NCBI GenBank assembly: GCA_002255905.1
Contig: NKIN01000003.1
Coordinates: 347,925-411,924 of the forward strand
Origin: Burkholderiales bacterium PBB1
Lineage (GTDB): Bacteria; Pseudomonadota; Gammaproteobacteria; Burkholderiales; Burkholderiaceae_C
DNA: 64,000 nucleotides
Direction of reading: 5' to 3'
Positions within the stretch are counted from its first letter, which is position 1. Each line of letters begins with the position of its first letter. Position numbers and translations under genes: made by a program. Shown one piece after another: positions 1-64,000 of the stretch. The notes beneath the pieces were generated by a model, which did no database searches, had not been told where the DNA came from, and saw nothing but the letters and a program-made list of their open reading frames with translations.

Positions 1-1
1 G

Positions 2-697
<696 letters not shown>

Positions 698-713
698 CGG
701 GCGCTAGTGCGCC

Positions 714-1784
714 ATGAATCACGACCGTGCCAAGGACAGGCCTGCTTCCCTGTGCGAGCAAGTGCAGGCGCAGGTGTGTCTGTGCCTGACGCCGCTGCAT
801 GTACTGACCGTGGCAGCCATCGTTTCACAACGGGGCCTGCGTTTCGCTTTAGGCTGGTACGTATGCGCGGTCGATACCCCTCAGCACCGCGCCTACGCGA
901 GTCGGATGGAGCGTTGTTGCGACGAGGTGCGCTACGTCGTTGAATCGACGTCAGACGGACGCGGCCTCAAGAAGTACGTGCGCATCGCTGGGCGGCGATT
1001 CCGGCTGCGCCAAGAATTCCTTCAACATGCGCCAAGGAACGTCGATCAGGCATTCATTCCCTCATCTCTGAGCGACTATTGCTATGTGTTCGTCTCGGCA
1101 GTGCGGTGCCGTCGGCTGGTGACCTTCGACGACGGCTGGTCGAACGTGCAGCCCGACTCCCCACTCACACAGGTGCACACCCGTTGGTCGACTCGGCTGC
1201 TCAATGCGATGACCGGCATAAGCGTGTTGCCCGAACGAATTCCAGAGCTGTCCACCAGGCACTTTTCCATCTACTCGCTGCCGAACCACGCACATCGAGT
1301 TGAGGTGATCAGCCTGCTGCCAGCTGCAGACACGGCGGCGCCCAAGGTTGACGCTGAGGCGTCCATGCAACGGTTGTCCTACCTGGTGGGGCCCGCGCCA
1401 GAAGCGGCGCCCGCGGTCTATGCGGCTATTGCTGACCTACTCGGCAAGGTGCGCATTGACGGTGTGTTTGCCCATCCCAGAGACACGCTGCGCAAGATCA
1501 ACGGCGTGCCTTATGTCGACACCAGTCTGATCGTAGAGGACTACGTCTTCCGTCTGCTGGTTGAGCGGCCACAGGCCGAGATCGACGTCTATGGATACGA
1601 ATCGTCGGTGCTACTGAATCTGGCTCATGTGCCTCGGGTCCGCGCCTTCACCATTTGCCGCCCTGGTGCCGAGCGGGCCCAAGCGGTGGCAGCCATGGTT
1701 AGCGGTGGCGTATTGCGATTCAGCCTGTCACCAGGCAGCCCGGAATTATTGCTATCGCCAACGGGATGCGGGGAGAAAAGATGA
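714..1784 (+). CDS. GT52-like (Lst-type) glycosyltransferase of the polysaccharide locus
   Basis: A 356-residue cytosolic protein without signal peptide or membrane segment. Its layout fits the GT52 family (lipooligosaccharide sialyltransferase, Lst): N-terminal CLTPLHVLT strand/helix (24-32), DDGWSN at about 139-144, AHPRD at about 253-257, VED at 274-276 and YESSVLLNLA near 295-304. GT52 enzymes use CMP-sialic acid; CMP-KDO use by relatives is conceivable because kdsA is the neighbour, but the donor cannot be read from sequence. Its stop overlaps the start of a short ORF (ATGA at 1781-1784), which implies that a coupled gene once followed. GC content falls sharply right after it. Confidence 0.6.
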   Translation: MNHDRAKDRPASLCEQVQAQVCLCLTPLHVLTVAAIVSQRGLRFALGWYVCAVDTPQHRAYASRMERCCDEVRYVVESTSDGRGLKKYVRIAGRRFRLRQEFLQHAPRNVDQAFIPSSLSDYCYVFVSAVRCRRLVTFDDGWSNVQPDSPLTQVHTRWSTRLLNAMTGISVLPERIPELSTRHFSIYSLPNHAHRVEVISLLPAADTAAPKVDAEASMQRLSYLVGPAPEAAPAVYAAIADLLGKVRIDGVFAHPRDTLRKINGVPYVDTSLIVEDYVFRLLVERPQAEIDVYGYESSVLLNLAHVPRVRAFTICRPGAERAQAVAAMVSGGVLRFSLSPGSPELLLSPTGCGEKR

Positions 1785-1891
1785 TGGACTGGCCCTCATT
1801 ACAGGCTTGGCTGCAACCGCTTACTAAAAATCGCTTGCAAGATTTGGCGGAAGGTCAATTGGCCAAGTATTCTGAAGCGAATTTATATTAA
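1781..1891 (+). CDS. Short translationally coupled ORF (36 codons), probable N-terminal stump of a lost gene
   Basis: The ATG overlaps the stop of the GT52-like gene as ATGA and is preceded by GGGGAGAAAAG, a strong ribosome binding site. The predicted peptide begins MMDWPSLQAWLQPL and ends SEANLY. I recognise no family. The first codons have the local high-GC style, while from about base 1800 the DNA turns AT-rich, as in the following acyltransferase gene. The simplest reading is that a coupled downstream gene was replaced by incoming AT-rich DNA and only its start survives. A genuine small protein is possible but less likely. Confidence 0.35.
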   Translation: MMDWPSLQAWLQPLTKNRLQDLAEGQLAKYSEANLY

Positions 1892-1945
1892 AAGCAATTC
1901 TTCTGAAAATTCTCAGATGAGAAAAGCCTCTTTCGGAGACCCTGC

Positions 1946-3067
1946 ATGAACGAAACGCGGCGATTTCACGAGTTAGATGCATTGCGTTTTTTGGCTGCGC
2001 TCGCGGTGGTATTTTTGCATTATGGGGTGCGCGGATTTGCTGATGGAGATAATTTATCTCCAATTCGGATGGAGTATTTGGCGCACCTCGTTAAGTATAA
2101 CTACCTGGCTGTCAATTTATTTTTTATGATCAGCGGATTTGTTATCTTGATGACCGCCCAATCAAACAGCGTAATAAAATTTGTCAAATCAAGAATAGTT
2201 CGCCTTTATCCCGCGTTATGGATATCTTGTACGCTAACTTTTATCGCGATCAGTTTTTTCATGGCAGACAAGATAGCTACGTCTTGGCCTAGATATTTCG
2301 CAAACTTAACAATGTTCAACGGCTTCGTTGGCATTGGAGGAATAGACGGACCCTACTGGAGTCTTTACGTAGAAATGAAATTCTACGTTCTTGTCGGATT
2401 GCTGATTGCGAGTGGAAATCTTCGTCGGGTTGAAATGTTTATGGCTGGTTGGTTGCTGATTTCAATTCTTAACTACAGATATCCGTCAGCAGTTGTTGAA
2501 TATATTTTTATCCCAAAATATGCCAGTTATTTTATAGCTGGGTGCACTTTATTCTTGCTTGGAAAGTCTCGCAATAAAGCCTTCAACTATTTTTTGTTAA
2601 TTTGCTCATTCATTGTTGGCTTGATGTATGACGCAGATGTATTGCTAGAGAAGTCGCTTTGGTATAAATTCCACTTTTCCGTCATTGCTCTCATTGTGAT
2701 TCTAATGGCCTTTTACTCATTTTTCTTATTTATTGTATTTACGAAGGGAGAGTGGATTCGGCCCTCGTGGGCTGCGGCATTTGGGGTTGGGGGTTCAATC
2801 TCTTACCCGCTTTATCTTTTGCACAATGGAATTGGGTTGTCAATAATTAGTTTGATTTATCCGTATTTTCAGCCTCTGGTAGTTCTTGGGGTAACTGTTG
2901 TGGCGGTGATATTTCTATCGTGGTTGGTTCACCGTTGGGGCGAGCGTCCACTGGCAAAGTGGTTGCGAGACAAATTGCTATTGCTCGAGCAGCGCTCTGA
3001 GCTGGCGTTTCGGAAGTTCCAGCGCAAGCCCGATGTAGACGATGTAGCTGACCCTGTCATCAAATAG
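1946..3067 (+). CDS. Acyltransferase family 3 (OafA/ExoZ-like) membrane O-acyltransferase
   Basis: A 373-residue polytopic inner-membrane protein, probably an O-acetyltransferase decorating the polysaccharide repeat unit with acyl groups from a cytosolic donor. Acyltransferase-3 hallmarks are present: N-terminal FHELDALRFLAALAVV with the family His/Arg, FMISGFVI in the second segment, PYWSLYVEMKFY in the middle, and about ten hydrophobic segments. The start has GGAG seven bases upstream. Base and codon use are strikingly AT-rich (ttt, tta, att codons) against GC-rich neighbours, and GC returns near base 2950, which marks recent transfer. Alone on its transcript side; the next ORF begins 133 bases later. 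Confidence 0.88.
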   Translation: MNETRRFHELDALRFLAALAVVFLHYGVRGFADGDNLSPIRMEYLAHLVKYNYLAVNLFFMISGFVILMTAQSNSVIKFVKSRIVRLYPALWISCTLTFIAISFFMADKIATSWPRYFANLTMFNGFVGIGGIDGPYWSLYVEMKFYVLVGLLIASGNLRRVEMFMAGWLLISILNYRYPSAVVEYIFIPKYASYFIAGCTLFLLGKSRNKAFNYFLLICSFIVGLMYDADVLLEKSLWYKFHFSVIALIVILMAFYSFFLFIVFTKGEWIRPSWAAAFGVGGSISYPLYLLHNGIGLSIISLIYPYFQPLVVLGVTVVAVIFLSWLVHRWGERPLAKWLRDKLLLLEQRSELAFRKFQRKPDVDDVADPVIK

Positions 3068-3200
3068 TTGCGCACTCGCAAAGAAGATTGCTTAGGGTCT
3101 GTTCCGGCCTCTGAGGGGCGATGAGAACGGGGTGTAACTGCTCTTGGCGGTGTGCCATTGACGCTCCCTGCACAAAAGTACAACCAAATGGGAGGGCACC

Positions 3201-3812
3201 GTGCTGGTAATCGGTCGGATGAAGGCGCTGTTTGCGCGAACCTCCTACGGCTATGAGGTGTTGCACAAGGTGCGAGGGCGAAACACCGTGTGGGTGAAGC
3301 GGCGTGCCGATGTGCTGAACTTCGTGCGGCCGGGTGGCGTGGGCGTGGAACTCGGCGTGGCGGCTGGCGACTTTTCACGGCAGTTGCTGTCCAGGCCGGT
3401 GCTGTCGAAGCTGTATGGCGTTGACCGTTACTTCGGTGACCGTGGCCACGATGACGGCGAGTACGCCAAGGCCCAGCGGCAGACGGCTGAATTCGCCGAC
3501 CGCTACTCACTGTTGAAGCAGACTTTCGACGAGGCGCTCCCAACCTTTGCTGATGAGTCGCTCGATTTCATCTACATCGATGGCTACGCGCACACCGGGC
3601 AGGAGGGCGGAGAAACCACGCGACAGTGGGCGTGAAAGGTCAGGCATGGAGGCTTGATTTCCGGCGACGACTTCAGCATCACCTTCCCGCTGGTGATGCA
3701 GGAGGTGGACCGATTCGTGGCCAACTACGCCCTCAATCTGAACATCCTGTTGTTCAAGGACACCGATGGCTGGTCGTCGCAGCACCCGAGCTGGTTCTGT
3801 GTAAAACCTTGA
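3201..3812 (+). pseudogene. Class I SAM-dependent methyltransferase interrupted by an in-frame TGA
   Basis: The frame opens at a GTG with GGGAGG just upstream and encodes a Methyltransf_24-type fold: GVELGVAAGDFSRQLL is the SAM-binding motif I, then YGVDRYFGDRG, and DFIYIDGYAHT carries the IDG-x-H segment. At 3633-3635 the frame meets TGA. Past that stop the same frame continues with family-typical sequence (GGLISGDDFS, then MQEVDRFV and SSQHPSWFCVKP) and ends at a TGA at 3810-3812. One base substitution, not a frameshift, therefore splits a roughly 203-codon gene. The short product lacks its last strands and is probably inactive. A sequencing error at one base is the alternative. It converges on the flippase gene. 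Confidence 0.8.
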
Positions 3813-3833
3813 ACGGTGCTTCGCGCCCGTGCG

Positions 3834-5228
3834 TCAGGCAGCCGACTGGCGCCGGTGGCGCACCAGTGCGAAGCCGCCCAGCGCCAGCAGCGCGAGGGCC
3901 ATTCCCTCCAGGCGCTGCGGCAGGTTGTCGGCAGACGCGATCGCCAGCAGCGCTGCCAAGCCAGCAATCACCGAGCTTGCCACCGCATAGCGCGCGCTCA
4001 GTACCCGAACGTCCTTTCGCCAGCGCGTCACCCCGTAATACAGCGCGCATTGGGCGACCTGTGTCGCCAGCAGCGTCACCGCAGCGGCCTGCACCCCATA
4101 CCGCGGCACCAGGGTGAGGTTCAGCCCCACATTGACGGCCGCCGCAAAGATCGATGCTCCGGTAATGAAGTACACCCGCTTGTGCCGGAATTCGAGGTTC
4201 AACAGGATCGACTGGATGAATTGCACATGCCCTGCCACCAGCAGCAGCGGAATGACTCCCGCCGCCAGTCCGTAGGTCGGCGGTGCCAGCAGGTGCACGA
4301 TCTCCGGCGCCAGCAGGGAGAGCACAGCCGCGATGGTTGCGGTCACTGCCATTAGATCGGTGGCACGGCGAACGATGTCCTCGTGGTGGTTGTCGTGGAG
4401 CTTTCTCAGCATCCAGGGCACCCAGGTCGTGTTGATCGCAGTGGTCAGCAACACCAGTCCGCTCGATACCGCCGCGGCCAGACCATACACACCGACCGAG
4501 GCCTTGCCCAGGGCGGCTTCGATGGTGAAGCGATCAAATTGCAGCACGAAGGCCTGTGCCAGATAGTGGGGTAACAGCGGCATCCCCAGTGCCAGCGCGA
4601 ACTTCCAATACCGCGCTGAATACAGCACCGCTCCGCGCATCAGCAGCGACACATACAGCCAGGCACCCACGGCGAGGTTGGGCAGAGCGGCAAAGAAGAT
4701 GCGCGACTCCACACGGTAGCCGTCAAGTGCACGGGTGAAGTAGATCGCCATGCCCACCCCGAGCAGCGAGCCCAGTACGCCGATTGCCACTACCGCTTTG
4801 TATTGGTAGTTGAAACGCTGCTGCGATTGCCAGAAAAGGAACGCCGCGTTGAACACGAATGTGACGAACATCAGCGCGAGCAGGTGTGGCGGCAGGCCCA
4901 TCAGGGACGGGTAGAACTGGCCTGCGAGCATGAACACACCCAGCGTCACCAGCGTGGCCAGTGTCGAAAGCGCCAGCATTGATGAGGTGTACTGGGTCAG
5001 CTCGGATTTCAGCTCGATCTGCGCGATGTTGTAGACGCCGCTCGACAGCGACAGCGTCGCGAAGATACCCAGGATGGTAGATAGCGAGGTGTAGAGCACC
5101 ACCGTGCCGTACTCGGCGGGTGTTAGCAGCCGGGTGAATATCGGTGTGGCAAGCAGCAGCAGGGCGCTGTTGAAGTAGAGCGCGCCAGCGAACCAGAGTG
5201 ATGCCGTGCGGGGCGAGTTTTTCTTCAT
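3834..5228 (-). CDS. Wzx-type polysaccharide flippase (MATE/MVF superfamily)
   Basis: A 464-residue integral membrane protein with about twelve to fourteen hydrophobic helices over its whole length, of the oligosaccharide flippase (Polysacc_synt) type. It is expected to move the undecaprenyl-linked repeat unit across the inner membrane. N-terminal LATPIFTRLLTPAEYGTV is the typical first-helix signature and ALPNLAVGAWLYVSLL marks a middle helix. The frame is open 54 bases upstream, but the ATG at 5228 (MKKNSPRT) is preferred because the longer form adds a polar tail overlapping kdsD. It follows kdsD by 37 bases on the same strand, so the two are likely co-transcribed. Confidence 0.88.
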   Translation of the reverse strand: MKKNSPRTASLWFAGALYFNSALLLLATPIFTRLLTPAEYGTVVLYTSLSTILGIFATLSLSSGVYNIAQIELKSELTQYTSSMLALSTLATLVTLGVFMLAGQFYPSLMGLPPHLLALMFVTFVFNAAFLFWQSQQRFNYQYKAVVAIGVLGSLLGVGMAIYFTRALDGYRVESRIFFAALPNLAVGAWLYVSLLMRGAVLYSARYWKFALALGMPLLPHYLAQAFVLQFDRFTIEAALGKASVGVYGLAAAVSSGLVLLTTAINTTWVPWMLRKLHDNHHEDIVRRATDLMAVTATIAAVLSLLAPEIVHLLAPPTYGLAAGVIPLLLVAGHVQFIQSILLNLEFRHKRVYFITGASIFAAAVNVGLNLTLVPRYGVQAAAVTLLATQVAQCALYYGVTRWRKDVRVLSARYAVASSVIAGLAALLAIASADNLPQRLEGMALALLALGGFALVRHRRQSAA

Positions 5229-5265
5229 TCGCGAGGCTGTGCCGGTAGCCGTCGAGCGGGCCGGA

Positions 5266-6267
5266 TCAGATGACCTTCGCACGCATCAGGTCGTTGGTGT
5301 TCAGCGCGCCCACCAGCAGGCCGGCGTCGTCGACCACCAGCACGCTGGTGATGCGGTGTTGCTCCATCACCTGTGCCGCGTCGACGGCCAGCGCGTTGGC
5401 CCGCACTTGCCGGGGCAACGCGTACATCACGTCGGTGGCGCGCAGCCCGCGCAGGTCGGTGCCGCGCTCGATCAGGCGGCGCAGATCACCGTCGGTGAAG
5501 ATGCCGATCGGCTTGCCGTCGGCCGACACCACGGCGGTGAAGCCCAGGCCTTTGCCTGTCATCTCACGCAGCAGCTCGTTCAGGCTGGCCTCTGGGCCAA
5601 CCCGGGGTACCGTGTCTCCGCTTCGCATGAGGTCGTGCACGTGCATCAGCAGCTTGCGGCCCAGGCTGCCGCCGGGGTGCGAGCGAGCGAAGTCGGCTTC
5701 ATGAAAGCCGCGTGCATCCAGCAAGGCCACGGCCAGCGCGTCGCCCATCGCCATTTGGGCTGTGGTACTGGCAGTGGGCGCCAGGTTCAGTGGGCAGGCT
5801 TCCTGATCGACGGCGCTCGACAAAACCACATCGGCATGCGTGGCCAATGTGGACTGAGCCTTGCCGGTGATGGCGATCAGCGTGATGCCCAGGCGCCGCA
5901 TCGACGGCAATATCGCCGCCAACTCGTCACTTTCTCCGCTGTTGCTGATGGCAACCACCACATCGCCTGCTTGCACCATGCCCAGGTCGCCGTGGCTGGC
6001 CTCGCCAGGGTGCAAAAAGAAGGCCGGTGTACCGGTGGAGGCAAGTGTGGCGGCGATCTTCCTGCCCACATGGCCGCTTTTGCCCATGCCGGTGACCACC
6101 ACGCGGCCTCGGCACTGCAGCATGCTTTGCACCGCATTGGCGAAAGGCTCGCCTTGCCGCTCGGCCATGGCTTGCAGTGCACGCGATTCGATCTCAAAGG
6201 TGCGAACCGCCAGCGCTACAGCTCGTTGTGCGTCGAATGGGTGCAGGGCGATGTCGCTGGGAGGCAT
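5266..6267 (-). CDS. kdsD: Arabinose-5-phosphate isomerase (KdsD/KpsF type)
   Basis: Interconverts ribulose 5-phosphate and arabinose 5-phosphate, the substrate of KdsA, in the cytosol. Residues 30-190 form a SIS domain (VVVTGMGKSGHVGRKIAAT, ISNSGESDE, ATHADVVLS) with the family block CPLNLAPTASTTAQMAMGDALA; two CBS domains follow (DLMRSGDTVPRV, then DVMYALPRQV and ITSVLVVDDAGLLVG). Length 333 matches the family. The frame runs further upstream to 6396, but the extra 43 residues are atypical and the ATG at 6267 begins the canonical protein. Placement in a polysaccharide locus beside kdsA argues for the KpsF-like capsule role. Divergent from the glycosyltransferase operon. Confidence 0.93.
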   Translation of the reverse strand: MPPSDIALHPFDAQRAVALAVRTFEIESRALQAMAERQGEPFANAVQSMLQCRGRVVVTGMGKSGHVGRKIAATLASTGTPAFFLHPGEASHGDLGMVQAGDVVVAISNSGESDELAAILPSMRRLGITLIAITGKAQSTLATHADVVLSSAVDQEACPLNLAPTASTTAQMAMGDALAVALLDARGFHEADFARSHPGGSLGRKLLMHVHDLMRSGDTVPRVGPEASLNELLREMTGKGLGFTAVVSADGKPIGIFTDGDLRRLIERGTDLRGLRATDVMYALPRQVRANALAVDAAQVMEQHRITSVLVVDDAGLLVGALNTNDLMRAKVI

Positions 6268-6283
6268 GTGAGGTGGCGCTATA

Positions 6284-6301
6284 AACAATGAATCGATTGT
6301 T
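6284..6301. promoter_or_regulatory. Inverted repeat in the kdsD/GT4 divergent intergenic region
   Basis: AACAAT and ATTGTT form a perfect 6-bp inverted repeat with a 6-bp spacer (6284-6289 and 6296-6301), 16 bases upstream of the kdsD start. It lies in the only divergent promoter region of the polysaccharide locus, so it could be a regulator site for kdsD and the glycosyltransferase operon. No convincing -35/-10 pair was found beside it. Confidence 0.3.
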
Positions 6302-6461
6302 GACCGGTTCCCAGCGCGGTTGCCGCAGCATTCGTCTCGAATTGCCACGTTTGTTACCGCTGCGCTGTCATCAGACGGCACACCGTTTGCTGTCAAACTC
6401 GACAGGCTGCGGCCAGGAGCCGTCTCACGTTGAGGCCGCGACCGCCAGCCAACCCCGCCAC

Positions 6462-7688
6462 ATGCGCATTGCGTACCTCGTCAGCCTCTACCCCAAGGTC
6501 AGCCACAGCTTCATCCGCCGCGAAATCCACGCCCTGGAAGGCCTTGGGCTTCAGGTCGATCGGGTATCCATCCGTGGTTGGGACGAGCAACTGGTCGATG
6601 CCGAAGACATCGCCGAGCGCGCCATCACCCGCTATGTGTTGAAGCAGGGCGCGGTGCAGTTGGCGGGTGCGGCGGTGGCCTCGCTGTTCGCGTCGCCCCG
6701 GCGCTTCTGGCGCGCGCTGTCTGCGGCCTTCGGCATGGCCTCCAGGTCGGACCGCCCGCTGCCGTATCACCTCATTTACCTGCTGGAGGCCTGTTGCATC
6801 AGCCGCTGGTTGCAGGGGCGCGATGTGCGTCACCTGCATGCACATTTCGGTACCAACCCGGCCGAGGTGGCGATGCTGGTGCACCTGCTGTGCGGCGTGC
6901 CTTACAGCTTCACGGTGCATGGCCCCGATGAATTCGATCGGCCGCAGTTTGCCCACCTGCGCGAAAAGGCACGCCATGCCGCCTTTGTGGTCGGCGTGAG
7001 CAGCTATGGCCGTAGCCAGTTGCTGCGCTGGGTCGACGACGACCGATGGGATCGCATGCAGGTGGTGCACTGCGGCCTCGATGCCAGCTTTTTGCAGGCC
7101 GTTCCGGTGCCGGTACCCGATGTGCCGCGCATGGTGTGTATAGGCAGGTTGTCGGGGCAAAAGGGGCAGTTGATCCTGCTGCAGGCCGCCGCGGTGCTGC
7201 GGCGTGAAGGCGTGCCTTTTCAACTGGTGCTGGCGGGCGACGGTGAGATGCGCAGTGCGATCGAGGCCTCCATCGAGCAGCTGGGCCTGGACCGGTATGT
7301 GAGCATCACCGGCTGGATCGATGCGCCCCGGGTTCGGCAAGAGTTGCTGGCCGCCCGCGCCCTGGTGCTGCCCAGCTTTGCCGAAGGCTTGCCGGTGGTG
7401 GTGATGGAGGCGATGGCGCTGGGGCGTCCCGTGCTCACGACGTACATCGCCGGCATACCCGAGTTGGTGCAGCACGGACGCACAGGTTGGCTGTTCCCGG
7501 CGGGCGATGTAGACGCGCTGGTGGCCGCCATGAAAGACTGCCTGGCTACCCCCACGGCGACGCTCGACGCCATGGGCGCTGCTGCCCGCGAACGGGTGCG
7601 CGAGCGCCACGACGCAGTGCACGAAGCCCGCAAGCTGGCCACATTGATGCATGCCATTCCCGCCAGTTCTGCCAACGAGGCCGCCTGA
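6462..7688 (+). CDS. Glycosyltransferase family 4, exopolysaccharide assembly (WcaL/ExoL-like)
   Basis: A 409-residue retaining GT4 (GT-B fold) that should add one sugar from an NDP donor to the lipid-linked oligosaccharide at the inner face of the membrane. N-terminal MRIAYLVSLYPKVSHSFIRREI is typical of the WcaL/ExoL group; LHAHFGTNPAEVA and FTVHGPDEF follow; VCIGRLSGQKGQ opens the donor domain; the E-x7-E motif is E309/E317 in SFAEGLPVVVMEAM. The frame extends upstream to 6288, but that stretch is low-complexity Arg/Cys-rich and the ATG at 6462 gives the standard N terminus. First gene of the plus-strand operon; its stop overlaps the next start (TGATG). Confidence 0.92.
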   Translation: MRIAYLVSLYPKVSHSFIRREIHALEGLGLQVDRVSIRGWDEQLVDAEDIAERAITRYVLKQGAVQLAGAAVASLFASPRRFWRALSAAFGMASRSDRPLPYHLIYLLEACCISRWLQGRDVRHLHAHFGTNPAEVAMLVHLLCGVPYSFTVHGPDEFDRPQFAHLREKARHAAFVVGVSSYGRSQLLRWVDDDRWDRMQVVHCGLDASFLQAVPVPVPDVPRMVCIGRLSGQKGQLILLQAAAVLRREGVPFQLVLAGDGEMRSAIEASIEQLGLDRYVSITGWIDAPRVRQELLAARALVLPSFAEGLPVVVMEAMALGRPVLTTYIAGIPELVQHGRTGWLFPAGDVDALVAAMKDCLATPTATLDAMGAAARERVRERHDAVHEARKLATLMHAIPASSANEAA

Positions 7689-8878
7689 TGATCGTGGTCG
7701 ATGTTCTCTTGTACGCCTTCGTGCTGCTGCTGGCGATCCCCGTGGGCACGATGGTGGTGTCCATCGTGGCCGCGGTGTTCGTGCCCACGCGGCTGCTGCC
7801 GCTGAGCACGGGGCCGCGCCCTTCACTGGCGGTGCTGGTGCCCGCACACGACGAAGCGCTGGTGATTGCGGCCACCCTCGACACCATTCGCCCGCAGCTG
7901 GCTGCGGGCGATCGCGTGGTGGTGATCGCCGACAACTGCAGCGACGACACCGCCGCCATCGCCCGCGCGGCCGGTGCCGAGGTGCTTGAGCGCCACGACA
8001 CCCTGCGCCGCGGCAAGGGTTACGCGCTCGACCACGGCGTGCGGTTTCTCGAGTCCCATCAGCCGCCCGAGGTGGTGGTTTTTGTGGATGCCGACTGCAA
8101 CGTGACGCCGGGCACGCTCGATCTGCTGGTGCGCCGCTGCCGCTACACCGGCCGGCCCGTGCAGGCCACGTACGACATGCTGTTAGGCACTGACAACCCG
8201 ACCGTGCCACCGATCTCGGCATTTGCCTGGAAGCTGCGCGCGGTGATCTGCCCGTTGGGCATGCATCACCTGGGATGCGCCACGTTTTTGATGGGCTCTG
8301 GAATGGCCTTGCCCTGGCCGCTGGCGCGCGACTTGCCTCTGGCCAGTGGACAGATCGTGGAGGACATGCAGATGACGCTGGATCTCGCTCGACGCGGGGC
8401 CCCCCCGGTAATGTGTCCACAGGCACGGGTGACCAGTGAATTTCCGGTCAGCCGCGCGGGTGCCACGTCGCAGCGCACGCGTTGGGAGCATGGGCACCTG
8501 GGCATGATCGTCAGCCAGGCGCCGCGCCTGCTGTCAGAGATCTCGCGCGGCGTGGGGGCTGGGCTGCTGCCGTTGACGCTGGACTTGTGTGTGCCGCCCA
8601 AGGCGTTGCTGGTGATGTTGCTGCTGTCGTCGGTGCTGCTGAGTGGGCTGGGCGCTGCCATCGGCGCATCATCGGGCCCGTTCATCGTCTCGCTGTTGCT
8701 GGTGGGCCTTTTTCTGGGCAGCGTGTGGCTGGCATGGGCTCGCTTCGGGCGAGACATCGTGCCGCCATCCGAGGCATTTCGCGTTGCCAAGTACGTGTTC
8801 GCCAAGATTCCTTTGTACCTTCGTTTCCTGGTCCGCCGGCAGGTGGAGTGGGTGCGATCCAAGCGCGACGCTGACTGA
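7688..8878 (+). CDS. Membrane-anchored glycosyltransferase family 2 (processive-GT2 type)
   Basis: A 396-residue inner-membrane GT2. One membrane segment at about 5-32, a cytosolic GT-A domain (VLVPAHDEA, VVVIADNCSDDT, DAD at 134-136 for metal/UDP binding, VED at 224-226 as probable catalytic base, QRTRW at 262-266), and two hydrophobic helices at about 300-345. The Q-x-x-R-W-type motif is shared with cellulose-synthase-like and ExoU/ExoW-type enzymes, so it may add beta-linked residues. The start ATG overlaps the upstream stop as TGATG, implying tight coupling. Donor sugar unknown. Confidence 0.88.
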   Translation: MIVVDVLLYAFVLLLAIPVGTMVVSIVAAVFVPTRLLPLSTGPRPSLAVLVPAHDEALVIAATLDTIRPQLAAGDRVVVIADNCSDDTAAIARAAGAEVLERHDTLRRGKGYALDHGVRFLESHQPPEVVVFVDADCNVTPGTLDLLVRRCRYTGRPVQATYDMLLGTDNPTVPPISAFAWKLRAVICPLGMHHLGCATFLMGSGMALPWPLARDLPLASGQIVEDMQMTLDLARRGAPPVMCPQARVTSEFPVSRAGATSQRTRWEHGHLGMIVSQAPRLLSEISRGVGAGLLPLTLDLCVPPKALLVMLLLSSVLLSGLGAAIGASSGPFIVSLLLVGLFLGSVWLAWARFGRDIVPPSEAFRVAKYVFAKIPLYLRFLVRRQVEWVRSKRDAD

Positions 8879-8884
8879 TCCACT

Positions 8885-10066
8885 ATGACTGAATGCGCTG
8901 CCGTGCTGCCAAAACAGCTGCCCACCGACTTTCACCGCCCGGTGTTCTGTCTGCTGGGCGTTGCCTTCGACGTCATCGACATGCCAACAGTGCTGGGGCG
9001 CCTCAGGCAGGCGGTGCATGAGCGCAGCCGCCTAGTGCTGTCGACGCCGAATGTCAACAACATCGTGACGGTGCAGCGCAATGCGGCCTACCGCGATGCC
9101 GTGGCCGGCTGCGAGCTGGTCGTGCCTGACGGCATGCCGCTGGTGTGGATGGCACGGTGGCTCGGCATACGCACCCGGCGCATTGCCGGCTCGGATCTCT
9201 TCCAGTTGCTGATGAACGGCGAAGCCGGTCCGCTTCGGGTGTTTTTCTTCGGCGCGCCTGAGGGCGTTGCCCAAGCGGCCTGCGAGCGGTTGAACCGCGA
9301 TGGCGGCCCGGTGTCGGGCGCAGGCTGGCATTACCCCGGATTCGGCTCTGTCGCCGAGATGACGGCGCCCGAGGTGCTGGCTGGCATCAATGCAGCGACG
9401 CCAGACTTCGTTGTGGTCGCGCTGGGCACCGCGAAAGGCCAGCAATGGATCGAGTGCGCTGGTGCTGGGTTGGCCGCACCGCTGTTGAGCCACCTGGGTG
9501 CGGTCGTGAATTTCGTGGCGGGCTCGGTGCGGCGCGCACCGCTGGCGATGCAGAACCTGGGTCTCGAGTGGCTGTGGCGCATACGCGAAGAGCCCGCGCT
9601 GTGGCGTCGCTACGCGACCGATGGTTGGGCGTTGGGCGGCTTGTGCGTGCGCAGCGTGCTGCCACTGGTGTTGCGCAGACTGTGGCGTTCGCTGTTGCCG
9701 GTGCAGTCGTCGGCACGCCTCGACCTGGCCGTGCTGGATGGCGGTCGGAAGCGGCTCACGTTATCGGGCCATTGGCTGCCCGGCGATCTGGATCCGCTGC
9801 GCCAGGCGCTCACATCACTGACCGAAACGGACGGCGCCGTGGTTGTCGAGGCGCAGGCGCTGGGCTGGGTCGATCACAACTTCATCGGCTTGCTGATTCG
9901 GCTCTATGGACACCAGCGCAAGCGCGGCCAGCGCTTCCAGATCGATCAACCCAGCGCGGCGTTTGCACGGCAGTTGCGATGGCATTGCGCCGACTACCTG
10001 CTGGCGCCACTGGCGGTCACAGACATTCATTTCACGAAGAACGGAGCTCAGGCATGGAAACAATGA
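8885..10066 (+). CDS. WecG/TagA/CpsF-family (GT26) glycosyltransferase with extra STAS-like C-terminal domain
   Basis: Residues about 20-240 are a GT26 transferase of the WecG/TagA/CpsF family, which adds the second sugar onto a polyprenyl-diphosphate sugar: LSTPNVNNIVTVQRN, VVPDGMPLVWMARWLG with the probable catalytic Asp82, FFFGAPEGVAQ, PDFVVVALGTAKGQQWI and NLGLEWLWRI. The family usually ends near residue 250. Here about 115 residues follow (278-393) with alternating strand/helix text such as RLTLSGHWLPGDLDPLRQAL and VVVEAQALGWVDHNFIGLLI that reads like a STAS domain. The gene overlaps gmhA by 13 bases. Confidence 0.9.
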   Translation: MTECAAVLPKQLPTDFHRPVFCLLGVAFDVIDMPTVLGRLRQAVHERSRLVLSTPNVNNIVTVQRNAAYRDAVAGCELVVPDGMPLVWMARWLGIRTRRIAGSDLFQLLMNGEAGPLRVFFFGAPEGVAQAACERLNRDGGPVSGAGWHYPGFGSVAEMTAPEVLAGINAATPDFVVVALGTAKGQQWIECAGAGLAAPLLSHLGAVVNFVAGSVRRAPLAMQNLGLEWLWRIREEPALWRRYATDGWALGGLCVRSVLPLVLRRLWRSLLPVQSSARLDLAVLDGGRKRLTLSGHWLPGDLDPLRQALTSLTETDGAVVVEAQALGWVDHNFIGLLIRLYGHQRKRGQRFQIDQPSAAFARQLRWHCADYLLAPLAVTDIHFTKNGAQAWKQ

Positions 10067-10650
10067 TCAAGTCGACGATCCTCAGCCAAATGGCTGAGAC
10101 GCAAGCGGTGATGGCCGCGATGGCGTCTGATGTCAAGCTGGTGCAGACGCTTGAGACCGTGGCCGAGGCCTGCGTGAAGTCGCTGGGCCAGCGCGGCAAG
10201 CTGCTGTTCATGGGCAACGGTGGCAGCGCGGCCGATTCGCAGCACCTGGCTGGTGAACTGGTCAGTCGCTTCGCGTACGACCGCCCCGGTCTGTCCGCCG
10301 TCGCGTTGACGGTCGACACCTCGATACTGACCGCGATCGGCAACGACTACGGTTACGAGTCGCTGTTCTCTCGGCAGGTCGAGGCGCTGGGCCAGCCCGG
10401 CGATGTGCTGTTCGGTTTCACGACCTCGGGCAAGTCGCCCAACATCCTGAAGGCATTGCGAACCGCACGTGCGATGGGCCTGGTGACGGTGGGCATGACG
10501 GGCAACCGTGGCGAGGCCATCACGCAGCTGGTCGATCACTGCGTGGAGATTCCATCGGCCTGCACACCGAACATCCAGGAAGGGCACATCGTGGTCGGCC
10601 ACATCATTTGTGGGCTGATCGAGGCCAGCATCTTTCCGAAGCCGCAGTGA
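10054..10650 (+). CDS. gmhA: Phosphoheptose isomerase-like SIS protein (GmhA type)
   Basis: A 198-residue single SIS-domain protein that should convert sedoheptulose 7-phosphate to D-glycero-D-manno-heptose 7-phosphate. Signatures: KLLFMGNGGSAADSQHLAGELVSR at about 49-72 (phosphosugar loop), FTTSGKSPN, and the C-terminal QEGHIVVGHIICGLIE typical of GmhA. The start lies 13 bases inside the GT26 gene; the stop overlaps the hddC-like start as GTGA. Together with the next two genes it gives three of the four steps to an activated heptose. LpcA-like isomerases for other sugars cannot be excluded, but context supports heptose. Confidence 0.88.
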   Translation: METMIKSTILSQMAETQAVMAAMASDVKLVQTLETVAEACVKSLGQRGKLLFMGNGGSAADSQHLAGELVSRFAYDRPGLSAVALTVDTSILTAIGNDYGYESLFSRQVEALGQPGDVLFGFTTSGKSPNILKALRTARAMGLVTVGMTGNRGEAITQLVDHCVEIPSACTPNIQEGHIVVGHIICGLIEASIFPKPQ

Positions 10651-11348
10651 AGGCGATCGTTCTCGCGGGCGGGCTGGGCACGCGGCTGCGTGAGCGCGTG
10701 CCTGATTTGCCCAAGCCGATGGCGCCAGTCGCCGGCCGGCCGTTCCTCGAATACCTGCTCGATGCGCTGGCCCGCTGCGGCTGCAACGAGGTGGTGCTGT
10801 CGGTGGGCCACCTGTGGCAGAAGATCGAAACGCATTTCGGTGCGCATTACAACGGCATGGCGCTGCGCTATGCGATCGAGCAGACGCCCCTGGGCACCGG
10901 TGGTGCGATTGCCTTCGCGCTGACGCAGCTGCCCGCCGACACCGATGCGGTGCTCACGCTGAACGGTGACACCTTCCTCGATGTCGATTTCGCCCAGGTG
11001 TTCGCGCATCACCGCGCCGCCGGCCTGCCAATCTCGATGGTGCTGCGCGCAGTCGACGACACGGCGCGCTATGGCGCGGTGCTGGTTGACCAGGGCCGCG
11101 TGCAGAGCTTTGCCGACAAGGGCCGCAGCGGCCCAGGGCTGATCAATGCGGGCACCTACGTGCTGGACCCGCGCTGGTTTCGCTCGCTCGGCCTGCCCGC
11201 ATGCTTCTCGATGGAGGCTGACGTGCTGCAGGCGCACTGCGCCGAGTTGCGCCCGGCGGCCTTTGTGACCGATGCGAATTTCATCGACATCGGCATCCCG
11301 CAGGACTACGACCGCGCGCAGCAAGTGTTGCCGCTATGGCTGGCGTGA
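10647..11348 (+). CDS. Nucleotidyltransferase of the heptose-1-phosphate guanylyltransferase (HddC) type
   Basis: A 233-residue GT-A-like nucleotidyltransferase. KAIVLAGGLGTRLRERVPDLPK is the nucleotide-binding signature, followed by PMAPVAGRPFLEY, LGTGGAIAFAL, LNGDTFLDVDF (metal Asp) and FIDIGIPQDYDRAQ near the end, the usual HddC layout. In the GDP-D-glycero-alpha-D-manno-heptose pathway HddC joins heptose 1-phosphate to GTP. The GTG start overlaps the gmhA stop (GTGA at 10647-10650) and the 3' end overlaps gmhB by 13 bases. A glucose- or mannose-specific enzyme is the alternative. No HddA-type kinase is present in the window. Confidence 0.82.
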   Translation: MKAIVLAGGLGTRLRERVPDLPKPMAPVAGRPFLEYLLDALARCGCNEVVLSVGHLWQKIETHFGAHYNGMALRYAIEQTPLGTGGAIAFALTQLPADTDAVLTLNGDTFLDVDFAQVFAHHRAAGLPISMVLRAVDDTARYGAVLVDQGRVQSFADKGRSGPGLINAGTYVLDPRWFRSLGLPACFSMEADVLQAHCAELRPAAFVTDANFIDIGIPQDYDRAQQVLPLWLA

Positions 11349-11875
11349 CGGGGCGCGCGCTGTTCCTGGACCGCGATGGCGTGATCAACGTCAACCACGG
11401 CTATGTGCACCGGCCGGAGCAGATGGACTTTGTGCCTGGCATCTTTGCGCTGAGCCGCGCAGCGGTGCAACGGAGCTACCTGCTCATCGTGGTGACCAAC
11501 CAGGCCGGCATCGGCCGTGGGTACTACACCGAGGCCGATTTCGCGGCCGTGACCGCCTGGATGTGCGAGCAGTTCAAGGCGCAGGGTGCACCCATCACTG
11601 CGGTGTACCACTGCCCCCACCACCCGGAACACGGTGTGGGCGAGTACAAGCGTGAATCGGACTGGCGCAAGCCCGGGCCGGGCATGCTGCTGGCCGCAGC
11701 CCGTGACCATGGCCTGCACCTGCCGGACTGCGTGATGGTCGGAGACATGGAATCAGACGTTGAGGCTGGGCTGAATGCGGGTGTCGGGCGGGTGATCCGA
11801 TACGCTGATCAGACCACCGACAGCCGCGCTCATCACGTGGCGCCGTCTCTGGAACGTTGCATCGATCTCCTGTGA
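11336..11875 (+). CDS. gmhB: D-glycero-D-manno-heptose 1,7-bisphosphate 7-phosphatase (GmhB), zinc loop degenerate
   Basis: A 179-residue HAD phosphatase. Motif I is FLDRDGVINVN (Asp12 nucleophile, Asp14), motif II TNQAGIGRG, motif III RKPGPGM with the Lys, and motif IV MVGDMESDVEAG. GmhB/HisB-type enzymes normally hold a zinc with C-x-H and a later C-x-C. Here CPHHPEHG keeps the first pair (Cys93, His95), but the second pair is replaced by RESDW, so the loop probably binds no zinc. Overlaps the hddC-like gene by 13 bases and the deacetylase by 4. Removes the 7-phosphate before nucleotide transfer. Confidence 0.88.
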   Translation: MAGVTGRALFLDRDGVINVNHGYVHRPEQMDFVPGIFALSRAAVQRSYLLIVVTNQAGIGRGYYTEADFAAVTAWMCEQFKAQGAPITAVYHCPHHPEHGVGEYKRESDWRKPGPGMLLAAARDHGLHLPDCVMVGDMESDVEAGLNAGVGRVIRYADQTTDSRAHHVAPSLERCIDLL

Positions 11876-12945
11876 AGGCAGCTCCATTGGATGTCGTCGA
11901 AAACTTCGTGAGTCGGCGTGCGGTGTTGCGCCATGCTGCCGCTTGGAGCGCCGCGACGGCGCTTCCTGTGCAAGTGGTTGCAGCACCGACAGCAGTTGCG
12001 CCGATACCCGGCGGAACTCGCATTGCGCGGTGGAAAGACGACCGTACGGCCGCCTTTCTGTTGATGTTCGATGACAGCCTTCTCAGCCATTGGCAGGTGG
12101 CTGCGCCTGAGCTGTTCAAGCGCAGCATGATCGCGACCTTCTACATCAACCCCGGCAAGGCCGAGTACCAGAAGTTTGCCGCCCGCTGGGAGGACGAACT
12201 CTGGAAGCAGGGCATGGTGTACGGCAATCACACGATGACCCATCAAGGTTTCGCCGATCTGGAAGGCGCGGAGCGCGAGATTGGCGGTTGTGCGGACATC
12301 ATCCGGCGCATCGTGCCGGGGCCAGAGCGGCGATTGCTGTCGTTTGGCAAGCCTGGTCTGCCGCCGGGCCGTTGGAACATCAGCGCTCAGGACTTTGCAG
12401 CCCTGCTGCGCCGCCACGATCTGATCGACCGTCCGACCTTCGACAAGCATGGTGCGGTGTACCACTGGCAAACGACAGAGCAGATGCTGGCGCTCGCCGA
12501 TCGGGCGATTGCAGCGCAAGGGATGGAGTACCTGATCATTCACGGCGTCGAACGCATCGGCCCCAATGTGACCTGGCAGGATTTCTGGGCACTGAAGCAG
12601 GACGTGTTTTTGCCGCTACTCGATGGGCTGCAACAACGGCAGGCTCAGCATCAGTTGTGGATCACCGACCACATTTCTCAGCACCAGTACCAAACCGAGC
12701 GCGACAGTGCCGAGTTGAGCGTGCGCTCTGCTGCAGATGGCGCCTTGCACATCGAGTTGACCTGTCGAGCCGACCCGGTGCTTTATCGCTTGCCGCTCAC
12801 ACTGTTATCCACGGTGCCGAGCACGTGGCGCGAGGCGCTGGTCACCCAAGGCGAACGGCAAACGCGGGCGGTCGTTGTCGATCGGATGATTCGTTACGAC
12901 GCCATCCCCGGCGATGGGCCCATCGTCGTCAGGCCTGTGGGCTAG
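11872..12945 (+). CDS. Exported polysaccharide deacetylase (CE4/NodB fold) with Tat-like signal
   Basis: A 357-residue protein starting at GTG in a GTGA overlap with gmhB, the same coupling style as hddC. The N terminus carries SRRAVLRHAAAWSAATAL, a twin-arginine motif and hydrophobic stretch, then an Ala-Pro region typical of a cleavage site, so it should act folded in the periplasm. CE4 motif 1 is LLMFDDS (Asp-Asp pair) and motif 2 NHTMTHQ gives the H-x3-H metal pair. A family-typical LITDHISQ-like segment follows, then a beta-rich C-terminal domain of about 90 residues. Likely removes N- or O-acetyl groups from the exopolysaccharide. Last gene of the plus-strand operon. Confidence 0.8.
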   Translation: MKAAPLDVVENFVSRRAVLRHAAAWSAATALPVQVVAAPTAVAPIPGGTRIARWKDDRTAAFLLMFDDSLLSHWQVAAPELFKRSMIATFYINPGKAEYQKFAARWEDELWKQGMVYGNHTMTHQGFADLEGAEREIGGCADIIRRIVPGPERRLLSFGKPGLPPGRWNISAQDFAALLRRHDLIDRPTFDKHGAVYHWQTTEQMLALADRAIAAQGMEYLIIHGVERIGPNVTWQDFWALKQDVFLPLLDGLQQRQAQHQLWITDHISQHQYQTERDSAELSVRSAADGALHIELTCRADPVLYRLPLTLLSTVPSTWREALVTQGERQTRAVVVDRMIRYDAIPGDGPIVVRPVG

Positions 12946-12988
12946 AGAACTTGGGCACCGCCCTGCAGCCTGCCAGCCCGCTACACCG

Positions 12989-14314
12989 TCAGCCTGGACG
13001 CCCGATGCTGGTGTACTCGATGCCCAGCGTGCGCATGTACGCGGGCTCGTACAGGTTGCGCCCATCGATCACCACCGGCTGCTTCAGCATGGCCTTGATG
13101 GCATCGAAGTCGGGGCTCTTGAACTCTTTCCACTCGGTGATGATGACCAACGCATCGGCGCCTTCGAGCGCCTGCGTCTGGTTCTCCACGAAGGTCAGGC
13201 CCTGGGTGCCTTCCAGCACCCGTTTGGCTTCTGGCATGGCGACCGGGTCGTAGGCTTTGATCGTGGCGCCTCGCTTCGCAAGTTCGGCGATCACCACGCG
13301 GCTGGGCGCATCGCGCATGTCGTCGGTGTTGGGCTTGAACGAGAGGCCCCACACGGCGAACTGGCGGCCGCTCAGGTCTTCGCCGAAGCGTTTCACCACC
13401 TTGTCGACCAGCACGTGCTTTTGCTTGTCGTTGGCGGCTTCCACCGCGGTCAGCACCTGCAGCGTGACGCCGTTGTCCTTGGCGGTTTTCACCAGGGCCT
13501 TCACGTCTTTCGGGAAGCACGATCCGCCGTAGCCAGCGCCGGCATACAGGAAGTGCGTGCCGATGCGCGGGTCGCTGCCGATGCCCTTGCGCACCAGCTC
13601 GATGTCGGCGCCCACCTTCTCGGCTAGCAGCGCCAGCTCGTTCATGAAGCTGATGCGGGTGGCCAGCATCGAGTTGGCAGCGTACTTGGTGAACTCGGCG
13701 CTCTTGATGTCCATCACCAGCAGCTTGTCGTGGTTGCGCATGAAGGGCGAATAGATCGAGCGCATCAGCAGAATGGCGCGCTCGTCGTCAGCGCCCACCA
13801 CGATGCGGTCGGGTCGCATGAAGTCGTCGACCGCCGCGCCTTCTTTCAGAAACTCGGGGTTCGACACGATCGAAAAGTCGACCTGCACACCGCGCTTGGC
13901 CAGCTCTTCGGCCACCGCGGCGCGCACTTTCTCGCCGGTGCCCACCGGCACGGTGCTCTTGTCGACGATGACCTTGTAGTCGGTCATGTGGCGGCCCACG
14001 TTGCGCGCCGCGGCCACCACGTATTGCAGATCGGCCGAGCCGTCCTCGTCGGGTGGGGTGCCCACGCCGATGAACTGCAGCGTGCCGTGGTTCACCGCCG
14101 CGACCACATCGGTGGTGAACTGCAGGCGGCCGGCGGTGCGGTTGCGCTTCACCACGTCGAGCAGCCCCGGTTCGTGGATCGGGATGCCGCCGTCTTCCAG
14201 GATCTTGATCTTGGCTGCGTCCACGTCGAGGCACATCACGTGGTTGCCCATTTCGGCCAGGCAGGCGCCGGTAACCAAGCCTACGTAGCCGGTACCGATG
14301 ATGGTGATTTTCAT
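12989..14314 (-). CDS. ugd: UDP-glucose 6-dehydrogenase
   Basis: Oxidises UDP-glucose twice with NAD to UDP-glucuronate, a precursor for acidic polysaccharide. The 441-residue protein starts [20 protein letters not shown] (Rossmann NAD site), has [24 protein letters not shown], and the catalytic-Cys loop [12 protein letters not shown], then [16 protein letters not shown] in the UDP-binding domain. All key residues are intact. The frame is open far upstream through manC in another reading, but ATG 14314 is the family start. It is last in the minus-strand operon, 35 bases after manC. Confidence 0.96.
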
Positions 14315-14349
14315 GAGTTGGTTTTCTCGAATGGAACGGGGCCAGGCGC

Positions 14350-15855
14350 TTAACCGACGCGCCCGTAGGTGTCTTCGAAGCGCACGATGTCGTCTTCGCC
14401 AAGGTAGCTGCCGGACTGCACCTCGATGATCTCCAGCGGCACCTTGCCGGGGTTGGCCAGTCGGTGCACCTGCCCCAGTGGAATGTAGGTGCTCTGGTTC
14501 TCGGTCAGCAGCAGCACCTGGTCGCCGTTGGTCACTTCGGCGGTGCCGCGCACCACGATCCAGTGCTCGGCGCGGTGGTGGTGCTTCTGCAGGCTGAGCG
14601 TGGCGCCGGGCTTGACCATGATGCGTTTGACCTGGAAGCGCCCTCCGGCGTCGATGCTGTCGTACCAGCCCCAGGGGCGGTGCACCAGCCGGTGCAGGTT
14701 GTGCTCGGTGCGCCCATCGCGCTGCAACTGGCCGACGATCTGCTTCACCTCCTGGCTGCGGCTGCGGTGGGTGACCAAGACTGCGTCGGGCGTTTCCACC
14801 ACCACCACATCGTCGAGGCCGATCACGCCGACCAGCCGGCTGGTGGCGTGCACCAGGGTGTTGCGGCTGTCGCGCATCAAGGCGTCGCCATGGCTGGCGT
14901 TGCCGGCGGCGTCTTTCGGGCTGACCTCCCACACGGCGTCCCAGGCGCCCAGATCTGACCAGCCGGCGTCCATGGGCACCATGCGGATGTCGAACTCGGG
15001 CGATGCCGGGCAGCGCTCCATCACGGCGTAATCGACCGATTCGCTGGGTATGGCCTCGAACGCGGCACGGTCGGGGCGGATGAACGGCGCATCGGTGCTG
15101 CGGCCTTCCCAGGCGGTTTGCGTGGCGCTGGCGATGTCGGGCCTGAACTGTCGCAGCGCTTTCAGCCAGACCGAAGCGCGCACGACGAAGATGCCGCTGT
15201 TCCAGTAGTAGCGGCCATCGGCCAGGTAGCGCTGGGCGGTGGGAAGGTCGGGCTTCTCGACGAATTCGGCAAGCCGCTGCGCGGCGCTGGGGTCGTGGCC
15301 TTCGGTCGCGGTGCAGCGCAGGTAGCCGTATCCGGTTTCGGGCCCGGTAGGCAGGATGCCCAGTGTCACGATGGCCCCGCCCGCTGCGGTGCGCACGGCG
15401 GCTTGCAGCGCACGGGTGAAGCCGGCTTCGTTCACATAGGCGTGGTCGGCGGCCGTGACCACCATCACCGGGTCGTTGCCGTTCGCGCTGGCTTGCAAGG
15501 CCGCCAGTGTCATGGCGGGGGCGGTGTTGCGGCCCACCGGCTCCAGCAGCACGGTGGCCGGTGGCAGCTTCAGCTCGCGCAGTTGGTCGAGCACCAGAAA
15601 GCGGTGCTCTTCGTTGCCCACGATCAGCGGGGCCGCAACGGCGATGTCGTCGGCGGCCAGCGTGGCGAGCCGCTGCGTGGCTTGCTGGAACAGGCTCTGG
15701 TTGCCTTGCAGCACCAGGAACTGCTTGGGGTGCATTGCGCGCGACAGTGGCCACAGCCGCGTGCCACCGCCACCGGCCATGACGACGGGAAGAACCTGTA
15801 TGGGGGCAGTGCTCATGGTGTCCAGGGGTTGGTGCGGGTGTGGTGATGAATTCAT
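14350..15855 (-). CDS. manC: Mannose-1-phosphate guanylyltransferase / mannose-6-phosphate isomerase, bifunctional
   Basis: Makes GDP-mannose from mannose 1-phosphate and GTP; the C-terminal cupin also isomerises fructose 6-phosphate to mannose 6-phosphate. Signatures: [15 protein letters not shown] (usually GGSGTRLWP), [27 protein letters not shown], and the PMI part with [30 protein letters not shown] and the zinc-type His cluster. About 500 residues, the type II length. ATG 15855 has GAG at good distance; ATG 15816 ([10 protein letters not shown]) matches family N termini better but lacks a ribosome site, so either may be used. It lies between galE and ugd in one operon. Confidence 0.93.
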
Positions 15856-15892
15856 CAAGCGATCTCGATGCCTCTCCTGCCGAGCGCTTGCG

Positions 15893-16915
15893 TCAGTGGC
15901 CGTACCCGTTCGGGTTCGAGCGTTGCCAGCGCCAGCTGTCGGCGCACATCGCATCGATGTCGCGCGTGGCCTGCCACCCGAGCAACTCCCGAGCGCGGCT
16001 GGCGTCTGCGTAGCAAGCCGCCACGTCACCCGGGCGGCGGGCCACGATGTCGTAGGGGATGGGGCGTCCGCTGGCCCGCTCGAAGGCGCGCACCAGTTCC
16101 AGCACGCTGTAGCCACGCCCCGTACCCAGGTTGGCGGTGAACGACGGGCCCGCCTGCTCGGTCAGGTGGCGCAAGGCGGCGACATGGCCTTCGGCCAGGT
16201 CGCACACATGGATGTAGTCGCGCACACCGGTGCCGTCGGGCGTGTCGTAGTCGCCACCGAACACCTGCAGGCGCTCGCGCTTGCCCACGGCCACTTGCGT
16301 GACATAGGGCATCAGGTTGTTCGGGATGCCGCGCGGGTCTTCGCCGATCAGACCGCTTTCGTGCGCGCCCACCGGGTTGAAGTAGCGCAGCAGCGAAATA
16401 CGCCACGACGGGTCGGCCTGGGCGGCATCGGTGAGGATGTTTTCGCTGATCAGCTTGGTCGCGCCGTAGGGGCTGGTGGTCGACAGCGCCGCGCTTTCCG
16501 GAATGGGCAACTGCCGGGGCGATCCGTAGACGGTGGCGCTGGAGCTGAACACCAAGGTCTTGCATCCGCTGGCGGCCATGGCCTCGGCGACATTGATCAG
16601 GCCACCCACGTTGTTGCGGTAGTAGGCCAGCGGCTTCGCGCTGCTTTCACCGACCGCCTTGAAGGCGGCGAAGTGAACCACGGCGCTGATCGGATGGCGC
16701 TCGAGGATCGACCGCATGGTGGCGCTGTCGCAGACATCGGCCCGCTCGAAGGTCGGGGTGCGGCCCCCCAGGCGCTGCAGGCGGTTCAACACCTCTGGCG
16801 AGCTGTTGGAGAAGTCGTCGACGCCGATGACGTTGTACCCCGCGGCCCACAGGGCCAGCCACGTGTGCGACGCAATGTAGCCAGTCGCACCTGTCAACAG
16901 GACGGTCTCTCTCAT
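15893..16915 (-). CDS. galE: UDP-glucose 4-epimerase
   Basis: Interconverts UDP-glucose and UDP-galactose; extended short-chain dehydrogenase fold, 340 residues. TGATGYIASHTWLAL is the NAD site with Ala15 where GalE usually has the third glycine; catalytic YGATK gives Tyr150 and Lys154; SSSATVYG supplies the Ser/Thr; RYFNPVGAHESGLIGEDP is a GalE-specific segment, as is GTGVRDYIHVCDLAEGHVAAL. All catalytic residues are intact, so the substitution is probably tolerated. The start overlaps the stop of the barrel gene by four bases (16912-16915), so translation is coupled. Confidence 0.95.
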   Translation of the reverse strand: MRETVLLTGATGYIASHTWLALWAAGYNVIGVDDFSNSSPEVLNRLQRLGGRTPTFERADVCDSATMRSILERHPISAVVHFAAFKAVGESSAKPLAYYRNNVGGLINVAEAMAASGCKTLVFSSSATVYGSPRQLPIPESAALSTTSPYGATKLISENILTDAAQADPSWRISLLRYFNPVGAHESGLIGEDPRGIPNNLMPYVTQVAVGKRERLQVFGGDYDTPDGTGVRDYIHVCDLAEGHVAALRHLTEQAGPSFTANLGTGRGYSVLELVRAFERASGRPIPYDIVARRPGDVAACYADASRARELLGWQATRDIDAMCADSWRWQRSNPNGYGH

Positions 16916-18111
16916 TGCAGTGCGATCTGCGCCGAGCAGGCCACCGAGCTGTTGCGGAAATCGTATGAACCCTGTCCGGAGGCGCTACGCGTTTCTCTGC
17001 GGACGCTGCATCCCACACTCGCGTTGCGAAGAATCGTGTAACTGGCGCTCAAGGAAGCCGTTCGCAACGTGTCGTTGCCGTCCAGAGAGCCGTTCTTGAG
17101 GGAGCGGTTGGATACCAGGAGTGCCGCGTTCAGCTGAATCTTGGAGGTGAGGCTGTAGTTCGAATTGACAGTCAGGGTGTTTGTCAGCCGACTGTTGTCG
17201 CCGATACCGCCCAGCTGTTCGCCGTTGAGGTTCAGGAATCCGCTTTCCGCACCGCTGTCTCGGCTGAACGCGGTGGTGAAGCGCAGCTTGCCGGTGGGTT
17301 GGTAGGCCCAGCTCAGCTGGCCGGTGGTTCCTTTGAAGTCAAGGGCTGACACACCGTTGCGCGACGTCCGTTTACCGTAGCTCAAACGAGCGTTGAAGGT
17401 GCTCAGTCCAGTAGGGACCCAGGTGCCAGTCAGGTCAAGGTCATAGCGATCGAAGTTTCGGCTCAGCTGGTACTTGCCTTGTGTGTAGCGCGCAGCGGTG
17501 CCAAGCGTCAGCAGGGCGCTCGGCCGGTAGGTCAGGCCAAGACTCCAACCATCTTGGTCCAGCGCATTGGAGCGGTACGCAGGGTCAGAGTAGGTGAGCT
17601 TTCGTCGCGTGTATGAGGTGTCGAGTGAGAGCAGCGACGAGGCGCCCCAGCGCCCTTTTGCAATGATTTCGTCGCGGTTCTCGAGGTTCTTGGCAGTGGA
17701 CAGAATCGTGCTGTTGCCGCCGTAGTTGTAAAGACTCTGTGAAGCTGAATAACTCAGCGTTCCCGACAAGCTGTACAGCGTCTGCCAGTCGATGCCGGCA
17801 AGCGCGTTGTAGTTGGTGTAATTGAGCTGTGTGAGGTCTGAGAAACGGGTTTCCCGAGCCGTTCCACTGGCATACAAACGCTGGCGACCGATGGTTTGAT
17901 CGAAGCCTCCCAACAGTCCGTAGCTGTAGGTGGTGTCCCCGGTCGCTTTCGGTAGACGAAACACGTTCGAGTCGTACCCCACCGAAGTGCTGGCGCCGAT
18001 GTAATACGGATTCGGGTCCGCCTGCGCAGATCCCGTCCATGACAAGGCCAGTGCGGTTGTCAGCATCGAGAGTGCGGACGTCAGCGATTTGCGCAGATGT
18101 TGGTGCGGCAT
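16912..18111 (-). CDS. Exopolysaccharide-operon outer-membrane beta-barrel protein (EpsL-like)
   Basis: A 399-residue exported protein. From ATG 18111 the N terminus is a signal peptide (MPHQHLRKSLTSALSMLTTA, then ALSWTGSAQA with cleavage after AQA). The mature part repeats alternating strand patterns with aromatic girdles (YYIGASTSVGYDSNVF, LNYTNYNALAGIDWQ, RYDLDLTGTWVPTGLSTFNA), as in EpsL-type or TonB-less barrels found in exopolysaccharide operons. Presumed to help export or anchoring of the polymer at the outer membrane. Upstream starts exist at 18150 (ATG overlapping the previous stop) and 18153 (TTG) but add residues before the signal peptide. Confidence 0.72.
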   Translation of the reverse strand: MPHQHLRKSLTSALSMLTTALALSWTGSAQADPNPYYIGASTSVGYDSNVFRLPKATGDTTYSYGLLGGFDQTIGRQRLYASGTARETRFSDLTQLNYTNYNALAGIDWQTLYSLSGTLSYSASQSLYNYGGNSTILSTAKNLENRDEIIAKGRWGASSLLSLDTSYTRRKLTYSDPAYRSNALDQDGWSLGLTYRPSALLTLGTAARYTQGKYQLSRNFDRYDLDLTGTWVPTGLSTFNARLSYGKRTSRNGVSALDFKGTTGQLSWAYQPTGKLRFTTAFSRDSGAESGFLNLNGEQLGGIGDNSRLTNTLTVNSNYSLTSKIQLNAALLVSNRSLKNGSLDGNDTLRTASLSASYTILRNASVGCSVRRETRSASGQGSYDFRNSSVACSAQIALQ

Positions 18112-18149
18112 GGTGAGAGTCCGGCAAAAAACGGAGCGGCAGGCCGACA

Positions 18150-19544
18150 TCAATAAGCCTTTGAATTGAAGAAGGCCACGCGGATGGTGCGGATGATGAT
18201 TTGCAAGTCAAGTGCCAGCGACCAGTTGCGCAGGTATTCGAGGTCGTACTCCACCCGGGCTTGCATCTTTTCGATGGTTTCCGTCTCACCGCGGTGCCCG
18301 TTGACCTGAGCCCATCCAGTGATGCCTGGCTTGACCTTGTGGCGGACCATGTAGGCCTTGATCAGATTGCGGTATTCCTCGTTGTGTGCGACGGCATGCG
18401 GGCGTGGCCCGACGATGCTCATGCGGCCTTGCAACACATTGATGAATTGCGGCAACTCATCCAGCGAGGTGCGGCGGATGAACGCGCCGAAGGAGGTCAG
18501 GCGGGGGTCGTTGGGCTTGGCTTGCAGAACGACCGGCCCGTTGTCCATGGTGGTCATGGAGCGGAACTTGTAGACGATGATCTCGTTGCCGTCCAACCCG
18601 TTGCGCCGCTGCTTGAAGATGACGGGGCCGGGTGAGCTGAGCTTGACGCCGATCGCCAGCGCCACCAGCACGGGTGAGATCAGTACCAGGATGATGGATG
18701 CGAGTACCACATCGCTGACGCGCTTGGCCAGTTCGTTGGTGCCTGTGAATGGGGTTTCGCAGATGCCCACCACCGGAACGCCGTTCATGTCTTGCAGGCG
18801 GCCCTGGATGATGCCGATGCCGAACACATCGGGCACGAAGAACAATGACGCGGTGGTGCCTTGCAACTGGTCGAGCAGCTCCACGATGCGGGGCTGAGAA
18901 CCCAGCGGCAAGGTGATGAACACCTCGTGCACGCCATGCTGCCGGACGAAAGAGGCAACATCTTTCAGGCCCCCCAGCGAGTTGGTCGCCGCGCTCTCGT
19001 GCAGACGCTCGTCGATGCGGTCATCGAAGTAACCCATGAAATCGACGTTGCGGTCCTCGAGGCCCGACAGCGCGCGTGCCACCTTCACGCCAAGTGCGCC
19101 ACCGCCGACCACGATCGCACTTCGGCGACTGTCTGGCCAAGATGCCTGTAACTGCAGCACCTTCTTGCCGACCCAGGTTGCCGCGCACTGCAGCAGCGGC
19201 GTCGCAATGGCCCAGGTAATCAGAACCTCTTCTTCGAAATACATGAGGCTGCGCGTCGCGTAGCCGCACAACATCAATATCACCAGAAGCATCAACCAGG
19301 AAATGAAGATATCGACTGTCGCACCCAGCAGGCTGTCACGAAATCGATTGCGGCCCGGGAAGGTCAGTGCGAACACCAACAGGCACACCGTGAGCTGGGG
19401 CCGGGCCATCGGCTCGTCCATCCAGAGGTTGGCGAGAGCGAAGGCCACGATGATGATCGTGGGTTCGAGAAAGGCGGCCACCAACGACGTGACCGATTGC
19501 GGCGCGCTGTAGAAAGTTCGCTTGTAGGTTCGATCTTCGTACAT
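18150..19544 (-). CDS. Undecaprenyl-phosphate sugar phosphotransferase, WcaJ/polyprenyl glycosylphosphotransferase
   Basis: Starts the repeat unit by moving a sugar 1-phosphate, most likely glucose or galactose, onto undecaprenyl phosphate at the inner membrane. The 464-residue protein has four to five N-terminal membrane helices (25-130), a cytosolic Rossmann-like domain (AIVVGGGALGVKVARAL), another helix near 280 and the bacterial sugar transferase domain: VIFKQRRNGLDGNEIIVYKF, RRTSLDELPQFINVLQG with the catalytic Asp-Glu, MSIVGPRPHAV, and GITGWAQVNGHRGET. First gene of the minus-strand operon wcaJ-type, barrel, galE, manC, ugd, with overlaps throughout. Exact sugar not readable. Confidence 0.92.
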   Translation of the reverse strand: MYEDRTYKRTFYSAPQSVTSLVAAFLEPTIIIVAFALANLWMDEPMARPQLTVCLLVFALTFPGRNRFRDSLLGATVDIFISWLMLLVILMLCGYATRSLMYFEEEVLITWAIATPLLQCAATWVGKKVLQLQASWPDSRRSAIVVGGGALGVKVARALSGLEDRNVDFMGYFDDRIDERLHESAATNSLGGLKDVASFVRQHGVHEVFITLPLGSQPRIVELLDQLQGTTASLFFVPDVFGIGIIQGRLQDMNGVPVVGICETPFTGTNELAKRVSDVVLASIILVLISPVLVALAIGVKLSSPGPVIFKQRRNGLDGNEIIVYKFRSMTTMDNGPVVLQAKPNDPRLTSFGAFIRRTSLDELPQFINVLQGRMSIVGPRPHAVAHNEEYRNLIKAYMVRHKVKPGITGWAQVNGHRGETETIEKMQARVEYDLEYLRNWSLALDLQIIIRTIRVAFFNSKAY

Positions 19545-19750
19545 CGGTCAGGTGAAGAAGGGTGCGTCGCTCCGTGTGCGCTGTGCTGACGAGCCTCCGT
19601 TGAGGGCATTCAGAAAGAGCGAGCCACACCGGGCGATGTGGCGGCGTTGGATCGGGCCCAACGTCAAGAGAATCATTGTGTCCTACGCAGATGTCAGTTT
19701 GCCCCCCGAATCAGGGCGGTACGCGCGAATCGGGTGCCTACAATCTCACG

Positions 19751-20308
19751 ATGATGTTGCCGTTTTCGCAGTCCCTGGAAGCCACGGTGATGCCACGCCT
19801 GGCGCTGCTGTTGAACCATGTTCTGTCGGCCGAGCCGATGGCCGCGCAGCGTTTGCGTCCACACGCAGCAAAGTGCATCCGTTTGCAACTGCGCGATGTG
19901 CCGGCGCTGGCCTCCTGGCTGCCATCACAGTGCACGATGGCGGTGACTGCCGCCGGGTTGCTCGAATGGCTGCCCGACGCACCCGATCACGCCGATCTGG
20001 TGGCCACGCTCGACGCCTCGAATCCGGCGCAGACCCTCGGCAGCGTGCTGTCGGGTCAGCGCCCGCGGGTCGAGGTGGCGGGCGACGCGGCCTTGGCTGC
20101 CGATGTGAGCTGGCTGGTGGACCACCTGCGCTGGGATGTGCAGGACGATCTGGCACGGTTGCTCGGTGACGGACCAGCGGCGCAGCTGGTGCGGGTGGCG
20201 TCTTCAGCGACGACCGGGCTGCGCGAGGCGCTGCGCAACCTGGCGCAGTCGGCTGCCGATCGCTGGCGCCCGTCAGCGCCCGCGCCCGCGGAGTCGCCGC
20301 CGCGATGA
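19751..20308 (+). CDS. ubiJ: Ubiquinone biosynthesis accessory factor UbiJ (SCP2 domain)
   Basis: A 185-residue SCP2-like lipid-carrier protein that helps assemble the ubiquinone biosynthesis complex. Recognised by position directly before ubiB with a four-base ATGA overlap, by length, and by the N-terminal [21 protein letters not shown] and central [20 protein letters not shown] segment, followed by a Trp-rich helix [20 protein letters not shown] and an Ala/Pro-rich tail. ATG 19751 is chosen over in-frame codons to 19676, which add a Cys/Pro tail. A TACAAT hexamer at 19739-19744 stands just upstream, without a clear -35. Confidence 0.83.
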
Positions 20309-21858
20309 GGCACGTCACGCGACTGCTGTTCATCGTCTTCACGATCTACCGCTACGGGCTCGACGAGCTGGCCTTGTCGAACTTTCGACAGCGCTGGGTG
20401 CGCGTGCTGGTGCGCGTGATCACGGCCAGCCGCCGCCTCGATGCACCGCGCGGCGTGCGCCTGCGGATGGCGTTGGAGAAGCTGGGCCCGATCTTCGTGA
20501 AGTTCGGGCAGGTGCTGTCCACGCGGCGCGATCTGATCCCGCCCGACCTCGCCGATGAACTGGCGCAGCTGCAGGACAACGTGCCGCCGTTCCCACCGGC
20601 GCTGGCGCGGCAGCTGATCGAAAAGGCCTACGGACGCCGCGTCGAAGACGTATTCGCCAGCTTCGAGAGCGAGCCGGTGGCCAGTGCGTCGATCGCCCAG
20701 GTGCACTTCGCGACCCTGAAAGACGGGCGCGAGGTGGCCGTGAAGGTGCTGCGGCCGAACATGCTGTCGGTGATCGACGACGACCTGGCGCTGATGCGCA
20801 CGATTGCGGTCTGGGTCGAGCGGCTGTCGGCCGATGGCAAGCGGCTCAAGCCGCGCGAGGTGGTGGCCGAGTTCGACAACCACCTGCACGACGAGCTCGA
20901 CCTGATCCGCGAAGCGGCCAATGCCGCCCAGCTGCGCCGCAACATGCAGGGCCTGAACCTGGTGATGGTGCCGGAGATGCACTGGGAGCTGTGCACGCAG
21001 ACGGTGCTGGTGATGGAGCGGATGGATGGCGTGCCGATCAGCCAGACGCAGCGGCTGCTGGACGCGGGCGTCGACATCCCGAAGCTCGCGCGCGACGGTG
21101 TGACGATCTTCTTCACGCAGGTGTTCCGCGACGGCTTCTTCCATGCCGACATGCACCCGGGCAACATCCAGGTGAGTCTGGCGCCCGCCACCTTCGGGCG
21201 CTACATCGCGCTCGATTTCGGCATCGTCGGCACGCTCACCGAATTCGACAAGGAATACCTGGCGCAGAACTTCATCGCCTTCTTCCGCCGTGACTACAAG
21301 CGTGTGGCCGAGCTGCACATCGAATCGGGCTGGGTGCCTGCGACCACCCGCGTCAACGAACTCGAAGGTGCGATCCGCGCGGTGTGCGAGCCGCACTTCG
21401 ATCGCCCGCTGAAGGACATCTCGCTGGGCCAGGTGCTGCTGCGGCTGTTCCAGACCTCGCGCCGCTTCAACGTCGAGATCCAGCCGCAGCTGGTGCTGCT
21501 GCAGAAGACGCTGCTCAACATCGAAGGCCTGGGCCGCCAGCTCGACCCCGAGCTCGACCTGTGGAGCACGGCCAAGCCCTTTCTGGAGCGCTGGATGAAC
21601 GACCAGATCGGCTGGCGCGGCCTGGTCGCTCGCCTGAAGAACGAGGCGCCGCGCTATGTGCAGTTGCTGCCCGAGCTGCCGCGGCTGGTGCACCAGGCGC
21701 TGCAACCCAAGCCGGCGGCCGACCAGATGATGCTCGAGGCGCTGCTGGCCGAGCAGCGCCGTACCAACCGGCTGCTGCAGGCCATCGTCTACGCCGGCGT
21801 CGGATTCCTGATCGGCGTGATCGTCGTGCAATGGGTGCTGCACCTCGGTTATCGCTGA
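20305..21858 (+). CDS. ubiB: Ubiquinone biosynthesis regulatory protein kinase-like UbiB
   Basis: A 517-residue atypical kinase/ATPase (ABC1/ADCK family) required for ubiquinone synthesis. Family marks are intact: [21 protein letters not shown] (the KxGQ motif), the Ala-rich loop [25 protein letters not shown] with the ATP-binding Lys, [10 protein letters not shown], and [13 protein letters not shown] with the metal Asp. The C terminus ends in two hydrophobic stretches ([19 protein letters not shown]) that anchor it to the inner membrane. Coupled to ubiJ by ATGA. Confidence 0.95.
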
Positions 21859-21869
21859 ATCCGCCACCG

Positions 21870-21875
21870 TATAAT
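21870..21875 (+). promoter_or_regulatory. Candidate -10 box (TATAAT) for the fmdB gene
   Basis: A perfect TATAAT sits 34 bases before the fmdB-type start, in the short gap after ubiB. The expected -35 region reads near GGTTAT and is poor, so strength is uncertain. It would drive fmdB and the following DUF502 gene. Confidence 0.45.
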
Positions 21876-21909
21876 TCAAGGTTTTTCTTTTCTAATCAAA
21901 GGCTTAGCC

Positions 21910-22299
21910 ATGCCCATCTATGCCTACCGATGCGCTGCCTGCGGCCACGCGAAAGACGTGCTCCAGAAGGTCTCCGACCCGCTGCTGAGCGTGTGTCCGG
22001 CCTGTGGCGCCGACAGCTTCCAGAAACAGGTGACGGCCGCGGGCTTTCAGCTGAAAGGCTCGGGCTGGTACGTCACTGATTTCCGCGATGGCGCCAAGCC
22101 TGCGCCGATCGCGGACAAGCCGTCTGGCGACGGGAAGCCCTCGGGCGGTGCCCTGGCGGGCCACGCAGAGAAGCCCGCCTCGAGCGGTACGGCTGGCAAG
22201 GCCGATGGCGCCAAGTCGCCGGCACCAGCCGCGCCGGCGTCGGCACCCAGCGCACCGGCCAGCGGATCGTCGCCAGCGCCTTCGCCCTCGTCGAGCTGA
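21910..22299 (+). CDS. FmdB-family zinc ribbon protein with Pro/Ala tail
   Basis: A 129-residue protein. The first 45 residues are the FmdB/CxxC_CxxC zinc ribbon: MPIYAYRCAACGHAKDVLQK and SVCPACGADSF provide four Cys. Family members are small putative regulatory proteins of unknown mechanism. From about residue 60 the sequence is a disordered Ala/Pro/Ser/Lys tail, longer than in typical members of about 70-110 residues. Conserved position before the DUF502 gene and aspS in Burkholderiales, as far as I know. Confidence 0.88.
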   Translation: MPIYAYRCAACGHAKDVLQKVSDPLLSVCPACGADSFQKQVTAAGFQLKGSGWYVTDFRDGAKPAPIADKPSGDGKPSGGALAGHAEKPASSGTAGKADGAKSPAPAAPASAPSAPASGSSPAPSPSSS

Positions 22300-22342
22300 A
22301 GCCCGCTCAAGCGGCAGCACGCGGTTCAACCCTAGGACTCCC

Positions 22343-22996
22343 TTGAAGAAATACCTGATCGCCGGCTTGCTGGTCTGGCTGCCACTGACCATCACCGTGT
22401 GGGTGCTGACCTCGGTGCTTGGCGTGCTCGACGGGCTGTTTGCCTGGCTGCTCAGCGCCTCGCAGGCCTTGCTGCCGGAGTCGGCACACACGCCGCTGGA
22501 AATGCTCAAGCAGATCCCGGGTCTCGGGGTGATCGTGATGCTGGTGGGCCTGTTGCTGACGGGCGTGTTCGCCACCAACATCGCTGGCCAGTGGGCGCTG
22601 AGTCAGGGCGCCCGGCTGCTGCACCAGATCCCCATCGTCAAGTCGATCTACAGCTCGGTGAAGCAGGTGTCGGACACGCTGTTCTCGAGCAGTGGCAACG
22701 CCTTTCGCGAAGCGGTGCTGGTGCAGTACCCGAGGGCAGGCTCGTGGACGATCGCCTTCGTCACCGGCAAGCCGGGTGGCGAGGCGGGCGAGCACCTGGC
22801 GGGCGACTACCTGAGCCTGTATGTGCCAACGACGCCGAACCCGACCTCGGGCTTTTTCCTGATGGTGCCGCGCGCCGATGTGATTGCGCTCGACATGAGC
22901 GTCGACGAGGCGCTGAAGTACGTGATCTCGATGGGCGTGGTGGCGCCGTCGGCCACCAAAACCGTCCGGGCACCACAGCCACAACCGCCTGCCTGA
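22343..22996 (+). CDS. DUF502 inner-membrane protein
   Basis: A 217-residue membrane protein of the DUF502 family, function unknown. Two hydrophobic helices (IAGLLVWLPLTITVWVLTSV and GLGVIVMLVGLLLTGVFA) are followed by the family block IPIVKSIYSSVKQVSDTLF and a soluble C-terminal part with GFFLMVPRADVIALDMSVDE. The start is a TTG at 22343 (LKKYLIAGL), since no ATG or GTG gives the family N terminus; longer in-frame extensions read Arg-rich shadow sequence. Lies between fmdB and aspS. Confidence 0.88.
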   Translation: MKKYLIAGLLVWLPLTITVWVLTSVLGVLDGLFAWLLSASQALLPESAHTPLEMLKQIPGLGVIVMLVGLLLTGVFATNIAGQWALSQGARLLHQIPIVKSIYSSVKQVSDTLFSSSGNAFREAVLVQYPRAGSWTIAFVTGKPGGEAGEHLAGDYLSLYVPTTPNPTSGFFLMVPRADVIALDMSVDEALKYVISMGVVAPSATKTVRAPQPQPPA

Positions 22997-23117
22997 AGCG
23001 TCTGCGTTCGATCCGACTGAATTGCAGCGGGCGCTGGTGCGCCTTCCAATGAACCTGTGAACCTGCCACCTCAAGCTCGATGCAGCGACACCTCGAATCC
23101 GTTTCTGGAGTGACACG

Positions 23118-24932
<1,815 letters not shown>

Positions 24933-24939
24933 TCCGGCC

Positions 24940-25719
24940 ATGGCCCGCAGCAAGGAGCGCGCACCGGCGGTGTTCGAGTTGCGCAGCGCGTCGATGACGC
25001 TGGTGGTCGTGGCGCTGAAGACCACCGACATGGCGGCGATCGAGCGTGAACTGACCGCCCGCTTTGCCGACACGCCGGAGATGTTCAACCACGACCCGGT
25101 CGTGATCGACATCGCCCAGGCCGAAGGCGACCCGCTCGCACTCGATTACGCCCGGCTCGGCGCCCTGCTGCGGCAATTCAAGATGGTGGCGGCCGCGGTG
25201 CGTGGCGGCTCTCCCGAGCAGATGGCTGCCGCCGCCGAGGCGGGCCTGGGCGAGGCGCCCGAGGCGCTGCCACCATCGACCCGTGCGCCGACGCCCGCGG
25301 TGGCCCCAGCGCCTTCCGCGGAGGCCGCGTCGGCACCCGCACCCGTAGCCGCAGCCGCCGCGCCGGTGCAGGCCGCACCCGCCGCCAGCACCACGCTGAT
25401 CGTCGACAAGCCGCTGCGCTCCGGTCAGCAGGTGTATGCGCGGGGTGGTGACCTGGTGGTGCTGGCGGCGGTGAACTTTGGCGCCGAAGTGATCGCCGAC
25501 GGCAGCATCCATGTGTATGCGCCACTGCGTGGCAAGGCGATTGCAGGGGCCCGTGGGAACAACGACGCGCGCATCTTCAGCACCTGCATGGAGCCCGAAT
25601 TGATCTCGATTGCCGGCACCTACCGCACCACCGACAACCCGCTGCCCGACAGCGTCATCGGCAAGCCCGCGCAGATCCGCCTGGACGGCGAGCGTCTCGT
25701 GTTCGAGCCCCTGAACTGA
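24940..25719 (+). CDS. minC: Septum site-determining protein MinC
   Basis: Inhibits FtsZ assembly away from midcell. The 259-residue protein has an N-terminal FtsZ-binding domain (about 1-105), a long Ala/Pro-rich linker (about 110-150, richer than usual) and the C-terminal beta-helix that dimerises and binds MinD, beginning VDKPLRSGQQVYARGGDLVV and including the signature GAEVIADGSIHVYAPLRGKA. It opens the minCDE set; only 73 bases separate it from minD. Confidence 0.96.
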   Translation: MARSKERAPAVFELRSASMTLVVVALKTTDMAAIERELTARFADTPEMFNHDPVVIDIAQAEGDPLALDYARLGALLRQFKMVAAAVRGGSPEQMAAAAEAGLGEAPEALPPSTRAPTPAVAPAPSAEAASAPAPVAAAAAPVQAAPAASTTLIVDKPLRSGQQVYARGGDLVVLAAVNFGAEVIADGSIHVYAPLRGKAIAGARGNNDARIFSTCMEPELISIAGTYRTTDNPLPDSVIGKPAQIRLDGERLVFEPLN

Positions 25720-25792
25720 TCAGCGCGTTCTTCTTCACCTTCCCATTCATCTTTCGCCCCCGGCGACATCACATCCACAAGGACTGCCACCC

Positions 25793-26608
25793 ATGGCCAG
25801 AATCATCGTCGTGACCTCCGGCAAGGGAGGCGTCGGCAAGACCACCACCAGCGCCAGCTTCGCGTCCGGGCTCGCGTTGCGCGGGCACAAGACCGCGGTC
25901 ATCGACTTCGACGTCGGCCTGCGCAACCTCGACCTGATCATGGGCTGCGAACGCCGCGTGGTGTACGACCTGATCAACGTGATCCATGGCGAGGCGCGGC
26001 TGAACCAGGCGCTGATCAAGGACAAGCAGTGCGACAACCTCTACGTGCTGGCCGCCTCGCAGACGCGTGACAAGGACGCGCTGACGCAGGACGGCGTCGA
26101 GCGGGTGCTGGAAGAGCTGGCGGGCATGGACTTCGAGTACATCGTCTGTGACTCGCCCGCGGGCATCGAGACCGGCGCGCTGATGGCGATGCACTTCGCC
26201 GATGAGGCGCTGGTGGTGACCAACCCCGAGGTGTCCTCGGTGCGCGACTCCGACCGCATCCTGGGCATGCTGCACAGCAAGACGCGCCGCGCGATCGAGA
26301 AGAAGGAGCCGATCAAGGAGCACCTGCTGATCACGCGCTACAACCCGAACCGGGTCATCGGGGGCCAGATGCTGAGCCTGAAGGACATCCACGACATCCT
26401 GCGGGTGCGGATGATCGGCGTGATCCCGGAGTCCGAATCGGTGCTCGATGCCTCGAACCAGGGCGTGCCGGCGATCCACATCAAGGGCTCCGACGTGTCG
26501 GAAGCCTACAAGGACGTCGTCACGCGATTCCTGGGCGAAGAAACCCCGCTGCGCTTTGTCGATGCGGTGAAGCCGGGTTTCTTCAAACGTCTGTTCGGGG
26601 GGAAGTGA
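25793..26608 (+). CDS. minD: Septum site-determining ATPase MinD
   Basis: Membrane-cycling ParA-type ATPase that recruits MinC and oscillates under MinE. The 271-residue protein shows the deviant Walker A GKGGVGKTTTSA near the N terminus, IDFDVGLRNLDLIMGCERRV, switch segment CDSPAGIETGALMAM, and a C-terminal amphipathic tail ending PGFFKRLFGGK that serves as the membrane-targeting helix. minE starts three bases after its stop. Confidence 0.98.
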   Translation: MARIIVVTSGKGGVGKTTTSASFASGLALRGHKTAVIDFDVGLRNLDLIMGCERRVVYDLINVIHGEARLNQALIKDKQCDNLYVLAASQTRDKDALTQDGVERVLEELAGMDFEYIVCDSPAGIETGALMAMHFADEALVVTNPEVSSVRDSDRILGMLHSKTRRAIEKKEPIKEHLLITRYNPNRVIGGQMLSLKDIHDILRVRMIGVIPESESVLDASNQGVPAIHIKGSDVSEAYKDVVTRFLGEETPLRFVDAVKPGFFKRLFGGK

Positions 26609-26611
26609 GCG

Positions 26612-26872
26612 ATGGGTTTCCTGTCCTTCTTTCTCGGCGAAAAAACCAAGACCGCCAGCGTCGCCAAGGAGCGATTGCAGATCATCCTGGCGCACGAGCG
26701 CAATGGCCGCACCCGCGATCCGGCCTACCTGCCCGACCTGCAACGCGAACTGATCGCGGTGATCTCGAAGTACGTGTCGGTCGGGCCCGGCGACATCAAG
26801 GTCGAGGTGGAGCGCCAGGGCGACCTCGAGGTGCTGCAGGTCAAGATCGAGCTGCCGGAAGCGGTGCGGTAG
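26612..26872 (+). CDS. minE: Cell division topological specificity factor MinE
   Basis: An 86-residue MinE. N-terminal membrane-binding and MinD-contact region ([20 protein letters not shown], then HERNGR) and the C-terminal dimerising domain ([20 protein letters not shown]). Stimulates MinD ATP hydrolysis and drives pole-to-pole oscillation. Coupled to minD. The toxin-antitoxin pair starts 49 bases downstream. Confidence 0.97.
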
Positions 26873-26921
26873 TCGCCGCTCGAATGGCTAAAATGGCTGA
26901 ATGAAGTCATCGGAGCCGACC

Positions 26922-27203
26922 ATGAACCTCACTGCCACCGACGCCAAGAACCGACTCGGCCAGGTGCTGGAAACCGCGCAACGTGAGCCGGTTTTCATCG
27001 ACAAGAGCGGGCGGCGTCACAGCGTGGTGATCTCGGCGGCGCGGTACGAGGAACTGTTGCGCGCGGAATCGGGTGGATCGACGCCCGCGTCGATGGAAGA
27101 GCGGCGCCGACACTTCCATGAACAGTACAAGGATTGGATCGAGCTGCAGAACCAGTTCGTCGCCGAGTACGGCGTGTTCGGCGACGAATGGCGTCAGTGG
27201 TGA
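26922..27203 (+). CDS. Antitoxin with Phd/YefM N-terminal and CcdA-like C-terminal part
   Basis: A 93-residue antitoxin for the CcdB-type toxin that follows after nine bases. Residues 1-50 are Phd/YefM-like: MNLTATDAKNRLGQVLETAQ, EPVFIDKSGRRHSVVISAAR, the fold that dimerises and binds operator DNA. The last 25 residues (WIELQNQFVAEYGVFGDEW then RQW) match in spacing and key residues the toxin-binding tail of classical CcdA, which ends FADENRDW. ATG 26922 is chosen because GGAG lies seven bases before it; an ATG 21 bases upstream is in frame. Probably autoregulates the pair. Confidence 0.8.
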   Translation: MNLTATDAKNRLGQVLETAQREPVFIDKSGRRHSVVISAARYEELLRAESGGSTPASMEERRRHFHEQYKDWIELQNQFVAEYGVFGDEWRQW

Positions 27204-27212
27204 GGTGGGTGG

Positions 27213-27530
27213 ATGGCGCAGTTCGATGTGTATGCCAATCCCAGCAGCCGCCAGCGTGACGGCATTCCCTACCTCGTGGTGATGCAAAGTGATTTGCTCG
27301 ACCATCTGCCGACCCGTCTGGTCATGCCGCTGGTCGTCGAGCGGTTCAATGCAGCATCACTTCCATCGCGATTGATTCCGTCCTTTCGGATTGGCGGGCA
27401 AACCTTGCACCTGTGGCCGCAGCAGACCGCGACCATCCTGTCGCGGATGCTGGGCGAGCCTGTCGCGTCCCTGAAAGGCGATCAAAGTCGCCTGCTCGAT
27501 GCCCTCGACGCCGTCGTCAGTGGCATCTGA
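27213..27530 (+). CDS. ccdB: CcdB-type gyrase toxin
   Basis: A 105-residue CcdB-family protein, close to the 101-residue F-plasmid toxin. MAQFDVYANPSSRQRDGIPY is the diagnostic N terminus; VMQSDLLDHLPTRLVMPLV and LIPSFRIGGQTLHLWPQQ follow, and the end ALDAVVSGI keeps the Ser/Gly-Ile C-terminal region used in contact with GyrA. It should poison DNA gyrase when not bound by its antitoxin. Whether the toxin is active is unknown. nudB starts 25 bases later. Confidence 0.9.
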   Translation: MAQFDVYANPSSRQRDGIPYLVVMQSDLLDHLPTRLVMPLVVERFNAASLPSRLIPSFRIGGQTLHLWPQQTATILSRMLGEPVASLKGDQSRLLDALDAVVSGI

Positions 27531-27554
27531 GGCGTCTTCAGCGAGTCAGCGCCG

Positions 27555-28031
27555 ATGACCTCATCGCCGCGCCCGCCGAAGATCCCGCAATCGGTGCTGG
27601 TCGTGATCCACACCGCCGATCTCGACGTGCTGCTGCTCGAACGCGCCGATCGACCCGGTTACTGGCAGAGCGTGACCGGCTCGAAGGATGCCTTGGATGA
27701 GCCGTTCGAGCTGACCGCGCGCCGCGAGGTGGCCGAAGAAACCGGCATCGTCGTGGGTTCTGTGGACGTGCCGCTCGCGCATCTGCGAGACTGGGGCATG
27801 CGCAATGTCTACGAGATCTACCCTGTGTGGCGCCACCGCTATGCGCCGGGCGTGACGCACAACACCGAGCATGTGTTCGGTCTGCGGGTGCCGCGCGACA
27901 TCGCCATCACGCTCGCCCCGCGTGAGCACCTGCGCAGCGAGTGGCTGCCGTGGCGCGAGGCGGCCGACCGCTGCTTCTCGCCGTCGAACGCCGAAGCGGT
28001 GCTGCAGCTGCCCCGGTTCCTGTCGGCGTGA
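27555..28031 (+). CDS. nudB: Dihydroneopterin triphosphate diphosphatase (Nudix)
   Basis: A 158-residue Nudix hydrolase that removes pyrophosphate from dihydroneopterin triphosphate in folate synthesis. The Nudix box is complete: GSKDALDEPFELTARREVAE followed by ETGI, with the two catalytic Glu. N-terminal SVLVVIHTADLDVLLLERAD and the VYEIYPVWRHRYAPG segment are NudB-like. The next gene starts within its stop codon (GTGA). Confidence 0.9.
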   Translation: MTSSPRPPKIPQSVLVVIHTADLDVLLLERADRPGYWQSVTGSKDALDEPFELTARREVAEETGIVVGSVDVPLAHLRDWGMRNVYEIYPVWRHRYAPGVTHNTEHVFGLRVPRDIAITLAPREHLRSEWLPWREAADRCFSPSNAEAVLQLPRFLSA

Positions 28032-28825
28032 AAGGCGTTCATCACTTGAACGCCGGCGTCTCGAAGCACCCGGGCGACGTGCTTCGTGTGGCCACTTACA
28101 ACATCCACAAGGGCGTGCGCGGTGTGGGCCCGCGGCGGCGGCTGGAAATCCACAACCTGGCGCTGGGCATCGAGGCGCTGGACGCCGATCTGGTGTTCCT
28201 GCAGGAGGTGCGCAGCTCGAACCGCGCTGAAGCGCTGCAGTTCCCCGACACCCACATCGGCTGGCCGCGGATGCCGCAGGCCGATTACGTGGCGCCCGAG
28301 GGCTACGCGGTGGCCTACCGCAGCAACGCGGTCACCCGCCACGGCGAGCATGGCAACGCGCTGCTGTCGCGCTGGCCGATCGGTGACATCAAGCACCACG
28401 ATGTGTCCGACCACCGCTTCGAGCAGCGTGGCCTGCTGCATGTGCCGGTGCAGTGGAATGGCACGGTGGTGCATGCCATCGTCGCGCACCTGGGGCTGAT
28501 GCACGCCAGCCGGGTGCGTCAGGTCGAGCGCATTGCCGAGTTCATCGCCACCCATGTGCCCGTGGGCGAGCACCTGGTGCTGGCGGGCGACTTCAACGAC
28601 TGGGGCGAGAAGCTCGATGCGCCGATCCGCCAGATGGGCCTGGAGCCGGCGCGCGTGGGCGGCCAGTCGCCGCTGCGCACCTTCCCGTCGCGTGTGCCGT
28701 TCTTCTCGCTCGACCGGGTCTACACCCGTGGCCTGCACTGCACGTCGACCCACGTGCCGCGCGGTCGGGCCTGGGCGAGGATGTCGGACCACCTGCCCTT
28801 GGTGGTCGAGCTGCAGCTGAGCTGA
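28028..28825 (+). CDS. Endonuclease/exonuclease/phosphatase family protein (YbhP-like)
   Basis: A 265-residue metal-dependent EEP-fold hydrolase, partner of ClsB as in the E. coli ybhP-ybhO arrangement; substrate unknown. Motifs: VATYNIHKGV (Asn), VFLQEVRSSNR (metal Glu), LVLAGDFNDWG (Asp/Asn) and RMSDHLPLVVEL (final Asp-His). The GTG start at 28028 overlaps the nudB stop as GTGA, the local coupling style; a later GTG at 28079 would still keep the whole fold. clsB begins seven bases downstream. Confidence 0.85.
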   Translation: MKGVHHLNAGVSKHPGDVLRVATYNIHKGVRGVGPRRRLEIHNLALGIEALDADLVFLQEVRSSNRAEALQFPDTHIGWPRMPQADYVAPEGYAVAYRSNAVTRHGEHGNALLSRWPIGDIKHHDVSDHRFEQRGLLHVPVQWNGTVVHAIVAHLGLMHASRVRQVERIAEFIATHVPVGEHLVLAGDFNDWGEKLDAPIRQMGLEPARVGGQSPLRTFPSRVPFFSLDRVYTRGLHCTSTHVPRGRAWARMSDHLPLVVELQLS

Positions 28826-28832
28826 TCGGCCG

Positions 28833-30146
28833 ATGCCGAACATCGACGACCTCGCTGCGCGTGTCCACGCCGAGCGTTTCGCGCTCGAGCAGATCTGGGG
28901 TGCGGTGCCCCGACCCGTGTTCAGCGGCGGCAACCGGGTCGCGCTGCTGCAGGGCGGCGACGCGCTGTTCCCGGCCATGGTCGAGGCCATCGATGCCGCC
29001 CGCCATGAAGTCTGCGTGGCGACCTACATCTTCCACGATGACCCGGCGGCCGACCGGGTGGCTGCTGCGCTGATCCGGGCGGCGCAGCGCGGCATCCGGG
29101 TCAAGGTGGTGATCGACGGCTTTGGCACGCTGGGCGGTGCCAGCGCGCTGCAGCGGCGCCTCTGCGAGGGCGGGGTGCAGGTTGCGGTGTACCGGCCGAT
29201 CGATCGCTGGTGGAACTGGTTGCAGCCAGGACAACTGCGGCGCCTGCACTTGAAGCTGTGCGTGGTCGACGCCGAGATCGGCTTCGTGGGCGGCATCAAC
29301 CTGATGGACGACCGCTACGACCTGCACCACGGCTGGAGCGATGCGCCTCGGCTGGATTTCGCGGTGCAGGCGAGCGGCCCCATCACCGGGCCGATCCATC
29401 AGGCGGCGATCGCGGTGTGGTCGCGTGCGCACCTGGGCCGCACCTTCAAGGACGAGGCCCTGGCCCTCGTGCGCGGCGCGGAGCCGCTGGCCCGGGTTCG
29501 GCGCCTGATCAAGCGCATGCGGCTGTATGGCCAACGCAGCATGCAGGCGACGCCGGGCGATCTGGAGCCGATGCACGCGGCCTTCGTGCTGCGAGACAAC
29601 GTGCGGCAGCGCCGCACCATCGAGCGCGCGTACATCGATGCGATCCGCACAGCGCGCACGCGGGTCGATCTGATTTCGCCGTACTTCTACCCGGGCCGCT
29701 TGTTCCGTCGTGCCTTGCGCCAGGCGGCCCGGCGGGGCGTGCGCGTGAGGTTGCTGCTGCAAGGCAAGCTCGACTACCGCATCGCTGGCCTCGCGGCGCG
29801 CGCGCTTTACGACGAATTGCTCGGACACGGCGTGCACATCTACGAGTACACCCCCGCGTACCTGCACGCCAAGATCGCCGTCATCGATGACGACTGGGCC
29901 ACCGTGGGCAGCTCGAACATCGATCCGCTGTCGCTGCTGCTGAACCTGGAAGCGAATGTCATCGTGCGCGATGCGTCGTTCAACGCCGAGTTGTCCGCGC
30001 AGTTCGACGCGGCGGTTGCGGTGTCGGAGGAAATCGATCCGACACGGAAGTACCGCCCCGGCATGCTCGGTGCGCTGCGCCGCGGTGTGGTGGCCTGGGT
30101 GTCGTACGTGTATTTGCGGGTCGCGGGAGCCACCGGGCGCTACTGA
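28833..30146 (+). CDS. clsB: Cardiolipin synthase B (phospholipase D superfamily)
   Basis: A 437-residue PLD-fold enzyme at the inner membrane that joins phosphatidylglycerol to another phospholipid to make cardiolipin. Two HKD motifs are visible: HLKLCVVDAEIGFVGGINL and HAKIAVIDDDWATVGSSNID. Other segments include NRVALLQGGDALFPAMVEAI and RVDLISPYFYPGRLFRRAL. No N-terminal membrane helices, as expected for ClsB. The gene is followed by a repeated intergenic element. Confidence 0.92.
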   Translation: MPNIDDLAARVHAERFALEQIWGAVPRPVFSGGNRVALLQGGDALFPAMVEAIDAARHEVCVATYIFHDDPAADRVAAALIRAAQRGIRVKVVIDGFGTLGGASALQRRLCEGGVQVAVYRPIDRWWNWLQPGQLRRLHLKLCVVDAEIGFVGGINLMDDRYDLHHGWSDAPRLDFAVQASGPITGPIHQAAIAVWSRAHLGRTFKDEALALVRGAEPLARVRRLIKRMRLYGQRSMQATPGDLEPMHAAFVLRDNVRQRRTIERAYIDAIRTARTRVDLISPYFYPGRLFRRALRQAARRGVRVRLLLQGKLDYRIAGLAARALYDELLGHGVHIYEYTPAYLHAKIAVIDDDWATVGSSNIDPLSLLLNLEANVIVRDASFNAELSAQFDAAVAVSEEIDPTRKYRPGMLGALRRGVVAWVSYVYLRVAGATGRY

Positions 30147-30152
30147 TGACAG

Positions 30153-30245
30153 CCCCCCAGTCGCTGTGCTCCTGCCCCCGAGGGACGTCGTCCGCCTTGG
30201 GACGGCCCGGCGGCGGACAGGCCCCTCAGTCGCTGCGCTCCTGCC
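30153..30245. repeat. Intergenic repeat element with direct repeats and hairpin, Burkholderiales type
   Basis: A 24-base direct repeat of the form CCCCYCAGTCGCTGYGCTCC occurs at about 30153-30176 and 30221-30245. Between them GTCCGCC at 30190-30196 pairs with GGCGGAC at 30212-30218 to make a GC-rich hairpin. Sequences of this kind recur between genes in many Burkholderiales genomes in my recollection; a second copy is not seen in this window. It separates clsB from the exonuclease gene and may act as terminator or simply be a REP-like repeat. Confidence 0.7.
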
Positions 30246-30252
30246 TTGCACG

Positions 30253-31353
30253 ATGACATCCGGCGACCTGATCATCGAACGCCCGGCGGGCCTCTATTGC
30301 CCACCGGGTGATTTCTACATTGACCCGTGGCGGCCGGTCGATCGGGCGGTGATCACCCACGCGCACGCCGATCACGCACGCACGGGGCACGCGCACTACC
30401 TGGCTTCCGAGCGATCAGCCGGGGTTCTGCGCTCGCGGCTGGGGCCGATCGACCTGCAGACGGTGGCCTACGGCGCCGTGATCGAGCACCATGGCGTCCG
30501 GGTGAGCTTGCACCCGGCCGGGCATGTGCTGGGTTCGGCACAGGTGCGCATCGAACACGGCGGGCGCGTGTGGGTGGCCTCTGGCGACTACTTCGCAAGC
30601 GGTGCGCCCGACGACCACAACCTGACCTGCGACGCGTTCGAGCCGGTGCGCTGCCACTGCTTCATCACCGAGAGCACCTTTGGCCTGCCGGTCTACCGCT
30701 GGCGTCCGCAGCAGGAGCTCTACGCCGACATCAATGCCTGGTGGAGCGCCAATGCCGACGCGGGCCGCGCGAGCCTGCTGATGGGCTACAGCTTCGGCAA
30801 GGCGCAGCGGCTGCTGGCAGGGCTGGATGAGCGCATCGGACCCATCGTCGTGCACGCGGCGGTCGAGCCGCTGAACCGCGCCTACCGCGCCGAGGGTGTG
30901 CGGCTGCCGGCCACGCAATTGATCAGCGAGGTGAGCGACAAGGCGAGCCTGCGGCGCGCGATTGCGATCGGCCCGCCATCGGTGCAGGGCAGTAGCTGGG
31001 CGCGCGCTTTCACCGTCGACGGCGTCGAGGCCAGCGATGCATTTGCCAGCGGCTGGATGCAGTTGCGTGGCGCACGACGCCGCCACGCCGTCGATCGCGG
31101 CTTCGTGATGAGCGACCACGCCGACTGGCCCGGCCTGCAGCGTGCGATCGCTGCGACCGGCGCCGAGCGTGTCATCGTGACGCATGGCTACGAGGCGGTG
31201 ATGGTGCGTTGGCTGGAGCAGCAGGGGCTGCAGGCCGGGTCGTTCCAGACCGAGTTCGGTCGCGAGGACGGCGGCGAGGCACCGTCATCGCCTGCCGACG
31301 CCGTGCGCGAGCCGGACTCGCCCGTTGCGGATCCCGCCGGGGAGTCGCGTTGA
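30253..31353 (+). CDS. Ligase-associated DNA exonuclease of the metallo-beta-lactamase fold
   Basis: A 366-residue metal-dependent nuclease of the MBL/beta-CASP-like group that is usually encoded next to an ATP-dependent DNA ligase. The zinc motif is THAHADHARTGH; HPAGHVLGSAQ and VASGDYFASG carry further metal ligands; SDHADWPGL and IVTHGYEAVMVRWL close the fold. N-terminal GDLIIERPAGLYCPPGDFYI is typical of the family. Start ATG 30253 lies just after the repeat. The stop overlaps the TTG start of the ligase (TTGA at 31350-31353). Presumed DNA repair role. Confidence 0.88.
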   Translation: MTSGDLIIERPAGLYCPPGDFYIDPWRPVDRAVITHAHADHARTGHAHYLASERSAGVLRSRLGPIDLQTVAYGAVIEHHGVRVSLHPAGHVLGSAQVRIEHGGRVWVASGDYFASGAPDDHNLTCDAFEPVRCHCFITESTFGLPVYRWRPQQELYADINAWWSANADAGRASLLMGYSFGKAQRLLAGLDERIGPIVVHAAVEPLNRAYRAEGVRLPATQLISEVSDKASLRRAIAIGPPSVQGSSWARAFTVDGVEASDAFASGWMQLRGARRRHAVDRGFVMSDHADWPGLQRAIAATGAERVIVTHGYEAVMVRWLEQQGLQAGSFQTEFGREDGGEAPSSPADAVREPDSPVADPAGESR

Positions 31354-33095
31354 GGCGATTTGCCGCGCTGTACGCGGAGCTCGACGCCACCACGGCCACG
31401 ACCGCCAAGGTCGATGCGCTCAAGCGCTACTTCGCCAGCGCCGACCCCGCTGATGCGGCCTGGGCGGTGTATTTCCTGGCCGGTGGCAAGCCGCGCCAGG
31501 GGGTGCCCACCGGCGTGTTGCGGGCCTTGGCCTGCGCGCGTGCCGGCATCGATGACTGGCTGTTCGAGGAGTGCTACCAGGCGGTGGGCGATCTGGCCGA
31601 GACGATCGCCCATGTGTTGCCATCGGCTGCCACGCGCAGCGACGTCGGCCTGGCGGTCTGGATCGAGCAGCGCCTCTTGCCGCTGCGTGACGAGCCGCCC
31701 GAGATCCAGGCCACGCGCATCTCGCAGTATTGGGACGAGCTCGACGCCCACGAGCGATTTCTGCTCACCAAGCTGATCGGCGGCGGCTTTCGCGTCGGTG
31801 TCAGCAAGCTGCTGGTGCAGCGCGCATTGGCCGAATGGGCGGGGCTCGATGCCAAGGTGATCGCCCAGCGGATGATGGGCGCCACCGACAAGACGGCGCG
31901 GCCCGATGCCGCGAGTTTTGCGCGGCTGGTGTCGCCCGATGCCCAGCCCGGCCGCGATGCGGGTCAGCCGTATCCGTTCTTTCTCGCGCATCCGGTGGAG
32001 GTGCCGCATGCCGGGTTCGACGCCGTGCTGGGCCCGGCGGGCGATTGGCTGGTCGAGTGGAAGTACGACGGCATCCGCGCACAAGTGGTCAAGCGCACCG
32101 GGCAGGTGTGGATCTGGTCGCGCGGCGAAGAACTGGTCACCGAGCGTTTCCCGGAAGTCGTGGCGCTTGCGCAGGCCTGGCCCGATGGCACGGTACTCGA
32201 TGGCGAGATCCTGGTCTGGTCTGCTGGCAGCGAACGGCCGGCACCGTTCAGCCTGTTGCAGCAGCGGATCGGCCGCAGGAACCTCACGAAGAGGATCCTG
32301 GCTGACGCGCCGGTGACCTTTCTCGCCTACGACCTGCTGGAGCAGGGCGGCATCGATCGGCGCGAGAGCGCACAGCACCTGCGCCGCACGATGCTGGACG
32401 CGCTGGCGGCCGCGGTGCCGCAGCTGAGCGTCTCGCCGCTGCTGCGCGGCAGCTGGCCCGAGTTGGCCGCGCTGCGCGCGCAGTCGCGTGGCCGCGGCGT
32501 CGAGGGCCTGATGCTCAAGCACCGCGATGCCGCCTACGGCAGCGGGCGACGCAAGCAGACGGATGCGGCGACCGGGGCGACCACGCTCGCGTGGTGGAAA
32601 TGGAAGATCGAGCCCCTGACCGCCGATGCGGTGCTGATCTACGCACAGGCGGGTCATGGCCGGCGTGCCAGCGTCTACACCGACTACACCTTCGCCGTCT
32701 GGAGTCGCACGCCGCGCGATGCGGCCGAAGCGCAGGCGGTGGTGGAGGCCATCGCCGCACGCCAACCCGCGGAGCCTGAAGGCTTGCAGCTCGTTGCCTT
32801 CGCCAAGGCGTATGGTGGCCTGAGCGATGCGGAATTCAAGGCGGTCGACCGCGTGATCCGGCAGACCACGCTGGAGAAATTCGGGCCGGTGCGCAGCGTT
32901 CGGCCGACGCTGGTGTTCGAGCTGGGCTTCGAGGGTCTGAGCCGAAGCACCCGCCACAAGAGCGGCATTGCCGTGCGGTTTCCCAGAATGCTGAGAATCC
33001 GTCATGACAAGCCGCTGCACGAAGTCGACACACTGGCAACGCTGGAGGCGCTGATGCAACCTGGAGACACTGCCGATGAGCACGATGAACTTTGA
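31350..33095 (+). CDS. ATP-dependent DNA ligase (ligase-associated DNA damage response type)
   Basis: A 581-residue ATP-dependent ligase of the standalone proteobacterial repair class. N-terminal DNA-binding domain (1-200, with FLLTKLIGGGFRVGVSKLLV), adenylation domain with motif I EWKYDGIRAQ (Lys nucleophile), LDGEILVW, EGLMLKHRDAAYG and WWKWK (motif V), then an OB domain with PTLVFELGFEGL and SGIAVRFPRMLR. Starts at TTG in a TTGA overlap with the exonuclease, and its 3' end overlaps gor by 20 bases. The DEXH helicase expected as partner lies 7 kb away. Confidence 0.92.
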   Translation: MRRFAALYAELDATTATTAKVDALKRYFASADPADAAWAVYFLAGGKPRQGVPTGVLRALACARAGIDDWLFEECYQAVGDLAETIAHVLPSAATRSDVGLAVWIEQRLLPLRDEPPEIQATRISQYWDELDAHERFLLTKLIGGGFRVGVSKLLVQRALAEWAGLDAKVIAQRMMGATDKTARPDAASFARLVSPDAQPGRDAGQPYPFFLAHPVEVPHAGFDAVLGPAGDWLVEWKYDGIRAQVVKRTGQVWIWSRGEELVTERFPEVVALAQAWPDGTVLDGEILVWSAGSERPAPFSLLQQRIGRRNLTKRILADAPVTFLAYDLLEQGGIDRRESAQHLRRTMLDALAAAVPQLSVSPLLRGSWPELAALRAQSRGRGVEGLMLKHRDAAYGSGRRKQTDAATGATTLAWWKWKIEPLTADAVLIYAQAGHGRRASVYTDYTFAVWSRTPRDAAEAQAVVEAIAARQPAEPEGLQLVAFAKAYGGLSDAEFKAVDRVIRQTTLEKFGPVRSVRPTLVFELGFEGLSRSTRHKSGIAVRFPRMLRIRHDKPLHEVDTLATLEALMQPGDTADEHDEL

Positions 33096-34476
33096 CTGCG
33101 ACCTGCTGGTGATCGGTGCCGGCAGCGGCGGTGTGCGGGCCGGGCGCTTCGCGGCACAGCGCGGCGCCCGGGTGATCGTGGTCGAAGGCGGCGCGCTGGG
33201 CGGCACCTGCGTCAACGTCGGTTGCATCCCGAAGAAGCTCTACAGCTACGCGGCGCACTACGCCGAGGCGTTCGAGCAGTCGCAGGGTTTTGGCTGGGAA
33301 GCGGTCGAGCCGCACTTCGACTGGAGCGTGCTGAAGGCACGCCGTGCTGCCGAGATCGGCCGACTCAACGGCATCTACGACGGCCTGTTGAAAGCGGCGG
33401 GGGCGACGCTGGTGCGCGGCTGGGCCCGAGTGATCGATCCGCACACGGTTGCCGTTCGGCCTGTGCCGGGCGGCGCGGACTCAGCGGTGCAGCACTACAG
33501 GGCACGTCACATCCTGCTGGCCACAGGCGGCCAGCCGCAGAAGGTCGATGGGCCGGGGGCCGAGTGGGCGCTGACGTCCGACGACATGTTCGACATCGAT
33601 CCGTTCCCACGCCGCCTGGTGGTGATCGGTGGGGGCTACATCGCCTGCGAATTCGCATCGATCTTCAACGGCCTGGGCGCGCAGGTGACGCTGGTGCATC
33701 GCGGGCCCCGGCTGCTGCGCGGCTTCGACCACGAAGTGGCCGACTTCGTCACTGCCGAGATGCGCAAGAAGGGCGTCACGGTGCATTTGCAATGCACCGT
33801 TGCCGAGGCACAGCGACAGGGTGACACGCAGAGGCTGCGCTTGAAGCAGGCGGCTGCAGAAGATGCCGTGATCGAAGCCGATGCGGTGCTGCACGCCACC
33901 GGCCGCATCCCGCGCACCCGCGGTCTGGGCCTGGAGGCGATCGGCATCACGCTGAATGCCAACGGCACGGTGCCTGTCGATGCGCATTTCCAGACGGCCG
34001 TGCCCTCGGTGCATGCGATTGGCGATCTGGTGGGGCACATGGCGCTGACACCGGTGGCACTCGGCGAGGCGATGGTGCTGGTCGATCGGCTGTTCGGCGA
34101 CGGAACCCGCCCTCCGATCGACTATGCGATGGTGCCTACCGCGGTGTTCACCCATCCCAATATCGGCACCGTCGGCCTCAGCGAGGAAGCGGCCCGTGAG
34201 CGCGGGCCGGTGCGCATCTACCGCAGCGACTTCAAGCCACTGCAGCACACCTTGAGCGGCAGCACCGAACGCACGTTGATGAAGATCGTGGTCGATGACG
34301 CCAGTGACCGTGTGCTCGGCATGCACATGGTGGGTGCAGACGCCGGGGAGGTGGTCCAGGGCTTCGCTGTGGCGCTGCAAGCCGGGTTGACCAAGGCTCA
34401 GCTCGACCGCACCGTCGGCATCCACCCGACGGCGGCCGAAGAGTTCGTCACGATGCGCGAGGTGACTCGGCGGTGA
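33076..34476 (+). CDS. gor: Glutathione-disulfide reductase
   Basis: Cytosolic FAD enzyme reducing oxidised glutathione with NADPH. The 466-residue protein begins with the FAD site VIGAGSGGVRAGRFAAQ, the redox pair GGTCVNVGCIPKK, the NADPH site VVIGGGYIACEFASI, and at the C terminus HPTAAEEFVTM with the catalytic His-Glu. Note the NADPH site reads GGGYIACE where many enzymes have GGGYIAVE. It overlaps the ligase gene by 20 bases, so it is probably transcribed with it though functionally unrelated. Confidence 0.93.
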   Translation: MSTMNFDCDLLVIGAGSGGVRAGRFAAQRGARVIVVEGGALGGTCVNVGCIPKKLYSYAAHYAEAFEQSQGFGWEAVEPHFDWSVLKARRAAEIGRLNGIYDGLLKAAGATLVRGWARVIDPHTVAVRPVPGGADSAVQHYRARHILLATGGQPQKVDGPGAEWALTSDDMFDIDPFPRRLVVIGGGYIACEFASIFNGLGAQVTLVHRGPRLLRGFDHEVADFVTAEMRKKGVTVHLQCTVAEAQRQGDTQRLRLKQAAAEDAVIEADAVLHATGRIPRTRGLGLEAIGITLNANGTVPVDAHFQTAVPSVHAIGDLVGHMALTPVALGEAMVLVDRLFGDGTRPPIDYAMVPTAVFTHPNIGTVGLSEEAARERGPVRIYRSDFKPLQHTLSGSTERTLMKIVVDDASDRVLGMHMVGADAGEVVQGFAVALQAGLTKAQLDRTVGIHPTAAEEFVTMREVTRR

Positions 34477-34479
34477 AAT

Positions 34480-34500
34480 GCCGCGGCACTGAGCCGCGGC
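34480..34500. terminator. GC-rich hairpin between convergent gor and the next minus-strand gene
   Basis: GCCGCGGC at 34480-34487 pairs with GCCGCGGC at 34493-34500 across a five-base loop, just behind the gor stop. No T-run follows on either strand, so it is at best a weak or Rho-assisted bidirectional stop. Confidence 0.4.
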
Positions 34501-34507
34501 GCCGCGA

Positions 34508-35017
34508 TCAACGCAGGGTGTAGCCTCGGGCGTCCATGCAGGCCTCGGTCGCGCGGTTGAACACGCTGCTGTCGGCCATCGCGCTGGGCTGGGTGGTTGC
34601 CCAGCGGTTGCAGTCCTGGCGGTCGGCTTCGATCTGCTGTGCGTTCTGGCCGTTGCGCGGGTAGATGACGGGCTCGGGCGGCGCTTTGGCCACCGGCTCC
34701 TGGCGAGGCACCTCGCGGTACACGGGGGCGGGCACCTCGCGGTACACCACCGACGGCGGATCCACGTACACATAACCCGGCGGGTAGGCCGGAACGATCA
34801 CGCTGGAGTAGACCGGCGGGCCGTAGGTGTAGCGGGAGCCGGCCAACCAGCCCAGTCCCACACCCAATCCCAGCCCGATCCCTACCGCGCCCCAGCCGGG
34901 CCCGTAGCCCCCTCGGTAGCCGCCTCGCCCGTACGCCTGGGCGTCGGCTGGCGCCAGAGTCACCGCCAATACGACCGCCGCCAAAGCCGCGGCGCAGCCA
35001 TGTGTCAAGGTCTTCAT
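34508..35017 (-). CDS. Exported Gly/Tyr/Pro-rich protein of unknown function
   Basis: A 169-residue secreted protein. Signal peptide MKTLTHGCAAALAAVVLAVT ending ADAQA; then a Gly/Tyr-rich stretch, a hydrophobic glycine-patterned segment (GAVGIGLGLGVGLGWLAG) and a Pro/Tyr/Val-rich region (PPVYSSVIVPAYPPGYVY). The last 50 residues (QQIEADRQDCNRWATTQP, ATEACMDARGYTLR) resemble the C-terminal Cys-containing domain of glycine-zipper periplasmic or outer-membrane proteins. AGGAA stands at a good distance from ATG 35017. Role unknown; envelope association is inferred. Confidence 0.75.
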   Translation of the reverse strand: MKTLTHGCAAALAAVVLAVTLAPADAQAYGRGGYRGGYGPGWGAVGIGLGLGVGLGWLAGSRYTYGPPVYSSVIVPAYPPGYVYVDPPSVVYREVPAPVYREVPRQEPVAKAPPEPVIYPRNGQNAQQIEADRQDCNRWATTQPSAMADSSVFNRATEACMDARGYTLR

Positions 35018-35061
35018 GGTCGTTTCCTTCGCTCGATGGACAACATTCCCCTCAAGCATAG

Positions 35062-36201
<1,140 letters not shown>

Positions 36202-36223
36202 GCCTGGGGCGCGTGCCCTGGAC

Positions 36224-36592
36224 TCAAAGTGAATCGCTGTAAGCCGCCGAAACCAGCCTGCCCGTGGGCCCCACGCGCAGGTCGCATCCCCGCTTGCTCG
36301 GTACCTGTGGCGCCAGTGGCGGCACCTTCATCAGCAGGCGCCCTTCCCCTGCGGGGATCACGTCATAGCCGCGCGCTGCGGCCTGTGATTGAGCCAGTGC
36401 CACCGGCGTGTCGACCACCAGCTCGGCACAGAAATGCTCCAGATCGCGCGATGCGGCGTAGTACGGAACAAAGCCGATGGCCACGCCGGCCAGCATCAGC
36501 AGGGCCATGCCACCGAACACCCAGAGGCGGATCGACCTGCGCTGTGCAACGGTGAGTCCGAAGGGCTGGCGAGGAGGCTGGGTCGAGGGCAC
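36224..36592 (-). CDS. Hypothetical single-pass membrane protein
   Basis: A 122-residue protein of no family known to me. A basic N terminus (AQRRSIRLWV) leads into one membrane helix (FGGMALLMLAGVAIGFVPYY), placing about 75 residues in the periplasm: two Cys (HFCAELV and KRGCDLRV) that could form a disulfide. Convergent with the deaminase gene, with 22 bases between stops. Confidence 0.6.
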   Translation of the reverse strand: MPSTQPPRQPFGLTVAQRRSIRLWVFGGMALLMLAGVAIGFVPYYAASRDLEHFCAELVVDTPVALAQSQAAARGYDVIPAGEGRLLMKVPPLAPQVPSKRGCDLRVGPTGRLVSAAYSDSL

Positions 36593-36632
36593 CTTGCGGT
36601 CCTCGCCTTGAGTAGGGGAAGGGTGGGAAGTG

Positions 36633-36660
36633 CGGGCTGTTCCCGAACGGGCAGCCCGCC
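36633..36660. terminator. Hairpin downstream of the EthD-like gene
   Basis: GCGGGCTG at 36633-36640 pairs with CAGCCCGC at 36653-36660. It lies 40 bases after the stop of the minus-strand EthD-like gene. No T-run follows on the minus strand. The stem is nearly the same as in the alcohol dehydrogenase terminator at 38.37 kb. Confidence 0.4.
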
Positions 36661-36700
36661 GTCGACGCGGGAGACCCCGCGACGACGATCAGAGTCCAGG

Positions 36701-37021
36701 TCAGACGACCCGGTGTTCCTCGTTGAACAGCATCACGATCTTCGAACCGTCGAGGAAGTTCGGGATGTCGGCGGCGGTTGCCTGGCCTTCCGGGCTGCCC
36801 CACGAGCGTTGCAGTGCAGCCATGTCAGCGAACTGAAGCAGGGCCACGCCGTCGTAGGCTGGCGAGCCGTTGGCAGGCGCCACGCCACCGTGGTACTGAA
36901 CGTACTTGATGACTTCAGGCATCTTCCCACCGATAGGCGCGTGCACGTTCTTCCAGTAGGCGCTGAATTGTTCGAAGCTCATGTCTGCGCGGCGGGTGAG
37001 TAGAACCAACTGAGTGACCAT
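36701..37021 (-). CDS. EthD-family dimeric alpha+beta barrel protein
   Basis: A 106-residue EthD-like protein. MVTQLVLLTRRADMSFEQFS, then YWKNVHAPIGGKMPEVIKYV and YDGVALLQFADMAAL match the fold of small ferredoxin-like dimers that assist degradation enzymes or act as small oxygenase/cyclase accessory proteins. Function of this one is unknown. ATG 37021 is preferred over 37033 because GGAG lies eight bases before it. It is divergent from the alcohol dehydrogenase. Confidence 0.75.
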   Translation of the reverse strand: MVTQLVLLTRRADMSFEQFSAYWKNVHAPIGGKMPEVIKYVQYHGGVAPANGSPAYDGVALLQFADMAALQRSWGSPEGQATAADIPNFLDGSKIVMLFNEEHRVV

Positions 37022-37189
37022 CCGTATCTCCAAGGTTTAGATGAAAAGAGGGTCGCGACCGTACCACACCGGGCGCCTCGGCGGCAAGAGGATTCGTGCT
37101 GTCCAACCAGCCTGCCGATGCCGTTGGAGGGGGCGTCCATGGCTCACGCAAGACGCGGCGTGGGTGGCGACGTGATCGCTATCCCTCGG

Positions 37190-37218
37190 TTGCATCGGCC
37201 TGACGCGGACAGTACACT
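37190..37218 (+). promoter_or_regulatory. Sigma-70-type promoter of the alcohol dehydrogenase gene
   Basis: TTGCAT at 37190-37195 and TACACT at 37213-37218 are separated by exactly 17 bases, and the predicted transcript starts about 28 bases before the ATG at 37254. This is the best-formed promoter on the plus strand of the window. Confidence 0.6.
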
Positions 37219-37253
37219 GCCGACCTCTCAAAAGCCCCCGCGAGGATCCATTC

Positions 37254-38297
37254 ATGAAAGCTGCGGTACTGCATCAGTACAACGAGACGCTCACTGGCGA
37301 CTCCTTCGTGAACTACGAAGACGTGCCCGACCCGAAGATTGAAAGCCCCACTGACGTCATCGTGCGCATCGGCGGCGCTGGCGTGTGCCGCACCGACCTG
37401 CACGTGGTCGAAGGCATCTGGCGCAGCAAGGTCGACATCAAGCTGCCTTACATCATGGGTCACGAGAATGCAGGCTGGGTCGAGGCCGTGGGTTCTGCCG
37501 TGACCGGCGTGAAGGTCGGCGATGCGGTCATCTGCCACCCGCTCGTGACCAGCGGTCACTGCCTGGCTTGCCGTCGCGGCGCCGACATGCAGGCCGAGGA
37601 AAGCAGCTTCCCTGGCATCAACGCCAACGGCGGCTACGCTGAATACCTGCGCACGGGTCAACGCTCGCTGATCAAGCTGCCGAAGACGCTCGCACCGAAG
37701 GACGTCGCGCCGTACACCGACGCCGGTCTGACCGCCTACCGCGCTGCCAAGAAGGCCTCGCGTCACCTGCTGCCCGGCGAGTACGCCGTGGTGATCGGCG
37801 CCGGCGGCTTGGGCCACATCGGTATCCAGGTGCTGGCTGCGCTGTGCGCCGCTGAGATCATCGTCGTCGACCGTGGCGACATGGCGCTGCAACTGGCCAA
37901 GGAATGCGGTGCTCACCATCTGGTCAAGGCCGATGGCACCGAAGTCGACCAAGTGTTGGCGCTGACGGGCGGCAAGGGTGCCCAGGCCGTGATCGACTTC
38001 GTCGGTGAAGGCGATGCCATTGCCAAGGGTCTGGCCATGACCAGCACCGCCGGCAACTACTACATCGTCGGCTACGGCGGCAAGATCGACATTCCTGCCC
38101 TCGACCTGATCACCACCGAAAAGAACATCGTCGGTTGCCTGGTCGGTACCTACCCGGAACTGGTCGAACTGATGGCCCTGGCCGATCGCGGTCTGGTGCA
38201 CCTCGCCACCCGCGAGTACAAGCTCAAGGACGCCAACCAGGCGCTCCTCGATCTGCACCACGGCAAGATCAAGGGCCGCGCGGTTCTGATCCCCTGA
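37254..38297 (+). CDS. Zinc-type NAD(P)-dependent alcohol dehydrogenase (MDR), structural zinc site incomplete
   Basis: A 347-residue medium-chain dehydrogenase. Catalytic zinc residues are Cys45 (GAGVCRTDLH) and the His70-Glu71 pair (MGHENAG); the cofactor site is VVIGAGGLGHIGIQVLA, with Asp of VVDRGD suggesting NAD. The structural-zinc loop keeps Cys103 and Cys106 (GHCLACRRGADM) but has Gly109 and Ser117 where the third and fourth Cys should be, so that zinc is probably lost. Its own promoter, a clean terminator and codon choice rich in ctg/ggc suggest high expression. Substrate not readable. Confidence 0.88.
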   Translation: MKAAVLHQYNETLTGDSFVNYEDVPDPKIESPTDVIVRIGGAGVCRTDLHVVEGIWRSKVDIKLPYIMGHENAGWVEAVGSAVTGVKVGDAVICHPLVTSGHCLACRRGADMQAEESSFPGINANGGYAEYLRTGQRSLIKLPKTLAPKDVAPYTDAGLTAYRAAKKASRHLLPGEYAVVIGAGGLGHIGIQVLAALCAAEIIVVDRGDMALQLAKECGAHHLVKADGTEVDQVLALTGGKGAQAVIDFVGEGDAIAKGLAMTSTAGNYYIVGYGGKIDIPALDLITTEKNIVGCLVGTYPELVELMALADRGLVHLATREYKLKDANQALLDLHHGKIKGRAVLIP

Positions 38298-38369
38298 TCC
38301 ACCGACCACAGCCGTGAGGCAGTGCAGCGCCGCCGGCCGGCGCTGCGCAGCAACCGGACCGTGAAACAG

Positions 38370-38400
38370 CGGGCTGCTCCATCCGGACAGCCCGTTTTTT
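38370..38400 (+). terminator. Rho-independent terminator after the alcohol dehydrogenase gene
   Basis: CGGGCTG at 38370-38376 pairs with CAGCCCG at 38388-38394 around an 11-base loop and is followed by six T (38395-38400). It lies 73 bases after the stop of the dehydrogenase and in front of convergent ompW. Confidence 0.85.
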
Positions 38401-38409
38401 CATGGGCGA

Positions 38410-39033
38410 TCAGAAGCGGTATCCCACACCCACACCGATCAGCACCGGATCGACCTTGAACTCTCCGACCTTGCTGCCCGACGAACTGACATCGGTGCTC
38501 AGATCGAGCCGTTTCACATCGAGGTTCAGGTAGACGTTCTTCGACACCTCGTAGTCGAGTCCGATCTGGAAGGCCGCGCCAAAGCTGGCACGGCTCACGT
38601 CTGGATGCAGTGCGGTGACCACGGCCGGATCGAAGCGTACCTTCGACAGATGGGTGTAGTTGACCCCCACACCGACGTAGGGCTTGAACGCGCCCAGGCC
38701 GGTGACGTGGTACTGCAGCGTCAGCGTGGGTGGCAGGTGCTTGAACGAGCCGATGCGCGTGCCGCCCGCGCTGAGTCGCTGGCGCTGCGGGTAGGTCAGC
38801 ACCAGTTCCGTGGCGATGTTCTCGGTGAAGAAGTACGAGACGTCGAGTTCCGGGAGCACTCGGTCGTTGATCGACAGGTCGAGTCCGGTCGTGTCCTTGT
38901 TGCGGCTCAGCAGTTCCACTGCGCGCACGCGCACCAGCCAGGGCTCGTTCGGGCTTCCGGCCTGCGCGGTGAAAGGCAGCGATGCGAAGGTGGTCAGGGC
39001 GAGCGCCAGTGCGGTGTGTTTCAGAGTTGTCAT
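38410..39033 (-). CDS. ompW: OmpW-family outer-membrane protein
   Basis: A 207-residue eight-stranded barrel of the OmpW family, thought to move small hydrophobic molecules. Signal peptide MTTLKHTALALALTTFASLP then FTAQA; mature N terminus NEPWLVRVRAVELL; family-typical PPTLTLQYHVTGLGAFKPYV and the terminal VGVGYRF with the C-terminal Phe used by the BAM complex. ATG 39033 is used; the frame continues 23 codons upstream without a signal peptide. Confidence 0.9.
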   Translation of the reverse strand: MTTLKHTALALALTTFASLPFTAQAGSPNEPWLVRVRAVELLSRNKDTTGLDLSINDRVLPELDVSYFFTENIATELVLTYPQRQRLSAGGTRIGSFKHLPPTLTLQYHVTGLGAFKPYVGVGVNYTHLSKVRFDPAVVTALHPDVSRASFGAAFQIGLDYEVSKNVYLNLDVKRLDLSTDVSSSGSKVGEFKVDPVLIGVGVGYRF

Positions 39034-39101
39034 GATGTCGACCTTTTTGCTTGCAGAGGAAGACTCCTCGGCAGACATTTCAGCCCCCCGACTCACACCC
39101 A

Positions 39102-39995
39102 ATGTTGCGTCGCATCAAACTTCAATCACCTTCGGCACAGGCGCCACAGCAGGCCGCTGCCGGAGGCGTGATCGCCGGTCCTGGCCTGGTGGCGGGGGTC
39201 GACTTCACGAGCCGGCCTTCGAAGCGCAAGCCCATCGTCGTCGCGCTCGGCCGGTTCGATGGCCAAAGCGCTCGGCTCGACGCCATCCAGCCGCACGCCG
39301 GCTTCGATGAGTTCGCCGCCTGGCTGCAGGCCCCAGGCGACTGGGTGGGGGCCTTCGACCTGCCGTTCGGTCTGCCACGCGAATTGATCGACGCGCTGCG
39401 CTGGCCCACCGACTGGCTGCCGTTGATGCGGCACTACGCAGCGCTGTCGCGCCAGCAGATCCGCGACACCTTCGCGGCGTTCTGCGACGCCCGGCCGGTG
39501 GGCAGCAAGTTCGCGCACCGGCGGTGCGATGGGCCGGCGGGTTCGTCGCCGTCGATGAAATGGGTCAACCCACCGGTGGCGTTCATGCTGCACGCGGGCG
39601 TCCCCTTGCTGATCGACGCCGGGGTGCACCTGCCTGGCCTGCATGAGGGCGACCCCCGGCGCGTGGCGGTTGAAGGCTACCCGAGGCTGCTGGCGCGCGC
39701 GGTGCTGGGCCAGCGCTCCTACAAAAGCGACGACAAGGCGAAGCAGACCCCAGAGCGGCTGATCGCCCGCAAGGACCTGATCGATGCGCTCGAGCAGGGC
39801 CGCACGCCGTTGGGTCTGCGTTTGCGACTGAGCCATGCCCAGCGCGATGCGCTGGTCGCCGATGCGAGCGGTGACCGCCTCGACGCGGTGCTGTGCCTGT
39901 TGCAGGCTGCCTGGGCACGCGCGCAGCCCGACCACGGCCGGCCGCTGGATGCCGACCCGCTGGAGGGATGGATCGTGACGGCGGTTGTGGTGTGA
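39102..39995 (+). CDS. DUF429-family protein (predicted RNase H-like nuclease)
   Basis: A 297-residue protein of the DUF429 family, which has an RNase H-like fold and unproven function. Visible: [20 protein letters not shown] (first-strand Asp), [17 protein letters not shown] (second acidic strand), [34 protein letters not shown] with acidic residue, and [17 protein letters not shown] with the last Asp. It precedes the DEXH helicase by five bases, so a nucleic-acid role in the same repair unit is plausible but inferred. The exact start is uncertain; ATG 39102 is used. Confidence 0.78.
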
Positions 39996-39999
39996 GCCG

Positions 40000-42540
40000 G
40001 TGAAATCACCTTCAAGGCACTGCACCGCGCCAACACGCGAGGTGCCATTGTTCGAGGCTTGGTTCACCGCGCGCGGCTGGCAGCCCTTTGCGTTCCAGCG
40101 CGAGGTCTGGGCCGCGATGGCGGCGGGCCGCAGTGGTCTGCTGCACGCCACCACCGGCAGCGGCAAGACCTATGCGGTGTGGTTCGGCGCGCTGCTGCGC
40201 GGTCTGGCTACTGCAGCGCCTGGCCAGGTCGCGGCCCCGCCACTCGGTGTGCTGTGGCTGACGCCGATGCGTGCGCTGGCCGCCGACACCTTGCGCGCGC
40301 TGCAACAACCGCTGCCCGAGATCGCCCCGCACTGGAGCGTCGGCCAGCGCACCGGCGACACCGCATCGGCCGAGCGCGCACGGCAGGACCGACGCCTGCC
40401 CACCGCGCTGGTCACCACGCCCGAATCGTTGAGCCTGCTGCTCACCCGTGAACGCGCGGCCCAGGAACTGGCGGGGGTGCACACGGTGATCGTCGACGAA
40501 TGGCACGAGCTGATGGGCAACAAGCGTGGCGTGCAGGTGCAGCTGGCACTGGCTCGGCTCAAGCGCTGGAACCCGGCGCTGGTGGTGTGGGGGCTGAGTG
40601 CAACGCTGGGCAATCTGGACGACGCGAGGCAGGTGCTGATCGGTGGACAAGGTGCCGGCGACGACAGCGTGACGGTGCAGGGCCGCGTCGACAAGACGCT
40701 GCTGATCGACACCTTGCTGCCCGAGAACCCCGGGCGGTTTTCCTGGGGCGGTCACCTCGGTGCGCAGATGCTGCAGCCGGTGATCGCCGAGATCGACCGT
40801 GCGGCCACCACGCTGGTCTTCACCAACACCCGATCGCAGGCCGAGATCTGGTACCAGATGCTGCTGCGCGAGCGGCCCGAATGGGCCGGCATCGTGGCGC
40901 TGCACCATGGCTCGTTGGACAAATCGGTGCGTGAATGGGTCGAGGCCGGGCTGAAGCAGGGTCAACTGAAGGCGGTGGTCTGCACCTCGTCGCTGGACCT
41001 GGGGGTCGACTTTCTGCCGGTCGAGCGCGTGCTGCAGATCGGCAGCGCCAAGGGTGTGGCGCGGCTGCTGCAACGCGCTGGCCGCAGTGGCCATGCGCCA
41101 GGGCGGCCGAGCCGTGTCACGCTGGTGCCGACGAACACCCTCGAACTGGTCGAGGCCGCCGCCGCCCGCCGTGCCGCGCTGACCGGACGCATCGAGAAGC
41201 GTGCCTCGCCCGACAAGCCGCTCGACGTGCTGGTGCAGCACCTGGTGACGGTGGCCCTCGGCGGCGGATTCGCAGCCGATCCACACCCCTGTGGCGGGTT
41301 CGCAGCCGACGCGATGTACGACGAGGTGTGCTCGGCGCACGCCTACCGCGCACTCGGGCGCGATGAGTTCGACTGGGTGCTGGGCTTCGTCGAGGGCGAC
41401 CGCGGCAGCCTCGCCGCCTATCCCGAGTACCACCGTGTGCGGAACATCGACGGTGTCTACCGCGTGCCAGATCGGGGCATCGCGAAGCGCCACCGGCTGG
41501 CGATCGGCACCATCGTCAGCGATGCCTCGATGCAGGTGAAGTACCTGAGCGGCGGCACCATCGGCAGCATCGAGGAAAGCTTCATCGCACGCTTGCGCAA
41601 GGGAGATTGCTTCGTGTTTGCCGGTCGCGTACTCGAGTACCTGCGCACGCAGGACATGACCGCCTATGTGCAGCGCGCGACGAAGAACAAGGGCGTGGTG
41701 CCCAGCTGGGCCGGCGGCAAGATGCCGCTGTCCAGCGAGCTGGCCGACGCGGTGCTCGAACTGCTGGCGGTCGCCGCGAAGGCCGACAACCATCTGGTGC
41801 CGAACGAGCCCGAGATGCAGGCCGCGCTGCCGATGCTGCAGACGCAGGCGCGGTTGTCGAAGCTGCCCACGCCCGACACGTTGCTGGTCGAGGTGTACAC
41901 CTCGCGTGAGGGGCATCACGTCTACCTGTACCCGTTCGCCGGCCGCAACGTGCACCTGGGGCTGGCCAGCCTGCTCGCGTGGCGGCTGGCGCGCGACGCG
42001 CCGAACACCTTCAGCGTCAGCGTCAACGACTACGGTTTCGAGTTGCTCAGCGCCGAGCCAGTGGACCTGGCCCGGCTGTTCGATGGACGTCTGTTCGACG
42101 CGAACGATTTGCTGCCCGACGTGCTGCACAGCCTGAACAGCAGCGAGCTCGCCCAGCGGCGCTTTCGCGAGATCGCACGCGTGGCCGGCCTGGTGTTCAC
42201 CGGTTACCCCGGCGCGCCGAAAAGCACGAAGCAGTTGCAGGCGTCGAGCAGCCTGTTCTTCGAGGTGTTCCGGAAGTACGACGCCGGCAACCTGCTGCTG
42301 AGCCAGGCGCAGACCGAAGTGCTGAGCCAGGAGCTCGAGATCGGCCGCCTGCGCGCCACCTTGCAACGCATGGTCGGCCTCGCGATAGAGCGCGTCGACC
42401 TGAAGGCGTCCAGCCCCTTCAGCCTGCCACTGATGGTTGAACGATTGCGTGAGAAGCTCTCCACCGAAAAGCTCGCCGACCGGCTGGCGCGCATCGTGCG
42501 TGATGCCGAGCGCGTCGCCGACAAGGCAGCGCCCCGCTGA
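40000..42540 (+). CDS. Ligase-associated DEXH-box DNA helicase (Lhr-like)
   Basis: An SF2 helicase of about 846 residues of the class found beside ATP-dependent ligase and MBL exonuclease in a DNA damage response set. Motifs: [15 protein letters not shown] (Walker A), [37 protein letters not shown] (DEWH), WGLSATLGN (motif III), [30 protein letters not shown] and LQRAGRSGH (motif VI). A DUF4910/Lhr-core-like C-terminal region follows. The start is unclear: GTG 40000 is used, TTG 39985 and GTG 40042 are possible. It directly follows the DUF429 gene. Confidence 0.88.
41263..41310 (+). repeat. 30-bp in-frame tandem duplication inside the helicase gene
   Basis: GGCGGATTCGCAGCCGAT at 41263-41280 recurs as GGCGGGTTCGCAGCCGAC at 41293-41310 with a 30-base period. 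In the protein it gives [18 protein letters not shown], an extra ten residues where relatives have a single GGF block. Confidence 0.8.
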
Positions 42541-42590
42541 GCGTCACACCGCGCTCGTATCATCAAACCAGCACGACACTGGATCGCCAC

Positions 42591-43448
42591 TTGGACATCA
42601 CACTGCTGGTCAAAGCCGCCCTGATGGGCATCGTCGAAGGGCTGACGGAATTCCTGCCCATCTCCAGCACCGGCCACCTGATCCTCGCCGGATCCCTGCT
42701 CGATTTCACCAGCGAAACCGCGAAGGTGTTTGACATCGCGATCCAGACCGGCGCGATGTTCGCCGTCATCTGGCAGTACCGTGTGCGCTTGCAATCCACT
42801 GTCAGTGGCCTGGGCAGTGATCCGGTCGCGCGGCGCTTCGCCCTGAATGTGCTGATTGCCTTCATCCCGGCGGTGGTGATGGGTCTGGCGTTCGGCAAGG
42901 CGGTGAAGGAGCACCTGTTTCACCCGGTGCCGGTGGCGATGGCCTTCATCGTCGGCGGCGTCATCATCCTGTGGGTCGAGGCGCGGCAAAAGCGCTTGTA
43001 TGGGGCTGCAGACACCGAAGGCACGCGGCGCGCCCGCGTCCAGACCGTCGATGACATGGGGCCGCTCGATGCACTGAAGGTCGGCCTGCTGCAATGCCTG
43101 GCGCTGATTCCGGGCACCAGCCGCTCCGGCGCCACCATCATCGGCGGGATGGTGCTGGGCTTCTCGCGCAAGGCCGCCACCGAGTTCAGCTTCTTCCTCG
43201 GCATCCCGACGCTGATGGGCGCCGGAGCCTATGCGCTGTGGAAGCAGCGCGAGGCCTTGCATGTCAGCGATCTGCCGATGTTTGCGGTCGGCCTGGTGTT
43301 CGCGTTCTTCAGTGCGCTGCTGTGCATCCGCTGGTTGATCCGCTTTGTCTCCACCCACGACTTCGTGGGCTTCGCCTGGTACCGCATCGTCTTCGGCGGC
43401 ATCGTGCTGCTGACCGCCTGGCAGGGGTGGGTGAACTGGGTCGATTGA
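42591..43448 (+). CDS. uppP: Undecaprenyl-diphosphatase (BacA)
   Basis: A 285-residue integral membrane phosphatase that recycles undecaprenyl diphosphate to the monophosphate carrier for peptidoglycan and the polysaccharide built by the left-hand locus. Signatures: [20 protein letters not shown] with the catalytic Glu/Ser block and [14 protein letters not shown] with the Arg. About eight hydrophobic helices. Start is TTG at 42591 (usual family start M-D-I); no ATG gives a complete N terminus. Overproduction is known to confer bacitracin resistance in other bacteria. Confidence 0.95.
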
Positions 43449-43559
43449 CCTTATTGATTGCTTTGCTGGGGCCGCGCCGGGCACTGGCCCTTCGCAGAAG
43501 CAACCGCCGGCGCGCTGCATCGCAACGCAATCAACCGTGCCGTGTAGCATGCGCCCGCA

Positions 43560-44816
43560 ATGCAAATCCCCTACGAACTCCAGATCGGCTGGCGCTACAC
43601 CCGTGCGGGGCGCAGTGGCCGGCGCAACGGCTTCATCTCCTTCATCTCCGGGGTGTCGATGCTGGGCATCGCGCTCGGTGTGGCGGCACTGATCATCGTG
43701 TTGTCGGTGATGAACGGCTTCCAGAAGGAGGTTCGTGACCGCATGCTGTCGGTGGTCTCGCATGTCGAGATCTACCAGTCACGTGGCGAGGCCTTGCCGG
43801 ACTGGCAGGCAACTGCCGCGCAGGCGCGGTTGAACCCCCAGGTCATCGGTGCGTCGCCGTTCATCGCAGCGCAGGCGCTGGTCGCGCGCGGTGACGACAT
43901 GCGAGGCGCGATCGTGCGCGGCATCTCGCCTGCCGAGGAAGCCACCGTCACGGACCTGGCGGCGCAGCTGCGCGACACCACGCTGGCCCCGCTGGTGCCC
44001 GGGTGCTGGTGCATCGTGCTGGGTGGCGAGCTGGCCCGCAGCCTGGGCGTGCAAGTCGGTGACAAGGTGACCATCGTCGCTCCGGGCGGGCAGGTCACGC
44101 CGGCCGGTGTGGTGCCGCGGCTGAAGCAGCTGACGCTGGTGGGCACCTTCAATGCCGGCCACTTCGAATACGACAGCGGCCTCGCGCTGATGCAGGTGGA
44201 CGACGCCGCGCGGCTGTTTCGCGTGGCGGGCCCGACCGGCGTTCAGCTGCGCCTGAAAGACGCGCAGCAGGCGCGCGAGGTGGGAGATGAACTGCAGGTG
44301 CGTCTGGGCTCCTCGGTGCGCGTCAACGACTGGACACGCACCAACCGCAACTGGTTCCAGGCGGTGCAGATCGAGAAGCGGCTGATGTTCATCATCCTGA
44401 CGCTGATCGTTGCGGTGGCGGCCTTCAACCTCGTGAGCACGCTGGTGATGACTGTGACCGACAAGCAGGCTGACATTGCCATCCTGCGCACGCTGGGCGC
44501 GAGCCCGCGCTCGATCATGGGCATCTTCATGGTGCAGGGGGCGGCTTCGGGGGTGATGGGCACGCTGGCCGGCATGGTGCTGGGCCTGGGGGTTGCCTTC
44601 AACATCGACGTCATCGTGCCGGCGATCGAGCGCGCGCTGCACACCAGCTTCCTGCCCAGCAGCGTCTATCTGATCAGCCACATGCCCAGCGATCCGCAAC
44701 GCGGTGACATCGTGCCCATCGTGCTGATTTCGCTGGCGCTGGCCTTCGTCGCGACGATCTACCCGAGCTGGCGCGCCAGCCGAGTGCAGCCGGCCGAGGC
44801 CTTGCGCTATGAATGA
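43560..44816 (+). CDS. lolC: Lipoprotein-releasing ABC transporter permease LolC/LolE
   Basis: A 418-residue inner-membrane permease that extracts lipoproteins for LolA. Conserved N terminus [14 protein letters not shown] then [20 protein letters not shown]; one N-terminal helix, a large periplasmic domain, and three helices at the C terminus ([39 protein letters not shown]). Ends [18 protein letters not shown], the family C terminus. Overlaps lolD by 8 bases. A single permease gene suggests a LolC/E homodimer system. Confidence 0.95.
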
Positions 44817-45504
44817 GCCGGTGCGGCATGCCGACAAGGTGATCCGTGTGGCCGGACTGCACAAGCGCTTTCACGAGGGCGCGCTCGACGTGCACGTGCT
44901 GCAGGGCATCGACCTCGACATCGCGGCGGGCGAAACGGTGGCCATCGTCGGCGCCTCGGGATCGGGCAAGAGCACGCTCCTGCACCTCATGGGCGGACTC
45001 GATGCCCCCACGCAGGGCGAGGTCACGCTGATGGGGCGCGATCTGCAGAAGATGAACGCCCAGGAGCAGGGCATCTGGCGCAACCGGCACCTGGGTTTCG
45101 TCTATCAGTTTCACCATCTGCTGCCGGAGTTCACCGCGCTCGACAACGTGGCGATGCCGCTGCGCATCCGCCGTGTGGCGCAGGCCGAGGCCCGTGCGGC
45201 CGCCGAGGTGGTGTTGCAGCAGGTGGGGCTTGGACACCGCATCGGCCATCGTCCGGCGCAGCTGTCCGGTGGCGAGCGCCAGCGGGTGGCCATCGCGCGC
45301 TCGCTGGCCGGGCAGCCTGCCTGCGTGTTGGCCGACGAGCCCACCGGCAACCTCGACCGCGAGACCGCCGATGGTGTCTTCGAGCTGATGCTGTCGCTCG
45401 CACGCAGCCGCCAGATGGCGTTCGTGCTGGTCACCCACGACGAGGTGCTGGCCGGGCGTTGCGACCGTGTCCTGCGCCTGAAGCTGGGCCGGCTGGTGCC
45501 CTGA
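44809..45504 (+). CDS. lolD: Lipoprotein-releasing ABC transporter ATP-binding protein LolD
   Basis: A 231-residue ABC ATPase. Walker [22 protein letters not shown]-loop [15 protein letters not shown] (the LLPEF form is LolD-specific), signature [15 protein letters not shown], Walker [13 protein letters not shown] and VTHDEVLA. Powers lipoprotein release by LolC. The start lies within the lolC stop region. Confidence 0.96.
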
Positions 45505-45547
45505 CGCGAACACCGCTGGACGCGCGGATCGCGGAGAGGCAAAGCGC

Positions 45548-46390
45548 ATGCGCTGGATCGACACCCACTGCCATCTCGATGCTCCCGAGTTCGGTGGCAA
45601 CGCCGCGGAGGTGGTCCATCGTGCTCGGGCGGCGGGCGTGGTGCAGATCGTGGTGCCGGCCGTCGAAGCGGCGAACTTCGACACCGTGCGCGAACTGGCG
45701 CACGAGCACCACCTGGCCTATGCGCTCGGCATCCATCCGCTGTATGTCGATCGGGCGGAAGAGGCTGATATCGATCGGCTGGCTGATGCACTCGACGCGC
45801 ACCGCCACGACCCGCGGCTGGTGGCCGTCGGCGAAATCGGGCTCGACCACTTCGTGCCTGGCATCGACCGCCCTCGACAGGAGCGCTGCTACGAAGCCCA
45901 GCTGCGCCTCGCGCGCGAGGCGGGTCTGCCAGTGATCCTGCATGTGCGCCGCTCCGCAGACACGCTGCTGAAGCATTTGCGCCGCACGCCGGTGGCCGGT
46001 GGCATCGCGCATGCCTTCAACGGCAGCGACCAGCAGGCGCTGGCATTCGTCGCGATGGGCTTCAAGCTGGGATTCGGTGGCGCGATGACGTTCGAGCGCG
46101 CGCTGCAACTGCGCCGCCTCGCGCAGACCTTGCCGCTGGAGGCGATCGTGCTGGAAACCGATGCGCCCGACATCCCGCCGCACTGGCTGTATCGCACGGC
46201 CGCCGAGCGTCGGTCCGAACCCGGTGCGACGGCGCCCAACGAGCCGTCGCAGCTGCCGCGCATTGCCCAGACGCTGGCCGCGCTGCGCGGAATCGGCTTG
46301 GCCGAGATTGCCAACGCCACCTGGGCCCAGGCCTGCGCCGTGCTTCCGAAGCTGGGGGCGTTGCAGACACCAGCAGGCGACCCACCATGA
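45548..46390 (+). CDS. TatD-family metal-dependent hydrolase
   Basis: A 280-residue TIM-barrel hydrolase of the TatD family, probably a 3'-5' exonuclease or quality-control DNase. Metal motifs: IDTHCHLDAPEF, VAVGEIGLDHFV, LPVILHVRRSADT, GIAHAFNGSDQQA and LETDAPDIPPHW. The last ten residues overlap the UDG gene by four bases (ATGA at 46387-46390). Confidence 0.92.
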   Translation: MRWIDTHCHLDAPEFGGNAAEVVHRARAAGVVQIVVPAVEAANFDTVRELAHEHHLAYALGIHPLYVDRAEEADIDRLADALDAHRHDPRLVAVGEIGLDHFVPGIDRPRQERCYEAQLRLAREAGLPVILHVRRSADTLLKHLRRTPVAGGIAHAFNGSDQQALAFVAMGFKLGFGGAMTFERALQLRRLAQTLPLEAIVLETDAPDIPPHWLYRTAAERRSEPGATAPNEPSQLPRIAQTLAALRGIGLAEIANATWAQACAVLPKLGALQTPAGDPP

Positions 46391-46935
46391 AGCCGCAGCC
46401 CGCTGACGCCCGCAGTCTGTCGCCACCGGCATCGCCAGCGACGCCCCTGCTCGACAGCCTGCCTCCCGTCGTTGCACACGACACCCGGTTGGTGGTGCTC
46501 GGCAGCTTCCCCGGCGTGGCCTCACTGCGTGCTCAGCAGTACTACGCGCATCCCCGCAATCAGTTCTGGCCCTTGCTGTCGGCGCTCTGGGAGATCGATC
46601 TGGTCGGCTTGCCCTATGAGCGCCGCGTCGCCGAAGCCGGTGCCCGGGGGCTGGGGCTCTGGGACGTGTACGCCAGCTGCCGGCGGGTGGGCAGCCTGGA
46701 CAGCGCCATCCACGACGCGGTGTTCAACGACCTGGCCAGCCTGACGCAGCGTGCGCCCAACCTGCGAGCAGTCGCGCACAACGGTGGCGAGTCGGCGCGG
46801 GCGATGCGCCAGACCCACGCGTTGGGCGTGGCTGTGATCCGGCTCCCTTCGACCAGTCCGGCCCATGCGAGCTGGAGTTTCGAGCGCAAGCTGGCCGTCT
46901 GGCGCGAAGCGTTCGAGGCGCATGGTCTGACCTGA
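46387..46935 (+). CDS. DNA-deoxyinosine glycosylase of the uracil-DNA glycosylase superfamily
   Basis: A 182-residue base-excision enzyme of the family-6 UDG (hypoxanthine-DNA glycosylase) kind. LVVLGSFPGVASLRAQQYYA is the water-activating loop, HPRNQFWPLLSALW follows as in Mug/HDG proteins, GLWDVYASCRRVGSLDSAI is typical, and LPSTSPAHASWSFERKLA is the DNA-intercalating loop. Expected to remove hypoxanthine from deaminated adenine, interesting beside a purine deaminase elsewhere in the window, but no direct link. Coupled to the tatD-like gene. Confidence 0.88.
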   Translation: MKPQPADARSLSPPASPATPLLDSLPPVVAHDTRLVVLGSFPGVASLRAQQYYAHPRNQFWPLLSALWEIDLVGLPYERRVAEAGARGLGLWDVYASCRRVGSLDSAIHDAVFNDLASLTQRAPNLRAVAHNGGESARAMRQTHALGVAVIRLPSTSPAHASWSFERKLAVWREAFEAHGLT

Positions 46936-47009
46936 TCGAAAGCCCCAGTGCATCCAAAACGTAAGGTTCTGCGTACCATGAGGGTCGAAATTCCGTAATC
47001 TGTAATGTC

Positions 47010-47049
47010 GGCCGGCAACTGGCGACCTCTGTCCATGCCACTGCCGGCC
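47010..47049 (+). other. Imperfect hairpin in the 5' leader of the exported-protein gene
   Basis: GGCCGGCAACTGGC (47010-47023) pairs imperfectly with GCCACTGCCGGCC (47037-47049). It stands about 60 bases before the start of the next gene and could be a leader structure or the terminator of the UDG transcript. No T-run follows directly. Confidence 0.3.
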
Positions 47050-47108
47050 CCAACATGCCGACGGCTCGACTGCTAGGCCCCTTTTTCACTTCATAAGGAA
47101 CCACCGTG

Positions 47109-47558
47109 ATGACAAAACTGGCAATGGCCTGCGTAGCAGCCGGGGCGCTGAGTGCCCAACCCTCACAGGCGGCCGCGCCCGCGAAGAAGGACGACGCAGC
47201 CTTGTCGGCGATGCTCGTCGGAACCTGGGTCAATCCCCCAGACAGCGCCGACTACGAGGCAGTTCCAAGCAAGGAAGTCTTCAACGCGGACGGTACTTAC
47301 ACCTACACCGAGTTCGAGGACAACAAATGCTCCAAGGTGTCGGCGGCCATCAGCTCCAAGTGGTATGTCTGGGACGGCACGCTGGTGGTGGAATTCCCGG
47401 ACGGGAAGTCACTGAAGGACGAGATCGTCAACATGGCGCCGAAGAAGATGGTGCTGCGCTCGGTCGAGGACAGCCTGGTCTATCACCGTGTCCGTTCCGA
47501 GAAATGCTTCTCGACAGCGATCAAGGCCAAGTCGGCGGTGTCGAAGGCGGCGCACTGA
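47109..47558 (+). CDS. Small exported protein of unknown function
   Basis: A 149-residue protein with signal peptide MTKLAMACVAAGALSAQPSQ ending AAA. The mature part has the text of a small beta-rich domain: MLVGTWVNPPDSADYEAVPS, GTYTYTEFEDNKCSKV, KWYVWDGTLVVEFPDGKSL, KKMVLRSVEDSLVYHRVRSE with two Cys that may pair, as seen in lipocalin-like or META-type proteins. AAGGA lies at a good distance. GTG 47106 is an equally placed alternative start. Periplasmic location inferred. Confidence 0.7.
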   Translation: MTKLAMACVAAGALSAQPSQAAAPAKKDDAALSAMLVGTWVNPPDSADYEAVPSKEVFNADGTYTYTEFEDNKCSKVSAAISSKWYVWDGTLVVEFPDGKSLKDEIVNMAPKKMVLRSVEDSLVYHRVRSEKCFSTAIKAKSAVSKAAH

Positions 47559-47577
47559 GCGCAACGCTTCGACACGG

Positions 47578-47608
47578 GCCGGACCTCGGGGTTTCCCGAG
47601 CGTCCGGC
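47578..47608. terminator. Strong bidirectional hairpin between convergent genes
   Basis: GCCGGACCTCGGG (47578-47590) pairs with CCCGAGCGTCCGGC (47595-47608) over a four-base loop; the only defect is one bulged C. It lies 20 bases after the plus-strand stop and 25 bases before the minus-strand stop. No long T-run, so it may stop both transcripts weakly or with Rho. Confidence 0.6.
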
Positions 47609-47632
47609 TTGAGGGAACTGCAGCTCAGGCGC

Positions 47633-48640
47633 TCATTCAATGCGGATGACGACCTTGCCGAAGTGCGTGGCACCCTCCAGGTGGCGCAACGCTTCCCGTG
47701 AATCGCTGAAGGCGAAAACGCGGTCGATCACCGGCTTGAGCTTGCGCGCGTTGATCAGGCGGTTCATCGACTCGAACATGTCGCGCGAGCCGACGAATAC
47801 GCCGCGCACGTTGGTCGTGTTGAACAGGATCGACAGCGGGTTGATCTCGCCGCCGGTGAGCACGCCGATCAGGTGGACATGACCACCGTGGCGCGCTGCC
47901 GCGATCGAACGCTGCAACGTGCCCGGCCCGCCGACCTCGACCACATGGTCGACCCCGACGCCGCCGGTGATCTCGCGCACCTTCTGGTCCCAGTCGGGGT
48001 GCGCCTTGTAGTTGATCAGGTGGTCGGCACCCAGCGCCTTGGCTTGCGCCAGTTTGGTGTCGCTCGACGAGGTGGCGATCACCACCGCGCCAGCCGCCTT
48101 GGCGAACTGCAGCGCGAACATCGACACGCCGCCGGTGCCCAGCACCAGCACCGTGTCGCCCGGCGTGACGGGCTTGCCTTCGAACAGGCCGTTCCAGGCC
48201 GTCAGCGCTGCGCAGGGCAGCGTGGCCGCTTCTTCATCGCTCAGGTGGGCCGGCGTTGCCACCAGCGCCTCGGCCTGAAACACGCGGTACTCGGACAGCA
48301 CGCCGGGCACCGATCCGCCCAGCGCATGGTTGTAGTGGGCGGGCAGCATCGGCCCGCTGAGCCAGGTTTCGAAGAAGCAGCCGGTGACGCGGTCGCCGGT
48401 AGCGAAGCGCGTCACGCCCGGACCCACCTCGGCCACCACCCCAGCGCCGTCGGACACCGGGACCAGCCCCTGCGACTTCATTCCGGGGTAGCGCCCGGTG
48501 ATGATCAGCAGGTCGCGGTAGTTCAGCGACGCGGCCTTCATGCGCACCAGCACCTGCCCGGGTCCGGGACGCGGGACATCACTCTCGTGCAAGGTCAGGC
48601 TGTCGACATCGAGTTCTTTGAGGTAGGCATAGCTGCGCAT
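47633..48640 (-). CDS. Zinc-independent MDR oxidoreductase (quinone-reductase-like)
   Basis: A 335-residue medium-chain dehydrogenase without catalytic or structural zinc Cys clusters. N-terminal MRSYAYLKELDVDSLTLHES, ASLNYRDLLIITGRYPG, LVPVSDGAGVVAEVG, cofactor site VLVLGTGGVSMFALQFAKA and C-terminal HFGKVVIRIE are typical of NADPH-dependent quinone or alkenal reductases. Substrate unknown. The frame is open far upstream, but ATG 48640 gives the family N terminus. Divergent from the spermidine-synthase-like gene. Confidence 0.85.
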   Translation of the reverse strand: MRSYAYLKELDVDSLTLHESDVPRPGPGQVLVRMKAASLNYRDLLIITGRYPGMKSQGLVPVSDGAGVVAEVGPGVTRFATGDRVTGCFFETWLSGPMLPAHYNHALGGSVPGVLSEYRVFQAEALVATPAHLSDEEAATLPCAALTAWNGLFEGKPVTPGDTVLVLGTGGVSMFALQFAKAAGAVVIATSSSDTKLAQAKALGADHLINYKAHPDWDQKVREITGGVGVDHVVEVGGPGTLQRSIAAARHGGHVHLIGVLTGGEINPLSILFNTTNVRGVFVGSRDMFESMNRLINARKLKPVIDRVFAFSDSREALRHLEGATHFGKVVIRIE

Positions 48641-48779
48641 GGTCGGGCTTCCAGGGGGTTGAACGGCGTGATGGATGGGAACTGCGGGACTCGGATTTTT
48701 GACCGGGCGGGGATGATGACACGCAGGGACGAACCCTGCCTGACCACGCCGCGGTCGGGGTGGCAACATCCCGGTCACG

Positions 48780-49556
48780 ATGATCCAGAAGAAAAAACGA
48801 CCCGCACTGGCTCCGGCCACCATTTCCGAATCCGATGGCGTGCGATATCTGCACCTCGGCACGCCCTGGGTGCAAGGGGCGATGCGCATCCGCAAGCCGC
48901 TCGCGATCGAGTTGGAGTACGTGCAGCGCATGATGGTCTGGATGCTGCTGCGACCGAGCGAGGCGCTGTCCGAGGGCCATGCGGTGCAGCTTGGCCTGGG
49001 AGCGGGCGCCATCACCCGCTATTGCCACGGGGTGCTGCGCCTGCGCACCACGGCGGTCGAATTGAACGACAGCGTGATCGCGGCGTGTCGCGCGTACTTC
49101 CAGGTCGAGCCTGGGCGGCTCTTGAAGGTGGTCGAGGCCGACGCTGAAGCTTACGTCGCCGACCCGGTCAACGCCGCCAGCGCCGATGTGCTGTGTGTCG
49201 ATCTCTACGACCACGAGGCCGCCAGCCCGGTGCTCGACAGCGATGCGTTCTATGCCGGTTGCCACCGATTGCTGCGCGCGGGCGGCGCGATGACGGTCAA
49301 CCTGTTCGGCCGCGACGCCAGCTTCGAGCGCAGCGCGCAACGCATCGCGGCGGCCTTCGGTGCCGAGCAGGTGCTGAGCCTGCGCCCGACGCGCGAAGGC
49401 AACACCATCGTGGTGGCCCTGAAGGACGCGGACTGGCCCGAACCGGACCTTCTGGCGATGCGCGCGGACCACATCGAGCAGAACGCCGGCCTTCCGGCGC
49501 GAAAATGGCTGAAGATGCTGCGTGCGCTGCCGAAGGTCCCTGCAGGGGAGAGTTGA
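48780..49556 (+). CDS. Spermidine synthase-like (SpeE-fold) protein
   Basis: A 258-residue Rossmann-fold protein of the spermidine synthase family. VQLGLGAGAITRYCHGVLR is the nucleotide-binding motif, VELNDSVIAACRAYF the acidic loop, and VLCVDLYDHEAASPVLDSDA the catalytic-Asp region. It lacks the aminopropyl-acceptor features of true SpeE (N-terminal beta domain shortened), so many relatives are methyltransferase-like proteins of unknown substrate. Its stop overlaps the gspE start (TGATG at 49554-49558), so the two are coupled. Confidence 0.78.
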   Translation: MIQKKKRPALAPATISESDGVRYLHLGTPWVQGAMRIRKPLAIELEYVQRMMVWMLLRPSEALSEGHAVQLGLGAGAITRYCHGVLRLRTTAVELNDSVIAACRAYFQVEPGRLLKVVEADAEAYVADPVNAASADVLCVDLYDHEAASPVLDSDAFYAGCHRLLRAGGAMTVNLFGRDASFERSAQRIAAAFGAEQVLSLRPTREGNTIVVALKDADWPEPDLLAMRADHIEQNAGLPARKWLKMLRALPKVPAGES

Positions 49557-51421
49557 TGTCTCGCGCTCGAACCGTCGCCTCAGAGAATCCCGCCATGCCT
49601 GCTGTCGAACGACCCGCCAAACGTCAGACCGGCCCGACCGCGCAGGCCGACATTCCCCTCGAGCCTGTCCCCACTGGCAAACTGGATTGGCGCCGCCTGC
49701 TGGACTGGCTGAGTGCTGACGACCTGATCGAGCGCGCCGACGCCGAGCGCACCGTCAAGCGCTTCAGTTCGGCACACAGCGCTCAGCACCCGCTGGTGCG
49801 CCTGGGGGCGGCCGGATTGGTGCGCAAGGGCACCGAGGGCAAGACACTCGACACCGAGGCGCTCACCGAATGGCTGGCCGCGCGCTGCGGACTGCCCTAT
49901 CTGCGCATCGACCCGCTCAAGGTGGACGTGGGCCGCGTCGCCGACGTGATGTCGATCAACTACGCCGAGCGCCGCAGTGCGTTGCCGTTGCAGGTCGGCC
50001 CGACCGATGTCACCGTGGCCACCTGCGAGCCATACGACATCGACTGGGTGCCCGAGATCGAGGCGCACACCCGCAAGCCGCTGAAGCTGATCGTCGTCAG
50101 CCCGCTGGAACTGCAGAAGTACACCACCGAGTTCTACACGCTGTCGCGCTCGGTCCGCGCGGCCATCAAGACGGGTGAGTCGTCTGCCATCGCGAGCTTC
50201 GAGCAACTGGTTGAGCTGGGGCGCAGCAACAAGCAGCTCGATGCCAACGACCAGGGTGTGGTGCAGGTGGTCGACTGGCTCTGGCAATACGCCTTCGACC
50301 AGCGCGCCTCCGACATCCACCTGGAGCCGCGGCGAGACCTGAGCGCCATCCGCTTTCGCATCGACGGCGTGATGCACACCGTCTACCAGCTGCCTCCGGG
50401 CGTGATGAGCGCGATGATCGCGCGCGTCAAGCTGCTGGGGCGCATGGACGTGATCGAGAAGCGCCGCCCGCTCGATGGCCGCATCAAGACGCGCAACCCC
50501 GATGGCGACGAGGTCGAGATGCGGCTGTCGACCTTGCCCACCGCCTTCGGCGAGAAGATGGTGATGCGCATCTTCGACCCCGACACCACCGTCAAGCCGC
50601 TGGAAGCGCTGGGCTTCGGCAGCCACGACGCCAAGCGCTGGGAAGCGCTGGTGGCGCGGCCCAACGGCATCATCCTCGTGACCGGGCCGACCGGTTCGGG
50701 CAAGACCAGCACGCTGTACTCCACCCTGCGGCGCCTGGCCACCGATGAGGTCAATGTCTGCACGATCGAAGACCCGATCGAGATGATCCAGCCGGCGTTC
50801 AACCAGACGCAGGTGCAGCCGGCGCTCGATTTCGGCTTTGCCGAAGGCGTGCGCGCGCTGATGCGGCAGGACCCGGACATCATCATGGTCGGCGAGGTGC
50901 GCGACCTGGAAACCGCCGAGATGGCCATCCAGGCCGCGCTCACCGGTCACCTGGTGTTCAGCACCCTCCATACCAACGACGCCGCCTCGGCGATCACGCG
51001 GCTGGTCGATCTGGGGGTGGCGCCGTACCTGATTGGTGCCACCGTCATCGGCGTGCTGGCGCAGCGGCTGGTGCGCACGCTGTGTCCGGCCTGCAAACAA
51101 CCCGACGAGTCGCTGACCACCGACGACCTGGCCGCGTTCGTCAAGCCCTGGCGTCTGAGCGGCAAGGTCAAGCCGTACAGGCCGGTGGGGTGCCTGGAAT
51201 GCCGGATGACGGGTTTCCGTGGTCGCAGCGGTCTGTACGAGTTGCTGTCGGTCACTGATGCGGCGCGCCACTGCATCCAGCCGGTTCCCGATGCGCTCAA
51301 GCTGCGCCAGCAGGCCTTGCTCGACGGCATGCGGCCGCTGCGCCTGGCCGGGGCGATGAAGGTGGCCGAGGGCCTGACGACACTGCAGGAAGTGTTGAGC
51401 GCCACGCCCGCGTGGGATTGA
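49556..51421 (+). CDS. Type II secretion / type IV pilus assembly ATPase (GspE/PulE family), orphan
   Basis: A 621-residue hexameric secretion ATPase. N-terminal GspE-like domain (LLDWLSADDLIERADAERTV, AARCGLPYLRIDPLKVDVG), then RASDIHLEPRRDLSAIRFRI, Walker A TGPTGSGKTSTLYSTLR, Asp box TIEDPIEMIQPAF, Walker B DPDIIMVGEVRD, His box GHLVFSTLHTNDA and the four-Cys zinc cluster (CPACKQPDE and CLECRMTGF). All catalytic parts intact. No other Gsp or Pil gene lies in the window, so its partner apparatus is elsewhere. GGGGAG before the ATG makes a strong site. Confidence 0.9.
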   Translation: MSRARTVASENPAMPAVERPAKRQTGPTAQADIPLEPVPTGKLDWRRLLDWLSADDLIERADAERTVKRFSSAHSAQHPLVRLGAAGLVRKGTEGKTLDTEALTEWLAARCGLPYLRIDPLKVDVGRVADVMSINYAERRSALPLQVGPTDVTVATCEPYDIDWVPEIEAHTRKPLKLIVVSPLELQKYTTEFYTLSRSVRAAIKTGESSAIASFEQLVELGRSNKQLDANDQGVVQVVDWLWQYAFDQRASDIHLEPRRDLSAIRFRIDGVMHTVYQLPPGVMSAMIARVKLLGRMDVIEKRRPLDGRIKTRNPDGDEVEMRLSTLPTAFGEKMVMRIFDPDTTVKPLEALGFGSHDAKRWEALVARPNGIILVTGPTGSGKTSTLYSTLRRLATDEVNVCTIEDPIEMIQPAFNQTQVQPALDFGFAEGVRALMRQDPDIIMVGEVRDLETAEMAIQAALTGHLVFSTLHTNDAASAITRLVDLGVAPYLIGATVIGVLAQRLVRTLCPACKQPDESLTTDDLAAFVKPWRLSGKVKPYRPVGCLECRMTGFRGRSGLYELLSVTDAARHCIQPVPDALKLRQQALLDGMRPLRLAGAMKVAEGLTTLQEVLSATPAWD

Positions 51422-52323
51422 GCCCGTTGTCGCAGCGCGCTGCTGTGGTCACGCCGTGGCCCGGTCTGCTGATGGCCGCCGTCGGGGCGGTGGCGTTTTC
51501 CGGCAAGGCCATCATCGCCAAGCTGGCCTACCGCTACGGCGTCGACGCGGTCACCTTGGTCATGTACCGCATGCTGTTCGCGCTGCCCTTGTTCGTGCTG
51601 CTCAGCGTCTGGGCGAGCCGCGGCAAGCCGGCACTGGAGCGGCGAGACGGGTGGGTTGTGTGCGGCCTCGGTTTCAGTGGGTATTACCTCGCCAGCACAC
51701 TCGACTTCCTGGGCTTGCAATACGTCAGCGCCAGCCTGGAGCGACTGATCCTGTACCTGAACCCCACGCTGGTGCTGGCGATGGGGGTGGTGCTGTTCAA
51801 GCGTCGCGTCAGCGCCCGCCAGATGATCGCGCTGGCGGTGAGCTACGGTGGCGTGCTGCTGGTGTTCGGCCAGGAAATCACGCACGTCGGCCCGCATGCC
51901 CTGCTGGGTGCGGCGCTGGTGTTCGGCAGCGCGCTGAGCTACGCCGTCTATCTGGTGCTCAGTGGAGAAGAGGTCCGGCGGCTCGGTGCCCTGCGGCTCA
52001 CGGGCCTGGCCAGCACGGTGGCCTGTGTGCTGTGCATCGCACAGTTCGCGGCCTTGCGGCCCCTGTCGGCTGCAGTGGTGGCGCCCGAAGTGATCGCGTT
52101 GTCGCTGCTGAACGCGGTGCTGTGCACCTTCGCGCCCGTGGTGCTGATGATGCTGGCGGTCGAGCGCATCGGCGCCACGCTGGCAGCACAGACCGGCATG
52201 ATCGGCCCGATGTCGACCATCGGGATGAGCGTGCTGTTGCTCGGCGAACCGTTCACCGCTGGCCTGGCCGCAGGCACCGCGCTGGTGGTCGCAGGCATCT
52301 GGCTGCTCGCGACCTGGCGCTGA
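51412..52323 (+). CDS. EamA/DMT-family transporter
   Basis: A 303-residue membrane protein with about ten hydrophobic helices arranged as two EamA repeats: LLMAAVGAVAFSGKAIIAKL opens the first and ALLGAALVFGSALSYAVYLV the second. Substrate unknown; family members export metabolites or amino acids. GTG 51412 overlaps gspE by 10 bases; TTG 51418 is an alternative in a TTGA overlap. Same operon as gspE by position, function unrelated. Confidence 0.85.
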   Translation: MGLSPLSQRAAVVTPWPGLLMAAVGAVAFSGKAIIAKLAYRYGVDAVTLVMYRMLFALPLFVLLSVWASRGKPALERRDGWVVCGLGFSGYYLASTLDFLGLQYVSASLERLILYLNPTLVLAMGVVLFKRRVSARQMIALAVSYGGVLLVFGQEITHVGPHALLGAALVFGSALSYAVYLVLSGEEVRRLGALRLTGLASTVACVLCIAQFAALRPLSAAVVAPEVIALSLLNAVLCTFAPVVLMMLAVERIGATLAAQTGMIGPMSTIGMSVLLLGEPFTAGLAAGTALVVAGIWLLATWR

Positions 52324-52334
52324 GCAGAGGCTGC

Positions 52335-52739
52335 TCAGCCTGCTTTCTTCGGGCGCCCGGTCTTCAGCGGGGTGATGCGGGCCAGCGCTTTCTCGAGTTG
52401 CACATCGGGCAAGGCGGCCAGCACCTGCAAGCCAGCCCGCAGCAGCTCACTCTTCTTGACAGCGTGGCGGAAATTCATCGCTCGCTGCTTCAGCACGTCG
52501 ATCAACTCGAAGTCCGACTGAGGCATCGTGAAGCTGTCGCGCACCAGCTTGAGCTTGGCCTTCGGTGGCTTGCCGATCGGCGCGGCAGCGGCCTTGGCGG
52601 GCGTCGGGGCAGCTGGCTTCGCTGCCGCCACCGGCTTGCGGGCCGTGGGTTTCGCCTTCGCGGAGGGCGCCGCAGCGACCTTGGCGGCCGCTTTCACCGC
52701 GACTTTGGGTGTGGTTGCGCCAACGGGAGATTTGCTCAT
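52335..52739 (-). CDS. Ala/Lys/Pro-rich tail protein with ribbon-helix-helix-like domain
   Basis: A 134-residue basic protein. Residues 1-60 are almost only A, K, P, V, T, like a histone H1 or intrinsically disordered DNA-binding tail. Residues 61-112 read as a ribbon-helix-helix unit: strand KLVRDSFTMP, helix SDFELIDVLKQRAMN, helix VKKSELLRAGLQVLAAL. The end has RITPLKTGRPKKAG with a GRP core like an AT-hook. A palindrome overlaps its promoter, so autorepression is likely but inferred. A degraded copy of its domain lies at 54.2 kb. Convergent with the EamA gene. Confidence 0.7.
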   Translation of the reverse strand: MSKSPVGATTPKVAVKAAAKVAAAPSAKAKPTARKPVAAAKPAAPTPAKAAAAPIGKPPKAKLKLVRDSFTMPQSDFELIDVLKQRAMNFRHAVKKSELLRAGLQVLAALPDVQLEKALARITPLKTGRPKKAG

Positions 52740-52764
52740 GTCGTGGATTTCAAAATCAAGATAA

Positions 52765-52797
52765 ACCGTTTATACGGTATGTTGAATGATCTCGCAA
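52765..52797 (-). promoter_or_regulatory. Promoter with overlapping palindrome upstream of the RHH-like gene
   Basis: On the minus strand TTGCGA (52797-52792) and TATAAA (52774-52769) are separated by 17 bases. The palindrome ACCGT-TTAT-ACGGT (52765-52778) covers the -10. This layout is classical for an autorepressed gene, here the RHH-like protein that starts at 52739. Confidence 0.6.
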
Positions 52798-52806
52798 ACC
52801 TGATCG

Positions 52807-53988
52807 TCATGCCCTGTGTGTTCTCAACAGCATCAGAGCCACGAAGGCGCTGACCCCGATCGCGGCCGACAGGCCGATTGCCCCCGTGCCCCAACGGTCG
52901 ATGGCCAAGCCAAACAGCAGCGGTGCCGAGGCCTGCGCCAGCCGTGAGGGCACCATCAGCCAGCCTTGTCGCACGCCATAACCCAGCGGACCGAACAGCA
53001 CCAGTGGCAAGGTGCCTTTGGCAATGGTCAGGATGCCGTTGCCCGCGCCATGCAGCAACGCAAAAGCCGCTGCACCAGGCGCCCCGAGCGTCCACAGGAT
53101 CGTGGCGCCGACGGGATGCGCCAGCGCCGCCAGCCGGGCTGACAGCAGCGGGTGGATCCGACGCAGCAAACCGAACTCCAGCACCCTGGCCACGACCTGC
53201 GCGGGCCCGATCAGCGCACCGATGCCCACGGCGATGGCCAGCGACACGCCACTGGCGTTGAGCAGGCGAGGCAGGTGCGTGGCCATCGCCGTGCTGATGA
53301 ACCACGTCGCCGCGAATGTGAATGCCAGCAAGATGGACGTCAGCGCAGGCGGCGTTGGTCGGTGAGCCTCCTGCGATGGCTCGGTGAGCGACACTGGCGC
53401 GGCGATGGGCACTCGATCTGGTGACGTCGGCGTGGGCAGCATTGCATTCAGTGGCAGTCCGATCACCAGATGCAGCACCGCCCATCCCAGGCACGCACCG
53501 CGCCATCCCAGGTGCGATTCCATCAGCGCCGAAAGTGGCCATCCCACGGTGCTGGCCAGGCCGGCGATCAAGGTGATGCCGGTGATCGCACGGCGCGACT
53601 CGCTGCCATACAGGCGCACCAGCGTCGCAAACGCTGCTTCGTACAGTCCGCTTCCCATCGCGACGCCGATCAGCAGCCAGGCTGCAAACAGCGTGAGCGG
53701 GCCTTGCACCGACGCCAGGGCGCCGAGCCCCAGTGCGAACAGCAAGTTGGTGCCCATCAGCAGCGACCGGCCGCCACGCAGATCGATCGCTCTGCCTGCC
53801 CACGGCCCGACCACGGCAGACACCAGCAGCGCGGTGGAGAAGGCTGCGAACACCAGTGTGGTCGACAGACCCAGGTCAGCGGCCATGGGCGCCGCAAGCA
53901 TCGCGGGCAGGTAGTACGACGAGGCCCAGGCCAGCGTCTGTGTCGTACCCAGCGCGGCAATCGGCTTGAACAGGGGTGACGGGCGCAT
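52807..53988 (-). CDS. Major facilitator superfamily transporter, in the arsenic island
   Basis: A 393-residue MFS protein with twelve hydrophobic segments. LAWASSYYLPAMLAAPMAAD is the first helix and VVGPWAGRAIDLRGGRSLLM the loop 2-3 motif (GRxxDxxGRR-like). It is next to a fossil acr3 end on its 5' side and may have replaced older ars DNA; role in arsenic transport (ArsK/ArsJ-like) is possible but nothing in the sequence proves it. Start ATG 53988 is used; GTG 54015 is in frame. No ribosome site is convincing for either. Confidence 0.82.
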   Translation of the reverse strand: MRPSPLFKPIAALGTTQTLAWASSYYLPAMLAAPMAADLGLSTTLVFAAFSTALLVSAVVGPWAGRAIDLRGGRSLLMGTNLLFALGLGALASVQGPLTLFAAWLLIGVAMGSGLYEAAFATLVRLYGSESRRAITGITLIAGLASTVGWPLSALMESHLGWRGACLGWAVLHLVIGLPLNAMLPTPTSPDRVPIAAPVSLTEPSQEAHRPTPPALTSILLAFTFAATWFISTAMATHLPRLLNASGVSLAIAVGIGALIGPAQVVARVLEFGLLRRIHPLLSARLAALAHPVGATILWTLGAPGAAAFALLHGAGNGILTIAKGTLPLVLFGPLGYGVRQGWLMVPSRLAQASAPLLFGLAIDRWGTGAIGLSAAIGVSAFVALMLLRTHRA

Positions 53989-54023
53989 CCGCGGGATCGA
54001 CGATTGGAAGGTCACTCAGGCGG

Positions 54024-54174
54024 TCAGACACGCTGCCGACTGTCGACGAGCCCATGCTCGTACCGACCCTGGCTGCTGTTCACCCGGCAGCGCCACCAGC
54101 AGTACCCCCGGCAGCACCACCGGCACCCCGATCAGTATGCCCGCCACAGGGACGAGCACCGGCGCTTTCTCGAT
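54024..54174 (-). pseudogene. Degraded 3' end of a second acr3 arsenite efflux gene
   Basis: Read on the minus strand, 54174-54100 gives EKAPVLVPVAGILIGVPVVL, matching the intact Acr3 near residues 325-345 ([20 protein letters not shown]). After a frame change the text VNSSQGRYEHGLVDSRQRV with stop matches the Acr3 end [19 protein letters not shown] exactly in length. The stop TGA is at 54026-54024, and the following frame starts VSDRLSDLP, like the arsH start VSEHPISLP at the real locus. So a former acr3-arsH junction is fossilised here. Confidence 0.85.
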
Positions 54175-54262
54175 CGGCACGGTCCGATGGCGGCATCGTG
54201 AAGCCGTCACACACCAACTTGCGCCTGGCTTTGAACTTCGGCTTCTTGTCATCAGTCCAGGC
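54175..54262 (-). pseudogene. Fragment of a second RHH-like gene
   Basis: On the minus strand the segment 54248-54191 encodes KKPKFKARRKLVCDGFTMPP followed by SD, matching KAKLKLVRDSFTMPQSD of the intact gene at 52.5 kb. At DNA level GGCATCGTGAAGC and the bases after it agree closely with 52523-52560. The frame has stops on both sides, and it fuses without start or end to the acr3 remnant. It explains most of the gene-free stretch 53989-54429, in which I see no other gene. Confidence 0.75.
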
Positions 54263-54329
54263 TTCGGGCTAGTTTGAACGTTTGGTCGTTGCCGATCGGC
54301 CCGCAAGCCGAACCCGCTGTTGCTGCCGA

Positions 54330-54343
54330 TTGACCCGTGTCAA
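54330..54343. promoter_or_regulatory. Inverted repeat upstream of the thioredoxin-ArsA fusion
   Basis: TTGAC-CCGT-GTCAA at 54330-54343 is a perfect 5-bp repeat, with TTGACC usable as a -35. No good -10 is found 17 bases on, so whether it belongs to a promoter or an operator is uncertain. It is 87 bases before the start of the fusion gene. Confidence 0.3.
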
Positions 54344-54429
54344 CGTCCCGGCCGTCTGCCCGATGTCCAATATGGTGCGAATGCTCAAGCTGTGAATGCC
54401 GGCATCGATCCACTCACGAGGGAGTCAGC

Positions 54430-56478
54430 ATGGAAGTCAAGGTTCTCGGGACAGGCTGCAGCAAGTGTCGCAGCACCGTTGCCATGATCGAACGGGCTGG
54501 AATCAGCGCCGGTGTGGAAGTCGACATCGTGAAAGTCGAGGACCCGGACGAGATTCGGCGCCACGGCATCCACATGACACCGGCCGTCGTGATCGACGGA
54601 CAGGTGGTGCACAGTGGCGGACTGCCCTCTCACGCAGAGGTTCTGTCATGGTTGCGTCCCGACACGCCGGGGTTCCTCCATCGGCCGACGCGGCATCTGT
54701 TCTTCACCGGCAAGGGCGGAGTCGGCAAGACATCGCTGTCCACAGCCGCTGCGCTCGCCTTGGCCGACGTTGGCAAGCGGGTCTTGCTCGTCAGCACCGA
54801 CGCGGCTTCGAACCTCGATGAGATGCTGGGAATCGAGTTGCGAAACACGCCGGTGCCGGTGCCTGGCGCGCCTGGCTTGTCGGTGCTCAACATCGACCCG
54901 GACACGGCGGCAGAAGCCTATCGACAAAGGGTCATCGCGCAGATGGAGATCGGCACTGGTGGTGCCGAAATCGCCACGGTCCGCGAGCAACTCTCCGGCG
55001 CCTGCACCACCGAGATCGCGTCGTTCGACGAGTTCGCTTCGCTGCTTGCTGGCGGTGCTGGCGATGTCGACCACATCGTCTTCGACACCGCGCCGACGGG
55101 TCACACCTTGCGCTTGTTGAGCCTGCCTCAGGCCTGGAGTGGTTTTCTTGCGGGCAACGACCGGGGGGCGTCGTGCCTGGGCCCTCACTCGGGTTTGAAG
55201 ATGCAGGAGGCTCGCTTCAAGGCCGCGTTGGCTGCCCTCAGCGATCCGGCGCTCACGACGGTGATTCTGGTGACGCGGCCGGACTCGGGGGCGGTGTTGG
55301 AGGCGGCCCGAACGTCTGAAGAGTTGAATTCGCTCGGATTGAAGAATCAGCGTCTCGTCGTCAATGGCGTCTTTCACGCCAAGGACCGGGCCGACGCCAT
55401 TGCCTGTGCCATCGAAGCACTGGGGCTCAAGGCATTGGCCGAGATGCCGCTGTCGCTGCGGGCCCTGCCTCAGGATCGTGTTCCGCTGCGTTCTTTCGAT
55501 ACCGTTGGATTGCCTGCGCTGCGCGCGCTGCTCGGGACGAAGCCTGAGAGCGTCGACCCAGGGGAGTCGGTGCTCCGCAGCTCCGTTGAACCTGTCGAGC
55601 GTGTCCCCGGCCTGGATGCACTGGTCAACGAACTGGCCACAGCGGTACACGGCCTGATCATGGTGATGGGCAAGGGTGGGGTTGGCAAGACCACCGTCGC
55701 GGCAGCGCTTGCGCTCGGCCTGGTCCAGCGAGGCAAGTCGGTGCATCTCAGTACCACCGATCCTGCGGCGCATCTGGCCGGTACGTTGGATGGGGTGGTT
55801 CCCGGGCTGCGCGTCAGCCGAATCGATCCGAAGGCCGAAACGCAGCACTACATCGACAAGATCATGGCGGCGAAGTCACCTGGCCTCGATGCGCAGCAGC
55901 GGGCGTTGCTGCTCGAAGATCTGCGGTCACCGTGTACCGAGGAGGTGGCGGTGTTTCATGCGTTTTCGCGCATCGTCAGCGAGGGTCGCAGTGCATTCGT
56001 CGTGCTGGACACCGCGCCGACGGGGCACTCGCTGCTGCTGATGGACGCCACGGGTGCCTACCACCGCCAGATGATGCGCGAATTCGAAGGGCGTGGAGGC
56101 GCGCACATCGTCACGCCGCTGATGCGGCTGCAGGATGCCGCGTACACGAAGATCATCCTGGTGGCATTGCCTGAGGTGACCCCTGTCTCGCAGGCCGCTG
56201 CGCTGCAGGACGACCTCCGACGCGCCCATATCGAGCCGCACGCCTGGGTTCTCAACAAGAGCGTTCTGGCCGCTGGCACGCACGATCCGCTGCTGGCAGC
56301 GCGGCTGATCGGCGAACGCAAGCAGATGGCGCGGCTCTCTGCCGGTTTGGCGAAGCGGCTGTACGTGGTGCCCTGGCTGGTGTGCCCCCCTGTCGGTGTG
56401 GCCGAGCTTTCGAAGTTGGTCACCCCGCCGACCCTCGATGGCGGGGGTGAGTCGGGCAGGTCGACAACCGCTTGCTGA
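54430..56478 (+). CDS. arsA: Thioredoxin-like domain fused to arsenical pump-driving ATPase ArsA
   Basis: A 682-residue fusion. Residues 1-76 are a small thioredoxin-like fold of the MTH895 type: VKVLGTGCSKCRSTVAMI with the C10-x-x-C13 redox motif and the cis-Pro HMTPAVVIDG. ArsA begins near 86 and has two halves, with P-loops GKGGVGKT at 94-101 and 414-421 and DTAPTGHTLRLL/DTAPTGHSLLLM segments. The metalloid Cys are kept: Cys192 (GACTTEIASF), Cys249 (SCLGPHSG) and Cys502 (SPCTEEVAVF). Ordinary ArsA is about 583 residues and is fed by ArsD, which is absent here. GAGGGAG precedes ATG. Expected to energise arsenite efflux via Acr3. Confidence 0.92.
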   Translation: MEVKVLGTGCSKCRSTVAMIERAGISAGVEVDIVKVEDPDEIRRHGIHMTPAVVIDGQVVHSGGLPSHAEVLSWLRPDTPGFLHRPTRHLFFTGKGGVGKTSLSTAAALALADVGKRVLLVSTDAASNLDEMLGIELRNTPVPVPGAPGLSVLNIDPDTAAEAYRQRVIAQMEIGTGGAEIATVREQLSGACTTEIASFDEFASLLAGGAGDVDHIVFDTAPTGHTLRLLSLPQAWSGFLAGNDRGASCLGPHSGLKMQEARFKAALAALSDPALTTVILVTRPDSGAVLEAARTSEELNSLGLKNQRLVVNGVFHAKDRADAIACAIEALGLKALAEMPLSLRALPQDRVPLRSFDTVGLPALRALLGTKPESVDPGESVLRSSVEPVERVPGLDALVNELATAVHGLIMVMGKGGVGKTTVAAALALGLVQRGKSVHLSTTDPAAHLAGTLDGVVPGLRVSRIDPKAETQHYIDKIMAAKSPGLDAQQRALLLEDLRSPCTEEVAVFHAFSRIVSEGRSAFVVLDTAPTGHSLLLMDATGAYHRQMMREFEGRGGAHIVTPLMRLQDAAYTKIILVALPEVTPVSQAAALQDDLRRAHIEPHAWVLNKSVLAAGTHDPLLAARLIGERKQMARLSAGLAKRLYVVPWLVCPPVGVAELSKLVTPPTLDGGGESGRSTTAC

Positions 56479-56500
56479 TCTGGTCAGCCGGGCGACTCTC

Positions 56501-57223
56501 TCAGATGCTTTTCTGGTTCACTCGTTGCGACAGCGCGTCCGCGCTTTCCTTGCGTTCGCTGTAGCGGTCGACAAGGTACGAGGTTGCATCGCGGGTCAGC
56601 AGCGTGAACTTCATCAGTTCTTCCATCACGTCGACCACGCGGTCGTAGTAGGCCGACGGCTTCATGCGCCCAGCCTCGTCGAACTCAAGGAAGGCCTTGG
56701 CCACCGACGACTGGTTCGGGATCGTCAGCATCCGCATCCAGCGGCCCAGTACGCGCAGCTGATTGACGGCATTGAAGGACTGCGAGCCGCCCGAGACTTC
56801 CATCACTGCCAGCGTCTTGCCCTGTGTCGGCCGCACCGCGCCCAGGCTGAGCGGAATCCAGTCGATCTGCGCTTTCATGATGCCGGTCATGGCGCCGTGG
56901 CGCTCGGGCGAGCACCACACCATGCCTTCGCACCAGTGCGCCAACTCGCGCAACTCGGCCACCTTGGGATGCGACTCGGGCGCGGCGTCGGGCAAGGGCA
57001 GGCCGGTCGGGTCGAACAACCGTGTCTCACCGCCCATTGCCTGCAGCAGCCGCGCGGCTTCCTCGCTCAAGAGGCGGCTGTAGGAGCGTTCCCTGAGTGA
57101 TCCGTAGAGCAGCAGGAAACGCGGCGGGTGGGTGGACGGAGATGTCGGCAGCAGCCGATCGATGCTCGGCACCGTGAACAGCGCGGCATCGATGTTCGGC
57201 AGAGAAATCGGGTGCTCAGACAC
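56501..57223 (-). CDS. arsH: NADPH-dependent FMN oxidoreductase ArsH
   Basis: A 240-residue flavoprotein that oxidises trivalent organoarsenicals and also reduces quinones. [20 protein letters not shown] is the phosphate-binding FMN loop, [20 protein letters not shown] the ArsH signature and [20 protein letters not shown] the second loop. The N-terminal [12 protein letters not shown] tail is ArsH-specific. GTG 57223 overlaps the acr3 stop by eight bases; an upstream TTG at 57238 is less likely. Last gene of arsR-arsC-acr3-arsH, convergent with the arsA fusion. Confidence 0.94.
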
Positions 57224-58307
57224 GCCGGCGATTCTCAACCATCCCCTGCTCGTACCAGCCCTTGCTGTTGTTCACCCACCTCACCACCAGCAGCATCACA
57301 GGCACCTCGATCAGCACGCCGACCACGGTGGCGAGTGCCGCGCCGGATTCGAAGCCGAACAGGCTGATCGCCGCCGCCACCGCCAGCTCGAAGAAGTTGC
57401 TCGCGCCGATCAAGGCCGACGGGCAGGCCACCGCGTGCGATTCGCCGAGGCGTCGGTTCAGCCAGTAGGCCAGGCCGGAGTTGAAGAACACCTGGATCAG
57501 GATCGGCACGGCCAGCATCGCGATCACCAGCGGCTGCTCAAGGATGGCGCGGCCCTGAAATGCGAACAGCAGCACCAGCGTGGCCAGCAGCGCCGTGATG
57601 GACCAGGGACCGATCTTGGCGAGCGTCGCATCGAAAACGGCTTGGCCGCGGCGGAGCAGTGCCCTGCGCCAGAGCTGCGCGATCACCACCGGGATCACGA
57701 TGTAAAGCACGACCGACGTGATCAGCGTGGCCCACGGCACAACGATGGCCGACAGGCCCAGCAGCAACGCGACGATGGGTGCGAAGGCGAACACCATGAT
57801 GGTGTCGTTCAGTGCCACCTGCGACAGCGTGAACAGCGGGTGGCCGCCGGTCAGCCGACTCCACACGAACACCATCGCGGTGCAGGGCGCAGCGGCCAGC
57901 AGGATCAGCCCGGCCACATAGCTGTCGGCCTGATCGGCTGGCAGATAAGGCGCGAACACATGGCGGATGAAGATCCAGCCCAGCAATGCCATCGAGAACG
58001 GCTTGACCGCCCAGTTGACGAACAGCGTGACGCCGATGCCGCGCCAGTGCTGACTGACCTGCGACAGCGCCGCGAAGTCGACCTTCAGCAGCATCGGGAT
58101 GATCATCACCCAGATCAGCAGACCGACGGGCAGGTTGACCTTCGCGATCTCCATGCGGCCGACGGCCTGGAACAGCCCCGGGAACAGCTGCCCCAGCGTG
58201 ATCCCCGCGACGATGCAGAGGAACACCCAGACGCTCAGGTAACGCTCGAAGATGCTCATCGGCGCGGGCACTGACGCGGGTGCGGGCAGGGTGGTGGTGT
58301 TCATCAT
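57216..58307 (-). CDS. acr3: Arsenite efflux transporter Acr3
   Basis: A 363-residue, ten-helix transporter of the BART superfamily that exports arsenite. [20 protein letters not shown] opens, [17 protein letters not shown] holds the essential Cys, [20 protein letters not shown] the Glu/Asn motif and it ends [13 protein letters not shown]. Energised alone by the proton gradient, or by an ArsA. A fossil of its 3' end lies at 54.0-54.2 kb. Follows arsC by 13 bases and overlaps arsH. Confidence 0.96.
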
Positions 58308-58320
58308 GACTCGCCGCCGT

Positions 58321-58815
58321 TCAGGCCTGGCCGATCTGCCTGAGCTCGCGGTGGATCGCCATGCGGTCCAGACTGGCCATGGGCAGCGACAGCATCAGCT
58401 CGATGCGGCGCTTCAGCGTGATCGCGGTGTCCATGAAGGCCCGGGCCTTGGCCTCATCCGTGCCTTCGACCGCAGCAGGATCGGGCACGCCCCAGTGCGC
58501 CGTCATCGGCTGGCCGGGCCACACCGGGCACATCTCGCCCGCCGCGTTGTCGCACACGGTGAAGACGTAGTCGAGCGCCGGCGCGCCGGGCTGCGAGAAC
58601 TCGTCCCAGTTCTTGCTGCGAAAGCCGTCGCTCGGGATGTGGAGCGCCTGCAAGGTCGACAGCGCGAATGGGTTGACGATGCCATTCGGATGGCTGCCGG
58701 CCGAATGCGCGACGAACCGGCCGCGGCCCAGGTGGTTGAGCAGGCCTTCGGCCAGGATCGAGCGGGCCGAGTTGCCGGTGCAGATGAACAGCACGTGCTG
58801 AGGGGTGTCTGACAT
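58321..58815 (-). CDS. arsC: Arsenate reductase, low-molecular-weight phosphatase type
   Basis: A 164-residue LMW-PTP-fold reductase turning arsenate into arsenite for export. FICTGNSARSILAEGLL is the P-loop with the nucleophile Cys; YVFTVCDNAAGEMCPVWPGQ gives two further Cys of the relay; HWGVPDPAAVEG is the Asp loop. This is the thioredoxin- or glutaredoxin-linked type; the thioredoxin-like domain fused to ArsA nearby is a tempting but unproven partner. The ribosome site is AAGGTATTCCC-like and weak; coupled by position between arsR and acr3. Confidence 0.94.
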   Translation of the reverse strand: MSDTPQHVLFICTGNSARSILAEGLLNHLGRGRFVAHSAGSHPNGIVNPFALSTLQALHIPSDGFRSKNWDEFSQPGAPALDYVFTVCDNAAGEMCPVWPGQPMTAHWGVPDPAAVEGTDEAKARAFMDTAITLKRRIELMLSLPMASLDRMAIHRELRQIGQA

Positions 58816-58839
58816 GGGAATACCTTTCGTGTCGGGAAT

Positions 58840-59166
58840 TCAGCAGCTTGTGCAGGATGGGGTAGTCACCTCGGCGCAGGCCTCGCCGGCACAGCAGTTC
58901 GCTGTCAGGTAGGCCATCAGGCCGTTCATCTGCTCGAAGCCTGCGCGGTAGATCAGGCTGCGGCCGTCACGCTGCTGTGTGGCGAGGCTGGCGTGCATCA
59001 GTTCTTTCAGGTGGAACGACAGCGTAGAGGCCGGCACCCTCAGGGCTTCGGCCAGCGCGCCTGGCGTCATGCCCTTCGGGCCGGCGACCACCAGCGCACG
59101 GAACACCCGCAGCCGTGCCGGCTGGGCAAGCGCCGCCAATGCGGCGATGACGTCTGGTTCTTCCAT
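58840..59166 (-). CDS. arsR: Arsenite-responsive repressor ArsR with C-terminal Cys sensor
   Basis: A 108-residue winged-helix repressor. Winged-helix core: QPARLRVFRALVVAGPKG, VPASTLSFHLKELMHASLA and DGRSLIYRAGFE. It lacks the ELCVCD site of the R773 type; instead the C terminus carries Cys91, Cys92, Cys97, Cys105 and Cys108, the layout of the Acidithiobacillus-type ArsR in which Cys95, Cys96 and Cys102 bind As(III). First gene of the ars operon with the promoter directly upstream. Confidence 0.94.
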   Translation of the reverse strand: MEEPDVIAALAALAQPARLRVFRALVVAGPKGMTPGALAEALRVPASTLSFHLKELMHASLATQQRDGRSLIYRAGFEQMNGLMAYLTANCCAGEACAEVTTPSCTSC

Positions 59167-59175
59167 AATTCCATG

Positions 59176-59203
59176 ATTATAGAAATATACGGAAAGTCCG
59201 CAA
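59176..59203 (-). promoter_or_regulatory. Probable arsR promoter
   Basis: On the minus strand a perfect TATAAT (59181-59176) is 16 bases after TTGCGG (59203-59198), ten bases before the arsR start. The -10 sits in AT-rich DNA with partial dyad text (ATAATTCC, ATGATTAT) that could bind ArsR itself. The remaining gap to the kinase gene (59204-59258) has no gene. Confidence 0.6.
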
Positions 59204-59258
59204 GCCAGGTCATCGCGGCGGCGTCAATCGCCGTGACCGCGGCCCGGCCGAAAGCGCT

Positions 59259-60605
59259 TCAGGGGAGCGGCCAGTCCACCGTGGCCGACAGCCCGCCCAG
59301 GCCGTTCGCGCGACCGATCGCCGCTTTGGCCCGGTGCACGGCCGCGATGCGCTGCACGATCGACCAGCCCAGCCCGCTGCCGCTTTGTGCCGTGCCCAGA
59401 ACGCGGAAGAAGCGCTCGCCGAGGCGCTGCATGTCGGACGGGCTCATGCCCGGTCCGCTGTCGTCGACCAAGAGCCGGACGCCGTCTGGCTGCCGACGCA
59501 GCGCAATCTGGATGTGGCCCTGGGCCGGGCTGTAGCGGATCGCGTTGTCGACCAGGTTGCGCACCAGTACGGCGAGCAGCAAGGCATCGCCGCGGACCTG
59601 GCAGGGCTCCGGCGCATCGACCTCGATGGATTGCTGCTTGTCGATCGCCTGCGGTGCGAGCTCGGCCACCGCGCCGCGCACCACCGCATTCAAGTCGACT
59701 TCCTGCCCCAGGGGTACCGCACCGGCCTCCAGCCGCGACAAGGTGAGCAACTGCTCGACCAGCCGGGTGGCTCGGTCGCAGCCCTCGAGGGTGGCGGCGA
59801 GCGCCCGCTGGCGCATCGCGTCATGGGCTTCTCCCTGCGCGACCTGCGCGTGCAAGCGGATGGCCGCGATCGGTGTGCGCAGTTCATGCGCTGCATCGGC
59901 GGTGAAGCGTCGTTCGGAGGCCATCAACTCGCCGATGCGGGAGAGCAGGCCGTTGAGCGCGTCGAGCATCGGTGTCATCTCGGAGGGGGCGCCGTCGACT
60001 CGTACCGGCGTCAACGCCTGGGGCTCACGCTGGGCCAACGCGTGTCCCAGTCGCTTGAGCGGTGCGACACCGCGATGCACCGCCCAGCCGATCGCCACGG
60101 CCAGCAGTGGCAGCGCGGCGGCCATCGGCCACAGCGTGCTGCGCAGCACCGCCCACAGGATGGCCTCGCGTGAGGCCAACTGCTCGCCAACGTACACCTG
60201 CACATCGCGCTGCACGCCGCGGGTGGCGAACACACGCCAGTCCACCCTGTCGATCCGCACCGTCCGGAATCCTGACTCGAAGTCGGCGTCGATCCCGGCC
60301 ATCGGGGTTGTCGGCGCGGTGACCGAGCGCATCGTCAGCTGCCCGTCGTGGAACACCTGGAAGGCAACCTTCGGGGCGTAGCGGTGCAGCAGTGGCGCGT
60401 CCACCACGTCGTCGTCATCGCCATCGCTGGCCTGCTGCACCACCAGCAACGCTGCTGCCTGGGCGAGGTGGCCATCGAGCAGTTCGTCGAGTTCGTGTCG
60501 GGCGTCGAGCGATGTCACCACCACGGTGACGACCCAGACAGCCACCACCAGACCCACGATCAGCCCGAGCAGCCGACCTTGGAGCGAGCGTGGCGCCAGT
60601 GTCAT
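59259..60605 (-). CDS. Sensor histidine kinase (QseC/TctE type)
   Basis: A 448-residue inner-membrane kinase. Membrane helix 1 at about 10-35, periplasmic sensor of about 125 residues, helix 2 (ALPLLAVAIGWAVHRGV), HAMP, dimerisation box RRFTADAAHELRTPIAAIRL with the phospho-His, N box VRNLVDNAIRYSP, G1 DDSGPGMS and G2 GSGLGWSIVQRIA. Pairs with the regulator, whose last four bases overlap its start (ATGA at 60602-60605). The genes upstream are electron-transfer cytochromes, so the sensed cue may be redox related. Confidence 0.92.
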   Translation of the reverse strand: MTLAPRSLQGRLLGLIVGLVVAVWVVTVVVTSLDARHELDELLDGHLAQAAALLVVQQASDGDDDDVVDAPLLHRYAPKVAFQVFHDGQLTMRSVTAPTTPMAGIDADFESGFRTVRIDRVDWRVFATRGVQRDVQVYVGEQLASREAILWAVLRSTLWPMAAALPLLAVAIGWAVHRGVAPLKRLGHALAQREPQALTPVRVDGAPSEMTPMLDALNGLLSRIGELMASERRFTADAAHELRTPIAAIRLHAQVAQGEAHDAMRQRALAATLEGCDRATRLVEQLLTLSRLEAGAVPLGQEVDLNAVVRGAVAELAPQAIDKQQSIEVDAPEPCQVRGDALLLAVLVRNLVDNAIRYSPAQGHIQIALRRQPDGVRLLVDDSGPGMSPSDMQRLGERFFRVLGTAQSGSGLGWSIVQRIAAVHRAKAAIGRANGLGGLSATVDWPLP

Positions 60606-61273
60606 GTCTTCGGAGTGTCGCGCAGCAGCATGTATCCCACGCCGCGCACCGTCTGGATCAAGGTCGAACCCAGCTTGCGCCGCAGGTGGTGGATGTGCAC
60701 TTCGACCGCATTGCTGTCGACCTCCTGACCCCAGCCGTAGACGCGCTTCTCGAGCTGCTCACGCGACAACACGCGCCCGGCGTTGAGCAACAGCGCCTGC
60801 AGCAGATCGAACTCACGCCCCGAAAGCAGGACCGCCTTGCCAGCCTGCTCGACGCTGCGCGCCGCCGGGTCCAGTCGCACATCCTGGGCGGTCAGGATCT
60901 CTTGGGGCCGGCCGTGCGAGCGGCGTATCAGCGCACGCAGCCGGGCGGCGAGTTCGTGCAGATCCACTGGCTTGACCACGTAATCATCGGCGCCGACATC
61001 GAGCCCGCTGATGCGGTCCGGCAGTCCGTCGCGCGCGGTCAACACGAGCACCGGCAGCGCGTTGCCACTGCGTCGCAGCGCAGCGAGCACGTCCATCCCG
61101 TCCATCCTGGGCAGCCCGAGATCGAGCACGGCCGCAGCGTAGCAGTCGGTGCGCAGCTCACGCTCGGCGGCGGCGCCATCACGCACCCAGTCCACGAGGA
61201 AACCGAGCTGCCGCAGCCCCGCTTGCAGACCCTCGCCCAGCAGGGGGTCGTCTTCGGCCAGAAGGATGCGCAT
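60602..61273 (-). CDS. OmpR-family response regulator (QseB type)
   Basis: A 223-residue two-domain regulator. Receiver: MRILLAEDDPLLGEGLQAGL, acidic pair, phospho-acceptor AVLDLGLPRMDG, and LTARDG and DYVVKPVDLHELAARL; winged-helix output ending AVEVHIHHLRRKLGSTLIQT and TVRGVGYML. ATG 61273 is chosen over the longer frame to 61318, which adds a non-family tail. Same minus-strand unit as the kinase and cytochromes; a QseB/PmrA-like direct repeat lies upstream of the SHP gene. Confidence 0.93.
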   Translation of the reverse strand: MRILLAEDDPLLGEGLQAGLRQLGFLVDWVRDGAAAERELRTDCYAAAVLDLGLPRMDGMDVLAALRRSGNALPVLVLTARDGLPDRISGLDVGADDYVVKPVDLHELAARLRALIRRSHGRPQEILTAQDVRLDPAARSVEQAGKAVLLSGREFDLLQALLLNAGRVLSREQLEKRVYGWGQEVDSNAVEVHIHHLRRKLGSTLIQTVRGVGYMLLRDTPKT

Positions 61274-61298
61274 GTCAGAAACCGGATGTCTGCTGGGT

Positions 61299-62024
61299 TC
61301 AGTCTTCGTCGCGATCATGCGCGAGCGCAGGGGCTGTCGGCTTGTGGCTGATGCCGCTGGCCGGGGCCCCTTGCCACTGCAGCCACCAGAACCCCAGCAC
61401 CGCCACCAGCATGAGCAGGGCCACGCTGCGCCAGGCGTTGCGAACGCCGTCTTCGGGGCGACCGGACTTGCGGCCGGTGATCATCGAGGCGGTCAGGTTC
61501 TCGCGGTGCAGTCTGCTGCTGAGCAGGACCCCGGCGATGTGCACGCCGATCACGGCCAGCATGGTATTGGCCGCCAATTCGTGGAGCTCCTCCGACCATT
61601 CGCCACCGAGGTCGTTGTAGACCGACCAGCCCGACAGCCCGATGGCCATCGTCAGGCCCAGCAGTGCCAGGATCGCCAGTGCGCCTGCCGGGTTGTGGCC
61701 GACGTGGTGTTCCGGTCGGCCGCTGACGAGGCTGCGCAGGTAACGCCCGACGGCCGCCGGCCCGCGCACGAAGTTCGAGAACCTGGCGTACCGGCTGCCT
61801 ATCAGGCCCCAGGCCAGGCGAAACACGACCAGCCCCACCATCGTGTAGCCGAGGGTCACGTGCACGAGCCGCCAGCGTTCGCTTTCGGCCGTGAGGTAGG
61901 CGCCTGCAAAACTCATCACCATCAGCCAGTGGAAGACGCGCACCGGCAGGTCCCACACCAGCATGGTGGGTCGGGCCGCCGGAGCAGCGCCAGCGTCAGC
62001 GAGGGATGCGGACATGGTCTTCAT
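61299..62024 (-). CDS. Cytochrome b561-type membrane protein
   Basis: A 241-residue di-haem cytochrome b of the b561/NiFe-hydrogenase b type with four to five helices. WDLPVRVFHWLMVMSFAGAY carries His ligands, LVHVTLGYTMVGLVVFRLAW the second helix, AVIGVHIAGVLLSSRLHREN the third with His. It likely passes electrons from the quinone pool to the periplasmic c-type cytochromes encoded next to it. Its 5' end overlaps the diheme cytochrome gene by 29 bases. The C terminus ends in a helix and a short acidic tail. Confidence 0.88.
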   Translation of the reverse strand: MKTMSASLADAGAAPAARPTMLVWDLPVRVFHWLMVMSFAGAYLTAESERWRLVHVTLGYTMVGLVVFRLAWGLIGSRYARFSNFVRGPAAVGRYLRSLVSGRPEHHVGHNPAGALAILALLGLTMAIGLSGWSVYNDLGGEWSEELHELAANTMLAVIGVHIAGVLLSSRLHRENLTASMITGRKSGRPEDGVRNAWRSVALLMLVAVLGFWWLQWQGAPASGISHKPTAPALAHDRDED

Positions 62025-62481
62025 CGAAATCTCCTTGAGAGGCCCGGCTGTGACACGCCGAGCAGTTGGACGCGCTCCTGATGGACGCTCGTTTCCAGGC
62101 GTCGGTGGGTACCTCGTCGTGCTGGCGGAGGAACCAGGCAGAGCGTGTGATGCGGTCTTCGGGTGGCGCCGTCAGGCCGTGGCGCGTGCCCGCATTCCGG
62201 CTCAGCCAGGTCGATATCTCCTTGGCCGTGGCAGCATCGAGCGAGGCATCGGTGCCGAAGTGGCGAGGCAGGTTGCTCATCAGCCGTTGCCACGATGCCG
62301 CGGGCAGCAAGCCGGGTGGATAGGCGATGTGGCAGGCCGCGCACTCCTGCTGATAGGCCGGGGGCGCCGAGTTGACTGCGTAGCGCATGCCACCCTCGGC
62401 CTGCGCGTTCGGCAGGCCGCTCAGTGCGGAGACCACCAGCAGCAGCGCTGCCATGATGCGTAGAGTGAACTGTCGGTGCAT
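61996..62481 (-). CDS. Diheme cytochrome c (DHC)
   Basis: A 161-residue secreted cytochrome with signal peptide MHRQFTLRIMAALLLVVSAL ending QAEGG. Two haem sites: CAACH near the start and CSACH near the end, the typical DHC layout. Short basic C terminus. It should shuttle electrons to SHP, whose gene is just upstream, from the cytochrome b encoded downstream. The longer frame to 62751 reads shadow text and is rejected. Confidence 0.9.
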   Translation of the reverse strand: MHRQFTLRIMAALLLVVSALSGLPNAQAEGGMRYAVNSAPPAYQQECAACHIAYPPGLLPAASWQRLMSNLPRHFGTDASLDAATAKEISTWLSRNAGTRHGLTAPPEDRITRSAWFLRQHDEVPTDAWKRASIRSASNCSACHSRASQGDFDEDHVRIPR

Positions 62482-62522
62482 GTTGATCGGTCGAGACGGC
62501 TGTTGAACATTGAGTGCGGCGG

Positions 62523-62930
62523 TCAACGCTTCAGCGTCAGCAGCCAGCTGAGCACATCGGCCTTCTCGCCGGCCGTGCACTCGCGGCCCACGACGTCGTT
62601 GCAGTTGCGGCGAAACCATTTCTCTGCCTTGGCCGGGTTCGTGAATCGCTCTGCATGCGCCGCTGGGGCCAGCGGCGCGATCACCTTGCCGGTCGAGGCG
62701 TGCTTGCCTTCTTGCGTGGGTGTGATGCCGTGGCAAGACGAGCAACTCCACTCGCGGCCGTGCGGCCCGGTGAAGAAGGCCCGCCCGCGCTCGGGCGACG
62801 CCGCCGCACCTGCCTGCGCGCTGTAGCCCGCCAGCAGTTCGGCCGGCGTGGCCGCTCTGGCGCCCGAGACCGCTGCAATTGCGCAGACGACCATGGCGAT
62901 CAGATGTCGAGTTCCTGGGGTGGTGTTCAT
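62523..62930 (-). CDS. SHP-type cytochrome c (DUF1924)
   Basis: A 135-residue periplasmic cytochrome like sphaeroides haem protein, which binds oxygen and can ligate haem through Asn. Signal peptide MNTTPGTRHLIAMVVCAIAA ending ARA; one haem site CSSCHGITP; RRNCNDVVGRECTAGEKADV holds the Asn candidate ligand and two Cys that may form a disulfide. In many Proteobacteria SHP, DHC and cytochrome b genes occur together. First gene of this minus-strand unit. Confidence 0.88.
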   Translation of the reverse strand: MNTTPGTRHLIAMVVCAIAAVSGARAATPAELLAGYSAQAGAAASPERGRAFFTGPHGREWSCSSCHGITPTQEGKHASTGKVIAPLAPAAHAERFTNPAKAEKWFRRNCNDVVGRECTAGEKADVLSWLLTLKR

Positions 62931-62964
62931 GGTGTTTCCCTGGCAGCCATGTTCAGGCGGCCGC

Positions 62965-62980
62965 CTTAGGGATTTCTTAC
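62965..62980 (-). promoter_or_regulatory. QseB/PmrA-like direct repeat upstream of the SHP operon
   Basis: On the plus strand CTTAG (62965-62969) and CTTAC (62976-62980) repeat with an 11-base period, the spacing of the CTTAA-N6-CTTAA site known for PmrA and QseB. It lies 35 bases before the SHP start and no other copy was noticed near the kinase or regulator genes. Fits a regulator encoded in the same unit. Confidence 0.45.
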
Positions 62981-63102
62981 CGCGGCACATGCCCTCTGCT
63001 CTCTGCCCGCTGATCAGGCAGCCCTCAGACTGCCGTTGCAGACTCGACAGGCGCTCCCTTCATCAACGGCACACTTGGACATCCCCTGTGAACCTGACAC
63101 CC

Positions 63103-64000
63103 ATGAGGCTTTCCACCTACACCGACGATTCAGAAGACTCACCCGCCCGCTTGAACGAGCGCGCGGCAGCTGCCTCGCGCAGCACCTGGGTGAGCGTGGC
63201 CGTCAACCTGCTGCTCTCCACCATCCAGATCGCGGTGGGCGTCATGTCGAAGTCGCAGGGCCTGATTGCCGATGGCATCCATTCGTTGTCCGATCTGGTG
63301 TCCGACTTCATCGTGCTGCTGGCCGGACATCACAGCCGCAAGGATGCTGACGATGAGCATCCGTATGGCCACCAGCGCTTCGAAACCGCCGCGTCGCTGG
63401 CCCTGGGCGCGCTGCTGCTGGCCGTTGGGGCGGGCATGTTGTGGTCGGCGGTGACCAAGCTCCAGTCGCCGGAGTCGGTGCCCACGGTGCACACCGTGGC
63501 GCTGTGGGTGGCTGGGGGTGCACTGGTGGCGAAGGAGGCGCTGTTTCGCTACATGCTGGCGGTGGCCAAGCGCGTCAAGTCGAGCATGCTGGTGGCCAAT
63601 GCCTGGCATGCGCGCTCGGATGCCGCATCGTCACTGGTGGTGGGTGTGGGCATCGTCGGCAACCTGGCGGGCTACCCGATCCTGGATCCGATCGCCGCAG
63701 CGATCGTGGGCTTCATGATCGTGCGCATGGGGTGGTCGTTCGGATGGGACGCCCTGCACGACCTGATGGACCGCGCGGTCGACGAACAGGAGGTCGAGGC
63801 GATCCGCCAGACGCTGGCCGACACCCCGGGCATCCGTGGCGTGCACGACTTGCGCACCCGCAAGATGGGCGACATGATCGTCGTCGATGCGCACATCGAG
63901 GTCGATGGGCAACTCACCGTCGAGGCCGGCCACGAGATCACGGTCGCCGCGCGGGATCGGGTCCTGCAGCGCCATCGGGTGCTCACACTGATGACGCACC
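63103..64000 (+). CDS. Cation diffusion facilitator (CDF) metal efflux protein, 3' end cut by window edge
   Basis: Exports divalent metals such as Zn, Cd, Co or Fe in exchange for protons. At least 299 codons are visible. A short N-terminal tail precedes helix 1 (WVSVAVNLLLSTIQIAVGV), then helix 2 with the metal site GLIADGIHSLSDLVSDF (Asp/His), HPYGHQRFE, helix 5 site NAWHARSDAASSLVVGVGI, and a cytosolic ferredoxin-like domain with VVDAHIEVDGQLTVEAGHEI. ATG 63103 is used; a GTG at 63088 is in frame. Divergent from the cytochrome operon. Confidence 0.93.
   Translation, partial: MRLSTYTDDSEDSPARLNERAAAASRSTWVSVAVNLLLSTIQIAVGVMSKSQGLIADGIHSLSDLVSDFIVLLAGHHSRKDADDEHPYGHQRFETAASLALGALLLAVGAGMLWSAVTKLQSPESVPTVHTVALWVAGGALVAKEALFRYMLAVAKRVKSSMLVANAWHARSDAASSLVVGVGIVGNLAGYPILDPIAAAIVGFMIVRMGWSFGWDALHDLMDRAVDEQEVEAIRQTLADTPGIRGVHDLRTRKMGDMIVVDAHIEVDGQLTVEAGHEITVAARDRVLQRHRVLTLMTH

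Follow-up and report, generated by a model that had tools for sequence, protein, structure and literature searches.

The genes arsD and arsA are described as nearly always adjacent in the available part of a review of the subject (PMC6205960). In the accessible portion of a second paper, the top SCOP hit of ArsD by HHpred is d1iloa, MTH895 (PMC3091736, Table 3), and an ArsD-like role is therefore plausible for the MTH895 family, also known as redox-active disulfide protein 2 or ArsE (TIGR00412, PF13192; PDB 1ILO). Castillo and Saier, in the text available of PMC2963123, report that ars operons can contain genes for redox-active disulfide protein 2 alongside those for CcdA and thioredoxin, and suggest that the protein serves ArsC; 'fused' is absent from that text and both places with 'fusion' concern other matters. 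The words 'thioredoxin', 'fusion' and 'fused' each occur 0 times in the main text, as far as accessible, of an arsenic-gene survey of 188 Burkholderiales genomes (PMC3954881). Across the available parts of PMC2963123, PMC6205960, PMC6514093, PMC3954881, PMC12607644 and PMC3091736, a thioredoxin-ArsA fusion was not found, and a direct literature search, whose coverage takes in few subscription journals, gave no paper on such a fusion or on MTH895 with arsenic. The component families are known; for the fusion, we found no printed description in the partly accessible literature searched.

Here we describe a gene that fuses a CxxC mini-thioredoxin of the MTH895/ArsE family to an ArsA belonging to a class without adjacent arsD. 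The window, meaning the whole 64,000-nucleotide stretch of Burkholderiales bacterium PBB1 DNA that was analysed, holds on its plus strand an open frame of 682 aa running from ATG 54430 to a stop codon that ends at 56478. The frame and its surroundings comprise the following features.

52807-54015, divergent from arsA: MFS transporter gene, ArsK-like (228.5 bits, under the 400-bit cut-off)
54418-54424, plus: plausible ribosome-binding site GAGGGAG ahead of ATG 54430 (sequence)
54430..54654, plus: N-terminal mini-thioredoxin, MTH895/ArsE family, residues 1-75 (profile matches)
54457-54468, plus: CSKC, residues 10-13 (sequence)
54577-54591, plus: cis-Pro motif TPAVV, residues 50-54 (sequence)
54655..54684, plus: interdomain linker, about residues 76-85 (pLDDT <50 at residues 78-86 of the full-length model)
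54685..56379, plus: ArsA, two halves, residues 86-650, with C192, C249, C502 and two DTAPTGH motifs (TIGR04291, alignment to solved ArsA, invariant columns)
56501..57238, minus: arsH (TIGR02690, 417.6 bits), convergent with arsA
57216..58307, minus: acr3, ACR3-family arsenite efflux transporter (TIGR00832, 385.7 bits)
58321..58815, minus: arsC, low-molecular-weight-phosphatase type (PF01451; TIGR02691 at 66.4 bits, under the equivalog cut-off of 174.3)
58840..59166, minus: arsR, ArsR/SmtB-type regulator (NF033788, 58.5 bits vs cut-off 55)

The first-pass annotation had read the start of this protein as a thioredoxin-like domain with CSKC and TPAVV, and a profile search bears this out: residues 1-75 match Pfam Thioredoxin_3 (PF13192; E 2.7e-21, 75.8 bits vs cut-off 24.8) and NCBIfam TIGR00412, 'MTH895/ArsE family thioredoxin-like protein' (72.8 bits vs cut-off 62), and the domain has the CxxC and cis-Pro of these families on a thioredoxin fold. 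The eight solo members of the family that we compared are separate small proteins, whereas the window's is joined to ArsA. The reading of the remainder as a complete two-half ArsA with all three cysteines also held, with residues 86-650 scoring 693.7 bits against TIGR04291, an equivalog with a cut-off of 650. Like described ArsA (TIGR04291; PDB 1f48, 9nbl), this portion has two ATPase halves, both P-loops, the DTAPTGH motifs and C192, C249 and C502, which align with cysteines of the solved 9nbl and 1f48 and are Cys in 166/166 ArsA rows compared (window counted twice). We take these three residues to be the metalloid ligands of ArsA. The window protein differs in its added N-terminal domain and in its class, defined below. 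Longer starts are available, among them a 713-aa ORF from GTG 54337; in most fused relatives (best 80 of 388 stretches) the alignment begins at window residue 1. The AF2 full-length model (pLDDT 74) has a low-confidence linker that leaves the position of the thioredoxin domain relative to ArsA unfixed, and placement of the thioredoxin on ArsA from this model was dropped because it gave no usable geometry.

With ArsD (PF06953, NF033727) the window domain has in common the thioredoxin fold, a place immediately upstream of ArsA and a weak relation in its second half (hhalign probability 92.7, E 4.3e-7, 55 columns); PF06953 matches it at E 0.0018, under cut-off, and a Foldseek search with the domain lists ArsD 3mwh at rank 43. 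However, it is fused and not separate, it falls below both ArsD profile cut-offs when searched alone (19 bits vs 27 for Pfam, 17.5 vs 90 for NCBIfam), and it is devoid of the CC-x4-C site and the C-terminal Cys pairs. The Cys-Cys-x4-Cys site (C12, C13, C18) is present in 24 of 25 ArsD rows, with a gap in the other; the window domain contains only C10 and C13, and thus no built-in three-thiolate As(III) site.

Downstream of the fused gene, the operon arsR-arsC-acr3-arsH on the minus strand reads toward arsA on the plus strand. By neighbourhood, then, arsA does belong to this ars cluster, as had been stated, but it is convergent with the operon and lies outside it. No motif of 14 bases, with up to 2 mismatches, is shared between the arsR and arsA upstream regions, and a promoter and terminator scan of the locus yielded no terminator and, on the minus strand, a single weak promoter-like site. 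A profile search of the organism's own genome (99.62% complete) gave 0 matches to ArsD (PF06953); beyond the absence of arsD that had been noted for the locus, an arsD elsewhere that might serve this ArsA was thus looked for and not found. The same genome has one ArsA over cut-off, no match to an ArsP_1 permease and, apart from the fused domain, two Thioredoxin_3 matches, the first above cut-off (32.8 bits, within a 543-aa frame) and the second below it.

A scan of a genome collection, using the best 80 of 388 encoding stretches plus later loci and classified by script, yielded at least 54 distinct fused genes, the window's included, after removal of duplicates; counts of 55 fused rows include the window twice. 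'Fused' here takes in two genes with partial domain deletions (L020, L042) and two that miss one CxxC cysteine each (L045, L141), and a gene cut by a contig end (L047) and one broken within ArsA (L064) were dropped. Because 53 other distinct fused genes entered the ArsA tree, the fusion is not a matter of chance. A sample of 399 genomes of the family has fused genes in 11 genus codes. Beyond the family, in a 393-genome sample of the phylum, only the window and one genome of the same family (G264) align from the first residues. On plasmids, no fused gene was seen among the 40 matches listed of 2047 records; in three records a single place spans 80% or more of the query, and of these one is a separate thioredoxin-arsA pair and another has an ArsD-related gene ahead of arsA.

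The family sample separates the fate of arsD from that of the fusion. Its 399 genomes gave 134 match rows, from which 16 fragments were removed (two of these, both from G781, may be pieces of a further fused gene broken across contigs), leaving 118 genes counted. Genes with at least 63% identity to the query were assigned to class T, those with 50-55% to class D, and a match starting at query residue 5 or before was called fused. An adjacent arsD occurs in 0/16 fused genes, 0/52 other class T genes and 45/50 class D genes; the difference between the classes has a Fisher p of 2.4e-27 with kinship ignored. Missing from fused and unfused class T genes alike, an adjacent arsD follows the ArsA class and not the fusion. 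The co-occurrence of fusion and lack of arsD, for which the first-pass annotation had proposed a genome survey, is thus seen among the fused genes but is no property of theirs, being just as complete in the rest of the class. Any ArsD match at all is found in three class T genomes only: two of them (G628, G775) also carry a class D arsA, and in the third (G684) the match is a sub-threshold fragment. From the lists for an order sample of 399 genomes, the class T genomes G000, G264, G061 and G068 are not among the 38 with an ArsD match. Where the available part of the review treats ArsD and ArsA as a unit (PMC6205960), a whole ArsA class in the sampled genomes stands without adjacent arsD, and part of that class carries a built-in dithiol domain.

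Eight near-fixed positions also tell the two classes apart, H253-S254, V506 and M538 included. Directly after C249, H253-S254 is found in 139/139 class T rows (window twice), compared with L-A in 27/27 rows of the arsD-linked class D; the solved structures have L-A (9nbl) and M-A (1f48) at this position. V506 and M538 of class T sit near C502 and H533. It may be that metalloid handling differs between class T and class D.

Trees were built on ArsA cores with the thioredoxin part excluded; thinning removed 22 of the 27 class D rows from the second tree. Class T forms one clade in both (support 100 and 99), and its deepest branches are unfused; ArsD absence therefore most simply predates the fusion. 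All fused genes lie within a clade of 97 (support 83) made up of 54 fused, 14 remnant, 28 without the domain and 1 with it as a separate gene; within it, one subclade of 85 (support 99) contains 48 of the fused genes and another of 12 (support 96) contains the remaining 6. A single gain requires 29 losses and unweighted parsimony counts 27 changes, on a tree with poor support at many inner nodes; the domain could also have been gained through recombination or by a second fusion event. The thioredoxin domain has been lost repeatedly while ArsA stayed. Some relatives retain in-frame remnants of the domain before an intact ArsA: L061 still has the start MEAKVLG and the linker side but, relative to its sister L011, has lost 189 bp in frame, and clean in-frame deletions of 177, 153 and 138 bp are present in L071, L065 and L053. 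In all, 11 remnant/intact pairs were aligned; L032, L049, L051, L057, L069, L072 and L077 gave no clean result. BLAST support (E <0.01) exists for 7 of the 14 remnant rows (L032, L044, L046, L049, L057, L065, L066), and the other 7 rest on the short start peptide, a pattern present in 10 of the 14 remnant rows and also in 2 of 69 rows classed as having no domain. In the remnants of L044 and L066 the frame is lost or a stop falls in the first half, breaks that could be assembly errors.

In the genes that carry it, the domain evolves under purifying selection, at about half the stringency seen for ArsA. Over 429 pairs with ArsA dS <0.9 among 50 fused sequences (L020, L042, L045 and L029 excluded; pairs share history), its median omega is 0.29 (5-95%: 0.16-0.48; maximum 0.85; none >=1), compared with 0.14 and 0.15 for the ArsA halves over the same pairs. 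Of the 54 distinct fused genes, 52 retain the CxxC (53 of 55 rows, window twice); in the other two, L045 has lost C10 and L141 has lost C13. In an alignment of 43 fused proteins, the window's and 42 relatives, C10, C13, T50-P51, H61 and W74 are invariant; L020, L021, L042, L045 and the fused genes found only by genome search, L141 among them, were excluded from it.

A source for the domain is suggested by the solo thioredoxins. In a midpoint-rooted tree with 8 solo sequences, a number too small to prove single origin, the fused domains group together as a single clade (support 99). A permease-like gene adjoins 6 of these 8, and the three permeases tested are PF03773 ArsP_1. On a plasmid of Ideonella dechloratans (L081), a permease gene is followed by a thioredoxin gene, which a gap of 7 bp separates from arsA; the permease is PF03773 ArsP_1 and no arsD is annotated on the stretch. 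This arrangement shares with the window the ArsA class and a thioredoxin of the same family directly upstream of arsA, but the genes are separate. In another locus (L035) the gene immediately before a fused thioredoxin-ArsA is itself a solo thioredoxin. We infer that the joining of a neighbouring thioredoxin to arsA is the simplest origin, in which a permease-linked kind of thioredoxin gene, directly upstream of arsA, would have become joined to it.

For function, the interpretation we prefer is that the domain serves as an accessory tethered dithiol acting in cis on the metalloid-site chemistry of ArsA; drawn from sequence comparison, it is probably correct, with appreciable room for error. 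The CxxC mini-thioredoxin would be a dithiol arm on a flexible linker. C10 and C13 could capture As(III) or Sb(III), or a glutathione complex, and hand it over to C192, C249 and C502; alternatively or additionally, the arm could keep those three cysteines reduced. Each branch is tentative. Hand-over, to which the position of the domain ahead of ArsA and the rank of MTH895 as top SCOP hit of ArsD in the accessible part of PMC3091736 point, is a little more likely than maintenance, which the presence of just two cysteines and the redox family favour; both may apply. Class T members with the same three cysteines and no domain argue against an essential role, and since such relatives have no adjacent arsD either, the domain should raise rate or affinity and not be required. 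Real, common to relatives and repeatedly discarded, the fusion therefore looks like a useful optional helper and not a missing arsenic chaperone. Against an accessory dithiol acting in cis stand the redox activity denoted by the family name, the many fused loci without a recognised ars neighbour (24 of 36; see below), the looser selection than on ArsA, a cysteine number too low for a three-thiolate As(III) site, the cysteine losses in L045 and L141, the partial deletions in L020 and L042, and the unfixed placement in the model. A more specific version, possible but on balance doubtful, is that an ArsD-independent ArsA lineage with a changed metalloid-site neighbourhood (H253-S254) may have captured a permease-linked redoxin as a covalent As(III)-loading arm, optional and excised in frame many times; if true, the metallochaperone of this ArsA would be intramolecular. 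Natural pairs such as L011 and L061, closely related but differing in whether the domain is there, make the part of the tethered thiol in As(III) loading directly testable.

The first-pass annotation had suggested that the domain replaces ArsD, and in its strong form this would mean that the fused domain took over the metallochaperone role on loss of arsD, with ArsA now dependent on it. The own genome without an ArsD match, the location directly ahead of ArsA, as arsD has in class D, and the weak second-half relation and shared fold (PF06953, hhalign; 3mwh by Foldseek) fit this idea. However, adjacent arsD is equally missing from the other 52 class T genes, the deep branches of the class are unfused, the domain was lost with no arsD nearby, and the ArsD cysteine pattern is missing from a domain with two cysteines only, all of which leaves replacement improbable; as a requirement, it was set back by the arsD survey and the ArsA trees. 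Redox maintenance alone, a branch of the preferred accessory-dithiol reading in which the domain reduces disulfides in ArsA (C192, C249, C502) or a partner and carries no As(III), fares better and is still rather unlikely: CxxC, cis-Pro, redox family and the two cysteines agree with it, but none of the 84 class T rows lacking a fused domain has lost any of the three cysteines, and these proteins evidently manage alone.

Gene neighbourhoods bear on two other proposals. The comparison covered class T loci flanked by at least 4.5 kb on each side, 36 fused and 53 not fused, using a reference set from which arsB is absent, and none of the ars genes tested near arsA differs between the groups at p <0.1. 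With arsB outside the reference set, no arsR, arsC, acr3, arsH or arsI is found within 5 kb of arsA in 24/36 fused and 27/53 unfused loci (51/89 together). The count for the fused loci, and the convergence of arsA with the acr3 operon in the window, weaken the suggestion that the fused protein and Acr3 make a self-contained unit. Recycling of the thiol-needing ArsC, also raised by the first-pass annotation, would accord with the arsC in the neighbouring operon and with what Castillo and Saier, in the accessible text of PMC2963123, proposed for the unfused redox-active disulfide protein 2 in ars operons. Yet the fusion is not associated with a nearby ArsC of the low-molecular-weight type (12/36 fused vs 20/53 not fused, p 0.82) or the glutaredoxin type (7/36 vs 9/53, p 0.79), nor is there an apparent reason for a tether to ArsA, and we give this role little credence. 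That the domain is a passenger, joined by accident and decaying, would explain the many losses and remnants and the looser selection, but omega is below 1 in all 429 pairs used, the CxxC persists in 52 of 54 fused genes, and fused genes occur in 11 genus codes of the family sample; a mere passenger is thus hardly to be expected.

Other genes recur around class T arsA. A cation diffusion facilitator gene lies within 5 kb of arsA in 5/36 fused and 0/53 unfused loci (p 0.009, one of 12 tests and uncorrected for that or for relatedness; for example L017 701-1687 and L023 6942-7898), and without the flank filter nine loci have it within 4 kb, 8 of them fused. In 8 loci, of which 6 are fused, arsA is closely followed on its own strand by a gene whose product has about 136 aa (for example L055 9834-10244). 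Genes for a sensor kinase, a response regulator and a cytochrome b (label by eye) lie near the ars genes of the window at 59259-62024, and the same three kinds recur on a Caballeronia plasmid (L085 3456-6591) in the vicinity of a class T arsA. Class T ArsA is also present in assemblies labelled Schlesneria (L030), Gammaproteobacteria (L032), Planctomycetales (L074) and Telmatospirillum (L077), by gene transfer or mis-binning.
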